DNA from: an uncultured Anaerolineales bacterium
Lineage (GTDB): Bacteria > Chloroflexota > Anaerolineae > Anaerolineales > Villigracilaceae
DNA: 50,904 bases
Assembly (NCBI GenBank): GCA_949319575.1
Contig: CASGHD010000108.1
Span: 1 to 50,904 of the forward strand
Direction: 5' to 3'
Below, piece after piece: positions 1-50,904 of this stretch. The notes beneath the pieces are model-generated. The model did no database searches. It was not told where the DNA came from and saw nothing but the letters and a program-made list of their open reading frames with translations. Positions within the stretch are counted from its first letter, which is position 1; the number at the start of each line of letters is the position of its first letter. A program made the position numbers and the translations under genes.

Positions 1-129
1 CATACCTTTTGGGGCTTATGCACCCGTCTCTACACCAAACTCGCTGCTCATACGTTATGTGTTTACATCAATCGCTTACTTGGCAAGCCAGACTTCCTCC
101 AAATCAAGGCACTCGCTTTCCCGATTTAG
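1..129 (+). CDS. IS982-like transposase, C-terminal fragment (cut by window edge)
   Basis: An open frame enters from the left edge and ends at TAG 127-129, giving 42 residues. It reads HTFWGLCTRLYTK, then a helix with CVYINRLLGKPDF, and ends LAFPI. From memory, the pattern W-G-L-x-T-R-L followed by a hydrophobic helix and N-R-L-L-G is the usual C-terminal tail of IS982-family DDE transposases; this was not searched. The catalytic residues lie outside the window, so neither intactness nor family can be proved here. The frame ends about ten bases before the point where the neighbouring kinase gene loses its family sequence, which fits an element end at that spot. Confidence 0.6.
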   Translation, partial: HTFWGLCTRLYTKLAAHTLCVYINRLLGKPDFLQIKALAFPI

Positions 130-139
130 CATAAGACCC
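1..139. mobile_element. right end of an insertion sequence
   Basis: The transposase tail ends at 129. Kinase family sequence read on the minus strand is recognisable only down to about base 140 (residues RSMQI). The bases between, near 130-139, should therefore hold the terminal inverted repeat. The other end and any target duplication are outside the window. The boundary is inferred from the two reading frames. Confidence 0.5.
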
Positions 140-481
140 TATTTGCATAGATCTTTTCCAAGGGATGGGCTTACCTTTCATTAAGTCCTTGAGCGTGCCG
201 CCTTGAATGTAGTCCATGACCAGATACGGACTGTCTTCATGTTCGCCAGAATCGAATATTTTGACGATATTAGGATGCGATAATTTCGCAAGCATCCGGG
301 CTTCGCGCTTGAACCGCGCAAAAAATATATCCAACTGTTCCTTATCCGGCTGGATGAATTTGATGGCAACACGCCTATCGAGGGTAGTATCCAACGCTTC
401 ATACACGACAGCCATCCCGCCTTTGCCGAGTTGTGAAAGGATGCGGTATCGTCCAAGACTTTTCCCAATTAGAGAGTCCAT
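104..481 (-). pseudogene. Ser/Thr protein kinase, truncated after the N-lobe
   Basis: The N-terminus is a typical PknB-type Hanks kinase. It has the glycine-rich loop GKGGMAVVYEA, the ATP-binding lysine in VAIKF, the helix-C glutamate in REARMLAKL, the strand NIVKIFDSGEHED and the hinge LVMDYIQGG. Normal kinase sequence stops after IPWKRSMQI. The next 11 residues are unrelated and end in a stop, so the HRD catalytic loop, the DFG motif and the whole C-lobe are missing. The break coincides with the end of the insertion sequence at about 139. The start ATG has a GGGAG-type ribosome site upstream, and the gene lies 53 bases after the FHA-ABC exporter on the same strand. The fragment cannot be an active kinase. 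Whether the rest of the gene lies beyond the element cannot be seen. Confidence 0.8.
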
Positions 482-534
482 GCCAATTCTCCCGGTAGCC
501 GCAAGGTTTAATGCTACTGTATTTTACCGCCCAA

Positions 535-3195
535 TTAAGTAATATCCTGCATTTTCAAGATAATTAACGTTGCGACAAAGAACGCTATGGAAAGAAATGC
601 CAGGACGAACCAATTTCCAATCAGGTTTGAAATACTATTCGAATAATTCAGCGTAAAGCCGTATGGAGTCCGGATCTCGACCGGCTCTGGATTGTCAATC
701 GTGACCGTTTGTGTCACCATTTCATTGACCGTAATCAATTCATTTTTCACCACGGAAGGCATGGCAACCAAGTCCCGACAGCCAGGGATTTCTTTCATCT
801 CGGTTATGATCATGACAGGCTCCCAAGCCGGATCGGGCTTTTCCACTTCCACAGAAACCGACTGCGTAATCGGGTCCGGCTGGAAACGGGTTAAAGATAA
901 CGTATCCAATTGTTCCAGGTTTGCGGTGGAGCCGAAAGCCTGCATCGTCCAGCGGGTCAAGGTGAAAGCGGAGAATCCTCTCGAAACACCAGGCAACTCG
1001 AAGATCACCCCGGCAAATGTGATCTGAAGGAACAGCGTGCCCAAAATAATATAGGTGACCGCATTCTGGTTAGGCGAGATGGACGAGATAAACAAGCCCA
1101 TGTTGATGGCGGTCAGCACCGCAAGGAAGAGTGTCAAGTACATTTCGACCACAACTGGCAGAAACACGCCATACGATGGAAATCTAACTTTCGAACCGAT
1201 GACCAGAAGAAAGAGAAGGCACTGGATGGCGGCGAAGATTCCCAGCGGTATGACCTTGGAGGCAAGGTAGGGGATCAATTTCATAAAGACCATCCGCTCG
1301 CGCAAATAGATCGTCCGCTCCTTGACAATTTCATAGGCGGACGAGAACAACCCTAGCATAACTGCTGTCAACGCCATGATGAACAACAATTTTTGGGCGT
1401 TGCCAACCACGAAGTAACTGGCACTGCTTTCGCCTGCTACCATTTCAGAAGCAAGTTGCCGACTGATCGCAGCAGGCGAATTACCGGTAAGCCAGCTTGA
1501 GTCGGCGATACCTAGGATGAGTAAAGCAAGTAATGGCATGACAGCCAGAAGGATGATCAGAAGCGTCCGGTCGCGGAAGATCAAAGAAAAATATCGTTTT
1601 GTCAGGAGTAAAAACTGGTAGAAGAGTGCTATGGGAGAGAACTGTTGCGTAGACCGTTTCCCTCGCGAAGCGCCTCTGCCACCAATCATTGATTGGAAGC
1701 GATCCTGCACCTGCTTGAAGAATGACGACGCCCGGTATTTTCTTTCCCAAGTCTCCGCGTTTTCGAGCGCCTTGCCTGGCTCGGAATCACTGATGAGGTT
1801 GTATATCTCGGCAAAGTCGTCGTTTCCCACGCCAAAGAATTCACATGCTTTTCTGGGAGGACCAAAATAGACCATGCGTCCCTGTGAAAGAAAGGCAACT
1901 TGATGACACTCGGTAATATTTGCCGTGGCGTGAGTGACCAGAATAATGGTCTTACCACTATCAGCGAGATTGCGGAGGATTGCCATCACCTTTTTTTCCA
2001 AGCCAGGGTCAAGCCCGGAGGTTGGTTCATCTAAAAAGAATATAGGCGGATCTGCAAGCAATTCCACTGCAATACTGGCGCGTTTCCTTTGTCCGCCGCT
2101 TAAGCTGGAGATCACCTGATCCTGTTGCGCGTTCAATTCCACTTTAGCGAGCACGTCATTAATACGAGATCGAATTTCTGATTCGGTCGTATCCGGCGGT
2201 AGGCGCAGTCCAGCGGAAAATTCCAGCGCCTCCCGCACTTTCAGATCCGAGTGCAAAATATCGTCTTGCGGAACGTACCCGATCATGGAGCGATAGGCAT
2301 CATAGTTATCGTACAAATTGTCCCCTTCCACAAGCACTTTGCCTTGAGGCGGTATAAGCCCGCTTAATACCTTCATCAATGTTGATTTTCCAGCGCCGCT
2401 TCCTCCCACCAAAGCGATAAATTCCTGTGGGTAACAAGAAATGCTGATGTCGTTAAGTATCTTCTTTTGCTTTGAGCCTTTTCCGGCAACCCAGACGAGA
2501 CCATTACCATCTATTCGCAGTCCACGCGAGGCAGAGTATTGGTTGAGAGTTCCATTCCCATCATAATCCAATCGGAATGGGCCGATTTGAATAATGTCTC
2601 CAGCCTTCAGCCGTTCGGCGCGTGTAATTCGCCTTCCATTGAGAAAGGTTCCGTTCTTGCTGCCCAGGTCAGTAATGTTCCATTCGGTCGTCCCAGGTTG
2701 GATGGAGGCATGTTCGCGGGACACAACCGGGGATTGGAGAGGAATATCCACATCTTTCCCACGGCCAATGATCTGTCTTCCCTGCCTAGATGGAGCGACT
2801 CCACGAAGATACACATACCCTGTTGTGGAGGTCGTCCTTTGGATTACCGTTTCCCTTCCAGTTGGACGCGGAGTTGAATTCTCTTTTTCGGTTGAGTCGT
2901 GAAAAGTGATGAAAATCGCCGTTTTCGGTTCCCTGCCCAATTGCAGTCTCATCTGATCCCGCAGTTTTATCTCTCGGATCTGTTTTCCTTCCAGATAGGT
3001 GCCGTTTCTGCTGTCAATATCGCGATACCACCAACCTCCAGCACGTCGTTCAAAACTGGCGTGTTTGCGCGAAACAACATTGGATTGAATGACAATATCG
3101 TTTCCGACAAACCTCCCTAGTGAAAGTGAGACTTCCTTCAAATCCACCGTGATGGACTTTTCTCCGGGTATTTCAATCGTCAGGGTCGCCGGCAT
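535..3195 (-). CDS. double-FHA ABC transporter (ATPase fused to permease)
   Basis: This is an 886-residue fused exporter. Two forkhead-associated domains come first: about residues 5-90, with GRFVGNDIV and VVSRKHASF, and about 130-210, with GRGKDVDIP, VVSREHASI and SKNGTFLNG. The ABC ATPase follows at about 235-455, with Walker A GGSGAGKST, signature LSGGQRKRAS and Walker B IFFLDEPTSGLD. An ABC2-type membrane domain with several hydrophobic helices fills about 550-885. FHA domains bind phosphothreonine, and the next gene is a Ser/Thr kinase, as in the mycobacterial Rv1747-PknF pair (established knowledge). The transported substrate is unknown. I chose ATG 3195 because GGGAG lies just upstream; a longer form would need a TTG codon at 3216. 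Confidence 0.88.
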   Translation of the reverse strand: MPATLTIEIPGEKSITVDLKEVSLSLGRFVGNDIVIQSNVVSRKHASFERRAGGWWYRDIDSRNGTYLEGKQIREIKLRDQMRLQLGREPKTAIFITFHDSTEKENSTPRPTGRETVIQRTTSTTGYVYLRGVAPSRQGRQIIGRGKDVDIPLQSPVVSREHASIQPGTTEWNITDLGSKNGTFLNGRRITRAERLKAGDIIQIGPFRLDYDGNGTLNQYSASRGLRIDGNGLVWVAGKGSKQKKILNDISISCYPQEFIALVGGSGAGKSTLMKVLSGLIPPQGKVLVEGDNLYDNYDAYRSMIGYVPQDDILHSDLKVREALEFSAGLRLPPDTTESEIRSRINDVLAKVELNAQQDQVISSLSGGQRKRASIAVELLADPPIFFLDEPTSGLDPGLEKKVMAILRNLADSGKTIILVTHATANITECHQVAFLSQGRMVYFGPPRKACEFFGVGNDDFAEIYNLISDSEPGKALENAETWERKYRASSFFKQVQDRFQSMIGGRGASRGKRSTQQFSPIALFYQFLLLTKRYFSLIFRDRTLLIILLAVMPLLALLILGIADSSWLTGNSPAAISRQLASEMVAGESSASYFVVGNAQKLLFIMALTAVMLGLFSSAYEIVKERTIYLRERMVFMKLIPYLASKVIPLGIFAAIQCLLFLLVIGSKVRFPSYGVFLPVVVEMYLTLFLAVLTAINMGLFISSISPNQNAVTYIILGTLFLQITFAGVIFELPGVSRGFSAFTLTRWTMQAFGSTANLEQLDTLSLTRFQPDPITQSVSVEVEKPDPAWEPVMIITEMKEIPGCRDLVAMPSVVKNELITVNEMVTQTVTIDNPEPVEIRTPYGFTLNYSNSISNLIGNWFVLAFLSIAFFVATLIILKMQDIT

Positions 3196-3557
3196 AGATA
3201 CTCTCCCGCAGGTCAAAATAAATTGAGATGATGGAATTCTCTCATGAACAACGTTCTCTGTCTACTGTGGGGGATAGTGCGTTTCAAATCCTTTCTCGGG
3301 GCATATTGATTCTGAGGTGGATAGGAGTCTTTAGCATCGAAAGCGGATCTGTGCGTGGAGAAAAAAATTTTCAGAGCGCCATCATTACTTGCTGATTATG
3401 CACGTTTTCATGTTTAATTTTCCTTATCCATTACAGTTAATGTACAGCACTCACAAAACTGAACGCTAAATCCATCAACTGTTATGGGTCGAATATTCTG
3501 AATACCTGAGAGTGGAGTAAAATCTCTACATAGAAATGTCTTCTGTGAGAAACTACC
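3196..3557. other. divergent intergenic region, no gene seen
   Basis: The region between the divergent FHA-ABC and YjbQ genes is AT-rich and holds no convincing reading frame. It contains a TAAAAT -10-like box at 3518-3523, a suitable distance from the YjbQ start. The minus-strand ORF that runs into YjbQ from here has no recognisable family pattern and is treated as a shadow. Confidence 0.5.
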
Positions 3558-3977
3558 ATGAAATCTTACCGCAAAGAACTCTGGTTCAACCTTCCCACTC
3601 GGCGTGGCTTTGTAAATATTACTTCGCAAATAGAGTCCTGCCTCCATGAAAGTAAAGTCCAAGAAGGCCTTATTTTGGTTTCAGCCATGCACATAACCGC
3701 GTCCGTCTTCATCAACGACGACGAATCAGGCTTGCATCACGATTACGAACAATGGCTGGAAAAACTCGCGCCGCATGAACCTGTCAGTCAATACCGCCAC
3801 AACGACACAGGCGAAGACAACGCCGATTCACACCTCAAACGCCAGATCATGGGACGCGAGGTCGTGGTTGCAATCACCAACGGCAAATTGGATTTCGGCC
3901 CGTGGGAGCAGATTTTCTACGGCGAGTTCGATGGGAGGCGCAAGAAGCGCGCGCTGGTAAAAATTATTGGAGAATAA
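3558..3977 (+). CDS. YjbQ / UPF0047 family protein
   Basis: The 139-residue product matches the YjbQ family along its whole length. It has the N-terminal strand pattern T-x-R-G-F-V-N-I-T, the segment [19 protein letters not shown], then [17 protein letters not shown] and the C-terminal [13 protein letters not shown]. Family members are small beta-rich trimers; some show weak thiamine-phosphate synthase activity, but the physiological role is unsettled. The conserved histidines and acidic residues of the presumed active pocket are present. The gene stands alone, followed by a terminator at 4168-4200. Confidence 0.9.
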
Positions 3978-3984
3978 TTTTTTA

Positions 3985-4135
3985 GCCACAGATTTCATGA
4001 ACCCTAAAAGAGTGTTTCTTAAGTCTGAAGCCCGGTTCTTTTGTACACGGATCTCACGGAGCGCACGGAAAAAGACAACTTTTTAAAGCTCTTTTCCGTG
4101 AAAATCAGTGAAATCCGTGGCGTCCGTGTCGAAAA
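3985..4135. repeat. degenerate intergenic repeat (cacggat/ccgtggct type)
   Basis: This block contains decayed, partly inverted copies of a short phrase built on ccacagattt, acacggatctcacgg and gtgaaatccgtgg. The same phrase returns at 4201-4225 and 16786-16905, always beside a terminator. No coding sense is seen. Confidence 0.45.
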
Positions 4136-4167
4136 GAAGAACTAACGAAACAGTTTCTAAGTTAAAC

Positions 4168-4200
4168 AAAAAGCCAACCCAGATCAATGGTTGGCTTTTT
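4168..4200. terminator. bidirectional terminator between yjbQ and a lipoprotein gene
   Basis: AAAAAGCCAACC at 4168-4179 pairs with GGTTGGCTTTTT at 4189-4200 around a 9-base loop. It has A- and T-runs on the two sides and lies between two convergent genes. The stem core is identical to the one at 16841-16875. Confidence 0.85.
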
Positions 4201-4234
4201 GTGAAAATCAGTGTAATTCGTGGCTAAGGTTTGA

Positions 4235-4888
4235 TTACGGGCAGTTAATTCGATAGACCACCAATTGCTCAACCTTTTGGGTTGCGTCCACCCTGCCGCC
4301 GCCTTTGTTCAAGCCGACAATCTGGAACTCAAACCAACCTGGGTCAAGCCGCGCGTCTGGGTTGACCGATTCGCCGGTGAGTTTCATGGAGAATACGCCA
4401 TTGCCCAATTTATCCATCTTCCCCGCGCTTCTCCATGGGGAATCATAGAGCGCCTGCGGATAATCTCTTGTGCGATAAAAGAGTTCGGCTTCGGTAATAT
4501 CAATCAGCGCGGCGGTGGCGGTGATGGTCAACTCGCGCGTGACGCAACGCAGGGAAAATTCGTTGCCCGACAAAGTAATATTTTTGAACACGCCTTTGCC
4601 CAGAAGATCATCCACCACGATGGCGCCGCCGGTAACCGCGGTGGTCGCCACAGCAACCACAGGCGCTTGTGTCGGCGGGACGGCGGTCAGCTGCGCGGGC
4701 GCTGGAGAAGCCTCAACCACGACCGTAACCACGATTGGTTCGGGCTGTGGCTGTTGCGGAGCCTGTGTCGGCTCGACCACCACGGTCACAACGACAGGTT
4801 CGGGCGCAACGGGCTGGGCGGCGGGCGTCGCCGGCGCGGCGCACGCCGTCAGCGCGACTGCCAACAAGATCAATAAAAGTCTCTTCAT
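4235..4888 (-). CDS. secreted lipoprotein with Pro/Val-rich linker
   Basis: This is a 217-residue protein with a lipoprotein signal peptide: MKRLLLILLAVALTAC, with lipobox LTAC and cysteine 16. A low-complexity linker contains two copies of VVVTVVVE separated by Pro/Gln/Ala-rich stretches. The C-terminal part, about residues 90-217, is a compact domain with two cysteines (SLRC and YRINC) that could form a disulphide. I do not recognise its family. It probably sits on the outer face of the membrane. It converges on yjbQ and shares the terminator at 4168-4200. Confidence 0.75.
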   Translation of the reverse strand: MKRLLLILLAVALTACAAPATPAAQPVAPEPVVVTVVVEPTQAPQQPQPEPIVVTVVVEASPAPAQLTAVPPTQAPVVAVATTAVTGGAIVVDDLLGKGVFKNITLSGNEFSLRCVTRELTITATAALIDITEAELFYRTRDYPQALYDSPWRSAGKMDKLGNGVFSMKLTGESVNPDARLDPGWFEFQIVGLNKGGGRVDATQKVEQLVVYRINCP

Positions 4889-5194
4889 TTTCTTTCACTC
4901 CTTTTGAATTGTTAACTCTCCACCGTACATTTGCGCCGCAAAACTCGCAAAGAACATAAGAAAACCTTTTTAACTTGGCGGCCTTAGCGTCACTTCGATA
5001 AGCGCAACGCGGGTCCTGGCAGTAAGTATCATCTCATCTACGGTAGAGAAGTTGTTAAACAATCTTAGCCCGGCGTCAAGCATGTGTACACGGCTCGATT
5101 TGATTTTCACTTTTCAGTTTCGATAGTTTGGTCCTCATGGAGCGCGTCATATCATCCCCCAAATTACCCATGCGGCTCTGATATAATTTTCGCC
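4889..5194. other. divergent intergenic region upstream of the radical SAM gene
   Basis: There is no gene here. The left part carries a degenerate repeat (ttgcgccgcaaaactcgcaaag, then a ccttagcgt phrase). The right end carries the radical SAM promoter at 5179-5187. An upstream in-frame ATG at 5084 would extend the radical SAM protein, but the added residues look non-native. Confidence 0.5.
5179..5187 (+). promoter_or_regulatory. extended -10 box directly before the radical SAM start
   Basis: TGATATAAT is an extended -10 element ending 7 bases before the ATG at 5195. Initiation about 6-7 bases downstream would begin the transcript at or next to the start codon, so the mRNA may be leaderless. 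No clear -35 box is visible. Confidence 0.55.
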
Positions 5195-7138
5195 ATGCTC
5201 ACGCCCAAAGAGATCGAAAACAAGCTGGATCATATCCTGTTGAAGGTGCAAAAGCCCGGTCGTTACGTGGGCGGCGAACTCAACAGCACAATCAAAGATT
5301 GGGACTCGGTCCAAACCAAAGTTGCCTTCGTCTTCCCCGACATTTACGACATCGGCGTCTCGAATGTCGGCTTGAAGATCCTCTACGATCAAGTGAATCA
5401 ACGCGACGACGCGCTCGCCGAACGCGCCTACGCCCCGTGGCTGGATATGGAAGCGCTTATGCGCCAGCATGGGATTCCGCTCTACGCGCTCGAGTCAAAA
5501 CGACCTCTAGCCTGCTTCGACCTCGTCGGCTTTACCCTCCCTTACGAGACTCTCTACACCAACGCGCTCAACGTGTTGGATCTGGCTGGCATCCCCGTCC
5601 GCTCGGCAGACCGCGACGAGACTCACCCCATCATCATCGCCGGCGGACATTCCACCATGAACCCCGAACCCATGCACGCGTTCATTGACGCGTTTGTGAT
5701 CGGCGAGGGGGAAGAAGTTATTCATGAAATTATTGATGCTGTGCATAAGTGGAAAGTGGAAAGTAGAAATCCACTTTCCACTTTCCACCGCAAGGATGTG
5801 TTACAACAACTAGCGCGAATCCCCGGCGTCTACGTCCCGCAATTCTACGAAGCAAACTATCTCGACGACGGAACCGTCTCGCATATCGAACCGACGATTC
5901 CAGAGATTCCAAAAGTTATCACGAAGCGCGTCGTCGCCAAACTGCCTCCGCCGCCGACGAAGTTCATCGTCCCGAACATAGACATCGTCCACAATCGCGT
6001 CTCGGTGGAGATCATGCGCGGATGCACGCGCGGGTGCAGGTTCTGTCACGCGGGGATGATCACGCGTCCCGTCCGAGAAAGACCCGTAGATGAAGTGGTG
6101 GAAGCGCTCGAAGCGGCGATAAAATCCAGCGGGTTTGAAGAGATCGCATTGCTTTCGCTGTCGTCATCCGATTACACAAATGTTCTAGAGTTGGTCACGA
6201 AGGTCGGAGAAAAATTCGGCGGCACGCATCTCAAAGTTTCATTACCGTCGTTGCGGATCGAATCCGTTTCGATTGACCTGATGGAAAAACTCAAAGACAA
6301 TCGTTCAGGCGGATTCACACTCGCGCCTGAAGCCGCCACCGAACGGATGCGCCGCATCATCAACAAATTTATTCCCGATGAAGACATCATCAACACCACG
6401 CGCGAAATTTACGCGCGCGGCTGGACGACGATCAAGTTGTATTTCATGATCGGGCATCCGAGCGAAACGCTGGAGGATGTGCAAGCCATCGCGGATCTGT
6501 GCAAGCGCGTCATCGCCGAGGGACGCAAAGTGGCGGGGATGCGCGTCAAGTTGAATGCGGGCGTGAACACGTTCATTCCAAAGTCACAGACGCCGTTCCA
6601 ATGGGTTTCATGCGACACGCCCGAACAGATTCGCGCCAAGCAGGCTCTGCTTCGCCGCGAATTAGGACGCGACCGAAACATCAAATTAAGTTTCGCAACG
6701 GCGGAAGATTCGTTCTCGGAAGCGTGGCTCTCGCGCGGCGACAGAAAAATGGCGGAGGTCGTTTACACCGCGTGGAAAAACGGCTCAAAGTTTGATGCCT
6801 GGCAGGAGGGCAAAAAATACGACGCGTGGATTTCAGCGTTTGAAGAACATGGACTCGACCCTCTTTTTTACACGCACCGCCAGCGCCGCACAGATGAAGT
6901 CTTCCCGTGGGAGCATATCACCGCCGCCGTTCGCAAAAACTTTTTGTTCCAAGATTTCAGGCAATCGCTCGAAGGACAGATCCGCGTGGACTGCCGCTTC
7001 GATTGTTTCGCGTGTGGAATCCTGCCGACCTTTGCGCAGATGCGCCGCGAAAACCCGGGCGATGTGTGGATGTGCCCGGAGGTGAAGTCGCCGGGGAGGA
7101 AAGTGATCAGTAATCGGTTATCAGTGGTTGGGGATTGA
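5195..7138 (+). CDS. B12-binding-type radical SAM protein (TIGR03960-like)
   Basis: The 647-residue product has an N-terminal cobalamin-binding-like region, about residues 30-190 (FPDIYDIGVSNVGLKIL, IAGGHSTMNPEP, VIGEGEE). The radical SAM core follows, with the CxxxCxxC cluster motif at Cys277, Cys281 and Cys284 inside RGCTRGCRFCHAGM. The C-terminal part has further cysteines (CRFDCFACG). Family members usually occur with or fused to a DUF2344/TIGR03936 partner; here that partner is at 12123-12746. The reaction is not established. ATG 5195 is preferred over 5084 because family sequence begins there and the -10 box lies just upstream. An in-frame palindrome at 5749-5781 adds about ten residues, and the last residues come from repeat-like DNA. 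Confidence 0.85.
   Translation: MLTPKEIENKLDHILLKVQKPGRYVGGELNSTIKDWDSVQTKVAFVFPDIYDIGVSNVGLKILYDQVNQRDDALAERAYAPWLDMEALMRQHGIPLYALESKRPLACFDLVGFTLPYETLYTNALNVLDLAGIPVRSADRDETHPIIIAGGHSTMNPEPMHAFIDAFVIGEGEEVIHEIIDAVHKWKVESRNPLSTFHRKDVLQQLARIPGVYVPQFYEANYLDDGTVSHIEPTIPEIPKVITKRVVAKLPPPPTKFIVPNIDIVHNRVSVEIMRGCTRGCRFCHAGMITRPVRERPVDEVVEALEAAIKSSGFEEIALLSLSSSDYTNVLELVTKVGEKFGGTHLKVSLPSLRIESVSIDLMEKLKDNRSGGFTLAPEAATERMRRIINKFIPDEDIINTTREIYARGWTTIKLYFMIGHPSETLEDVQAIADLCKRVIAEGRKVAGMRVKLNAGVNTFIPKSQTPFQWVSCDTPEQIRAKQALLRRELGRDRNIKLSFATAEDSFSEAWLSRGDRKMAEVVYTAWKNGSKFDAWQEGKKYDAWISAFEEHGLDPLFYTHRQRRTDEVFPWEHITAAVRKNFLFQDFRQSLEGQIRVDCRFDCFACGILPTFAQMRRENPGDVWMCPEVKSPGRKVISNRLSVVGD
5749..5781. repeat. 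palindrome inserted in frame in the radical SAM gene
   Basis: GTGGAAAGTGGA at 5749-5760 and its exact reverse complement at 5770-5781 flank a 9-base loop, followed by a further ctttccac-type base run. The insert encodes the stretch around KWKVESRNPLSTF, between the conserved GEGEE and IPGVYVP motifs, where a shorter helix is expected. Confidence 0.7.
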
Positions 7139-7361
7139 CGTTTCTCTCCTGCAAAATTTGTGTATTAATTGTCAGACAGATTTGGAAGCCTGTTTTGAAG
7201 CCTGGGGTGTGAGACAATACTTAGAACATCGTCAAAAAAACTTGGCGCGAAGAATCGTACGATGCGGCTTGCTTCGCAATTCAAAATGGCTGGAAACGGG
7301 ATGAACGCGAAAAACTAAAAACTATCGTTTAAGATAGTTGTCATAATGATTGGAGTCTGAT

Positions 7362-7997
7362 GTGCTGGAATTGATGTTTCCATCCCCTCGTCAATATTTC
7401 TTGATCATCCTTCTTGTTTTTGTGACCGCCTGTAGCAATGAGACTACTGCCTTGCCAACAAAAACACCGTTTCAAACGGTTGCTTCGCCTACGCCTATTC
7501 CCACATTCACATCAATACCTGTCGTTATCACTTCATCTCCTTTACCCACCCAACCAACAATTCCGATTTTCACGCCTGATGCCATCCAAATGGAAAGATG
7601 GAGGGAATATGAGGTTGCTTTAGCGATGAAGTTGCTTCCACCAAATCCTTTGCGTGGCGAAGTTTTGTGTGAATGGGAATTGTTAGGACGATCCGATCAG
7701 GAGGTATATGTATGGGCATTTTGTCAATCGCCACCTTATACTGAAGATTTGCCTCTTTCCATTGCTAGTATGCCTGCAGTAGTTCATCTTGGCAACGACG
7801 GGGACGTTCAGGGAGTCGAGATTCCCGGAGGCGGCTCAGCATATGCTCGTAACATTCGTAAGATGTTCCCGCCAGATGTGCAGGAAATTATTTTCAGACA
7901 TTCTATAGATACCGAGAAAATGGAAGCCCATATTAATTCCAGACGAGAAAATCAAAATCCACCGTCAATTGTTCTTTCGGCAACTCCAATGCCATAA
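7362..7997 (+). CDS. putative lipoprotein, unknown function
   Basis: The product is about 211 residues. A hydrophobic signal segment (YFLIILLVFVTAC) ends in lipobox VTAC. A Thr/Pro linker (TKTPFQTVASPTPIPTF and similar) follows, then a globular domain from about residue 75 with MERWREYEVALAMKLLP and a Trp/Cys-containing strand (CEWELLGR, VWAFCQSPP). I do not recognise the family. The GTG at 7362 has GGAG at the right spacing; ATG 7374 or TTG 7350 are alternatives. Base use is more AT-rich than in the radical SAM gene before it. Confidence 0.65.
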   Translation: MLELMFPSPRQYFLIILLVFVTACSNETTALPTKTPFQTVASPTPIPTFTSIPVVITSSPLPTQPTIPIFTPDAIQMERWREYEVALAMKLLPPNPLRGEVLCEWELLGRSDQEVYVWAFCQSPPYTEDLPLSIASMPAVVHLGNDGDVQGVEIPGGGSAYARNIRKMFPPDVQEIIFRHSIDTEKMEAHINSRRENQNPPSIVLSATPMP

Positions 7998-8059
7998 AAT
8001 TTTCACAGCGAACATACGGGTTTTGTTCTCGTTATTGTAAAATCTATACGGAGATCGAA

Positions 8060-11000
8060 ATGATCAAGCCGAAACACGTTGCATTTGTCATAATGAGCTT
8101 GGTTGCCATGCTACTTATCGTCGGGAATTGGGTCACACCTGTTCAGGCAAACAGCACAGGGATTGTTACACCAACAGGCACACCTACTACCGGAGTAGTG
8201 AGTCTGAGAGAATCTGCTTCTGTAGAACAGCAAGAAGAGCTGAAAAGCGTTATCTATGCGTATTTTGATATTCGCTACCAAGCACTCAGCGTTTCGCAAT
8301 CCGTCAACTTCCAAGTGAATGGGTTTGGTGGTTTGGCGTCTAATAGACCTGACGCGAGGGCTTTTCTAGATGCCGAACTGGGGAAACTAGCAGTTGAGAT
8401 CCGCCGTGCAGAGTTGTACGAACTCAAATATATGGATTATGTATACTTCCTGGATTTCCGCAATTTTGCTGTGGATGGTTTTACTCAAACAGCGCTGGTC
8501 TCAGTGATAGAAGAGCATGATGTGATCTATGAAAATGTGGCTGCATCGACATTAGAAGGAGAAGAGCCAATTGTTTCTCATTTGTACAATCGTGAGCATG
8601 CCATCACTCTGCGTAAGGAAGATGGACAGTGGAGAATTGTTTCAGATGACTACAATGATTATTTGTGGAGAATGTTGCGAGAAGCCGGAAAATCCACAGA
8701 TGAGATGATCAAAATAATGGAATCTTCTTTAATCCCTGATTCGCAAATCGAAAGTTCTGAGCCAGTAGCATCTTTCGCTTTACCCCCTGATGCTACATCC
8801 CATGATTACGATCGGGTTGGTGCAGCCGATTATGCAGTTAGGCATATAGACAACTACAATGCAGACTATCCTACTTATGATGGTCAGGGAGGGGATTGTA
8901 CAAATTTTATTTCGCAAGCAATCTACGAAGACGGTGATGCATCCATGTTTATACCGGATACTCTGCCACCTCCAAGCAACAATGGGCAAGAGGGATGGTA
9001 TCTTCTTAATGAAAAGCAACGCGGGCGCTATTGGAATGATGTTGGGGCGTTTTATGACTTTGTTGCTCAATCTTACTTGTTTTGGGACGAAGGTCCAGAG
9101 GGAAGAGAAGTAGCAACAATAAATGAACTTATGCTGGGAGACGTAATTCAATTTGAGTGGCCAGCATCCACAGGTGATTCCGACGATATATGGGATCATG
9201 CCGTAATTATTGTTGGATTTGATGGCTCCGGTACTCCCCTTGTTGCCAGTCACTCTGATGATGTCGGACCGGAACCCTACACATATTTTGCTCCCTGGCA
9301 ATCTATTCGATATATTCACATCGAGCGGATTGATGGAAATCCTCCCGTCAAGGCTAAGATAACACAAGGCAGTGACGATGCGGGAACCAACCTCGCTTGC
9401 ACTTTTTCGCCCACTCGCAACGAGGTCTATTTTGGGGCATGTTCCAGCGGCAACAGCGTTGATAGCGGATTTCAGTTTAGAGATGTTCAAATTCCACAAG
9501 GCGCACAAATAAAATACGCCTATATCATTTTCACAGTAGATGGAACATACACGGTTCCTTTGGAATTAAAGATTGACGCAGAAACAACCGGATCTCCCGC
9601 TACTTTTACCTCGACGAATCCACCAGGAAGCAGCACTCGTCTGCTGACAAACGACCCTGTACTGTGGAGTATTAACGACGCCGATCCAAATGATGATATA
9701 GATACCCTCACATGGAGTCTCGGAATGAGGCGTTCTCCTCCTAACGTTTCCAGACTTGTGCAGACAGTCGTGAACGGATCGTGGCAACAAGGAAACTCAC
9801 TTTCTTTCATCATTAAGAACAATGACTCGACAGGCATACGTCGTGTAATTGCGTTTGAACGATCTCTTTGGGATCTAAAATATTCATCTGCAAAATTGAT
9901 CGCCGCGTATACGTTTGATGGAACGCCACCGCCGACCAGTACGCCAATAATCCCCACGTCTACCTTTGTGCCTACAAGTACCCCAACATTTACACCTGTA
10001 CCAACAAATACGCCAACCCCTGTCCCAACAAATCCACCGGACTTTTGCGGTATATGCGATTCTGGTTGTTCATCCAATTCAGCACAACAACTATCAGGTA
10101 ACGCGGTAACAACGCTTAACTTTACCGAGACAGCAGACCTTCTCTACCGCGTTCGTGATGAAATCCTAAATACAACACCAGAAGGACAAAGGCTAACGGA
10201 CCAATATTACACGTATACCCCCAATATTATTCAGGTTCTCATTGAGAATCCCGAGCTATCTGACCAAAGCATGGACATACTGGATCTTTTTGTTCCGTCG
10301 TTGCAGGCTTTGGTGGATGGGAATGGCGATACGGCAACTATTACATCTGAACAAGTTAATAGCCTTCAATCCTTTTTGGATGCTTTAGTCGAGAATGGCG
10401 ATCCAGAACTGCAATCGGTAATTCTGTCTGAACTCGAAAACCATCCAATCGAAGATATGGCTGGAATGACCATGGATCAAGCATGGACATATCTAAGTGG
10501 CTTTCCCTCCACGCCAGTCTTGGATGACTTCAACCGCGCGAACGGCGGGATCGGGAGCAACTGGTCGGGAAACACAGGCAAATACACCGTCAACGCCAAC
10601 CAGTTGAAAGTGATCAGCAACGCTTCCAACTCGGATGTCTACTGGGCGGGCGGACCCTTCGGCGCAGATCAGGAAGCATACTTCACCTTTAGCAACCTCA
10701 GCGCGACTGCGAAAGAACAAAACCTGCTCCTCAAATCGCAAAGCAATACCACTTGGGGTCACGGCGTTCTCGAAGTGTGGTACGACGCTCCCAACCAACG
10801 CGCCCAAGTCTGGACGTATGAATGGCCAGCAGGTTGGATAAAACAGGGAGCAGATATTCCCGTTACCTTTGCAGTGGGCGACCAATTCGGCGCACGCGCC
10901 CTCGCCGATGGAACCGTCGAAGTCTACAAAAACGGAACATTGCTCGCCACACGCGACATCACCAGTTGGCTGTATTACGATCAAGGCGGCTACATCGGCT

Positions 11001-11449
11001 TGTGGTTCAGCGGCGCCCAAAACACTAGAGTAGATGACTTTGGCGGCGGAGCGATTTCCAGCGGTCAGCAATCCATGCTGGCAGGATCAACTGCGCGAAG
11101 CATCACAGCGGATCAATTGAATATGACTGTCAACTCTGTCGCGCAATTCTGGCAGGGCATTCGGCTGGGTCATACTGCGAGCGTTACATTTACCAGCCTG
11201 CAAGACGACGCCAAGCCTGAGAGCAATGGAGTATGGGGCGAGGGGACGGTTCAAGTATTGTACAATATCCCAAACCAACTCGCTCAAGTCTGGATGTATG
11301 ACACGGCCATAGGCTGGAGGCAGATCGGAAAAGACATTCCCGTTGCATTCGCTGTGGGCGATCAATTCTATGTCCGTACTGCGGCAAATGGCGCTGTCGT
11401 AATCTACAAAAACGGCATACTCCTCGCCCGACGCAGGGTGAGCCCGTAA
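8060..11449 (+). CDS. secreted amidase-domain protein with LamG-like C-terminal repeats
   Basis: This 1129-residue exported protein has a signal peptide (about 1-31, ending VQA). An uncharacterised region leads to an Amidase_6-type domain, about residues 248-423, with catalytic Cys280 in GGDCTNFISQA and His380 in DHAVIIVG, a papain-like fold thought to cut peptide or amide bonds in cell-wall material. Then come a beta-rich domain (about 430-620), a Thr/Pro linker (about 622-658), a helical stretch, and two LamG/concanavalin-like repeats (about 817-994 and 1008-1129). Repeat 2 stops at LLARRRVSP, where repeat 1 goes on with DITSWLYYDQGG, so the C-terminus is probably truncated. Codon use turns from AT-rich to GC-rich near base 10500, as if two genes were joined. 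ATG 8060 has GGAG six bases upstream. Confidence 0.8.
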   Translation: MIKPKHVAFVIMSLVAMLLIVGNWVTPVQANSTGIVTPTGTPTTGVVSLRESASVEQQEELKSVIYAYFDIRYQALSVSQSVNFQVNGFGGLASNRPDARAFLDAELGKLAVEIRRAELYELKYMDYVYFLDFRNFAVDGFTQTALVSVIEEHDVIYENVAASTLEGEEPIVSHLYNREHAITLRKEDGQWRIVSDDYNDYLWRMLREAGKSTDEMIKIMESSLIPDSQIESSEPVASFALPPDATSHDYDRVGAADYAVRHIDNYNADYPTYDGQGGDCTNFISQAIYEDGDASMFIPDTLPPPSNNGQEGWYLLNEKQRGRYWNDVGAFYDFVAQSYLFWDEGPEGREVATINELMLGDVIQFEWPASTGDSDDIWDHAVIIVGFDGSGTPLVASHSDDVGPEPYTYFAPWQSIRYIHIERIDGNPPVKAKITQGSDDAGTNLACTFSPTRNEVYFGACSSGNSVDSGFQFRDVQIPQGAQIKYAYIIFTVDGTYTVPLELKIDAETTGSPATFTSTNPPGSSTRLLTNDPVLWSINDADPNDDIDTLTWSLGMRRSPPNVSRLVQTVVNGSWQQGNSLSFIIKNNDSTGIRRVIAFERSLWDLKYSSAKLIAAYTFDGTPPPTSTPIIPTSTFVPTSTPTFTPVPTNTPTPVPTNPPDFCGICDSGCSSNSAQQLSGNAVTTLNFTETADLLYRVRDEILNTTPEGQRLTDQYYTYTPNIIQVLIENPELSDQSMDILDLFVPSLQALVDGNGDTATITSEQVNSLQSFLDALVENGDPELQSVILSELENHPIEDMAGMTMDQAWTYLSGFPSTPVLDDFNRANGGIGSNWSGNTGKYTVNANQLKVISNASNSDVYWAGGPFGADQEAYFTFSNLSATAKEQNLLLKSQSNTTWGHGVLEVWYDAPNQRAQVWTYEWPAGWIKQGADIPVTFAVGDQFGARALADGTVEVYKNGTLLATRDITSWLYYDQGGYIGLWFSGAQNTRVDDFGGGAISSGQQSMLAGSTARSITADQLNMTVNSVAQFWQGIRLGHTASVTFTSLQDDAKPESNGVWGEGTVQVLYNIPNQLAQVWMYDTAIGWRQIGKDIPVAFAVGDQFYVRTAANGAVVIYKNGILLARRRVSP

Positions 11450-11471
11450 GCCTTACATAAAGTGGAGTAGG

Positions 11472-11999
11472 ATGCCCAAAAAGCAATTCATTGAAAAATT
11501 AATGCACGAACGCGACAAGTTCGAGTTGACCTTGAATCGCGTTGGCTACACGCGGCGCATGACGTTGAAGGGTGTGGCGGGGAAATGGTCTATCAAAGAT
11601 ATTCTCGCGCACATCCTGGCTTATGAGCTATACATCGCGGATCGAATCAATGAAATTCAGCATGAGCAGATTTATACGCCATGCAAAACACAAACTGCGC
11701 TGGATGCTTTCCTGGAGGAATTCGGTTATCCTGATTTCGGCTCTCCCCTGCTGGATGACGACTCTCCAAACGAGTGGGTTGTAGAGAAATATAAAAACGT
11801 TTCGCTGGAGGATGTTGTCGCACAAGAGATTCAGGCATTTTCATCGATTGTTACGATGATCGAAAATACGACGCAAAAATTGATTGATGAACACACTCTT
11901 TTTGAGCGCGTTGCTAACAACACCTTCAAGCATTATCGCGAGCATCTCAGGGATATTCGTCACTGGCTCAAGACGCACGCGGTGAACTCCAAAAATTAA
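11472..11999 (+). CDS. DinB-like / ClbS-DfsB family four-helix protein
   Basis: The 175-residue product fits the DUF1706 (ClbS/DfsB) branch of the DinB superfamily. The N-terminal helix is MPKKQFIEKLMHERDKFE, followed by the signature WSIKDILAHILAYE and the C-terminal HYREHLRDIRHWL, which supplies the second histidine of a typical metal site. ClbS of colibactin producers is a cyclopropane hydrolase that protects against the toxin; most relatives are uncharacterised. It begins 22 bases after the amidase gene with GGAG upstream and may share its transcript. Confidence 0.75.
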   Translation: MPKKQFIEKLMHERDKFELTLNRVGYTRRMTLKGVAGKWSIKDILAHILAYELYIADRINEIQHEQIYTPCKTQTALDAFLEEFGYPDFGSPLLDDDSPNEWVVEKYKNVSLEDVVAQEIQAFSSIVTMIENTTQKLIDEHTLFERVANNTFKHYREHLRDIRHWLKTHAVNSKN

Positions 12000-12002
12000 C
12001 AC

Positions 12003-12120
12003 GGGTATTCTTTTTACCACAAAGGACACGAAGTACACCAAGGTTGGAAAACTGAGGAGCGAATAGCCTCTCCATAGATCTTCTTCGTGACCGTTGTGTC
12101 CTTGGTGTTAAGAAAAACAA
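12003..12120. repeat. degenerate inverted intergenic repeat (accacaaaggacac type)
   Basis: The left side reads accacaaaggacacgaag and the right side cttcgtgaccgttgtgtcc, then ttggtgttaag, so the two halves are imperfect reverse complements. The block fills the gap before the TIGR03936-like gene. No coding sense is seen. Confidence 0.5.
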
Positions 12121-12122
12121 CT

Positions 12123-12746
12123 ATGCGGATTCGAATCACATTTTCCAAGCAGGGAGCGCTTCGCTACACGGGGCATCTGGACTTGCACAAGTTATGGGAA
12201 CGCGCCGCCCGCCGCGCCGAACTTCCGCTGGCGTATTCGCAGGGATTTCATCCACAGCCGAAGATGAGTCTCGCGGCGGCGTTGCCACTGGGATTCTCTT
12301 CCACGTGCGAAGTGTTGGACATGCGACTCGAACGCGATTTTGCTTTGGATGGGCTGACCGAACAACTCAATGAAACTCTCCCACCGGGGATTCGGGTGAC
12401 AAGCATCGAACAAGTTGACGAACGCGCGCCCGCGTTGCAGACGCAGGTGGTTGAGGCGGAGTATCAGGTCGAGTTGCCGGAGCAGGCTGACCCGTCGGAT
12501 TTGAAGCGGAGGATCGAGTCTGCGTTGGCATCCGAATCCATCCTCCGTGAACGTCGAGGAAAGAAGTATGACTTGCGTCCGTTGATCGAGTCATTGGAAG
12601 CGATGGATGATAAAATCGTGATGTTGCTGGCGGCGCGCGAAGGCGCAACGGGCAGACCCGAAGAGGTGTTAGATGTGTTGGGCATCGCGTTCGAGGAGAC
12701 GAGGATCGAGCGAACGCGGTTAATTTTCAGCCCTGCGAAGGTTTAG
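12123..12746 (+). CDS. TIGR03936 / DUF2344 radical-SAM-associated protein
   Basis: The 207-residue product starts MRIRITFSKQGALRYTGHLD, followed by the family segment RRAELPLAYSQGFHPQPKMS and LPLGFSSTCEVLDM, which identifies the DUF2344 partner of TIGR03960 radical SAM proteins. In many genomes the two are adjacent or fused; here they are about 5 kb apart. Its biochemical role is unknown, though the family often lies near RNase G and ribosomal protein genes. ATG 12123 opens the family sequence; the longer frame from 12087 is non-native. The final codons and stop lie in a palindrome, with TAG exactly in its loop. Confidence 0.85.
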   Translation: MRIRITFSKQGALRYTGHLDLHKLWERAARRAELPLAYSQGFHPQPKMSLAAALPLGFSSTCEVLDMRLERDFALDGLTEQLNETLPPGIRVTSIEQVDERAPALQTQVVEAEYQVELPEQADPSDLKRRIESALASESILRERRGKKYDLRPLIESLEAMDDKIVMLLAAREGATGRPEEVLDVLGIAFEETRIERTRLIFSPAKV

Positions 12747-12761
12747 AACCTTCGCAGGGCT
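12729..12761. repeat. perfect palindrome holding the stop codon of the DUF2344 gene
   Basis: AGCCCTGCGAAGGTT at 12729-12743 and its exact reverse complement at 12747-12761 flank the 3-base loop TAG, which is the stop codon. It could act as a weak terminator or stabilise the 3-prime end. It lies 13 bases before the prsW start. Confidence 0.85.
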
Positions 12762-12774
12762 TCATGGAGAAACT

Positions 12775-13761
12775 ATGGCATTACTTGCGGCAATATTCTT
12801 TGGGTTCGTCCCCATGTTCCTGTTCGCGGCGTTCGTGAACTGGCTGGACCGCTACGAGAAAGAACCGAAAGTGTTACTCGGCGCGGCGTTCGTGTGGGGC
12901 GTGGTCATCGCGGGCGGCGGCGCGTATATTTTGAACACGGTCTTCGGCATAGGCATCTATGTGCTCACCGGTTCGGAAAGCGCGGCAGATTTCGGCACCA
13001 CGTCCATCGTCGCGCCGATCATCGAGGAAGCGTTGAAAGGACTCGCCGTTGGGGCAGTCTTCTTGATGTTCCGCAAGGAATTCGATTCGATCCTTGACGG
13101 CATCGTCTACGGCGCGATCACTGCGTTGGGCTTCGCCGCCATCGAGAACGTGTTGTACATCTACCGCAACGGGTATCAAGAGGGCGGCTGGGAGGGCTTT
13201 TGGGTCCTCGTGGTCGTGCGCGTGATCCTCGTCGGCTGGATGCATCCGTTCTTCACCGCGTTCACCGGCATCGGTTTTGCAGTGGCGCGGTTGAATAAAA
13301 ACACGCTTGTGAAGATCCTGGCAGTCCCTGCCGGGTATGTGGTGGCGGTGTTGACGCACTCATTCCATAACACGTTCGGCTCGCTGGTCGGCGGCGGAGG
13401 CGGATTCTTCCTCGGCATCCTCGCGGATTATTTTGGGTATTTCCTGATGACATCCTTCATCATTTGGATGATCATTCACGAGCGCAACATCTTGAAGCGG
13501 CAGTTGGTGGAGGAAGTGAACAACGGGGCGATCTCGAAACAACAGTATAAGACCGCCATCTCGTTCTTTCAGTTCAACGCGCATATTTCCGCGCTCACAT
13601 CCGGGAGTTTCGGTCCGACAAAGCGTTTCTATCAAGTGCTGGGCGAACTGGCGCACAAGAAGGAACAACTCGCCCGGGTTGGGGAAGAATCGGGCAATAC
13701 AAAGATCATCGAGGGCTATCGCGCCGAGTTGATGAGGTTGGCTCCGTTGGCGAAGGTGTAA
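12775..13761 (+). CDS. PrsW-family intramembrane protease
   Basis: This 328-residue membrane protein has about eight hydrophobic segments. PrsW-family motifs are in order: APIIEEALKG with Glu84-Glu85, the AAIENVLYI helix, the WMHPFFTAFTG helix, and LTHSFHNTFG with its histidine. These form the proposed active site of the glutamic-type (CAAX-related) protease superfamily. In Bacillus subtilis PrsW makes the site-1 cut of anti-sigma factor RsiW; the substrate here is unknown, and no sigma/anti-sigma pair is in the window. The C-terminal 90 residues are soluble. Confidence 0.85.
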   Translation: MALLAAIFFGFVPMFLFAAFVNWLDRYEKEPKVLLGAAFVWGVVIAGGGAYILNTVFGIGIYVLTGSESAADFGTTSIVAPIIEEALKGLAVGAVFLMFRKEFDSILDGIVYGAITALGFAAIENVLYIYRNGYQEGGWEGFWVLVVVRVILVGWMHPFFTAFTGIGFAVARLNKNTLVKILAVPAGYVVAVLTHSFHNTFGSLVGGGGGFFLGILADYFGYFLMTSFIIWMIIHERNILKRQLVEEVNNGAISKQQYKTAISFFQFNAHISALTSGSFGPTKRFYQVLGELAHKKEQLARVGEESGNTKIIEGYRAELMRLAPLAKV

Positions 13762-13764
13762 TCA

Positions 13765-13798
13765 CATGTAGGGGACGGCGGCTGCCGTCCCCTACATG
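13765..13798. repeat. perfect palindrome after prsW
   Basis: CATGTAGGGGACGGC at 13765-13779 and its exact reverse complement at 13784-13798 enclose the loop GGCT. It lies 3 bases after the prsW stop and just before the tRNA-Arg promoter. There is no T-run, so it looks like a REP-type element more than a classical terminator. Confidence 0.8.
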
Positions 13799-13821
13799 AC
13801 GTATGATAAAATTTTCAACCC

Positions 13822-13893
13822 GCCCCCGTAGCTCAGTGGACAGAGTGTCGGCCTCCGGAGCCGAAGAGCGCAGTTCGAGTCTGCGCGGGGGCG
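13822..13893 (+). tRNA. tRNA-Arg (CCG anticodon)
   Basis: The cloverleaf is complete. Acceptor GCCCCCG pairs with CGGGGGC, the D-arm is GCTC/GAGT, the anticodon stem TCGGC/GCCGA carries loop CTCCGGA (anticodon CCG), and the T-stem CGCAG/CTGCG carries TTCGAGT. The discriminator is G and the CCA tail is not encoded. Possible -10 boxes are TATGAT at 13802-13807 and TAAAAT at 13807-13812. Confidence 0.95.
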
Positions 13894-13901
13894 CACTCAT
13901 G

Positions 13902-13928
13902 AAACCGCCGCATGGCGGTTTTGTTTTT
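13902..13928 (+). terminator. terminator after tRNA-Arg
   Basis: AAACCGCC pairs with GGCGGTTT around a GCAT loop, followed by TGTTTTT. Confidence 0.75.
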
Positions 13929-13987
13929 AACCGCTACGAACGCGAAGCGCGCGAAGTTAATATTTTTTCTTGGCGTTCTTCGCGCCG

Positions 13988-14009
13988 CTTCGACAGGCTC
14001 AGCGCAAGG
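13988..14009. repeat. ttcgacaggctcag-type dispersed repeat
   Basis: This short phrase is related to the copies at 50357-50375 and 50429-50450. It lies in non-coding DNA before the SH3 lipoprotein gene. Confidence 0.5.
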
Positions 14010-14049
14010 CTTAGCCGTAGAATTTCTTCTGCATTACAATTCATGCGCG

Positions 14050-15138
14050 ATGAAAAAGATTGTTTCAATTGTTTGGCTGGCGATAGCTTGCGCGGGGTGC
14101 AGTTTTTCTGTGGATGTGATCGAAGCGGACGCGCCGACCGAGTTCGTCGTCACTTCGACTTTGCCGCCCTCGCCGACCTCGAAGCCCAGTGAGACTCCGC
14201 TTCCGCCTCCCCCCACAGGGACAGTTGTTCCGGCGGCGGGGACCACGTCCACCCAAGTCAACGTTCGCGTCGAACCATCCACGTCGAGCGAAGTGGTGGG
14301 CATTATCCCGGAAAACACGAACGTGGAAATCATCGGCAAGGATCCCGGCGGGAATTGGTGGCTGATCAAGTACCCCCAAGGAGGACAAGCGCCGGAGGGG
14401 GAAGGCTGGGTGACAGCGGAGTTTGTCGTCACCGCAGGCGAACCAGCCGTCCCTGTGGTGGGAGGCGCGGGGGTGAATCCGAATGGCGATAACATGGCGA
14501 TCATCCAACAGCAACTCAATGTGCGCAGTGGGCCCGGCACAAGTTTCAACGCCATCGGCGCGTTGAATGCGCAGGATGTAGTCACGCTGACGGGCAAGGA
14601 TGCGGGCGGCGTATGGTTGCAGATCGCATTTGCGGCAGGACCAGATGGCAAGGGTTGGGTGAATGCGGCGTTCGCGCAGGCCGATGTGAGTTCGCTCCCG
14701 ATCGTGTCGGATGCGGGACAAGTTATCGGCACCGGCGCGCCGGAGAATACCGCCGTCCCTGCTGAGCCAACGGTTGCGCCTGCCGCGTTGGATAACGATT
14801 CGGCGGTGGCGCCCGCGGTGAATATTACGTTGACTGCCGGAGGGATGCGCTCATTCCAGTATTCGAGCGATGTGTCCTCCCCCACCGGCGACGCGGAAGA
14901 TTGGATCCAGTTCAAAACGTTTTCGGTGAACACGAAACTGGAGTTGGAATGCGCGGGGAGCTACTCGTATATCGCGGAGTTGTTGTTGAATTATTCGGTG
15001 GCGGATACGCTTGTGTGCGGGAAGATCATTTTGTTCCTGAGCGACCCGAATGGGGTGTATGCGGTGCATTTTGTTTCGTCGCCCACCGGGGGGATGGAGT
15101 ATACGAAATACATCTTGAGGGTGGAGGCAATACCGTAA
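14050..15138 (+). CDS. lipoprotein with two bacterial SH3 domains
   Basis: This is a 362-residue exported protein. The signal peptide MKKIVSIVWLAIACAGC ends in lipobox CAGC, and a Pro/Thr linker follows. SH3b domain 1 (about residues 65-130; QVNVRVEPSTSSEVVGIIP, GEGWVTAEFV) and SH3b domain 2 (about 150-215; QLNVRSGPGTSFNAIGAL, GKGWVNAAFA) follow. The last 110 residues form a beta-rich domain resembling the pre-peptidase C-terminal or CBM-like folds of Chloroflexota secreted proteins. SH3b domains usually bind peptidoglycan or other wall ligands. The start is ATG 14050, where the signal peptide begins; TACAAT at 14034-14039 lies close upstream, so the message may have little or no leader. Confidence 0.8.
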   Translation: MKKIVSIVWLAIACAGCSFSVDVIEADAPTEFVVTSTLPPSPTSKPSETPLPPPPTGTVVPAAGTTSTQVNVRVEPSTSSEVVGIIPENTNVEIIGKDPGGNWWLIKYPQGGQAPEGEGWVTAEFVVTAGEPAVPVVGGAGVNPNGDNMAIIQQQLNVRSGPGTSFNAIGALNAQDVVTLTGKDAGGVWLQIAFAAGPDGKGWVNAAFAQADVSSLPIVSDAGQVIGTGAPENTAVPAEPTVAPAALDNDSAVAPAVNITLTAGGMRSFQYSSDVSSPTGDAEDWIQFKTFSVNTKLELECAGSYSYIAELLLNYSVADTLVCGKIILFLSDPNGVYAVHFVSSPTGGMEYTKYILRVEAIP

Positions 15139-15274
15139 TTTTTGTTTTATTGCATTTTGATTGTGCCTATTTGTACTAAGAAAACTTTTATGGTAGAGTT
15201 AATTCATACTAAGCAAAGGCAGTTTTTTGGACGCTGAAAACGCTGATGGCGTTTTCCCGCGTGGGTCAACGCGC

Positions 15275-15280
15275 TATACT
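15275..15280 (+). promoter_or_regulatory. -10 box upstream of rex
   Basis: TATACT lies 42 bases before the rex ATG, with GAGGGACG near the start codon as ribosome site. I saw no clear TTGTGA-type Rex operator, so autoregulation is not supported by eye. Confidence 0.45.
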
Positions 15281-15322
15281 TTTCGAGTCGCATAAATTTA
15301 CATTCAACGAGGGACGTCCCAC

Positions 15323-15940
15323 ATGACTACTGAGAAGATACCGGATATTATCATCGGACGATTGCCCATCTATTTGAGGGCTTTGCAACGGCTGTCGGAC
15401 CAGGGGATTCAAACCACCTCGTCGCAGGATTTGGGGGAGGTGGTGGGGATTTCGGCGGCACAGATCCGCAAGGATATTTCACAGTTTGGCGAGTTCGGCA
15501 AGCAGGGGACGGGGTATTCCATCGCGTATTTGATCGAGAAATTAAAGGACATCTTGAAAATGGATCGTGTGTGGGAGGTGATCATCGTCGGCATGGGCGA
15601 TATCGGTCACGCGCTTGCCCATTACAACGGGTTCGCCAATCGCGGCTTCCACGTGAGCATGGTATTCGATAACGACCCGAAAAAAGTGGGGAAAACTGTG
15701 GGAGATTTTCGCGTCCTCGACACAGCCAGCATGATCGAAAAGATCAAACAGCACAAGATCAAGGTGGCGGTGTTGACCGTGCCCGCCACGTCGGCGCAAG
15801 AAGCGGCGGATCTGCTGGTGAAGGCGGGCATCAAAGCCATTCTCAATTATGCCCCCATCAGCATCAATGTGCCGGAGGATGTAAAGGTGCAATATGTTGA
15901 CCCGGTCACGCATTTGCAGAGGATGACGTATTATTTGTAG
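15323..15940 (+). CDS. rex: redox-sensing transcriptional repressor Rex
   Basis: The 205-residue product is a full-length Rex. The N-terminal winged helix (about 1-80) contains LPIYLRALQRLSDQG and the recognition region SAAQIRKDISQFGEFG. The Rossmann domain has the NAD(H) loop VGMGDIGHAL and VFDNDPKKVG, then AVLTVPATSAQEAADLLV and the C-terminal LNYAPISINVP. Rex senses NADH/NAD+ and typically represses respiratory and fermentative genes when NADH is low. The ACIII operon is on the same segment, but no operator was seen before actA. Confidence 0.95.
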   Translation: MTTEKIPDIIIGRLPIYLRALQRLSDQGIQTTSSQDLGEVVGISAAQIRKDISQFGEFGKQGTGYSIAYLIEKLKDILKMDRVWEVIIVGMGDIGHALAHYNGFANRGFHVSMVFDNDPKKVGKTVGDFRVLDTASMIEKIKQHKIKVAVLTVPATSAQEAADLLVKAGIKAILNYAPISINVPEDVKVQYVDPVTHLQRMTYYL

Positions 15941-16093
15941 GGGCAAAGGATTGGAGACTGGGGTTGCCGCTTGAAGAAGCATTTTGCGAAGCGTGGCTTC
16001 CAGTTTTTTTAAAACAATCAGATGGCTGGCTGTATGTTGCGGGTCAGACAACAACGGTTGAATCTTGATTTCGATTAACGAAAGGTTTGGCTC

Positions 16094-16717
16094 ATGAATC
16101 ACCCGGCAAGAAAAGCGCCCATCCTTTTTTTTACTTTCCTCATCGCTTTATCGCTCGCATGTTCCAGCATTACGATAGCCATAGACAGCGCCCCGCCCAC
16201 GCCTCACCCTGTCTTACAGACTCGGCAAATCGGCTTTGATTTTTCTGGGCAGGTTCCATCGTCGCCGAAAGGCGATACATCCGCCAGGCGTCACTTGTTC
16301 CTTCACGAATATCCCATGCCATCGGATGGGTTCATTAACGGGATCATGTACCTCAACGACAGCGACAAAGCCGTTGAACAATTCGACCTGCTGATTCTGC
16401 GCCCCAACGACGACGGCTGGAAGATAATCTATCGCATCAATGTGACCGACGACTCGCCTCCCGCCCAAACAGGGACGACCGTAGTGCAATTACCCGCCCC
16501 GTTGGTTGTGCAAAAGAACGATACATTTGCCCACTGGCAGGATACCCCGAACGGCGCAATCTCCCTAAATATTGACAACGAATCGATTGACGGTTTTAGC
16601 GAGGGACAATACGGCTTCCAATCTTCTGAAGTGGAAGTTGGGCAACAGATAGACATCAATGGATTTATCGGACAGCGCGATTACTTTATCAATCTCGTAT
16701 TTTCAACCGGTCTGTAG
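16094..16717 (+). CDS. putative lipoprotein, unknown function
   Basis: This is a 207-residue protein with an N-terminal signal (ILFFTFLIALSLAC) and lipobox SLAC. The mature part looks all-beta, with SSPKGDTSARRHLFLHEYP, LNDSDKAVEQFDLLILRP and a C-terminal GQRDYFINLVFSTGL. The pattern resembles a jelly-roll carbohydrate-binding or adhesin-like domain, but I cannot name a family. It is a single gene 153 bases after rex, converging on the mreB homologue across the terminator at 16841-16875. Confidence 0.7.
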   Translation: MNHPARKAPILFFTFLIALSLACSSITIAIDSAPPTPHPVLQTRQIGFDFSGQVPSSPKGDTSARRHLFLHEYPMPSDGFINGIMYLNDSDKAVEQFDLLILRPNDDGWKIIYRINVTDDSPPAQTGTTVVQLPAPLVVQKNDTFAHWQDTPNGAISLNIDNESIDGFSEGQYGFQSSEVEVGQQIDINGFIGQRDYFINLVFSTGL

Positions 16718-16785
16718 GGCGAAAGGTAAATCGCAAACCATGAGAATCAAAAACATGATTAACCCAAAACTAAAGGATTCAGCCA

Positions 16786-16905
16786 CAGAGCACACCGATT
16801 CTCGCGGATTTTGAATTTTAGACCCATCGACGGACCAATCAAAAAGCCAACTCATTTTGATGGGTTGGCTTTTTCTTGTGTAAATTCGTGAAATCCGTGG
16901 CTGAA
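16786..16905. repeat. degenerate intergenic repeat with embedded terminator
   Basis: Phrases such as ttctcgcggattttgaa and gtgaaatccgtggctgaagg match those at 3985-4225. Both blocks contain the same terminator stem. Confidence 0.45.
16841..16875. terminator. bidirectional terminator between lipoprotein and mreB-like genes
   Basis: AAAAAGCCAAC pairs with GTTGGCTTTTT between two convergent genes. The stem is identical in its core to 4168-4200. Confidence 0.85.
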
Positions 16906-16945
16906 GGTGCGTAAGGTTATATTCGGGGTGAATCATGATTACCTT

Positions 16946-17953
16946 TCAGACCTGCGGCAGACTGCGCCGCAAAATGTTGTACATCGGCAACGCCTTCACC
17001 GTGCCTTCCACAACGCAAGTCATCGGGTTGTCCACCAAATACGCGGGGATGCCCAACGATTTCGTCAATAATTTATCGATGCCGCGCAATAACGCGCCGC
17101 CGCCGCACAACGCCACGCCGCGATCGATAATATCCGAAACGAGTTCGGGCGGGGTTTTTTCCAATACGCGGCGGCCCGTTTCCACAACCGCCTTAAGCGG
17201 ATCCTGCAACGCCTCCACGATCTCGCCGGTGGTCAACGTGACCGGGCGCGGCAAGCCTGTCACTTGATCCTGTCCCTGAACTTCCATGCTATTTTCGGTA
17301 TCCTGTGGAACCGCCGCGCCGATCCTTGTTTTGAGTTGCTCGGCGGTTACCTGCCCGATCACCACGCCGTATTTTCTGCGAACGTAATTGACGATGGCAT
17401 CGTCGAAATCCATGCCGCCGGAGCGCAAAGTTTCGGCAGAGACAATGCCATACATCGCCATCACCGCCGCTTCGGTGCATCCTCCGCCGAGACAAATCAC
17501 CATGTTGCCCGCAGGCGAACCGATCGGAAGGTCCACGCCGATCGCCGCCGCAAGCGGCTGTTGGATGAGGAACGCCTCGCGGCTCCCCGCCTCCAGCACG
17601 GCTTCGTAGACCGCCCGCCGCTCCACACTGGTGACTCCGTTGGGGACGGAGATCATAACGCGGGGGCGAAAGATGCGCATGCTTCCGCTGGCGCGTGAAA
17701 GCAGGTACGAAAGCAGCGTCTCGGTGATTTCATAATCCGCAATCACGCCATTCTTTAAGGGACGCGCCACTTCGATGCTCTCCGGCACGCGGCCGTACAT
17801 ATCGCGCGCCTCCTGCCCCACCGCCACCATCTTTTGCTCGATCGCCTCGATCGCAACAATGGTCGGCTCCTGAGCCAGCACCTGAGTTGAATCCGCCAGG
17901 CGGGTGAACATCGTTCCCAGGTCGATGCCCAGTTCTTTTGAAAACATTGCCAT
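16946..17953 (-). CDS. divergent MreB-like actin homologue
   Basis: The 335-residue product aligns with MreB throughout. Phosphate-1 loop is IDLGTMFTRL, then VGQEARDMYGRVPESIEV, GVIADYEITETLLSYLL, VPNGVTSVERRAV and YVRRKYGVVIGQVTAE, and the C-terminus is ALCGGGALLRGIDKLL. MreB filaments guide wall synthesis in rod-shaped cells. Two key places are unusual. The phosphate-2 motif, normally DIGGGTTE, reads CLGGGCTE, so its aspartate is lost. The usual EEP before AAAIG reads QQP, removing glutamates in the hydrolytic region. ATP hydrolysis is therefore doubtful. No mreC, mreD or RodA gene is nearby. The start is ATG 17953 (MAMFSKELG), with a purine-rich stretch upstream. Confidence 0.85.
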   Translation of the reverse strand: MAMFSKELGIDLGTMFTRLADSTQVLAQEPTIVAIEAIEQKMVAVGQEARDMYGRVPESIEVARPLKNGVIADYEITETLLSYLLSRASGSMRIFRPRVMISVPNGVTSVERRAVYEAVLEAGSREAFLIQQPLAAAIGVDLPIGSPAGNMVICLGGGCTEAAVMAMYGIVSAETLRSGGMDFDDAIVNYVRRKYGVVIGQVTAEQLKTRIGAAVPQDTENSMEVQGQDQVTGLPRPVTLTTGEIVEALQDPLKAVVETGRRVLEKTPPELVSDIIDRGVALCGGGALLRGIDKLLTKSLGIPAYLVDNPMTCVVEGTVKALPMYNILRRSLPQV

Positions 17954-18120
17954 TCGTATTTTTCTCTTTCCCGTTCCGTTGGAAGTGAACTGATGATACC
18001 TGAAAGGCAATTCATTGTCTAGCAGAATGTTTTAAAGTTCATAACCCTTGTCATCTGACAGCATTGCGCTATCATTGGCTCGATAATTTTCGAATCAAAC
18101 AAAAGGAGATTCAAGACCTC

Positions 18121-19209
18121 ATGAAGCGCTATTGGAAGGTCGCCGTTCTCGCCAACATCAAGGATGATTCACAACCCAAGCCGGAGGGCGTCCCGCCGGA
18201 TGCGTTCTCGGATTTCGACCACATCGAAACCATCGACTCGCTTCGCGCCGCCATTGAAACGGACGGCCACAAAACGGTCTTTATCCAAGCCGACAGGGAC
18301 CTGCCCTTCGCGCTCCGCGATCAGCAACCCGACATCTGCTTCAACATCGCCGAGGGGCTCGGCGGCGACGCGCGCGAGGCGCAAGTACCGGCGTTGCTCG
18401 AAATGCTGAACATTCCCTACACCGGCTCGCGCATACTCACCAACGCAATCTCACTCGATAAGACGCTGACCAAACGCATCTGGCGCGACCGGCGACTGCC
18501 CGTCGCGCCGTTTCAGGAATTCCTCGTTGGCGATGAACCGCTTCGACCCGAATTGAAATATCCGCTCTTCGTCAAGCCCGCGCGCGAAGGCACCGGCATG
18601 GGCGTGGATACGAAAGCCATCGTCACCAAGGAAAAGGAGTTGCGCGAGCGGACGCAATATATCATCAACACCTACCAGCAACCCGCGCTGGTGGAAGTCT
18701 TTCTGCCGGGGCGCGAATTCACCGTCGGCATCCTCGGGCGAGCCGATGCGAAACTCTACTCGCGCAACCCCGAGTGGTACGAAAAAGACGGCTTCCACCG
18801 CTTCCCCATCCTCGAATTGGATATGACCCGTTCCGTCACGCCAAAAGTGTACAGCAACGCATCCAAATCGAAAGAGGTCGGAGAAGAAGGCGCGCCCGGT
18901 TATTTTTGCCCGGCGGTGGTCGAACCCGAACTGGAAAAGAAACTCCGTTATTTCGCCCTGCGCGCTCACCAACTGCTAGGCGCATTGGATATCTCGCGCA
19001 CCGACATCCGCCTCGACGAGGAAGGCAACCCGCGACTGCTCGAGATTAACACCCTGCCCGGTCTCACGCCCGAATACAGCGACCTGTGCCTGCAAGCTAA
19101 AGCGGAGGGCATCCGCTACGAGGACCTCATCCTCGATATCTTGTACCTCGGCGCGTCGCGCTGGGGCATGGTCGCCCCGCGCGAACTGCCCACCCCCGCG
19201 AAAAACTGA
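18121..19209 (+). CDS. D-Ala-D-Ala ligase-like ATP-grasp protein
   Basis: The 362-residue product has ATP-grasp ligase motifs of the Ddl type: FNIAEGLGGDAREAQVPALL, IPYTGSRILTNAISLDK, the nucleotide-binding strand LFVKPAREGTGMGV, VEVFLPGREFTVGILG, and the metal and phosphate site LLEINTLPGLTPEYSDL. Classic Ddl joins two D-alanines for peptidoglycan. The divergent N-terminus and lack of mur neighbours mean another small-peptide or amino-acid ligation is possible. ATG 18121 is preceded by AAGGAGA. The gene diverges from the mreB-like gene and ends at a strong terminator. Confidence 0.75.
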   Translation: MKRYWKVAVLANIKDDSQPKPEGVPPDAFSDFDHIETIDSLRAAIETDGHKTVFIQADRDLPFALRDQQPDICFNIAEGLGGDAREAQVPALLEMLNIPYTGSRILTNAISLDKTLTKRIWRDRRLPVAPFQEFLVGDEPLRPELKYPLFVKPAREGTGMGVDTKAIVTKEKELRERTQYIINTYQQPALVEVFLPGREFTVGILGRADAKLYSRNPEWYEKDGFHRFPILELDMTRSVTPKVYSNASKSKEVGEEGAPGYFCPAVVEPELEKKLRYFALRAHQLLGALDISRTDIRLDEEGNPRLLEINTLPGLTPEYSDLCLQAKAEGIRYEDLILDILYLGASRWGMVAPRELPTPAKN

Positions 19210-19220
19210 CAACGAATTTC

Positions 19221-19260
19221 ACCAAAAAAGCGGACAGCGAAACCTGTCCGCTTTTTTGGT
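19221..19260. terminator. strong terminator after the ATP-grasp gene
   Basis: AAAAAAGCGGACAG pairs with CTGTCCGCTTTTTT around loop CGAAAC, with further flanking ACC/GGT pairing. Confidence 0.92.
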
Positions 19261-19285
19261 TGAGCGAAATATAACTTACGCGGTT

Positions 19286-19307
19286 GGCGGGCAGTTGTAC
19301 TGCCGCC
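19286..19307. repeat. palindrome with CAGTTGNACTG core, copy 1
   Basis: GGCGGGCAGTTGTACTGCCGCC is nearly self-complementary. The same core recurs at 46737-46767 and 49366-49390 with different outer arms. Confidence 0.6.
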
Positions 19308-19435
19308 GTTGCACTACGACGAAACAGGCTCGACTGCGCAACTCCTACAAAAATGAATATTCTCTTAGCCAGGCCCGCGTAATAAAAGGTATCATCCCGC
19401 AATCTGGTAGACAAATAAACCACCGAGGAGAAACA

Positions 19436-19873
19436 ATGGACTTCATCGATCGCTTCATCGCCGCCGTTACGCAACTCCACCCCACTCACCCAATGGTCGT
19501 GCACTTCCCCATCGCGCTAACCGGCGCCGCCTTCCTCTTCATCCTGCTCGCCTGGTGGAGAAAGAACCCAACGCTGGAACTCGCCGCCTTTGCGAACATC
19601 GTCCTCGCCGCCATCAGCACGGTTGCGGCAGGCGTCACCGGCATGATGGATAACATCAAGAACTACGAAGGCGAAGCGCCAAACGCGGACGTCAAATTAA
19701 TCCTTGCCATGCTACTACTCCTGCTCACCGCCGGCATCAGCATCGTTCGTTATCGCAACCCACAAATCTTCAGCACAGGCAACCGCGCCCTCTACACGGC
19801 GGCATATGGGTTGAGCTTCCTCATCGCTTTCACGCTGGCGTTTCTGGGCGGTGTCATCTTATATGGTTTCTAG
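19436..19873 (+). CDS. DUF2231 membrane protein
   Basis: This is a 145-residue protein with about four transmembrane helices. It starts MDFIDRFIAAVTQLHPTHP and has the family motif HPMVVHFPIAL, then AAGVTGMMDN and two C-terminal helices. DUF2231 proteins are small membrane proteins often found next to c-type cytochromes; their role is not known, and the conserved histidines could bind haem. GAGGAG lies before the ATG. It overlaps no gene but is followed after 7 bases by a haem lipoprotein, suggesting a two-gene unit. Confidence 0.8.
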   Translation: MDFIDRFIAAVTQLHPTHPMVVHFPIALTGAAFLFILLAWWRKNPTLELAAFANIVLAAISTVAAGVTGMMDNIKNYEGEAPNADVKLILAMLLLLLTAGISIVRYRNPQIFSTGNRALYTAAYGLSFLIAFTLAFLGGVILYGF

Positions 19874-19880
19874 GAGAACA

Positions 19881-20375
19881 ATGAAAAAAGTTCTGCTCAC
19901 GATCGTGTTAACGGGAATCCTCGCCGCCTGTGGAGGTCAGCCCACGGACGCGCCCGCCTCGCTACCGACGACCCAGCCTGCCCCGGCGACTGAGGCGCTC
20001 CCGCCCGCCAACACCTCCGTTCCCCCCACCGACACCGCCATCCCAACCGTTGCGATTCCCACCACGCCGCCAACCGAGGCAGCGAACCAGAATCCCGCAG
20101 TGAGTTTTGCCAACGACGTGCTCCCCATTCTCGACAGTCGGTGCAAGAACTGTCACGGCGGACGCGAGACGAAAGAGGGATTAAATCTCACAACCTACGC
20201 GGCGCTCATGACCGGCTCCGAAAATGGACCGGTGATCGTCCCCAGCGACGTGGATAACAGCCTGCTCGCCGAACAGGTCATTACGCAGGAAATGCCCAAA
20301 CGCGGACCGAAGTTAACTCCCCCACAAGTGCAACTCATCGTCGATTGGATCAACCAGGGCGCGTTGGACAACTAA
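19881..20375 (+). CDS. mono-haem c-type cytochrome lipoprotein
   Basis: The 164-residue product has a lipoprotein signal (MKKVLLTIVLTGILAAC, lipobox LAAC) and a long Pro/Thr/Ala linker. The cytochrome domain follows from about residue 75: SFANDVLPILDSRCKNCHGG with the CKNCH haem site, LNLTTYAALMTG, and the distal region TQEMPKRGPKLTPPQ with a methionine. It resembles the planctomycete-type cytochrome c / haem-binding domain. It is probably anchored outside the membrane and moves electrons, perhaps with the DUF2231 protein before it. TAGGAGAACA precedes the ATG. The tRNA-Ser promoter lies in its 3-prime end. Confidence 0.85.
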   Translation: MKKVLLTIVLTGILAACGGQPTDAPASLPTTQPAPATEALPPANTSVPPTDTAIPTVAIPTTPPTEAANQNPAVSFANDVLPILDSRCKNCHGGRETKEGLNLTTYAALMTGSENGPVIVPSDVDNSLLAEQVITQEMPKRGPKLTPPQVQLIVDWINQGALDN

Positions 20376-20392
20376 TTTGCGCATGGTATAAT
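20364..20392 (+). promoter_or_regulatory. tRNA-Ser promoter
   Basis: TTGGACA at 20364-20370 and the extended -10 TGGTATAAT at 20384-20392 are spaced 16 bases apart, ending 18 bases before the tRNA. The -35 lies inside the cytochrome gene. Confidence 0.7.
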
Positions 20393-20410
20393 TTGCCCGC
20401 TTGAACCAAT

Positions 20411-20499
20411 GGAGAGGTCGCATAGTCTGGCCTAGTGCGCACGCTTGGAAAGCGTGTAACCCAAAAGGTTCGCGGGTTCGAATCCCGCCCTCTCCGCCA
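20411..20499 (+). tRNA. tRNA-Ser (GGA anticodon)
   Basis: This is a class II tRNA. Acceptor GGAGAGG pairs with CCTCTCC, the anticodon stem CACGC/GCGTG has loop TTGGAAA (anticodon GGA), the long variable arm is AACC/GGTT, and the T-arm is GCGGG TTCGAAT CCCGC. The discriminator is G, with an encoded CCA. Confidence 0.97.
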
Positions 20500-20528
20500 A
20501 AAAATACTCTTCGAAGAAGGGTATTTTT
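20500..20528 (+). terminator. terminator after tRNA-Ser
   Basis: AAAAATAC pairs with GTATTTTT, with an inner CTTC/GAAG pairing. Confidence 0.8.
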
Positions 20529-20590
20529 GATTTAAGTTCACGCGCCTCTATTGAGGGGATGATATTCAAATCCTGCCCTCCCCGCTGGTA

Positions 20591-20629
20591 ATAAAAAAAT
20601 CTCCCGACAAACTCGGGAGATTTTTTTAT
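20591..20629. terminator. bidirectional terminator at the end of the ACIII operon
   Basis: ATAAAAAAATCTCCCGA pairs with TCGGGAGATTTTTTTAT. It lies 12 bases beyond the stop of the last cytochrome gene. Confidence 0.93.
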
Positions 20630-20641
20630 TTGAGTTCGCGC

Positions 20642-21295
20642 TTACGGTGTCGGCGTTGCTGTAACTTCAACCGCCGAACCGACATAGAACACAAAATCAT
20701 TCGGGCTTACATCCGCCGAATGCCCCGTAGGAACCATGCCTTTTGTTGTCAACACAGTGAACAACGTGGATCTTTCCCAATTGCCATCGCCAAAAATGTT
20801 GTTGCCGGTGGCAGCCGCGTCGGCTCGTTGCGAACCCAATTGCATGGCAGCGTAACTGGACAGGTCCAACCCGCCACTGCGCGCCGTGAGCGCCGAGTTG
20901 TGACACGACACGCACCCAATCGCGTTGACATACCACTGCCCATTTTCAACGAACAGCGGCTGGATATTCTCATACGTCGCTTCGCAGACTTTCCCGTTCA
21001 TATCGGTGAATGGGAAGGTTCCGCTTTCAGGCGTGCCTGCCGAAACCCACGCGCCGATTAACTCGGTGGCGGAAACCTGGCACGCATCGAACTCAGTCGC
21101 CGCGCCGCTCATGGGAGAATCTACGTGATTGGCAGGGATCAGCGTGGGGACCGGGGTGCGTTCCACGATCTGGTTTGCGCGCGCGCACTCAAAGGAAAAC
21201 CCGCAGGACCAGAACAGCAGGGCAGTGATCCAGAGCACCAGCGTTGCGAGGAAGGCGATGAGCGTGGTGTAAATTAATTTTCTAACATCATTCAT
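20642..21295 (-). CDS. membrane-anchored mono-haem cytochrome c at the end of the ACIII operon
   Basis: The 217-residue product has one N-terminal transmembrane helix (about 8-31) and a periplasmic domain with one haem site, CVSCH, near residue 125. Four more cysteines (SCGFSFEC, DACQ, KVCEA) could make disulphides. It resembles neither ActE nor ActA closely. It starts 11 bases after actE and is the last gene of the operon, so it is likely an ACIII subunit or its electron acceptor, in the position where ActF is often found. The C-terminus ends TATPTP. Confidence 0.8.
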   Translation of the reverse strand: MNDVRKLIYTTLIAFLATLVLWITALLFWSCGFSFECARANQIVERTPVPTLIPANHVDSPMSGAATEFDACQVSATELIGAWVSAGTPESGTFPFTDMNGKVCEATYENIQPLFVENGQWYVNAIGCVSCHNSALTARSGGLDLSSYAAMQLGSQRADAAATGNNIFGDGNWERSTLFTVLTTKGMVPTGHSADVSPNDFVFYVGSAVEVTATPTP

Positions 21296-21306
21296 AATCG
21301 AAATCC

Positions 21307-21819
21307 CTATTCTGCAGGTTGTAATGTGCGAAGGAAGTTAACCACATCCCAGCGCTCAGAGACGGTCAGGTTTTCGTTCAAGGCAGGCATGCGCCCATCC
21401 ACTCCGTTGGAGATGGTGAGGAACATCGAGCCATCGCTTTTGGATTGCGCAACGGCAGAGGTCAGGTCGGCAGGCTTGAACTTGATGAGGAACGGGGCAA
21501 CGGGACCATTCCCCGCGCCTTCCGCGCCGTGGCACATCTGGCAGTTGATGGCGAACAATTCCGCGCCGCGCGCCAGGGAGGCGTCATCAGCTGGGGTGGG
21601 GTTTTCGGGCGCGCCCATCCCGGGGATGACAATCGCCCCTTCCACCGGAACAGACTGACTGGGCGGGGGAAGCGGGTCTTCCATCGGACGATAGGATGGC
21701 TGGATTTCCATAAAACTGACCCAGTCGATCTTGATGATGTCGAACATAAAGAGTTCGAGGATCCCGAAAAGGATACCGAGGGTAAAGAAAACCCAAAACA
21801 GTTGTTTGAAAAGTCTCAT
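21307..21819 (-). CDS. actE: ACIII subunit ActE, mono-haem cytochrome c
   Basis: This 170-residue protein has an N-terminal membrane helix (about 7-27) and a cytochrome c domain: a helix with ASLARGAELFAINC, haem motif CQMCH in NCQMCHGAEGAGNGPVAPF, and axial methionine in DGRMPALNENL. It matches ActE of alternative complex III, which carries electrons from the core to a downstream acceptor. It overlaps the actD stop by 4 bases. Confidence 0.85.
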   Translation of the reverse strand: MRLFKQLFWVFFTLGILFGILELFMFDIIKIDWVSFMEIQPSYRPMEDPLPPPSQSVPVEGAIVIPGMGAPENPTPADDASLARGAELFAINCQMCHGAEGAGNGPVAPFLIKFKPADLTSAVAQSKSDGSMFLTISNGVDGRMPALNENLTVSERWDVVNFLRTLQPAE

Positions 21820-22337
21820 AGTTGCCGCGCCTCCGCGGGTTTGACAGATTCAGCGCCGAGCGTATTCATTGCGTCTGTGAATTTTTTGGCATCGTCTTCC
21901 GCGACCCGAAAGAAGACAGCGATCTTTCCATCGCTCACTTCATCGACATATTCCAGCGGGCGATAATTCGGGAAGTAACTATCCAGAAAGACACCGAGGA
22001 AGGTGGCAAGGAGCGCAAAGAGCATGGTCATCTCGAATGTCACAATTGCGCCAGGCGGGATTGGCGTAACGTACTGCCCGCCCACTTGAATACCATAGAG
22101 ATGCGGCGTTCCAAAGTTGAGGAAGATACCGAACGCGAAGCCAGCCACCGCGCCGCCCATCGAAAGTTTCGATACGTTCGTCCAGGGGTGCGGGCGACCA
22201 AGAATTTTATGCGCGACCGGCACGCCGGAAATCACATTGATGTTTTCATCGCCTACGCCCATCTCGTGCAATGTATCGATGGCGTTCGCGGCGGGGTCTA
22301 GGTCTTCGAAGATAGCAAGTAAAGTTGCTTCAGACAT
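21816..22337 (-). CDS. actD: ACIII subunit ActD (DUF3341)
   Basis: The 173-residue protein begins MSEATLLAIFEDLDPAANAI and has GRPHPWTNVSKLSMGGAVAG, two transmembrane helices (about 63-85 and 103-123), and PNYRPLEYVDEVSDGKI. This is the ActD/DUF3341 pattern. ActD is a membrane subunit of ACIII without cofactors. GGAG precedes the ATG. It follows actC after 12 bases. Confidence 0.9.
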   Translation of the reverse strand: MSEATLLAIFEDLDPAANAIDTLHEMGVGDENINVISGVPVAHKILGRPHPWTNVSKLSMGGAVAGFAFGIFLNFGTPHLYGIQVGGQYVTPIPPGAIVTFEMTMLFALLATFLGVFLDSYFPNYRPLEYVDEVSDGKIAVFFRVAEDDAKKFTDAMNTLGAESVKPAEARQL

Positions 22338-22349
22338 GGTTCTCTCCGT

Positions 22350-23792
22350 TTATTCGAATTCGCTGATCGTCGGGAGTTTCGCCTTGCCCACTTTTCGGAG
22401 CGAGTGCGTCATCTGCCCTTCCTGCACTTCCCAGACCGGGATCAGGGGAATGAGGCGGGAAACGATCATGTAGAACAGGAGGAACATGGAGAATGTTCCA
22501 ATGGTGAGAAAGATTTCGAGACGCGGTTGGAATAATTTCCACGTGAACGGCATACGATTGATGGTGAGCATGACCGGGATGATCAGGTAACGCTCCCAAT
22601 ACATACCCACGTTAATCATCAACCCGATCAACGCAAGCAACCATGGGGTTTCGCGCACCTTCTTACTCCACAATAACAGCGGCGGAATGACAATGTTGAA
22701 AAACACGAACTGAAGGAACATCCACGCCATCGGACCTTCCTCCAACCAGTGCAAAAGATTGTCGGTTGCCTTGTCGCCGCCGTACCATTGCACAATGTAG
22801 TCGTTGAAGAAGAAATAGGTGTAGGCAAAGGTGACCATCAGCATCAACTTGCCGAGCGCGTCGAAGTGTTCCTTGCGGATGAAATAATCCATGTGCTTCA
22901 TGGTGGCGCGCATCACAAACAACACCATCGCCACCGCGCCCATGCCCGAATGCAAAGCGCCGAGCACAAAATACGGGCCGAACACGCTGGACGACCAGCC
23001 CGGGCGCATTGCCATGGCAAAGTCCCAGGACACGATGGTGTGCACAGAGAACATCACGGGGATGATGGCAAAGGCGAAGAAGTTCATGGCAACGGTGAGG
23101 TGCCGCCACTCGCCCTCTGTGCCGCGGAAGCCAAGCGCAAGTATTTTATAAAACGTCTTGCGCCATCCAGTGGAACGATCGCGCGCCATGGCAAGATCGG
23201 GGATGAGCGGCAGGAACAGATACATCGTACTGCCCAGAACGTACGTGGAAATGGCGAGCAGGTCCCACATCAACGGCGAGTGGAAGTTGGGCCACAACTG
23301 CCGCGCATTCGGGATGGGGAACATCCAATACGAAAGCCACACGCGACCCATGTGCATGAAGATGCTCGCGCCTGCCTGGATCAAGCCGAAGGTGGTCATC
23401 AACTCGGCGGCGCGGGTAAACGGGCGGCGGAACTCCGCTTTGAACACCCGTAAGATCGCGGAAATGAACGTTCCCGCATGGCTGATACCGATCCAGAACA
23501 CGGTGTTGACGAGGAAGACTCCCCAATAGGCTGGGCGCATCACCCCGCCAACATATAAGCCTTCGTCGATCATATATCCCCAGGCAAAGAAGAAGCAGGT
23601 GACAACCAGGAACGACAGAACACCCAACACCACCCAGAACTTCCACGAGGTGGTGTGCATCGATTCCATCACCATCGCGTTCATCTCACCGCGCGGCTTG
23701 GGGTCGTACATCAAATATTGCTTTGGATCTTCTTCGTGATGAGCGTCGTGCGCTTCATGCGCACCGGATAAATATTTGGAAGAAGCGGTCAT
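22350..23792 (-). CDS. actC: ACIII subunit ActC, NrfD/PsrC-like quinol site protein
   Basis: The 480-residue membrane protein has about ten helices. Recognisable segments are VFWIGISHAGTFISAILRVF, FPIPNARQLWPNFHSPLMWD, HTIVSWDFAMAMRPGWSSS and FGPYFVLGALHSGMGAV. Members of the NrfD superfamily bind menaquinol on the periplasmic side; in ACIII, ActC is one of the two large membrane subunits. The family partner ActF is not in this operon. Confidence 0.93.
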   Translation of the reverse strand: MTASSKYLSGAHEAHDAHHEEDPKQYLMYDPKPRGEMNAMVMESMHTTSWKFWVVLGVLSFLVVTCFFFAWGYMIDEGLYVGGVMRPAYWGVFLVNTVFWIGISHAGTFISAILRVFKAEFRRPFTRAAELMTTFGLIQAGASIFMHMGRVWLSYWMFPIPNARQLWPNFHSPLMWDLLAISTYVLGSTMYLFLPLIPDLAMARDRSTGWRKTFYKILALGFRGTEGEWRHLTVAMNFFAFAIIPVMFSVHTIVSWDFAMAMRPGWSSSVFGPYFVLGALHSGMGAVAMVLFVMRATMKHMDYFIRKEHFDALGKLMLMVTFAYTYFFFNDYIVQWYGGDKATDNLLHWLEEGPMAWMFLQFVFFNIVIPPLLLWSKKVRETPWLLALIGLMINVGMYWERYLIIPVMLTINRMPFTWKLFQPRLEIFLTIGTFSMFLLFYMIVSRLIPLIPVWEVQEGQMTHSLRKVGKAKLPTISEFE

Positions 23793-23795
23793 GAG

Positions 23796-24572
23796 TTAAC
23801 CTTCCTTGAGGTAGGTCACGCGCGGCAGGGTATTGAGTTCTTCGAGGTGCTTCACACCACGTTCCTGATGAGCCATCTGGCTGACCAGACTCTCAGGATG
23901 ATCCACACGTCCAAATGTGATCGCGCTCGCCGGGCAGGCTTGCGCGCATGCGGTTGTGAACTCGCCGTCTTCCACTTCGCGTCCCTCCGATTTGGCTGTA
24001 TCTTGAGCATGGTGGATGCGCTGAATGCAGAATGTGCATTTTTCCATCACACCGCGACGGCGGACCGTCACATCGGGGTTGAGTTGATTATGAAGCGGGA
24101 AGACCAGCGTCCCGTTCACCATATTTCCAAGTTCGGGGATGATGTGGTAATCGCGCCAATTGAAGGAACGCACCTGAAACGGGCAGTTGTTGGCGCAATA
24201 GCGCGTGCCCACGCAACGGTTGTACACTTGCAAGTTGAGGTCTTCCGCCGGGCTGTGCGGTGTCGCAAACACCGGGCACACAGGCTCACACGGCGCGTGA
24301 CCGCATTGCTGACAAAGCATCGGTTGGAAGGGAGTTGCCTTCACATGCGGATACTCGCCGTCCCAAAAACGTTCGATCCGGATCCAATGCTGGGTTCGCC
24401 CGTAGCCGGCATCTTCCTCGCCCACAAAGGCAACGTTGTTCTCCATGGCGCATGCCGCCACGCAAGCCTGACAGCCGGTACAAATATCCTGGTCAATCGT
24501 CATCCCCCACTTTCCTTCCGCGGCTTCGGCAATTGCGCCTTTCGCGCCAACGAGATTCAAATCAACGGTCAT
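23796..24572 (-). CDS. actB2: ACIII iron-sulfur subunit, ActB C-terminal half as a separate gene
   Basis: The 258-residue ferredoxin-type protein has four cysteine clusters: [35 protein letters not shown] and the CTFC region with CAQACPASA. This matches the iron-sulfur half of ActB, which is one fused protein in Rhodothermus. ATG 24572 has GGAG eight bases upstream; ATG 24578 would be too close. The frame overlaps the end of the first half. Confidence 0.9.
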
Positions 24573-24574
24573 GA

Positions 24575-26830
24575 TCATTTCTCCTCGGGGAATCCCTCGC
24601 CGTAGACGCCAATGCGGCTTTCGAGGCGGGATAGATATTGTTTGCGTCCGGTCTTCTCGATCTTTACCTTCATGCCTGCAAAGGCTAGATCGCCGGCTTT
24701 GTTGAAATGCGCGCCGAGCACATCGGCCGGATTCGCGCCGCGCTGGAATGCGTCTCCTATAAGCCCGCCGTGCGGCACAAGCCCCAAAAATCGATCCTGC
24801 GGAAGTTTCGCCGTGGCAAACCTTCCATAGGCTGTATGACCCTGACCAAACGGCATGGCGACAACTTCCGGGTGAATGGCTGGATATTCGTAGACAGCCA
24901 CTTCCACCTCCCCGGCTTCGCTGATGATCTTGACCACATCATCATTTTCAACGCCAAGGTGGTGAGCGGTTTCAGGGTTCATCGCCACCCACGAATTCCA
25001 CATAACGGTGGTCATCGGGTCGGGTAATTCCTGCAACCAGGGCTTGTTTGCGCCGGCTTCACCCAAAGTCGGCGAAATGAATGGGATGAAGAAGAACTCG
25101 CCATCGCCGGCAAATGCCGCTTCGTCAATAACGATGGTCTTGCCAAGCGCGCTCGCGGCGGACGATGAAGCAGAAGCCCCCGCCGCAGACCACCAGCCCC
25201 CACTTTGTTGAAAATAGGAAGCGAAGGTATTGATCTCGGGGGCGGCGAATGAACCATCCGCGCGACCGATGAGATTTGCAATTTTGCTTCGAATAAACGC
25301 AACTTCATCTGTGAAGGGCAACGCCTCGGCGAATTTTCCGCCAGCCAACCGCGCCGCTTCGATCAGCACATCTGCTGTGGAGCGCGTATCGTGCATCGGG
25401 GAAACCACCGGTTGCGCGCCCGAAAGCACAGAGTGCATGGCGCCGGTCGCGGAACGTTGGTAGCCCCACGCTTCGAGACCTTGATGATCGGGGAAGATGT
25501 AATCAGAGGCGAGCGCGGTCTCGTCGGGGAAAGTTGCAAACGAGATCACCGTGGGAACAGACGCAAGCGCCTCGGCAAAACCAAGCGGTTTAGGGATTTC
25601 GAACAGCGGGTTGACGCCATGAATGAACAGGGTTTTCACACTGCCGTTTTTCAGCGTTGCAATAAAGTCTGCCATTTCTTTGGCGCTGGCAGGGCGATGA
25701 TACGCATCTTCGTTTGGCGACAGCGGAGAGATGAACACGCCGCCGGGTTTTCCGTAATTATCGGCTAACGCGTTGAGCGCGAGCACCGCCTCCGCCGTGG
25801 AAAGCCCATTGCTCTGACCAAGCGCCTGCCCGCCGGGGACGGCAAGCGGGGCTTGCGCCTGGGCGATCAAACCGGCGATGTGTTCCAGTTGTTCCAGCGA
25901 AACGCCAGACTTGGCAGAAACCTCTTCCACGTTGACAGAGGCAAACGCGCGAGGGGTCGATCCGCCTTTTGCTTCCGCCACGAGCCGGCCGAGGGCAAGG
26001 GCAATCAAGCCCTCAGTTCCGGGAAGAACCGGGATCCACTCGTCTGCTTTGGCGGCAGTTTGCGACATCTGCGATTCAAACTGAATGAGGTATCCGCGCT
26101 TTTGAGTGTTGCCACGGCGCATTTTTGCAAAGCCGCGCGTGTAAGCAACCGGCGAAAGCCAGGTTTCGAGGAAATTAGACCCAAATGAAACGACAAGATC
26201 GGAATTCGCAAGATCAAAGAAAGGCAAGCCAGCCTCTCCCAATAGATTCTCAGCCGCCTGGCTCAACGTGGCGCGGGATTCGAACATGCTCAACGCGCCA
26301 AAGCGGACCGGCGCCGGCGCGCCTATCGCCGTTGTGAAGTCGGTGATCAAATCGAACAGGTGATCTGACGCGGTTCCCAGTAGGAAGGCAATTTCGGAGG
26401 CGTTTGCGTTGTTCATGGCGTCGGCGACGATTTGGAAAGCCTCTTCCCATTTCATGGCAGTGGTTCCCAATGCCGCGCTCCGCCCCTGCTTGATGGGAAA
26501 CTCAACACGATCGGGGTTGTACAAGCCGTGCAAGGTTGCCTGCCCGCGCGCGCAGGTTTTGCCGAGGTTGATCGGGTTCGCAGGGTTGCCTTCCACTTTA
26601 ATGGCGCGTCCCTGCATGGTGCGGACGATCAGTCCGCACCCTGCCGCGCATTCGCGGCAGGTGGTGGCGTAATACGTGCTCAAGCCATTGTAGGTGTACT
26701 CCGGCATTTTCGTGTACGGTTCGCGCGTCACATAACGCGAAGCGGGACCGCAACCGGTCAATACGGCGGTGGTCGCCGCGCCTGCAGTGGCTAGTTTGAG
26801 AAAGTTACGCCGGGAAATTTTTTGACTCAT
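24575..26830 (-). CDS. actB1: ACIII subunit, ActB N-terminal half (molybdopterin-oxidoreductase-like), separate gene
   Basis: The 751-residue protein starts with a twin-arginine signal, SRRNFLKLATAGAATTAVLTGC. The body is the molybdopterin oxidoreductase fold as found in ActB, which binds no Mo cofactor in characterised ACIII. An N-terminal set of cysteines, TTCRECAAGCG plus a later KTCARG, has the spacing of a 4Fe-4S site. Export by Tat would place it on the outer face with the Fe-S half. The start is ATG 26830, with GAGG upstream; the longer frame reaching actA is non-native. Confidence 0.9.
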   Translation of the reverse strand: MSQKISRRNFLKLATAGAATTAVLTGCGPASRYVTREPYTKMPEYTYNGLSTYYATTCRECAAGCGLIVRTMQGRAIKVEGNPANPINLGKTCARGQATLHGLYNPDRVEFPIKQGRSAALGTTAMKWEEAFQIVADAMNNANASEIAFLLGTASDHLFDLITDFTTAIGAPAPVRFGALSMFESRATLSQAAENLLGEAGLPFFDLANSDLVVSFGSNFLETWLSPVAYTRGFAKMRRGNTQKRGYLIQFESQMSQTAAKADEWIPVLPGTEGLIALALGRLVAEAKGGSTPRAFASVNVEEVSAKSGVSLEQLEHIAGLIAQAQAPLAVPGGQALGQSNGLSTAEAVLALNALADNYGKPGGVFISPLSPNEDAYHRPASAKEMADFIATLKNGSVKTLFIHGVNPLFEIPKPLGFAEALASVPTVISFATFPDETALASDYIFPDHQGLEAWGYQRSATGAMHSVLSGAQPVVSPMHDTRSTADVLIEAARLAGGKFAEALPFTDEVAFIRSKIANLIGRADGSFAAPEINTFASYFQQSGGWWSAAGASASSSAASALGKTIVIDEAAFAGDGEFFFIPFISPTLGEAGANKPWLQELPDPMTTVMWNSWVAMNPETAHHLGVENDDVVKIISEAGEVEVAVYEYPAIHPEVVAMPFGQGHTAYGRFATAKLPQDRFLGLVPHGGLIGDAFQRGANPADVLGAHFNKAGDLAFAGMKVKIEKTGRKQYLSRLESRIGVYGEGFPEEK

Positions 26831-26852
26831 GGAATATTCCTCTGTACCCGGA

Positions 26853-27452
26853 TTAATAATGACACGTTCCACAATCGGTGAGTTTGGTGCGCTTCTCTTC
26901 CAACTGGGCAGACACGATGGCGTCACCGGTGGGATTGTTTTGGAAGTTATCCTCCGTGCGCGACTTATGGCAATTAAGGCACCACCCCATGTTCATCACC
27001 TGTGGGTTCTCGGCGATGGTCACCTTGGTCATATCGCCGTGACACTTTTCGCAATTGAGTCCCGCCGCAATATGCGGACGATGTGTGAAATGCACGAAGT
27101 CCGGCACTTGCGCCACCGGCACCCACGTGAACCCTACGCCGGCATTCATCGCGTCGACCATGGGTTTGAGGAGCGGGCTGGTTTGTGTTTTTGCAATTTG
27201 CTGATGGCATCCCCAACATTTATTGATTGTCGGCAAACCGGGAGATGGTCCGCGCAAGGCGCCGGGGTGGCAATACAAACATTGGATTCCCAGCCCTACA
27301 TGTAACTTGTGAGTAAATTGGATCGGTTGTTCGGGAGGCTGTTGAGTCTGGTATACCCCATAAGCGGCAAGGCTGAACAGCGACATCACGGTGATCACCA
27401 TTGCTATCCGCCCCATCGGGCTTAACACCCATTCAAAAAATTTTCGGATCAT
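26853..27452 (-). CDS. actA: ACIII subunit ActA, pentahaem cytochrome c
   Basis: The 199-residue protein has an N-terminal membrane anchor (about 14-31) and exactly five CxxCH sites in order: CLYCH, CWGCH, CEKCH, CLNCH and CGTCH. This is the ActA signature. It passes electrons from the Fe-S/quinol side of ACIII to the mono-haem subunits. It is the first gene of the minus-strand operon actA-actB1-actB2-actC-actD-actE-cytochrome. Confidence 0.93.
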   Translation of the reverse strand: MIRKFFEWVLSPMGRIAMVITVMSLFSLAAYGVYQTQQPPEQPIQFTHKLHVGLGIQCLYCHPGALRGPSPGLPTINKCWGCHQQIAKTQTSPLLKPMVDAMNAGVGFTWVPVAQVPDFVHFTHRPHIAAGLNCEKCHGDMTKVTIAENPQVMNMGWCLNCHKSRTEDNFQNNPTGDAIVSAQLEEKRTKLTDCGTCHY

Positions 27453-27711
27453 GCATTCTCCTGAAGCGAGGATTTATTCGTGAAATATTGCACGATTTTA
27501 CCTAATTGAACCAAATTTGTAAACATGAGTTGCATAACGAATTACGCGCCATCGTCATGAAGACCACTCGCAGGCAACCTGATTTTTCATCGAACAAGTG
27601 AATTTACCCAAAATAAATATCGTCTTTCAGGGTCAGCGTTCACCCTGAAAGCGCGCCGAAATTATACTTCAAAAGAATTGGCTAGTACATATAGCGACGC
27701 AATGCGCGTGA

Positions 27712-27717
27712 TATACT
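27712..27717 (+). promoter_or_regulatory. -10 box directly before the small membrane protein gene
   Basis: TGATATACT at 27709-27717 is an extended -10 element ending 8 bases before the ATG at 27726, as at 5179-5187, so this message may also be leaderless. Confidence 0.5.
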
Positions 27718-27725
27718 TGCCCGGC

Positions 27726-28007
27726 ATGAAGAAAACAACGCGCGGATTCGTCATCATCATTCTGGCATTGGGGTTTGCGCTGGTTCTTACAGCCTTTACA
27801 CAATCGCTGGCAAGCCGAGCAACATTCACACAGGCAGACACTGGGGCATCATTCTTTTTTCAAGCCACCGCCACCCCCGAACCGGAAGATAAATCTGAAG
27901 TCGGGTCGACCGACGGCATCGTCATCATGGGAGGCGTGATCGCCTTCATTATTGCTGTTCCCATCCTGGCGCGACGAAAACGCTGGGCGCGCCAGCCTTC
28001 GCAATAA
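27726..28007 (+). CDS. small two-helix membrane protein, unknown
   Basis: The 93-residue product has two hydrophobic segments, about 8-27 (FVIIILALGFALVLTAF) and about 66-86 (GIVIMGGVIAFIIAVPIL), joined by a Thr/Pro/Glu linker (FFFQATATPEPEDKS), and a basic tail RRKRW. No family is recognised. It diverges from actA and lies just upstream of the structured non-coding region. Confidence 0.6.
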   Translation: MKKTTRGFVIIILALGFALVLTAFTQSLASRATFTQADTGASFFFQATATPEPEDKSEVGSTDGIVIMGGVIAFIIAVPILARRKRWARQPSQ

Positions 28008-28038
28008 TTTTGACACATTAACAAATCTTAAAATCCAT

Positions 28039-28044
28039 TATAAT
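28039..28044 (+). promoter_or_regulatory. -10 box of the structured RNA region
   Basis: TATAAT lies 27 bases after a TTGACA at 28010-28015, a longer spacing than usual; TAAAAT at 28030-28035 is an alternative -10. Confidence 0.45.
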
Positions 28045-28362
28045 GTGGGCAATCTGTACGCAACGAACAAGTCAATTTCTGCCGCCCTGCGGCTCGGCTG
28101 TACCCTTTCTGGAAATTACGAGCAAGAACCTCCCCGTTTTGGGAGTTATTTGAAGAAGTCAAACCAACCATCGTGAAAAACAACCTGACTTCACCCCCAC
28201 AACACGTTCGCCGTCTGTGACCTGACCAGCGTCACACGGTTTGACCCACCCCGGCACGCTTCGATCGGGACGTTGGGTTTTGCTCCACATTCCCAGACAT
28301 TTCCTCCCGTTGACGCGGGGTTTTCGACAGCCGAAACCGACAGTTGGCGCTTCGGTTGTTTT
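28042..28362 (+). ncRNA. candidate structured non-coding RNA or leader upstream of recX
   Basis: Between the -10 box and recX there is no convincing reading frame, but there is dense pairing. The outer arms AATGTGG...GCAA (28042-28052) and TTGC...CCACATT (28280-28291) close the structure. CAACG/CGTTG (28061-28065, 28271-28275) and GTCAA/TTGAC (28071-28075, 28241-28245) lie inside. Local hairpins are GCCGC/GCGGC at 28081-28093, AACCTCCC/GGGAGTT at 28127-28147, GAAGTCA/TGACTTC at 28155-28192, and one with TGTGAC/GTCACA at 28211-28239. A terminator-like hairpin ends it. It could be a stable RNA or a regulatory leader of recX-rny. I could not match it to a known RNA by motif. Confidence 0.45.
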
Positions 28363-28366
28363 ATTT
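28335..28366 (+). terminator. terminator-like hairpin just before recX
   Basis: AACCGA at 28335-28340 pairs with TCGGTT at 28352-28357, followed by GTTTTATTTT. It ends a few bases before the recX start at 28370, so read-through or alternative folding would control recX. Confidence 0.6.
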
Positions 28367-28369
28367 TAA

Positions 28370-29023
28370 ATGAAAAAGATCACCGCTCTCGAAGTGCAAA
28401 AGCGAAACCCGCATCGAGTCAATGTGCATCTTGACGGCGAGTTTGCCTTCGGGCTGGCGCGGATCACCGCCGCGTGGCTCAAAGTCGGTGACGAGTTGGA
28501 CGATGCAAAACTTCAACGGCTTCAGGCTGAAGACGCGAAAGAACGAGCCATCCAACAGGCGTTGTTGTTCCTGAGCTACCGGGCAAGGTCCGAAGCGGAG
28601 ATCCGCAAGAACCTGCGCAAGCATGAGATCCCGGAAGATGTGATCGAGCAGACCATCGAACGCCTGCGGCAGGATGGGCTTGCCAACGACAACCAGTTTG
28701 CCCGGGCATGGGTCGAAAACCGAAGCGCTTTCCGCCCGCGCAGTCGCCGCATGTTGGCGATGGAAATGCGGCAAAAAGGCATCGACGATGAAACGGCCTC
28801 CGCCGCCCTCCAGTGTGTGGACGACGAAGCGCTGGCGTATGAAGCGGCGCAAAAGAAAACAAACCGTTTCAAAGAGTTAGACTGGCAGGCATACAGAAAA
28901 AAACTTTCAGAGTTTCTTGCAAGGCGCGGTTTTTCCTACTCGGTCATCGCGCCGGTGGTAACAAAGATCTGGAACGATACACATCAAAAAGAACATCACT
29001 ACGAAAATGAGGATACACCATGA
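28370..29023 (+). CDS. recX: regulatory protein RecX
   Basis: The 217-residue protein has the all-helical RecX repeats: LSYRARSEAEIRKNLRKHEI, VIEQTIERLRQDGLANDNQFARAWVENR, and SRRMLAMEMRQKGIDDE. RecX binds and inhibits or modulates RecA filaments. recA is not in the window. Its stop overlaps the rny start in ATGA, so translation is coupled. The gene follows the terminator-like hairpin directly and has no classical ribosome site. Confidence 0.9.
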   Translation: MKKITALEVQKRNPHRVNVHLDGEFAFGLARITAAWLKVGDELDDAKLQRLQAEDAKERAIQQALLFLSYRARSEAEIRKNLRKHEIPEDVIEQTIERLRQDGLANDNQFARAWVENRSAFRPRSRRMLAMEMRQKGIDDETASAALQCVDDEALAYEAAQKKTNRFKELDWQAYRKKLSEFLARRGFSYSVIAPVVTKIWNDTHQKEHHYENEDTP

Positions 29024-30546
29024 ATCCGATTATCTTGATCGTCGACATACTTGTATTGGGCGTTGGTCTGGTGGCGGGGTACTTTCTTCACCGTTATCAG
29101 GCAGAGCGCGCTGCGAAAAACCAGCAGGACAAGGCAGACAACATCCTAAAGGTTGCCAATGAACAGGCGCGCTTGATCGAAAGCCAAGCGCGCGAGAACG
29201 CGACCAAAATTGTGCAAGCCGCCGAAGCCGAAATGAAAGAACGGCGCATCGAACTTAATAAAGAAACCGAACGGTTGGATAAACGCCGCTCGGAGGTCGA
29301 TAGCCGAACCGACCGTCTCGAACAGCGCGAGCAACAGCTCAACAAGCGCCAATCGCAGGTGGACCGACGCGGCAACGAGATCGATAAACTGCACGAGGAT
29401 CAAGTAAAAAAACTCGAGCAAATCGCCCAACTTTCGCCAGACGAGGCGAAAAAGGAATTGTTCGCCGCCGTGGAAAAAGAAGCGCGCGGCGATATGGCTC
29501 GCATCATCCGCCAGATCGAAGCGGAAGCGCGCGAGGAAGGCGAGAAGCGCGCCCGCAAGTTGATCGCGGATGCCATCCAGCGTGTGGCAAGCGAGCACGT
29601 AGCCGAAGTGACGCGCGCGGTCGTCACCCTCCCCAGCGAAGAGATGAAGGGACGCATCGTCGGGCGCAACGGGCGCAACATCAAAGCCTTTGAGCAAGCC
29701 GCCGGTGTGGATGTGATCGTGGATGACACGCCGGACTCGGTGACCGTTTCCTGTTTCGACTCGGTCCGCCGCGAGATCGGGCGGCGCGCGCTGGCGAAGT
29801 TGATTCTGGATGGGCGGATTCATCCCGCGCACATCGAGAAGATCGTGGAAGACGAAACGCGCGCAGTGGAAAAAATTATCAATGAAGCGGGAGAGCAAGC
29901 CGCCTATGAGGCAAACGTTTCAGGCTTGCACCCGGAGATCCTACGCATGATGGGGCGGCTTAAATTCCGCACGTCGTATGGGCAGAACCAGCTTGCCCAC
30001 GCGGTGGAGGTCTCCAAATTGGCTGGCATTCTGGCGGCGGAGATCGGGGCGAACGTCGAACTCTCCAAGTTGGGCGGCTTTCTGCACGATATCGGCAAAG
30101 CGATGGATCACAACCAGGATGGCACGCACGCGAAACTCGGCGCGGAGTATTGTAAGCGTTATGGCGTCAACTCGATCGTGGTGAATGCCATCGAGTCGCA
30201 TCACCATGAGGTGGATCAACTCACCGTGGAAGCGATCATCACCGAATCGGCGGACGCCATCTCCGGCGCGAGACCCGGCGCGAGGCGCGAAGACCTCGAA
30301 GCGTACATCAAACGCATCCGCTCGCTCGAGGAAATGTCCATGTCGTTCGACGGAGTTCAACAGGCTTTTGCAATACAAGCCGGGCGTGAAGTGCGTATCA
30401 TTGTTAAGCCGGAGGCAATTGACGATCTCGCTTCGGCTCGATTGGCGCGCGATGTGGCAAAGAAGATCGAGGAGACCATGCAATACCCCGGTCAGATCAA
30501 GGTGACGGTCATCCGCGAGACGCGGTCCACCGAGATTGCAAAATAA
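29020..30546 (+). CDS. rny: ribonuclease Y
   Basis: The 508-residue protein has an N-terminal membrane helix (about 3-22), a long coiled coil rich in Glu/Arg/Gln (about 25-190), a KH domain (VGRNGRNIKAFEQAAGVDVI), and an HD domain (LGGFLHDIGKAMDH and EAIITESADAISGARPGARR). RNase Y is the membrane-bound endonuclease that starts mRNA decay in organisms without RNase E. Length and domain order are standard. Confidence 0.96.
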   Translation: MNPIILIVDILVLGVGLVAGYFLHRYQAERAAKNQQDKADNILKVANEQARLIESQARENATKIVQAAEAEMKERRIELNKETERLDKRRSEVDSRTDRLEQREQQLNKRQSQVDRRGNEIDKLHEDQVKKLEQIAQLSPDEAKKELFAAVEKEARGDMARIIRQIEAEAREEGEKRARKLIADAIQRVASEHVAEVTRAVVTLPSEEMKGRIVGRNGRNIKAFEQAAGVDVIVDDTPDSVTVSCFDSVRREIGRRALAKLILDGRIHPAHIEKIVEDETRAVEKIINEAGEQAAYEANVSGLHPEILRMMGRLKFRTSYGQNQLAHAVEVSKLAGILAAEIGANVELSKLGGFLHDIGKAMDHNQDGTHAKLGAEYCKRYGVNSIVVNAIESHHHEVDQLTVEAIITESADAISGARPGARREDLEAYIKRIRSLEEMSMSFDGVQQAFAIQAGREVRIIVKPEAIDDLASARLARDVAKKIEETMQYPGQIKVTVIRETRSTEIAK

Positions 30547-30567
30547 CCCTTCCCTGTTAGGCGGAAC

Positions 30568-32934
30568 ATGGCTCAGCCTGAAACAAGCAGAGCAACGCTA
30601 GAGAAAAAACCGTCTGTGCAAACCGCCCGATCGCAGAACGGGTCGGCCGTGTCTTCACGAGAGGAATATCTCGCGCTTCTCAATGAGATGACGCATGCCA
30701 TCCTGCTCGCGGATAATTTTGACGCCACCTTAAATGCGTTGGCGCTCGACATGGCCAGGCTGGTCGGCGCGGATGATTGTTACATCACGCGGTGGGACGA
30801 GGAAAGAAGGCTAACCATCCCCACCGTAACGACGGCGAGCCTTCCATTTCAATACTCGCTGGATGCTGAAAAGAATCCTGAAGTTAATTCCTTCACAGCC
30901 TCTGTGTTACGCGCCGAACACGCCCTGGCGGTAGAAGATGTATTCGACTCTCCCCACATCAGCGCGGAGATCGCAACGCGCTATCCAGCGCGTTCGGCGT
31001 TAGGCGTTCCACTGATAGCGAGAGGGCAAAAATTAGGCGCGGCGCTCATTGCCTTTAACACGCCCCATCAATTTACTTCGGAAGAGATCGAGCGGGCGGA
31101 GGAGGCTGGCAACCTGGTCTCGTTGGCGCTTTGGAACTTCCAACAGAGCGCCGAATTACAACATCGGCTCAATGAAAGCCATGTGTTGGCAAAGATCGGG
31201 CGCGCCCTCAGTGAAACCGAGCGAGTCAGCACCAGCGGGGTATTGCAATTGATCGTTGATTCTGCCCGCGAACTCATCCCCCAAGCTGAGAAAAGCGTCA
31301 TCCATCTTTTAGAGGCGGAAGAGCAGGCTCTCTTTGCTCATGCCGTTTCCGGCTTCGGCGAGGCTGAAAAAGGATTCGGGCGGGTAAAAATGCGTTTAGG
31401 AGAAGGCGTTGCAGGGCAGGTGATCCGCGAGGGGGTCACGATCAATATTGGGGATATCCGGACCCATCCAGATTTTATACGCGGCGATTCGTTGCCCGAA
31501 TTTCGATCCTTGCTGGTTGCGCCGGTGCGCAGTGGCAGCCAACAGATCGGCACGATCAGCGTTCAAAGCGCCCGGTCAAGCGCCTTTTCGATGAAGGATG
31601 CCGAGTTACTGAACGCCCTGGGCATACAAGCCGCGATTGCCATCGAGAACTCGAATTTGTTCGAGAATACGCAACAACGGTTAAAAGAGGTGGGGGCGCT
31701 ATACCGAACCAGCCGCGGATTGGCGGCATCGCTGGATACCGACGAATTGATCGAGGAGGTCGTAAAACTTCTTCATCATAACTTTGGTTATTATCACGTC
31801 CAGATCTATTTGATCGAACCGGATAGCAGGAACCTGGTGATCCATCACGGCAGTGGGTACATTGGAGACGAGCTTGTGCAACAAGGGCACTACCTCCCTT
31901 CCGGCGAGGGGATCGCCGGTCATGTGGCAGAAACCGGTGAGCCGTTTATCACCAACAGCGTCGACGAGGTGGTTTTCTTCAAGCGAAGCCCCTTACTGCC
32001 GGAAACACAGTCTGAAATTGCCGTGCCGATCAAGATCGAAAATCAGGTGGTGGGCATTTTAGACATTCAGCAAACTCCGCCACACAAACTCACGGAAAGC
32101 GACCTGCAACTCATGGTTGCCGTTGCCGACCAACTGACAGTCGTTTTGCAAAAAGCCAATTTATATAACAACCTGCAAACCGCTTTACAGCAGGAACAAA
32201 CGATTCGCTCGCAATTGATCCAAAGCGAGCGACTGGCGCTGGTGGGGCGTTTGCTCGCGTCTGTTTCGCACGAGTTGAACAATCCCTTGCAGGCGATTCA
32301 GAACGCGTTGTTCCTTTTAAAAGAGGAGACGAACCTTTCTCATCAGGCAATGCTAGACCTGGATGTTATTCTGGCGGAGGCGGAACGCATGGCGGCGTTG
32401 ATCGAACGCCTGCGAAGCGCATACCGCCCGATGCGCATGATGGACTTCCAACCTGTGGAACTCAATGATTTGATCGAGGACGTTCACACCCTGATCACCA
32501 CGCACATGCGCCAAAAAGAAATTGCTTTTGAATTTTTTCCGGGCGCCAACCTTCCAGCGATTTCAGGGGTATCAGATCAGATTCGGCAGGTGGTGTTGAA
32601 TTTATTCCTCAACGCGGTCGAGGTGATGAAGCCCGGTGGGCGTCTCATTGTTCAGACGAAAGGTTTGATCGCACAACACGAAGTTCGCTTCACCATCAAA
32701 GATACCGGGCCGGGCATCGACCCTGAAATTCTTCCCAAAGTATTCGACGCCTTCATCACCAGCAAACACACAGGCACCGGGCTTGGGCTTACGATCACGC
32801 ACGATATCATCCAACAACATCATGGACGGATTGAAGCGGCGAATGATCCGCAAGGCGGGGCGATCTTCACCGTTTGGCTACCCATTCACGAGGAGGCAAC
32901 GCATGACATCCAGCGGTCACATCCTGATCATTGA
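30568..32934 (+). CDS. soluble histidine kinase with three GAF domains
   Basis: The 788-residue protein has no membrane segment. Three GAF domains occupy about 30-195, 210-360 and 375-525, a HisKA domain has the phospho-acceptor His568 in SVSHELNNPLQAI, and the HATPase domain has N-box LFLNAVEV, DTGPGIDPE and GTGLGLTI. GAF domains bind small ligands or form dimer contacts. It follows rny after 21 bases and overlaps the next gene, an OmpR-type regulator, so the two are likely a cognate pair. Confidence 0.9.
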   Translation: MAQPETSRATLEKKPSVQTARSQNGSAVSSREEYLALLNEMTHAILLADNFDATLNALALDMARLVGADDCYITRWDEERRLTIPTVTTASLPFQYSLDAEKNPEVNSFTASVLRAEHALAVEDVFDSPHISAEIATRYPARSALGVPLIARGQKLGAALIAFNTPHQFTSEEIERAEEAGNLVSLALWNFQQSAELQHRLNESHVLAKIGRALSETERVSTSGVLQLIVDSARELIPQAEKSVIHLLEAEEQALFAHAVSGFGEAEKGFGRVKMRLGEGVAGQVIREGVTINIGDIRTHPDFIRGDSLPEFRSLLVAPVRSGSQQIGTISVQSARSSAFSMKDAELLNALGIQAAIAIENSNLFENTQQRLKEVGALYRTSRGLAASLDTDELIEEVVKLLHHNFGYYHVQIYLIEPDSRNLVIHHGSGYIGDELVQQGHYLPSGEGIAGHVAETGEPFITNSVDEVVFFKRSPLLPETQSEIAVPIKIENQVVGILDIQQTPPHKLTESDLQLMVAVADQLTVVLQKANLYNNLQTALQQEQTIRSQLIQSERLALVGRLLASVSHELNNPLQAIQNALFLLKEETNLSHQAMLDLDVILAEAERMAALIERLRSAYRPMRMMDFQPVELNDLIEDVHTLITTHMRQKEIAFEFFPGANLPAISGVSDQIRQVVLNLFLNAVEVMKPGGRLIVQTKGLIAQHEVRFTIKDTGPGIDPEILPKVFDAFITSKHTGTGLGLTITHDIIQQHHGRIEAANDPQGGAIFTVWLPIHEEATHDIQRSHPDH

Positions 32935-33709
32935 CGATGAAGTCAGCCTGCGTCAGACGCTAGCGCGCATCCTTCAACGCGCGGGGTTTGAGGTGACCAC
33001 CGCCGCCAACGGCGCGGAGGGGTTTTCTCTCGTCTCCCAGCATCTCTTCGATCTGGTGTATCTGGACATTCGTATGCCGGACATGAGCGGGTTGGAACTG
33101 CTCAAAACCATCCATGCGAAATACCCGGATCTCCCGGTCATTTTGTTCACCGCGCAACCCGACCTGAATTCGGCGGTGGAGGCGTTGAGAAACGGGGCAA
33201 CCGATTATTTACTGAAGCCGCTCAAACCTCAGGCAGTGGTCGAACGCACGAATTCCATTTTGGCAAACCAACAAAAAGAACGACGCAAACGCGAACTGCT
33301 AAGGCAAATCGACTCGTTGCAAGACGAACTCAACGCGCTGGAAAGCCCGCAGGGAGAGAAAACTCACCTGAAGCCGGAGCAGGCGTCCACTGCGGATGAC
33401 CGCTTCCTCAAGCGCGGCGCGCTCACGCTTGATTTGCACACCCGCCGCGTCACAATGAACGATCGCGTCATCAACCTCCCCCCCACTTCATTTGATTATC
33501 TATTATCGTTGGCGCGTCACACTCCGAATGTGGTGGATTATCAGACTTTGGTTTCAGAGTCGCAGGGCTACGAAGCGGATATGCGCGAGGCGCAGGAACT
33601 CACGAAGTGGCACATCCATCACATTCGCCAGGCAATCGAGCCAGACTCGCGCAACCCGGTTCATGTGATCAATGTGCGGGGAAGCGGCTATCGGCTTGTG
33701 ACCGCTTAA
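32903..33709 (+). CDS. OmpR-type response regulator
   Basis: The 268-residue protein has an N-terminal receiver (ILIIDDEVSLRQTL, phospho-Asp in LVYLDIRMPDMSG, conserved Thr and Lys in ILFTAQ and LLKPL), a short Gln/Glu linker, and a C-terminal winged helix (RRVTMNDRVINLPPTSFDYL to HVINVRGSGYRLV). It is the only protein in the signalling block with a clear DNA-binding domain. ATG 32903 has GAGGAGG upstream, inside the 3-prime end of the preceding kinase gene. Confidence 0.92.
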   Translation: MTSSGHILIIDDEVSLRQTLARILQRAGFEVTTAANGAEGFSLVSQHLFDLVYLDIRMPDMSGLELLKTIHAKYPDLPVILFTAQPDLNSAVEALRNGATDYLLKPLKPQAVVERTNSILANQQKERRKRELLRQIDSLQDELNALESPQGEKTHLKPEQASTADDRFLKRGALTLDLHTRRVTMNDRVINLPPTSFDYLLSLARHTPNVVDYQTLVSESQGYEADMREAQELTKWHIHHIRQAIEPDSRNPVHVINVRGSGYRLVTA

Positions 33710-33718
33710 GGATCCGTA

Positions 33719-33737
33719 CCGCAACGTTTACTTTGCG
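33719..33737. repeat. GCAA-GTT-ACTTTGC repeat, copy 1
   Basis: The phrase cgcaacgtttactttgcgc is nearly self-complementary and is related to the hairpin at 46708-46731. Confidence 0.4.
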
Positions 33738-33821
33738 CTTGCATGGGGAATGCAAACTTTTGCCAACTTTATCAAATCAAACCAAACGGTAAAACATCGG
33801 GGTTCAGAGAAAATTGGGGCA

Positions 33822-36146
33822 ATGAACCCAAGCGCTCTTCCCACGGTAGACGCGCCCGTCAAAATCCTCGTCGTAGACGATCACCCGAACGCGGCGACGA
33901 TGTTGGCGCGCGCCATTTCGCAATTAGGCACCCAGGTAAAAGTTGCCTCAGCCACCAACGGCAATGATGCGTTGCAACACGCGAGAAATGAAGCGGTGGA
34001 TATTTTGATCACCGACATGGTTATGCCGGAGATGACCGGGTTGGAATTGATCGAGCGCTTGAACAGCAACCCCTTGGGCAGGCCGGCATTTTCCTTTCTG
34101 ATCACCGCGTATGATGTGCCGGGGTTGACGGTCAGCGCGAGACGCCTCAAGGTGAAGGAAGTCATCGTCAAACCGGTTCATCCGGAGCGAATTTGCCAGA
34201 TCGTTACGCGAGCCATAAATGAAATGAACCAGACGAAGACCGCTCGCAACGAGCCTGCTCCCCAGAAACCATTCACCATTTTGATCGCCGACGACCAGCC
34301 CGATAACCTCACATTACTTGCCCGCTATTTAAGCAACGAGGGATATAAACACATCAAAGCCAAAGACGGCGTCGAAACGCTGGCAATGGCGCGCAGTCAC
34401 ATGCCCGACCTCGTGCTCCTCGACATCAACATGCCGCGCAAGGATGGCTTTGCCGTTCTGGAGGAGGTCCGCGCTGACCCTGTCATACAACATATTCCCG
34501 TGATCATTCTCACGGCGGCGCGACTCGACCCCAGCGAGGTGCAATCGGGGCTGAACATGGGCGCAGACGACTATGTGACCAAGCCGTTTGACCGCCGCGA
34601 ACTTCTTGCCCGCATCCGCACCAAACTGCGTGTCAAGCAGGCGGAGGATGTCATCCGCCGGCGCAATCGTGAACTGAACTTATTGCCTGAAATCGGCAAG
34701 GAATTGAGCGCGCGGCTTAACATCGACGAATTGACAACCGTGTTGCTCAAACGCGCGGTGGAGACTCTGGGGGCAATGTTCGGTCATATTCTGATCTTAA
34801 ATACAACGGAAACCTACGAAAAAACTTTTCATCTCTTACCTTCCTCCTCCCCATTTACACTGCCGCAGGGATTGCTTGAAATCGTCAAAGAGTCTCGCCA
34901 TGGATTTATCGTGGACGACACGCAAAACGATCCGCTCTGGCGCAATGAAAAAGAGGTTTTCACCGGCTCCGCTGTCGTTGTCCCCATGTTTGGCAGGCAT
35001 AGCCTGCTGGGAATCGTCGTCCTCACCAATGAGCAAACCAAATACTTTACCCTCGATCATCTGCTATTAATGCAAGCCATTACCAGCCAGGCAAGCATCG
35101 CGCTGGAGAACGCCCAGCTATACAACACCATGGCGCAGGAACAACAGCAATTAGCCGCTGTCTTGCAAAACGCGGCAGACGCGATTCTTGTGTTCGATGC
35201 GGAACAGCGGCTGTCTCTCGTTAACCCAGCCGCTCAAAAACTGTTTACCGATTACGAGACAAACATCGGGCAAACACTGGACGCGGGCGCCGGATACGAT
35301 TCATTTATCGAACTGCTCGCCCAAACGCGGGATAAGAACGATTCATTCGCAGGGGAGGTTGTTTGGCCCGACCGACGCGTTTTCTCCGCTTCGATCACCC
35401 CCCTTCGGCAGGGCGGGTGCGTCGTCGTCTTACACGATGTCACTCACTTCAAAGAGCTGGAACGCGTCAAGGATGAGTTCATTGCGATTGCATCCCACGA
35501 TCTGCGAAACCCGATCACATCCATCAAAGGCTTCGGGCATCTCATCAGACAGGCGGGTCCGCTTAACGACCACCAGAGCGAGTTTGTAGAACGCATTCAA
35601 GGCTCCGCTGAAAGCATGAGCGAACTCGTGGAGAATCTGCTCGATCTGGCAAAAATGGATTTGGGCGCGGAGCCTGAGTTTGAAGTTCTGGATGTAACCC
35701 ACGCCTTGTTGAAACTCGCGGATGAATTCCAACCACAGGCAGAAGCAAAGGGGCTGTCGCTCACGCTGGGGAAAACAGAGACCAACTCCCACGTGTGGGG
35801 AGACGCGTTGAAGATCCGCCAGGCTTTAAGAAATTTGCTCGGCAATGCCGTCAAGTACACGCCGGACGGCGGCGCGATTTCGCTTTCTTCTGAAAATCGA
35901 TCCGGGCTGGTGTGCATCCAGGTTCGGGATAGCGGTTATGGAATCCCACCCTCTGACTTGCCACACATCTTCGACCGTTTCTATCGGGTGCGAAACAATG
36001 GGCATGACGATGTGAAGGGCAATGGCTTGGGGTTGGCTATCGTAAAAATGATCGCCGGTGAACACGGCGGAGACGTGGCTGTGGAGAGTAAACAAGGCGA
36101 AGGAACCCGTTTCAGCCTGACCTTGCCGTTGATCGCCGAAGCATGA
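33822..36146 (+). CDS. hybrid histidine kinase with two N-terminal receivers, GAF and PAS
   Basis: The 774-residue protein carries receiver 1 (about 13-130; ILVVDDHPNA, ILITDMVMPEMTG), receiver 2 (about 150-275; ILIADDQPDN, LVLLDINMPRKDG), a GAF region (about 290-435), a PAS-like domain (about 440-545), HisKA with phospho-acceptor His in ASHDLRNPITS near residue 559, and HATPase (LRNLLGNAVKYTPDGG, GNGLGLAIVKM). Tandem receivers at the N-terminus put two phospho-inputs in front of the kinase, so it can receive phosphate from another kinase as well as sense a ligand. ATG 33822 is preferred; the frame could also begin at 33750. Confidence 0.87.
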   Translation: MNPSALPTVDAPVKILVVDDHPNAATMLARAISQLGTQVKVASATNGNDALQHARNEAVDILITDMVMPEMTGLELIERLNSNPLGRPAFSFLITAYDVPGLTVSARRLKVKEVIVKPVHPERICQIVTRAINEMNQTKTARNEPAPQKPFTILIADDQPDNLTLLARYLSNEGYKHIKAKDGVETLAMARSHMPDLVLLDINMPRKDGFAVLEEVRADPVIQHIPVIILTAARLDPSEVQSGLNMGADDYVTKPFDRRELLARIRTKLRVKQAEDVIRRRNRELNLLPEIGKELSARLNIDELTTVLLKRAVETLGAMFGHILILNTTETYEKTFHLLPSSSPFTLPQGLLEIVKESRHGFIVDDTQNDPLWRNEKEVFTGSAVVVPMFGRHSLLGIVVLTNEQTKYFTLDHLLLMQAITSQASIALENAQLYNTMAQEQQQLAAVLQNAADAILVFDAEQRLSLVNPAAQKLFTDYETNIGQTLDAGAGYDSFIELLAQTRDKNDSFAGEVVWPDRRVFSASITPLRQGGCVVVLHDVTHFKELERVKDEFIAIASHDLRNPITSIKGFGHLIRQAGPLNDHQSEFVERIQGSAESMSELVENLLDLAKMDLGAEPEFEVLDVTHALLKLADEFQPQAEAKGLSLTLGKTETNSHVWGDALKIRQALRNLLGNAVKYTPDGGAISLSSENRSGLVCIQVRDSGYGIPPSDLPHIFDRFYRVRNNGHDDVKGNGLGLAIVKMIAGEHGGDVAVESKQGEGTRFSLTLPLIAEA

Positions 36147-36245
36147 GACCAACAACTTTCCCCAACTTTTCCACGCGCAACCCCATCTGCCAGAGCGGTT
36201 ATTTCGCTGAAAATAGGTATCAACCATATTGAAAGGAAAAATATT

Positions 36246-37244
36246 ATGACAAACAAAAAGTTCCCGCAAAAATTATGGACGGCGCTCACAGCCTTGATCC
36301 TGCTCGCCATGCTGGCGAGCGGGTGCGCAAGCGCCCCAACCCCAAAGTCCTACACGGTTGGGGTAATCGTGGAGATCAATTGGTTAAGCCCAATCTTCGA
36401 TAATTTCAAAACCACGATGACCGAGTTGGGCTACGTGGAAGGTGAAAACATCACCTATCTTTATAACCCTGAAGTAGGACCCGACCAGGCGGCATTCGAT
36501 GCCGAGGCGCAACGGTTGATGGAACAAAAAGTGGATATCTTTTTTACGGTTGGCACGATGACTACAAAAGCCGCAAAGAAAGCGGTGGAGGGAACGGATA
36601 TCCCGGTGGTGTTCACCCCGGTAATCAACCCTATTGAAGAAGGCGTGGTGGCGAGTATAGCCAACCCCGGCGGCAATGTGACCGGCGTGCAAATTGTGGA
36701 TCACTCTCCCAAAGGCCTCGAGTGGGCGCTCAAGATCGCTCCGCAAACCAAATTTGTGTATATGCCTTACAACCCCGCCGACACAATTAGCATGATGATC
36801 GTCAATGGCGGCATGTTGGAAGCCATTTCTCAGTTAGGCGTCGAGTTGGCGCCGAGTGAAGTAACCAGCGTGGACGAGATGCTGGCGCGCGTCGATACTT
36901 TGCCGGAAGATACAATCATTTTCCTGCTTTCGCCACTCTCCAGTTTGGAAGGCGGGTTGGAGAAACTGAGCCAGTTGGCGAAGGAACGCGGCGTTCCGGT
37001 TTTTTCCACCAACCGCGAAATTGGCGCGTCGCCCTTCCCTGTGGCGAATTACACAGTGACGATGGACGGCGAGGCTGAGCAAGGGGCGAACATGGTAGAC
37101 CGTATTCTCAAAGGACAAAAGCCAGCCGATATGCCCGTTGAAACTGCCGAATACTTCCTGGATATTGACCTGAAATCTGCCGAAGCCTATGGCATTCAAA
37201 TCCCGGATGAGATTGTCAAACAGGCGAACGTGATCATTCGCTAA
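36246..37244 (+). CDS. orphan ABC-type substrate-binding lipoprotein (ABC_sub_bind family)
   Basis: The 332-residue protein has a lipoprotein signal ending ASGC (Cys27) and the two-lobed ABC_sub_bind (PF04392) fold: YTVGVIVEINWLSPIF, VDIFFTVGTMTTKAAKKAV, IPVVFTPVINPIEEGVV, NPGGNVTGVQ, and the closing domain RGVPVFSTNREIGASPFPVA. Some relatives bind tryptophan or tyrosine; the ligand here is unknown. No permease or ATPase gene is near it. It lies directly before a dCache-type sensor, so a role in presenting ligand to signalling proteins is possible. Confidence 0.85.
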   Translation: MTNKKFPQKLWTALTALILLAMLASGCASAPTPKSYTVGVIVEINWLSPIFDNFKTTMTELGYVEGENITYLYNPEVGPDQAAFDAEAQRLMEQKVDIFFTVGTMTTKAAKKAVEGTDIPVVFTPVINPIEEGVVASIANPGGNVTGVQIVDHSPKGLEWALKIAPQTKFVYMPYNPADTISMMIVNGGMLEAISQLGVELAPSEVTSVDEMLARVDTLPEDTIIFLLSPLSSLEGGLEKLSQLAKERGVPVFSTNREIGASPFPVANYTVTMDGEAEQGANMVDRILKGQKPADMPVETAEYFLDIDLKSAEAYGIQIPDEIVKQANVIIR

Positions 37245-37254
37245 GATAACCACA

Positions 37255-37292
37255 TTCCAGACCCTGAAGGCTTATTGCTTTGGGGTCTGGAA
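37255..37292 (+). terminator. hairpin between the binding protein and the sensor gene
   Basis: TTCCAGACCC pairs with GGGTCTGGAA around a long loop, followed by AACCTCTT. With no T-run it may only attenuate transcription. Confidence 0.6.
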
Positions 37293-37355
37293 AACCTCTT
37301 GAGTACGGTATCGAATGCTACGCGTTCTAACGTTCTTGACAGATGGAGATGATAG

Positions 37356-39101
37356 ATGAGAAAAAGTTTACGAACCCGGTTGACAGTCTACTTTATTGCC
37401 CTGGTGATGGCGCCCTTGTTGCTTATCGGAGCCATTGGAACCTGGCAAACCTACACTACCGAGGTTCCTCACACTCTGGAATCCCAGGATCAGGTCGCAA
37501 AACGCGTGGCTGAACAAGTCAGAAACTTCATCGAGGGGCGTGAAACCGAATTGCGCTCGCTGACCGACATCAACGACTTTTCGAACGCCACGCGGGAAGA
37601 ACAAGTTATTCTTCTTTCCAATCTGTTTTCAAACCAGACGGTGTATGAGGAACTCATTCTGACAAACGGCCAAGGCAGAGAATTACTCTTCCTCTCCCGT
37701 TTGAAGGTGGTCACGCCGGAGGAATTTAGCAATCGCGCCGGGTCCGATGAATTTGAAAAACCGAAAGAAACAGGCGCCACCTATTTTAGCCCCATCTCTT
37801 TCAATGAATTGACGGGCGAACCGTATATGGTCGTTTCGGTTCCAGCGCTTGATTTAAGAAGCGGCAAACTCGATTACGTGCTGATTGCCAAATTTCGGTT
37901 CAAGTCGGTGTGGGATCTCATGGGGCAGGCAGACGTGGTTGGCGGCGGCGCGGTCTATATGACCGACAATAGCGGTTTCGTGGTTGCCCATGCCAATCCT
38001 TCTTTTGTGTTGAAGAAGGCGCAAATCACGCCGCCGTCAGAAAGTTCATTTACAACCGGAATTACCGGGGTTTCTTCCGCCCTGGCTGTCGAGCCGATCA
38101 CATTCGGCGAACAAACCTTCTACGTGCTAGCCGAACAGCCCGCATCTGAAGCGTTAGCCCTGGCTCGCAATAACATCATTCTAACAACGATCGCGACCCT
38201 GATCGCGATGGTCGTAGCCGGTTTCTTGGGGGTGCTTGCCGCCCGCCAGATCACCAACCCGATCAGCGAATTAGCCGCAACGGCGCAATTGATCAGCGAA
38301 GGCGACCTGACCCGGACGACGGACATCCGGGCGAACGATGAAATCGGCGCGCTGGCGGCGGCTTTCAATCGTATGACCACCCAATTGCGCGACTTGATCG
38401 GCTCTTTGGAGCAACGCGTGGCAGACCGCACAAAGGCGTTGAATACGTCCACCGAAGTGAGTCGTCGGTTGTCTACGATTTTGGATCAAAAGGAACTGGT
38501 CGCCGAAGTCGTTGAACAGGTTCAGAAGGCGTTCAACTACTACCACGCGCACATTTATCTGCTCAACGAAACAAACGGGGAACTGGTGATGGCAGGCGGC
38601 ACAGGGGAAGCCGGGCAAACCCTGCTGGCGCGCGGGCACACGATCTCCAAAGGGAAAGGCTTGGTGGGTCGCGCGGCGGATACAAACTCAATCGTGCTTG
38701 TATCCGATACATCGTCCAACCCGGATTGGCTGCCCAACCCATTATTGCCCGAGACCAAATCGGAAGTTGCCGTGCCGATCTCCATTGGCGTTGAGGTGCT
38801 CGGCGTGTTGGACGTGCAACATAATGTGACAGACGGGTTGAATCAGGAAGATGCGGACCTGCTCCAGTCCATCGCGAATCAGGTCGCCATCGCGGTTAGA
38901 AACGCGCGCTCGTACACCGAGGTTCAGGCTCGGGCTGAGCGTGAAACGTTGATCGCATCCATCGGGCAAAAGATCCAAAGCGCTTCCACTGTGGAAAACG
39001 CCTTACAGATCGCCGTACGCGAGCTGGGACGCGCTCTTGGCGCGCAGGATACGCGCGTGGTGTTGAAAACCGTCAAGTCTAACGGTCGCAGCTCAGCATG
39101 A
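37356..39101 (+). CDS. membrane sensor with Cache, HAMP and GAF domains but no kinase domain
   Basis: The 581-residue protein has membrane helix 1 (about 8-27), an extracellular double-Cache-like domain (about 30-265), helix 2 (about 272-296; [20 protein letters not shown]), HAMP (about 297-350; [20 protein letters not shown]), a coiled segment, and a GAF domain (about 375-530; [31 protein letters not shown]). It ends in a helix [17 protein letters not shown], then stops without HisKA or HATPase. It may form mixed complexes with the next protein, the large kinase, whose N-terminal architecture is the same and whose gene starts 37 bases on. Confidence 0.85.
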
Positions 39102-39138
39102 GGATCAGGCTCAATTCGATTGGGAAAGAATAACCGTG

Positions 39139-42100
39139 ATGACGAATCTCCCTCAACCACCAAAAGCTAATCACAACGAATCTGCGGGCGAAAATATGCA
39201 GAGGCGGATAAAGAAATTATTCTCCGAGCAGGAACCGCCCTCGTATGCCAGCCTCCGCGAGGTGGACGCGATGAAGGCGCGCATTCACGAACTGGAAGCG
39301 GAACTCGCCCGGCAACTCGAATCGCAACAGGCAAGCGAACCGACTGCGGAGGAAGCGCCGGCGGCAGTTCAAGGGGCTGAGGGGCAGGATGTCTCCCCCA
39401 ACGTATCGCTGTCAACCGATGCGAGCGCGCGCGATACCAATCGCCATCCGTTTGGATTCCTTGCGTCCCGCTCGTTACGTCGTAAATTGGTAGTGACGTT
39501 CGTCGGGATCGCGCTTGTATCCATCAGCGCGGTGGGCTTTGTAACCAACCGGGTTACCACCGCTCAATTCAATGAAGAGTTGGGCGCGAACTTTAGCGAG
39601 ATCGCGTCGCACATGGCGCGCGGCACCGGCGATTCGGTGCTGGCAAATAAATTAACGCTGGATGGGCTTGTCCTCAACAAATTCATTCAAGACGGCGCGG
39701 AAGATAAAAATAAATATGGCACGCCAAACGTGTTGTACATGGACGACCTCGATCAACAGTGGCTTGCCGCGAGCGATGATAACCCGCTGATCCAACGGGT
39801 CTTAACCAATACCATGGCTGTGGAACTGCGAAAATTTCAGGCTCGCCTGCCGCAATATGCGGAGCTTTTCATCACAGACTCGCACGGCGCGATCATCGCC
39901 TCCACAGACCGAACAAGCGATTATTACCAAGCCGATGAAGCCTGGTGGCAGGGCGCCTGGAACGGCGGAAGCGGCGATGTCTTTATCAGCCAGCCGGAAT
40001 TCGATGAAAGCGCCGGCGTATATGCGATCGATATGGCAATGCCCATCACGAATCAGGACAATGACGCAATCGTCGGGATCCTGCGCGCAACGGTTAACCT
40101 CAACGAATTGACAAGCCTGCTCTCCGCCGGTCAGTTTGGCGAAACAGGCGAGGCGGTTCTCGCGCTACCGAACGACCAATTTATCAGCAAGGATACGGGC
40201 GCCGCATTAAGCGCATTGGACCCGGAGACAATTTCAGGAATTTCAAAGATGGCTGGCGTGTACGACACCATCCCATTTAATGGCGTCCCCAGCCTGATGA
40301 GCAAAGCGCCGGTCTCCTCATCAGGAAAGGGGCCCGAGAACGTCATCATCCAAAACCTTGGGTGGACGATCGTGATCCATCAAGACCTGGATGAAGCCAA
40401 CCAGCCGATTACAGCCACCACGCGGGGAATTATATTTACCGCAATCGGCGTGATCGCCCTGGCGAGTCTCCTGGCGTTCGTCGTTGGCGGTCAATTGGCA
40501 AAGCCCATCGAAAACCTGATCGCTGTCGCCAACCAATTCGCCGCCGGCAACTTATCGGCAAAAGCCGACGATACGGCAAAGGATGAGATCGGCACACTCG
40601 CAAACACATTCAACCGCATGGCTATCCAATTACGCGAAACATTGCTCGGATTGGAACAACGCGTCGCCGCCCGCACACACGACCTTGAATTGGCTTCCGA
40701 AGTTGGGCGCGCCATCACAGAAAAAATGGGAAATCTTTCTGAAATGCTTGCCAATGCGGCGGAAACCACCCGCTCCAAGTTTGACCTGTATTACACGCAA
40801 GTGTATCTGGTGGATTCCTCCGGGCGGAACCTGGTCTTGCGCGCCGGCACAGGCGACGTGGGAACGCAACTCTTGCAACGCGGTCATCGCCTCTCGCTTT
40901 TAGCCAACTCGTTGAACAGCCGCGCGGCTTCAAGCCGACAACCCGTGCTCGTAAATGACACGCAGAAAAGCGCCAACTTCCTGCCCAATCCGCTTTTGCC
41001 TCTCACGCGTTCCGAACTTTCCGTTCCATTAGTTGCCAACAACATCGTTATGGGCGTGTTGGACATGCAGAGCAAAAAGCCTGAAACATTTAGCGAAGCG
41101 AACCTCCCCGCGTTCCAGATCCTGGCTGGGCAACTTGCCATCGCGATTCAAAACTCCATGTTGTTTGACAAGGCGGAGGATTCGCGCGCCGATGTGGAAG
41201 AACAAGCCCGCCGCCTGACGTCCACCGGCTGGCAAGAGTTCTTAAACGCCGTCGACCGCAGTGAGAATTTCGGCTATGTGTTCGACCAGGGCGAAGTCCT
41301 GCCGCTTGTAGCGGCAGAGAACACCACCTTAGACAACGCGCTGGCTGTTCCCATTCAAATTACAGGAGCCAGGGTTGGCGAGATCCGTCTGGCTGATGAA
41401 GCCTCCCGTCAGTGGACAAAAGCCGAAACTGAAATTGTGACGGCAACCGCCTCTCACATGGCGCAACACATCGAAAACCTGCGCCTGCTTGCCCAGGCGG
41501 ACCAATATCGCGCCGAAGCCGAACAAGTGTCGCGCCGCCTCACCAGCGAAGGCTGGAGGGAATTCCTCCGCGCGCGTACCGAACTTGCTGATGGTTACTT
41601 CTACAACCAGAGCCAAGTCCAGCCGTTGAATGGAAATGGGCATAACACAACTACGCCTGCAATGTCGTTTCCTTTAGTTGTGCGCGAAGAACAGATTGGC
41701 GAGTTTACGTTCGACGCAAAGGGAAATGCTCAAAAACACGAATCCGAACTCGTCACGGCGGTCATCCAGCAATTAAGCGACCACATCGAAAACCTGCGCC
41801 TGCTGGAACAAGCCGAACAAAAGCGGCTCGAGCTGGAAACTGTGGCAACCGTATCCAGCACAGCCTCCACCGTGCTCGACCCCGATAAACTTCTGCAAGC
41901 CGTGGTGGATTTGACCAAAGAACGCTTCGGTCTGTACCACGCCCACATCTACCTCGCGGACGAAAGTTGGAACACGTTGCTACTCGCCTCTGGCGCAGGG
42001 GAAGTTGGTCGCGCATTGGTGGCGCAGAAGCACGCCATTGCGACAGACGCGGAACGGTCGCTGGTCGCCCGCGCCGCGCGTGACCGCGAATCCGTGATCG

Positions 42101-43086
42101 TGAACGATGTACGAAGCCAGCCGGACTTCCTCCCCAACCCCCTGCTGCCCGAAACTCGCGCGGAACTGGCTGTTCCCATGATCGTCGGCGACAAAGTATT
42201 AGGCGTGTTCGACGCGCAGTCCAACCATGCAAGTGGATTCACAAAGGAAGACGCGAGCATTTACTCGACACTTGCTTCACAAGTCGCTGTCGCTTTGCAA
42301 AACGCCCGCTTGTATGTGGAACAAGCCGCCACAGTAACTCAACTGCGCGAACTCGACCGCCTCAAATCCTCCTTCCTCGCCAACATGTCGCATGAGTTGC
42401 GCACGCCGATGAACTCGATCCTCGGCTTCACCGACGTAATGCTCGAAGGCTTGGATGGCGAGCTGACCGAAAATATGGATAACGACCTGCGCCTCATCCA
42501 GAAGAACGGGCAGCACCTCCTGCACCTCATCAACGATGTGCTCGATATGGCAAAGATCGAATCGGGCAAGATGAACCTGAACCTCGAAAAATTCAAAGTG
42601 CGCAATGTGTTCGATGAAGTCACAAGCATTACCTCCACGCTGGTAACCGACAAAAATCTCTCGCTTTCCGTCGCGGAGACCTCCGATCAAACCATTGAAA
42701 TTTACGCCGACAACACGCGCCTGCGGCAAGTGATGATCAACCTCGTGAACAACGCCATCAAATTTACCGAAAAAGGCAAGATCGTTCTCTCCGCTACGCC
42801 CATGGATGGCGCAAGAGTGTTGATCTCAGTCACAGATACCGGCATTGGCATTCCACCTGATACCCTCGAAGCGGTATTTCAAGAGTTCACACAAGTCGAT
42901 TCCTCCACCACGCGCAAAGCGGGCGGCACAGGCTTGGGCTTGCCGATCAGCCGCCGCCTTGTCGAAATGCACGGGGGCCGCTTGTGGGCGGAAAGCGCCG
43001 GCATCCCCGGCGAAGGCTCGACGTTCTTTGTCGAAATGCCTCTCGAAGCGCGCATCACAGAAGTTGTGGAAAAACAGGAATCATAA
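39139..43086 (+). CDS. large histidine kinase with Cache, HAMP and multiple GAF-type modules
   Basis: The 1315-residue protein has an N-terminal coiled coil (about 10-75), membrane helix 1 (about 115-135), an extracellular double-Cache domain (about 140-415), helix 2 (about 430-450), HAMP (to about 505), a GAF domain (about 515-680), two tandem modules that each begin RRLTS-GW-EFL (about 690-797 and 798-905), a second GAF (about 910-1070), HisKA with His1085 in ANMSHELRTPMNSI, and HATPase (MINLVNNAIKFTEKGK, GTGLGLPISRRLV). No receiver is attached. The stop codon abuts the start of the PLP-REC fusion, which makes that protein a candidate partner. Confidence 0.88.
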   Translation: MTNLPQPPKANHNESAGENMQRRIKKLFSEQEPPSYASLREVDAMKARIHELEAELARQLESQQASEPTAEEAPAAVQGAEGQDVSPNVSLSTDASARDTNRHPFGFLASRSLRRKLVVTFVGIALVSISAVGFVTNRVTTAQFNEELGANFSEIASHMARGTGDSVLANKLTLDGLVLNKFIQDGAEDKNKYGTPNVLYMDDLDQQWLAASDDNPLIQRVLTNTMAVELRKFQARLPQYAELFITDSHGAIIASTDRTSDYYQADEAWWQGAWNGGSGDVFISQPEFDESAGVYAIDMAMPITNQDNDAIVGILRATVNLNELTSLLSAGQFGETGEAVLALPNDQFISKDTGAALSALDPETISGISKMAGVYDTIPFNGVPSLMSKAPVSSSGKGPENVIIQNLGWTIVIHQDLDEANQPITATTRGIIFTAIGVIALASLLAFVVGGQLAKPIENLIAVANQFAAGNLSAKADDTAKDEIGTLANTFNRMAIQLRETLLGLEQRVAARTHDLELASEVGRAITEKMGNLSEMLANAAETTRSKFDLYYTQVYLVDSSGRNLVLRAGTGDVGTQLLQRGHRLSLLANSLNSRAASSRQPVLVNDTQKSANFLPNPLLPLTRSELSVPLVANNIVMGVLDMQSKKPETFSEANLPAFQILAGQLAIAIQNSMLFDKAEDSRADVEEQARRLTSTGWQEFLNAVDRSENFGYVFDQGEVLPLVAAENTTLDNALAVPIQITGARVGEIRLADEASRQWTKAETEIVTATASHMAQHIENLRLLAQADQYRAEAEQVSRRLTSEGWREFLRARTELADGYFYNQSQVQPLNGNGHNTTTPAMSFPLVVREEQIGEFTFDAKGNAQKHESELVTAVIQQLSDHIENLRLLEQAEQKRLELETVATVSSTASTVLDPDKLLQAVVDLTKERFGLYHAHIYLADESWNTLLLASGAGEVGRALVAQKHAIATDAERSLVARAARDRESVIVNDVRSQPDFLPNPLLPETRAELAVPMIVGDKVLGVFDAQSNHASGFTKEDASIYSTLASQVAVALQNARLYVEQAATVTQLRELDRLKSSFLANMSHELRTPMNSILGFTDVMLEGLDGELTENMDNDLRLIQKNGQHLLHLINDVLDMAKIESGKMNLNLEKFKVRNVFDEVTSITSTLVTDKNLSLSVAETSDQTIEIYADNTRLRQVMINLVNNAIKFTEKGKIVLSATPMDGARVLISVTDTGIGIPPDTLEAVFQEFTQVDSSTTRKAGGTGLGLPISRRLVEMHGGRLWAESAGIPGEGSTFFVEMPLEARITEVVEKQES

Positions 43087-44745
43087 ATGGCAACGCCCAA
43101 GCATTTGGAATGTAATCTCTGCGGCAACCAACAGCCATACGAACCGCTCGTTCCCGCAGTTTGCAAAAAATGCGATTCGCAATGGCTCGAAGCGCGCTAC
43201 GATTACAACGCGTTCAAGCGCGACATTCTACGCGGACTACCCAACCGCCCGTCCAACATGTGGCGTTATCAGGATGTCCTCCCGCTGAACGATCCCGCCT
43301 CGTTGGACCTCTACCCCGCCGGCGGGACTCCGCTCTGGCTGTCGCAACGCTTCGCCCCGGACCTGGGGCATGATTCAGTGTACATCAAGGACGAACGCTA
43401 CGGGCCGACCTCCTCCTTCAAAGATCGTCAGGCGGCTGGAGCCGTGGCGGCAATGTCTGAAAAAGGCGTGAAAGAAGCGGTGATCGCATCCACAGGCAAC
43501 GCGGCGGTCGCGTATGCCGCCGCCTGCGCAAGGGCGGGCATCAAACTGTGGGTCTTCATGACCAGCCTCGTGCCGCAGGAAAAACTGCGCGAAGCGGCAT
43601 TATTCGGCGCGGAAGTGATTCGCGTCAGCGGCAATTACGATCAAACCAAACAGATCGCGGCGCAGTTCGCGCAACGCCGCCAACTTTTGTTGGACCGCGG
43701 CGCAACCTCCATCCCCGCGCGCGAGGCGATGAAAACCATCGCATACGAAATTGTGGAACAACTGAACTGGCATGCGCCCGATTGGTACATCCAGGCAGTC
43801 AGCGGCGGGTTGGGACCGCTGGGTGTGTATCAGGGCTTCAAAGAATTATTCAACATGGGTCTCATTGACCGAATCCCCAAACTCGGAATTATTCAAGCGG
43901 AAGGCTGCGCGCCGATGGTAAACGCCTTCAAAGCCGGTAAAGATTCCGCCGAAGTGGTGATTCCTGAAACCAGTATCATTATTTTATCTACTGGCGATCC
44001 CGGGAAAGCGTATTCTTATTTATGGAATCTCACCCAGCAATTTGGCGGCGTGATGGAATCGGTGACCGATGCCGAGGCATTCTCAGCGATGCGCGCGCTC
44101 GCCAAAAGCGAAGGGATGGCTGTCGAACCGGCGACAGCCGTCGCCTTCGCGGGACTCGAGAAGTTAATCCGCAATGGCGCGATCAAAGCCGATGAGAAAG
44201 TTGTCGTCAATTGCACGGGTCACACCTTCCCCGTCGAAAAGCATGTGCTTGGCGATCAATGGGCGGTGGATGTACACTTGAGCAAAGATCAATCCCCCGC
44301 GCCGCGCGAAGGCTTGCAAGCCGCGCTTGAAAATTTGGATGAAAAGACAACCACCGTCTTGCTCGTGGACGATAACGCCGACGATGCCTTGCTCATCCGC
44401 CGTTTGCTTGAAGGGCATAAAGCCTACCGCGTCTATCATGCCAAAGACGGCTGGGAAGGTTTGGCGATGGCGCGGCAAAAACTGCCCGACCTGATCGTCT
44501 CCGACCTCACCATGCCCGGCATTGACGGTTTTGGATTCGTGGAAGAATTAAAACTCGACCCGCGCACGAAAGATATTCCCGTTGTCGTCGTCAGCGCGAA
44601 AGATATCACAACAGAAGAGCGAAAACGTTTGAACGGACACATTCAAGCAGTGTATCAAAAAGGCTCGTTATCCACGAAAAAATTTGTGGACCAGGTAATC
44701 CATGTGATCGAAGAATCCAGCGAGCCGACAGGAGAAAAAACATGA
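43087..44745 (+). CDS. threonine-synthase-like PLP enzyme fused to a response-regulator receiver domain
   Basis: The 552-residue protein begins with a zinc-ribbon-like region (CNLCG and CKKC), followed by a threonine-synthase-type PLP domain: Lys112 in TSSFKDRQA, phosphate-binding ASTGNAAVAYAAACARAG, IQAVSGGLGPLGVYQGF and VVNCTGHTFPVE. From about residue 421 comes a complete receiver: acidic pair in VLLVDDNADD, phospho-Asp473 in VSDLTMPGIDGF, Ser in VVVVSAKD and Lys in VYQKGS. Threonine synthase makes threonine from phosphohomoserine; whether this copy does so is unproved. The domain pair is unusual, and the reading frame runs through without a break. It abuts the large kinase gene and overlaps the next receiver gene in ATGA. 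Confidence 0.92.
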   Translation: MATPKHLECNLCGNQQPYEPLVPAVCKKCDSQWLEARYDYNAFKRDILRGLPNRPSNMWRYQDVLPLNDPASLDLYPAGGTPLWLSQRFAPDLGHDSVYIKDERYGPTSSFKDRQAAGAVAAMSEKGVKEAVIASTGNAAVAYAAACARAGIKLWVFMTSLVPQEKLREAALFGAEVIRVSGNYDQTKQIAAQFAQRRQLLLDRGATSIPAREAMKTIAYEIVEQLNWHAPDWYIQAVSGGLGPLGVYQGFKELFNMGLIDRIPKLGIIQAEGCAPMVNAFKAGKDSAEVVIPETSIIILSTGDPGKAYSYLWNLTQQFGGVMESVTDAEAFSAMRALAKSEGMAVEPATAVAFAGLEKLIRNGAIKADEKVVVNCTGHTFPVEKHVLGDQWAVDVHLSKDQSPAPREGLQAALENLDEKTTTVLLVDDNADDALLIRRLLEGHKAYRVYHAKDGWEGLAMARQKLPDLIVSDLTMPGIDGFGFVEELKLDPRTKDIPVVVVSAKDITTEERKRLNGHIQAVYQKGSLSTKKFVDQVIHVIEESSEPTGEKT

Positions 44746-45140
44746 CAGCCCCTGTCGTTCTATACATCGAAGATCACCCGGATAATATGACGCTTGTTCG
44801 GCGCATCTTACACTCGGAAAGTTATACGATGATCGAAGCCTGCACCGGCTTGCAGGGAATCTTCCTTGCCGAAACCGAAGAGGTGGATTTGATTCTGCTG
44901 GACATCAACCTCCCCGACATTGACGGCTACGAAGTTGCCCGCCGGTTACGCGCCAGCCAAAAAACCAGGCTGGCTGAGATACCCATCATTGCCATAACCG
45001 CCAACGCCATGAGAGGCGACGACGAAAAGATACTCGAGTCGGGTTGCAACTTTTACCTATCGAAACCCATTAACATCCAGGAACTTATAGACACCATGGA
45101 AGGATTAATTCAGACGGAAGCGCGAGGAGTGAGATCATGA
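44742..45140 (+). CDS. stand-alone receiver protein (DivK-like), copy 1
   Basis: The 132-residue single-domain receiver has acidic pair VLYIEDHPDN, phospho-Asp in LILLDINLPDIDGYEVARRL, switch Thr in IIAITANAMRGD, and Lys in YLSKPINIQEL. There is no output domain. It overlaps the genes on both sides in ATGA, so the genes are translationally coupled. It is a clear paralogue of the next gene and could carry phosphate between kinases or compete with the enzyme-linked receiver. Confidence 0.92.
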   Translation: MTAPVVLYIEDHPDNMTLVRRILHSESYTMIEACTGLQGIFLAETEEVDLILLDINLPDIDGYEVARRLRASQKTRLAEIPIIAITANAMRGDDEKILESGCNFYLSKPINIQELIDTMEGLIQTEARGVRS

Positions 45141-45520
45141 CCCAAACACACAATATTCTCTATGTGGAAGACAACCCGGATAACACCATGCTCGTCAAAC
45201 GCGCGTTGGAAGCGCGCGGGTACAAGCTATTGCATTCGCCCACCGGCATAGATGGCGTTGCAAAGGCAGAGAGCGAAGACGTAAGCCTGATCCTGCTTGA
45301 TATCAACCTGCCGGATATCGACGGCTACGAAGTGGCGCGGCGGTTACGCGCCAGCGCAAAACGCGAACTCACCTCGGTGCCGATCATTGCCATCACCGCC
45401 AATGCGTTAAAGGGCGATGCGGAAAAAGCGCTGGAAGCCGGTTGCGATGTGTACATGTCCAAGCCGATCAATATCCGCGAGTTATGGGCGCGCGTGGAAG
45501 CGTTTGTCCCGACCCCATAA
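45137..45520 (+). CDS. stand-alone receiver protein (DivK-like), copy 2
   Basis: The 127-residue receiver shares long identical blocks with copy 1 (LILLDINLPDIDGYEVARRL, KPINI). The acidic residues are in ILYVEDNPDN and the switch Thr in IIAITANALKGD. It is probably a tandem duplication. The threonine synthase gene follows after 4 bases. Confidence 0.92.
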   Translation: MTQTHNILYVEDNPDNTMLVKRALEARGYKLLHSPTGIDGVAKAESEDVSLILLDINLPDIDGYEVARRLRASAKRELTSVPIIAITANALKGDAEKALEAGCDVYMSKPINIRELWARVEAFVPTP

Positions 45521-45524
45521 AACC

Positions 45525-46700
45525 ATGACCGCCTCTTATTTATCTCATCTACTCTGTTCGGGGTGCGGCGAGAAGTATTCGCATGAGGAACTCCACACCT
45601 TCTGCCCGGTGTGCCAGTCGCCGCTTCTCTCGGTGTACGATTTGAAAAAAGCGCGCGGAAGCGTAGACCGGGAAGAGATTGCGCGTCGCAAAAAAGGGAT
45701 GTGGCGCTGGGAAGAATTCCTCCCTGTGCTTCACCGCGAAAATCAAATCTTCCTCGGCGAAGGCGATACTCCTTTGCTTTCCCTGCCCCACCTGGAAAAA
45801 CAGTTGGGGCTGACAAATCTTTTTGTGAAAGATGAAAGCAGTAACCCAACCGGCTCATTCAAAGCGCGCGGGCTGGCGGCGGCAGTTTCCAAAGCGAAAG
45901 AACTCGGCGTGGAAAAAGCGATCATCCCCACCGCAGGCAATGCGGGCGGCGCGATGGCGGCATACGCCGCGCGCGCGGGCTTGAGGGCGCACATCTTCAT
46001 GCCGAAAGACACGCCGCTTGCCAATATCGAAGAGAGTCGTATGACCGGCGCGGAAGTCATTCTCGTGGACGGTCTCATCAGCGACGCGGCTGGCATGGCG
46101 GGTATCAAAGCGCGCGAGGAAGGCTGGTTCGATGTTTCCACGTTCAAAGAACCGTATCGCGTGGAAGGTAAAAAAGTGATGGGCTATGAACTCGCCGAAG
46201 CCTTCGATTGGCAACTCCCCGATGTGATCGTGTATCCCACCGGCGGCGGCACAGGTCTCGTGGGCATGTGGAAAGCCTTTGCCGAACTCGAAGAATTGGG
46301 CTGGCTCGAAAACACCAAACGCCCGCGCATGGTTTCTGTGCAAGCCGAAGGATGCGCGCCCGTGGTCAAAGCCTTTCAGGCAAAAGCGGATTTCTGCGAC
46401 TTTTGGACGAACGCGCGCACCGTCGCTTCCGGCTTGCGCGTGCCGAAGAGTTTTGCAGACCATATCATCATGCACGACATTTACGAAAGCAACGGGACCG
46501 CCATCGCGGTGAGCGACGAAGCGCTTCTCGAATCGCAGGGACAGCTGGCGCGCGCCGAGGGAATCTTTGCCGCCCCCGAAGGCGCAGCCACGTTAGCCGC
46601 GCTGAAAGAGTTAATGGCTCAAGGCTGGGTTCAGAAAGACGAAAAAATCGTTTTGTTCAACACAGGGTCGGGGTTGAAATATTTAGATCACAAAAGTTAG
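45525..46700 (+). CDS. thrC: threonine synthase
   Basis: The 391-residue PLP enzyme has an N-terminal zinc-ribbon-like part (CSGCG, CPVCQ), Lys113 in NPTGSFKARG, TAGNAGGAMAAYAARAG, YPTGGGTGLVGMWKAF and VLFNTGSGLKYLD. It is a more typical threonine synthase than the fused copy: same fold and similar zinc ribbon, but no receiver. It would make threonine from O-phosphohomoserine. The start is ATG 45525; the longer frame from 45417 runs through the receiver gene. A terminator-like palindrome follows the stop. Confidence 0.88.
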   Translation: MTASYLSHLLCSGCGEKYSHEELHTFCPVCQSPLLSVYDLKKARGSVDREEIARRKKGMWRWEEFLPVLHRENQIFLGEGDTPLLSLPHLEKQLGLTNLFVKDESSNPTGSFKARGLAAAVSKAKELGVEKAIIPTAGNAGGAMAAYAARAGLRAHIFMPKDTPLANIEESRMTGAEVILVDGLISDAAGMAGIKAREEGWFDVSTFKEPYRVEGKKVMGYELAEAFDWQLPDVIVYPTGGGTGLVGMWKAFAELEELGWLENTKRPRMVSVQAEGCAPVVKAFQAKADFCDFWTNARTVASGLRVPKSFADHIIMHDIYESNGTAIAVSDEALLESQGQLARAEGIFAAPEGAATLAALKELMAQGWVQKDEKIVLFNTGSGLKYLDHKS

Positions 46701-46707
46701 CCACGCG

Positions 46708-46731
46708 TGGCGCAATGTTCACTTTGCGCCA
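46708..46731. repeat. GCAA-GTT-ACTTTGC hairpin, copy 2
   Basis: TGGCGCAA pairs with TTGCGCCA around TGTTCACT. The same core phrase is present at 33719-33737. Confidence 0.55.
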
Positions 46732-46736
46732 CTGAC

Positions 46737-46767
46737 AATCAGCCCGCAGTTGAACTGCGGGCTGATT
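46737..46767. terminator. palindrome with CAGTTGNACTG core, copy 2, at a convergent junction
   Basis: AATCAGCCCGCAGT pairs with ACTGCGGGCTGATT around TGA, followed by GCTTTTAT. It lies between convergent thrC and the metallo-beta-lactamase-fold gene and can terminate both. Confidence 0.75.
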
Positions 46768-46793
46768 GCTTTTATAGTTCAACTGATGGATGA

Positions 46794-47429
46794 TCACACG
46801 CCCACAAACGGATTACTCCTCTTCTCCTCCCCCACCGTCGTTTCGGGACCGTGACCCGATAACAAACGCGTATCATCGGGCAAGGTGAAGATCTGCTCGC
46901 GGATACTTTTTTCAAGCGTGTGCCAATCGCCGCCGGGTAAATCTGTGCGACCAACGGAGCCAGCGAAGATGAGGTCGCCGCAGAAGCAGGTCGAAGAGGC
47001 GGGAACGTATAAGGCGCAGTGACCAGTTGTATGTCCCGGCGTGAAACGGATTTCAAAGTCCACAGAGCCGAGTCGCATTTTCATCCCGTGCACAAAATCA
47101 ATCGTCGGTTCGGGACCGGGGTCAATATCGAATCCAAAGTATGCGCCGCCACCGCCCGCGCGCCACAAGACATGATCGTTCGGGTGCAACGCCACGAGCG
47201 GCAACGGGTTCAGCGCATCCGCAATTGCCGCCGCGCCGCCGATGTGATCGAAGTGCGCGTGCGTGTACCACAAGTGACCAATGCGCCAGCCGCGTTTTTG
47301 CGCGGCATCCAAAATAATTTTCCCATCCCATGCGGGATCAATGACCGCGGCTTCCTTTGTTTCCGAGTCTGCGACGAGATACGCGTTCGTTTGCGCGGGA
47401 CCGAGCGTGAATGAAACAATTTCAAGCAT
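46794..47429 (-). CDS. metallo-beta-lactamase-fold hydrolase (glyoxalase II-like)
   Basis: The 211-residue product has the metal motif THAHFDHIGG, FTPGHTTGHCALYV, the aspartate in CGDLIFAGSVGRTDLPGGD and a final histidine in LLSGHGPETTVG. These are the zinc or iron ligands of hydroxyacylglutathione-hydrolase-type enzymes. The true substrate is unknown. ATG 47429 overlaps the end of the MFS gene by 8 bases, so they are one operon. Confidence 0.88.
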   Translation of the reverse strand: MLEIVSFTLGPAQTNAYLVADSETKEAAVIDPAWDGKIILDAAQKRGWRIGHLWYTHAHFDHIGGAAAIADALNPLPLVALHPNDHVLWRAGGGGAYFGFDIDPGPEPTIDFVHGMKMRLGSVDFEIRFTPGHTTGHCALYVPASSTCFCGDLIFAGSVGRTDLPGGDWHTLEKSIREQIFTLPDDTRLLSGHGPETTVGEEKRSNPFVGV

Positions 47430-48543
47430 GGAGCAATCTCCGAGGGACGATGGCGCTGACAACGATTGAAATAGCGAGCAACGCAAGCGCGAGCGGATAA
47501 ATCATATAAGGATCGTTTTCATAGATCAACCCTGCCAGCGGCGGAGCAAGGATGTAGATCATTGCATTGATCGTTTCCATCGCGCCGTAGGTCAACCCCA
47601 TTTGCGAGGGATGCACAAACGCGCGCGCCTGCGCCATCGCCAATGGACGCGAGGCGCGAAAACCGCCGAGCAGAAAATAACCGAACGCCAGAGTCGCCAC
47701 GCCTGTCCCGCGCCAGATGAGCGCTGCGAACGCGGCGACAAAAATCTGCGCGACGACGTATCCGCGATGCGGTTCAAAGCGACTGAACGTGAGCGCCATC
47801 AGCGAATTGCCCAACGCGCCGAGAGTGAACACAATCCCTATGCTCGAAAGCGAAAGCCCGCGTGCGTCTTCTAAAAAGTTCGGCGTGAGCGGTTGCGCGA
47901 TATACATGGCAAAAACGGCGAACCCTACCACGCCAAAAAAATATTTGAGGCGCGTGTTGCTCAACAGATTCAGCGGCGGCGCTTCGGGATCGTGATGATC
48001 CAGCGGCTGGTTTTGAATCAACAAAATAAGAAGCGACGAAATCACAAAGACGCCCGCCGCGACAAAATACACGGCGCGTAAGCCGTAATGATCGCCGATC
48101 CAACCGCCGGTGATCGGACCCAGCGCCATGCCCATGCTGAACGTGGCGGTCGTCATCGAAAGCGCGGCGCCCACAGACCATTCCCCGCGCGCCGCGGTCA
48201 CGTAGCTGGCAAGCGGCGATGAAACGAACGCGGTCAGACCATAACTCATCATGCCCACAAGAAACATTGGCAGATCGCGCGCGAACGCCATGATGATCGT
48301 CGAAAACAATCCCGTTAGCCACGCAAAGATAAGCAACGGTCGCCGCCCGATTCGATCCGCAAGCCTGCCCGCGGGAATGTGCGTGATCGCCATCGCCGCG
48401 CCGAACGCGCCGAGGATCAGACCGATCTGTTGTTCATCGCTTCCCAACTCTTTGAGATAGATCGGTTGGAAATTGAAAAACAACCCTTCGCCGAATCCCC
48501 ACGTGAGAAGCGCAAACGCGACAAACACAAGGCTGCGATTCAA
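47422..48543 (-). CDS. MFS transporter
   Basis: The 373-residue protein has about eleven or twelve helices. The loop 2-3 signature appears as GRLADRIGRRPLLIFAW. The N-terminus FALLTWGFGEGLFFNFQPIYL and the C-terminal ALALLAISIVVSAIVPRR are typical of the major facilitator superfamily. The substrate cannot be told. It overlaps the hydrolase gene before it and the metallo-hydrolase after it. Confidence 0.88.
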   Translation of the reverse strand: MNRSLVFVAFALLTWGFGEGLFFNFQPIYLKELGSDEQQIGLILGAFGAAMAITHIPAGRLADRIGRRPLLIFAWLTGLFSTIIMAFARDLPMFLVGMMSYGLTAFVSSPLASYVTAARGEWSVGAALSMTTATFSMGMALGPITGGWIGDHYGLRAVYFVAAGVFVISSLLILLIQNQPLDHHDPEAPPLNLLSNTRLKYFFGVVGFAVFAMYIAQPLTPNFLEDARGLSLSSIGIVFTLGALGNSLMALTFSRFEPHRGYVVAQIFVAAFAALIWRGTGVATLAFGYFLLGGFRASRPLAMAQARAFVHPSQMGLTYGAMETINAMIYILAPPLAGLIYENDPYMIYPLALALLAISIVVSAIVPRRLLHA

Positions 48544-49319
48544 ACATCCCCTCCAACGCGCTGGATGAATTCCAACACAGATTCAAATACTTGATGACGA
48601 GCCGCGTCTTTCGTGACGACGTGGCCTGATCCAGTTACGTACAGCGTTTTCGCCCCTGACGCGTTGCTCAACCCCGCGTGAATCTTCTCCATATTCTCAG
48701 GCAAGACATACGCGTCGTCCTTCGAGTGCATGAGCAATACAGGCACATTGACATTCGGCAATGCCGCGCGCATTTCGAGCATCAACTTTTTCAACTCCGC
48801 CGTCGAGCGGATGGGATTCTGCGGATACGAAACCTGTTCACGGTACGCGGCTTGATCGAACCATCCGCTACCGGGCTTGCCCTTTCCTTTCGGATTGTAT
48901 TTCTTGAAAACGCTGACAAGTTTCAGCATCCAGATCGGATAATCACGCGGCAGGGCAAACGGCGTAGACATCGCCGCAACTCCCCTCACCTTCAACTTGG
49001 TAGACATCAACAGGGAAAGAACGCCGCCCATCGAAAGCCCGACAAGAAAAATATTTTGCGAGACGCCGCGCAAAAGATGATACCCATCTTCCACGGAAGC
49101 CATCCAGTCCGTGTAACGCGAACGGATCATCGCTTCAGGAGTTGTCGCGTGACCTGTGAGTCGAATACCTAGACAGGTATAGCCCTGCCCATTCAAATAT
49201 TCCCCCAGCAAACGCATTTCTTTGGGAGCGCCGGTGAATCCGTGAATGAGCAGGCAGGCGGGTTTTGTCGAATCGCCGAGAAAGAAAAATGGCTCAGCCG
49301 TTTCAATGATTTCAGACAT
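48540..49319 (-). CDS. alpha/beta hydrolase (carboxylesterase Est30-like)
   Basis: The 259-residue enzyme has oxyanion-hole region LLIHGFTGAPKEM, nucleophile elbow GLSMGG, the acid in HSKDDAYVLPENM and histidine in GSGHVVTKDAARH. The lid and size match Est30-type esterases, which cleave short acyl esters. It is the first gene of the hydrolase-MFS-metallohydrolase operon. Confidence 0.88.
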   Translation of the reverse strand: MSEIIETAEPFFFLGDSTKPACLLIHGFTGAPKEMRLLGEYLNGQGYTCLGIRLTGHATTPEAMIRSRYTDWMASVEDGYHLLRGVSQNIFLVGLSMGGVLSLLMSTKLKVRGVAAMSTPFALPRDYPIWMLKLVSVFKKYNPKGKGKPGSGWFDQAAYREQVSYPQNPIRSTAELKKLMLEMRAALPNVNVPVLLMHSKDDAYVLPENMEKIHAGLSNASGAKTLYVTGSGHVVTKDAARHQVFESVLEFIQRVGGDV

Positions 49320-49365
49320 ATATGGGATTATAGACTATCTGAGGCGCATCTACGCAAAAAAAGTT

Positions 49366-49390
49366 CTTGTCGCAGTTGCACTGCGACAAG
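49366..49390. repeat. palindrome with CAGTTGNACTG core, copy 3
   Basis: CTTGTCGCAGT pairs perfectly with ACTGCGACAAG around a TGC loop. It lies just upstream of the hydrolase gene and downstream of the tag gene. Confidence 0.7.
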
Positions 49391-49438
49391 GTAGACGACA
49401 TGATTTGCTTGGCTAATCGAATTGCCGACTGATCAATA

Positions 49439-49987
49439 CTATCGGCGGCGCATCCACGCGGGACGGAGGGACGCAACTCTTTTGTAGACCGGGCAACTCT
49501 TCGCGTGCGCTCCCTGTAAATACCCCGCTGACATGAGGAACTCGTTCACGATCTCGCCGCCTGTAAATATAAATGTTTTCTTGAAAAGTTTTGTCCACTC
49601 ATCCTTTGAAAGCGGATGATGCGCGTTCAACCAACCCTTGAACGAGCCGAAATCCTTTTGCAATATCCGAATCCGTTTCGCGTTCTCAATCGCCGCGTTT
49701 ACCTTCAAGCGGTTGCGGATGATGCCCGCGTCGGCGAGGAGGCGGGCGCGATCCTTTTCGCCGAACTTCGCCACCTTCGCAAGGTCGAAGCCGCGATAGG
49801 CTTTACGGAAGTTATCCGCCCGCTTCAGAATCAGAATCCACGAAAGCCCCGCCTGATTGATCTCGAGAATTAATCTCTCGAACAGCAAGTTATCGTCATC
49901 GAGCGGAAATCCGTATTGGGTATCGTGGTAATTCTTGTTGAGTAAATCTTCGGGGTGTGAGTTAACGTAATCGCAATATGTTGTCAT
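49439..49987 (-). CDS. tag: DNA-3-methyladenine glycosylase I
   Basis: The 182-residue product matches Tag: NYHDTQYGFPLDDDNLLFER, LILEINQAGLSWILILKRAD, FRKAYRGFDLAKVA, and the C-terminal FVGG-like region FIFTGGEIVNEFLMSAGYL with a zinc-ligand-type HAKSCPVY. It removes 3-methyladenine from alkylated DNA. The usual N-terminal CxW motif is CDY here. It overlaps the TfoX-type gene before it by 4 bases. Confidence 0.9.
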   Translation of the reverse strand: MTTYCDYVNSHPEDLLNKNYHDTQYGFPLDDDNLLFERLILEINQAGLSWILILKRADNFRKAYRGFDLAKVAKFGEKDRARLLADAGIIRNRLKVNAAIENAKRIRILQKDFGSFKGWLNAHHPLSKDEWTKLFKKTFIFTGGEIVNEFLMSAGYLQGAHAKSCPVYKRVASLRPAWMRRR

Positions 49988-50202
49988 TCTTCCAGTTCCT
50001 TTCGCAGTTGGGCTTTGATGTCATCTGGCAATTCGTCCCAGCGAATATCCAACAGCGCGGCTTGCAGTCCCCACAGCATTTCAGGGTACGCAGCTTTGAC
50101 GCGCTTGTACGTCTCGATAACTCCCAGTTTCACAACATCGTCGAGGGTATGCACACCAACCGATACCAGCCATTCACTGCTTTTCGGTCCGAGGTTTTTC
50201 AC
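49984..50202 (-). CDS. TfoX C-terminal-domain protein
   Basis: The 72-residue protein is the C-terminal helical domain of TfoX (LGPKSSEWLVSVGVHTLDDV, LWGLQAALLDIRWDELP). In Proteobacteria TfoX activates competence; stand-alone C-terminal domains resemble helix-hairpin-helix DNA-binding units. It starts with GTG, which overlaps the stop of the GNAT fragment as GTGA. Confidence 0.82.
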   Translation of the reverse strand: MKNLGPKSSEWLVSVGVHTLDDVVKLGVIETYKRVKAAYPEMLWGLQAALLDIRWDELPDDIKAQLRKELEE

Positions 50203-50376
50203 AGGGCTATTTCCATAATTGGAAGGGCGCGCGGCGAGCCGTCCACTTCAGACTGTCGCTCGCCGACCTTCTTCATTCCCATTTTCTCATAAAATCCTAT
50301 CGCATTCGGATCCGTTTCGAGTTGTAGGGTTTTGTAATTGCGGTGACAAGCGTCAACCCCTTCGACAAGCTCAGGA
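50199..50376 (-). pseudogene. GNAT acetyltransferase, C-terminal remnant
   Basis: Read on the minus strand, the frame ending at TGA 50201-50199 gives NYKTLQLETDPNAIGFYEKM and GMKKVGERQ..., ending PIMEIAL. The stretch DPNAIGFYEKMGM is the typical last helix and strand of a GNAT acyltransferase. Upstream the family sequence is lost where the PELVEG-type repeat (50357-50375) begins, so the acetyl-CoA binding part is missing. Confidence 0.7.
50357..50375. repeat. ttcgacaagctcagg repeat at the GNAT/RHS junction
   Basis: This short dispersed repeat lies exactly where the GNAT remnant on one strand gives way to RHS sequence on the other. Confidence 0.6.
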
Positions 50377-50428
50377 CATCGCCCGAAACGGGATCACCTG
50401 ACACATATTCGTATGATGCCAACGGCAA

Positions 50429-50450
50429 CCCTTCGACGGGCTCAGGGCGG
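50429..50450. repeat. ttcgacgggctcagg repeat inside the RHS fragment
   Basis: The insert encodes PSTGSGRR between YDANGN and MICRIENG, which normally follow each other closely in RHS repeats. Confidence 0.6.
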
Positions 50451-50532
50451 CGAATGATCTGCCGCATCGAAAATGGAGTCACCTACACCCACGCCTACAA
50501 CGCGGAGAATCGCGCCTCTAGCATCGCCAAAC

Positions 50533-50637
50533 GACCCCCTCCGTCCTACGGACACCTCCCCCAAATCCAACGAGGAAAACTTTGTATGCGGATTCAAAAT
50601 ATGAATGTCGGATTTGGGGGAGGGCAGGGTGGGGGTC
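50533..50637 (+). mobile_element. MITE-like palindromic element, copy A
   Basis: The 105-bp element starts GACCCCCTCC and ends GGGGGTC, with inner arms cctcccccaaatcc and ggatttgggggagg. It carries no coding gene. Its reverse complement matches copy B at 50778-50877 over both arms, while the loop differs. Confidence 0.7.
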
Positions 50638-50777
50638 GGCGTCCGCGTTGGGACGGTCCACTTCACCGGCGCGAGCGGGACTCCCGACTCGACCACGTCC
50701 TATTACATGGGTGGCTCGTATGAAATAAAAGACTCCGCTGTCAAGAAATATTACAGCATTGCCGGGATGATGGTTGC

Positions 50778-50877
50778 GACCCCTCCCTGCCCTCCCCAAA
50801 TCCGAATGGAGTAGTTGTGATAATAATCAATATTTTCGTTTCGGATTTGGGGAGGGTGTCCGAAGGACGGGAGGGGT
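50778..50877 (-). mobile_element. MITE-like palindromic element, copy B (inverted)
   Basis: This element of about 100 bp starts gacccctccctgccctcccc, has the arm pair ccccaaatcc/ggatttgggg, and ends ggacgggaggggt. It is copy A read in the other orientation, with a variable AT-rich loop. Confidence 0.7.
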
Positions 50878-50904
50878 AAACAGGATTACAATACCTGCTC
50901 ACCG

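What the first reader, a model, noticed from the sequence alone, without database searches (positions are those of the whole stretch)
43087..44745. Threonine-synthase-like enzyme fused to a phospho-receiver domain
One uninterrupted frame joins a PLP enzyme of the threonine synthase type (Lys112, zinc-ribbon cysteines) to a full receiver with phospho-Asp473, switch Ser and Lys. The gene abuts a large histidine kinase gene. This would put an amino-acid biosynthetic step under direct two-component phosphorylation rather than transcriptional control. Known receiver outputs are mostly DNA-binding, GGDEF or phosphatase domains; I know of no described threonine synthase-REC protein, though I cannot search.
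Basis: partly seen in the sequence, partly recalled or inferred. Interest (0 to 1): 0.88.

Follow-up and report, generated by a model that had tools for sequence, protein, structure and literature searches.

The report
PLP enzyme fused to phosphorylation switch
In many Chloroflexota bacteria an enzyme that resembles threonine synthase (a vitamin-B6 enzyme) is joined in one protein to a signalling receiver domain and is usually encoded directly after a sensor kinase gene, so its activity is likely switched directly by phosphorylation, and its substrate is probably not the usual one of threonine synthase.

Summary
The fusion is real: one 552-aa frame (43087-44745) carries a threonine-synthase-like PLP domain with a four-cysteine ribbon, then a complete receiver (REC). 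It recurs unbroken in 80 of 80 fetched loci and in 42 of 400 genomes of the phylum, as two clades; the window's genome holds one of each. In 118 of 118 aligned fusions the PLP lysine, four cysteines, Asp473, Asp429 and Lys525 are invariant. A histidine kinase gene lies directly upstream in 77 of 77 clade I and 34 of 37 clade II loci. Clade I adds a stand-alone REC (75 of 77) and often an unfused threonine synthase (30 of 68); clade II adds an EamA-type transporter (27 of 34). Best reading: the kinase likely phosphorylates Asp473 and so gates a PLP enzyme whose substrate is unknown, probably an amino acid. Receivers attached to metabolic enzymes are known in general; my searches found no print of this one. 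New variant of a known kind, testable in Herpetosiphon.

The parts
39136..43086 (+). Histidine kinase, 1316 aa: dCache_1, HAMP, two GAF, HisKA, HATPase_c (GTG start at 39136 or ATG at 39139); presumed cognate kinase
   Evidence: stop codon abuts the next start
43087..44745 (+). Fused PALP-REC protein, 552 aa
43111..43173 (+). Four-cysteine ribbon (Cys9, 12, 26, 29), zinc ribbon by resemblance
   Evidence: 118 of 118
43318..44220 (+). PALP domain, fold-type II PLP enzyme (residues 78-378)
   Evidence: Pfam; fold
43420..43422 (+). Lys112 codon, PLP Schiff-base lysine by alignment
   Evidence: 118 of 118; aligns with K62 of the canonical ThrC L001
44347..44718 (+). Receiver domain, residues 421-544, complete (beta-alpha)5 in the model
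44503..44505 (+). Asp473 codon, phospho-acceptor by alignment, at the end of strand beta-3
   Evidence: 118 of 118; model
44742..45140 (+). Stand-alone REC protein R1
45137..45520 (+). Stand-alone REC protein R2; a REC of this kind follows 75 of 77 clade I fusions
45525..46700 (+). Unfused threonine synthase of the PRK08197 kind (579 bits, cut-off 303); next to 30 of 68 clade I fusions

Best explanation
The protein is a PLP enzyme of the threonine-synthase fold joined to an intact phospho-receiver, and the histidine kinase encoded directly upstream likely phosphorylates its Asp473 and thereby switches an enzyme activity whose substrate is probably not O-phosphohomoserine. Shown by sequence: the fusion, its conservation, the retained PLP-site and receiver residues, the kinase neighbour, purifying selection on both domains, and the loss of a threonine-synthase-specific motif. 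Inferred: that the upstream kinase is the phosphodonor, that phosphorylation of the receiver changes catalysis across the low-confidence linker (residues about 398-419), and that the substrate is a small amino acid related to the aspartate or serine families. Suggested history: one fusion event in which a terminal REC like that of an upstream hybrid kinase was added to a duplicated threonine-synthase-like gene, then a duplication into two clades, one keeping a stand-alone REC and often threonine synthase beside it, the other an EamA-type transporter.
Against: No biochemistry. The window protein passes TIGR00260 thrC narrowly (169.6 vs 167.1), and two clade II proteins (G208, G276) pass PRK08197. 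Clade I keeps a basic residue at 212 (78 R and 3 K of 81), one column from the lost Arg, and K166 is kept, so phosphate binding is not excluded for clade I. The neighbour family called threonine synthase (PRK08197) also lacks the NS of the motif (53 of 53), so that motif alone is not decisive. 3 of 37 clade II loci showed no kinase upstream. In the window's genome the nearest non-fused REC is that of another hybrid kinase (window 34275-34538), not of an abutting one. In clade II the receiver lacks the aromatic at 523 (M or L in 36 of 37). The tree is a quick one with long branches. Loci are related by descent, so the counts are not independent.
Confidence: 0.55

Rival explanations
1. It is a true second threonine synthase (O-phosphohomoserine to threonine) put under direct two-component control.
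For: TIGR00260 passed by 2.5 bits; nearest solved structures by sequence are threonine synthases; unfused threonine synthase next door in 30 of 68 clade I loci; basic residue at 212 in 81 of 81 clade I.
Against: An unfused threonine synthase in 42 of 42 carriers and thrC-thrB elsewhere in the own genome; motif replaced in 96 of 96; clade II residue 212 mostly I or V (30 of 37); PRK08197 cut-off not reached by the window protein (251.6 vs 303); long stem.
Confidence: 0.2
2. The PLP domain is a ligand sensor or feedback module rather than a working enzyme: metabolite binding changes the receiver, which acts as a phosphate sink or brake on the upstream kinase.
For: The receiver is C-terminal and most like C-terminal RECs of hybrid kinases; a stand-alone REC follows in 75 of 77 clade I loci, which could be the real output; altered substrate pocket.
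Against: PLP lysine and the residues aligned with the PLP contacts of threonine synthase are kept in 118 of 118, stronger than a mere binding fold would need.
Confidence: 0.17
3. The receiver only tethers or dimerises the enzyme (scaffold), without a phosphorylation-dependent change in catalysis.
For: A PLP enzyme family with a receiver-derived domain is known: the extended decarboxylases of the aspartate-aminotransferase fold (PMC8503589, passages).
Against: Here acid pair, phospho-Asp, S/T and Lys are kept throughout and a kinase adjoins.
Confidence: 0.07
4. Artefact: two genes run together by a sequencing or assembly error.
For: None found.
Against: 80 of 80 loci, 240 of 240 listed homologues.
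Confidence: 0.01

Closest known systems
Threonine synthase (TIGR00260 thrC; solved 2c2b, 1v7c, 2d1f, 6nmx)
   Same: PALP fold, PLP lysine and surrounding residues, about 30% identity; narrow pass of TIGR00260.
   Different: NSxNxxRxEGQKT replaced, new invariants (Q115, A116, Y184, K188, D203, G205, P244, T380), C-terminal receiver; a separate thrC is present.
Cysteate synthase / CapA2 (TIGR03844; 9k3c)
   Different: 132.9 bits against a cut-off of 324.9.
Response regulators with enzymatic output domains (for example KaiC-REC and glycosyltransferase-REC of archaea)
   Same: A receiver attached to an enzyme; PMC5847659 section 14 says REC attached to standard metabolic enzymes was seen repeatedly in bacteria.
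   Different: I found no fold-type II PLP enzyme among those named in what I read; this family is wide (two clades, several families of the phylum) and has a fixed kinase neighbour.
Extended AAT-fold arginine, ornithine and lysine decarboxylases with an N-terminal receiver-derived domain (PMC8503589)
   Same: PLP enzyme with a receiver-derived domain.
   Different: Different PLP fold and N-terminal, there described as receiver-like; here fold-type II, C-terminal, with intact phospho-receiver residues and adjacent kinase.

Membership tests
Threonine synthase | Fold-type II PLP domain with PLP lysine | tested here: met
Threonine synthase | Curated model cut-offs | tested here: inconclusive
   TIGR00260 169.6 vs 167.1 passed; PRK08197 251.6 vs 303 not passed. 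L092 166.9 and L008 158.3 fail TIGR00260; G208 and G276 pass PRK08197
Threonine synthase | NSxNxxRxEGQKT segment of canonical enzymes (its role in holding the substrate phosphate is recalled, not from a call) | tested here: not met
   N, S, R, G, Q replaced in 96 of 96 fused against 29 canonical sequences that keep them at 97% or more
Threonine synthase | Only or housekeeping copy, linked to thrB | tested here: not met
   thrC-thrB on G000:C180; unfused copy in 42 of 42 carriers
Threonine synthase | Makes threonine from O-phosphohomoserine | not testable with these tools
   needs an assay
Cysteate synthase | TIGR03844 cut-off | tested here: not met
   132.9 vs 324.9
Response regulator with enzymatic output | Receiver with acid pair, phospho-Asp, S/T and Lys | tested here: met
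   complete (beta-alpha)5 in the model
Response regulator with enzymatic output | Cognate kinase encoded next to it | tested here: met
   77 of 77 clade I, 34 of 37 clade II
Response regulator with enzymatic output | Phosphorylation changes the output | not testable with these tools
   needs phosphotransfer and kinetics
Receiver-winged AAT-fold decarboxylases | AAT-fold (fold type I) PLP domain behind an N-terminal receiver-like domain | tested here: not met
   the PLP domain is PALP and N-terminal, the receiver C-terminal

The most novel reading that the evidence does not exclude
A family of kinase-gated PLP enzymes in Chloroflexota: a sensor kinase phosphorylates the enzyme itself, which turns over an amino acid in a reaction not catalysed by any named threonine-synthase relative, so that an external signal is converted straight into an amino-acid flux (with a dedicated exporter in clade II) without transcription.
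Probability: 0.35. Interest if true: 0.85.

Novelty: new variant of a known kind. Interest (0 to 1): 0.6.

Why it matters
Most two-component outputs act through DNA, cyclic-di-GMP or protein partners (general knowledge). A widely kept receiver-PLP enzyme beside its kinase would let a sensor set a metabolic flux within the protein. Database entries call many of these proteins threonine synthase, so pathway predictions for Chloroflexota may be wrong. Because the cultured Herpetosiphon aurantiacus DSM 785 carries a full-length member beside a 1877-aa kinase (L092), both the switch and the substrate can be tested directly.

Tried and rejected
Artefact. Housekeeping threonine synthase. Cysteate synthase by curated model. 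I wanted a residue-level alignment to cysteate synthase 9k3c: it ranked behind five threonine synthases, fell below the cut-off and was sixth, so none was shown; the comparison rests on model scores and fold. In one search my count of downstream RECs was wrong because of a label rule (it printed 3 of 76); one search recounted with its own rule (75 of 77 clade I, 1 of 36 clade II). In one search one fused row (L053) was labelled unfused by my motif rule; one search shows it fused. The first AlphaFold2 model (41 rows, mean pLDDT 76.9) was the one used; a second (90 rows, 80.1) was used only for confidence and secondary structure. No model informs on how the two domains pack. The fold lists are filled by the PLP domain; the receiver was placed by Pfam and sequence. 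Amino-acid sensing by the kinase's dCache domain was considered from memory only and dropped. Distribution outside the phylum was not searched genome by genome; the 18 listed homologues whose name gives an organism are all Chloroflexota. The literature library holds only openly licensed PMC papers; the two reviews of response-regulator outputs by Galperin (2006, 2010) are not held, so a mention there cannot be excluded.

Full report
Observation. The frame 43087-44745 is open for 552 codons and holds PALP (78-378) and Response_reg (424-511). The upstream kinase gene (39136-43086: dCache, HAMP, two GAF, HisKA, HATPase) ends with TAA exactly before the ATG; the fused gene overlaps the next REC gene by four bases, and that one overlaps a second REC gene. 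An unfused threonine synthase follows (45525-46700; PRK08197, 579 bits against a cut-off of 303).

Conservation. A scan of 84,980 species' genomes gave 100 loci with a relative, of which the best 80 were kept; 80 of 80 carry the fusion in one frame at 63-96% identity, four of them named Herpetosiphon species. In 400 genomes of the window's phylum, 42 have a match that runs through the receiver: 20 with clade I (63-100%) and 36 with clade II (47-54%), 14 with both, the window's own genome among them (second copy G000:C36:20805-22475, L008) (counted by hand from its rows; the other matches at 33-39% end before the receiver). A second search from Herpetosiphon gave 41 of 400 at E 1e-100 or better; all were carriers found before. 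In a tree of 110 rows the fused proteins are one clade (58 rows, SH-aLRT 100; quick method, long branches, one row mislabelled by my script) with a stem of 1.82 changes per column.

Both domains look alive. In 118 aligned fusions (81 clade I, 37 clade II) the four cysteines, K112, S135-N138, K166, D429, D473 and K525 never vary, and residue 503 is always S or T. dN/dS over seven clade I pairs is 0.03-0.08 for the enzyme and 0.02-0.04 for the receiver; several dS values exceed 1 and are rough. AlphaFold2 gives a complete (beta-alpha)5 receiver with D473 at the end of beta-3, S503 at the end of beta-4 and K525 after beta-5, and a linker (398-419) under pLDDT 50. Departures from the textbook: the Lys is followed by Gly (usually Pro, recalled), and the aromatic at 523 is found in clade I only.

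Neighbourhood. A kinase gene ends within 300 bases upstream on the same strand in 77 of 77 clade I and 34 of 37 clade II loci with enough sequence. As a yardstick, the window's genome has 35 HisKA places in 3.65 Mb. In clade I a stand-alone REC follows in 75 of 77 and an unfused threonine synthase within 3 kb in 30 of 68. In clade II an EamA-family transporter follows in 27 of 34 (family), and the two clade II kinases scanned are hybrids, HisKA-HATPase-REC-REC. One deep member (L113, genome G128) is PALP-REC-REC in one frame with an unfused threonine synthase 129 bases downstream (L203). In six whole genomes searched with the fused receiver, the best non-fused match is the receiver of the kinase directly upstream in G192 and G005; in the window's genome it is a receiver of another hybrid kinase (window 34275-34538). 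This suggests, without proving, that the receiver came from a hybrid kinase beside the enzyme gene.

Substrate. Three lines speak against plain threonine synthase. First, redundancy: 37 of 42 carriers have an unfused protein that matches TIGR00260 at E 1e-60 or better, the other five an unfused PRK08197 protein (the five were checked to lack a receiver tail, as were the 30 fetched TIGR00260 loci). In the window's genome L001 is a textbook threonine synthase (308.6 bits) followed by homoserine kinase (253.1 bits). Second, residues: against 29 canonical sequences, the fused proteins keep the residues aligned with the PLP site but change N155, S156, R161, G164 and Q165 (L001 numbers) in 96 of 96, and have their own invariants. 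That these residues hold the substrate's phosphate is recalled from the Thermus enzyme, not taken from a call. Third, the long stem. Against this: TIGR00260 is passed narrowly by the window protein, though not by L092 or L008; clade I keeps a basic residue one column away; the PRK08197 neighbour also lacks the NS pair. In G064, G072 and G128, which lack a TIGR00260 hit, no homoserine kinase passed the TIGR00191 cut-off, so what the PRK08197 neighbour does there is also open.

Mechanism. Most likely the kinase passes a phosphoryl group to Asp473 and the receiver changes the enzyme's activity. The neighbours (threonine synthase; EamA transporter, a family with amino-acid exporters, recalled) point to an amino-acid substrate or product. 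The phosphotransfer, the change in catalysis and the substrate are inferred.

Literature. Ten full-text searches gave no description of a threonine-synthase or PALP receiver fusion; I saw their listings. In PMC5847659 I saw passages and read section 14: receivers attached to metabolic enzymes are known in bacteria and archaea, mostly with narrow distribution. In PMC8503589 I saw passages: decarboxylases of another PLP fold carry an N-terminal receiver-derived domain. In PMC6210107 I saw passages: 175 two-component genes in a Herpetosiphon, no mention of threonine. Two key reviews are not held.

Verdict. Observation confirmed, interpretation partly supported: a new variant of the known kind 'response regulator with enzymatic output', with a real chance that the enzyme reaction itself is new.

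Noticed in passing
L008 (G000:C36:20805-22475) and L200: The window's genome holds a second, clade II PALP-REC protein with a hybrid kinase upstream and an EamA transporter downstream.
   Followed up: yes
L113:997-3432 (-) and L203: PALP-REC-REC in one frame, a fusion with two receivers, followed by an unfused threonine synthase.
   Followed up: partly
window 30568-43086: A run of same-strand sensory genes: kinase, REC response regulator, double-REC hybrid kinase, a gene that reads like an ABC substrate-binding lipoprotein (36246-37244), and a dCache-HAMP-GAF protein without kinase domains (37356-39101).
   Followed up: partly
window 50343-50723: ORF with an Rhs/YD-like stretch carrying pieces (PFDKLRTSP, STGSGR) that look like short inserted repeats; by eye only.
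   Followed up: no
genomes G064, G072, G128: No homoserine kinase over the TIGR00191 cut-off and no TIGR00260 threonine synthase at E 1e-60; a PRK08197 protein beside the fusion is the unfused copy found there, so its substrate is also uncertain.
   Followed up: partly
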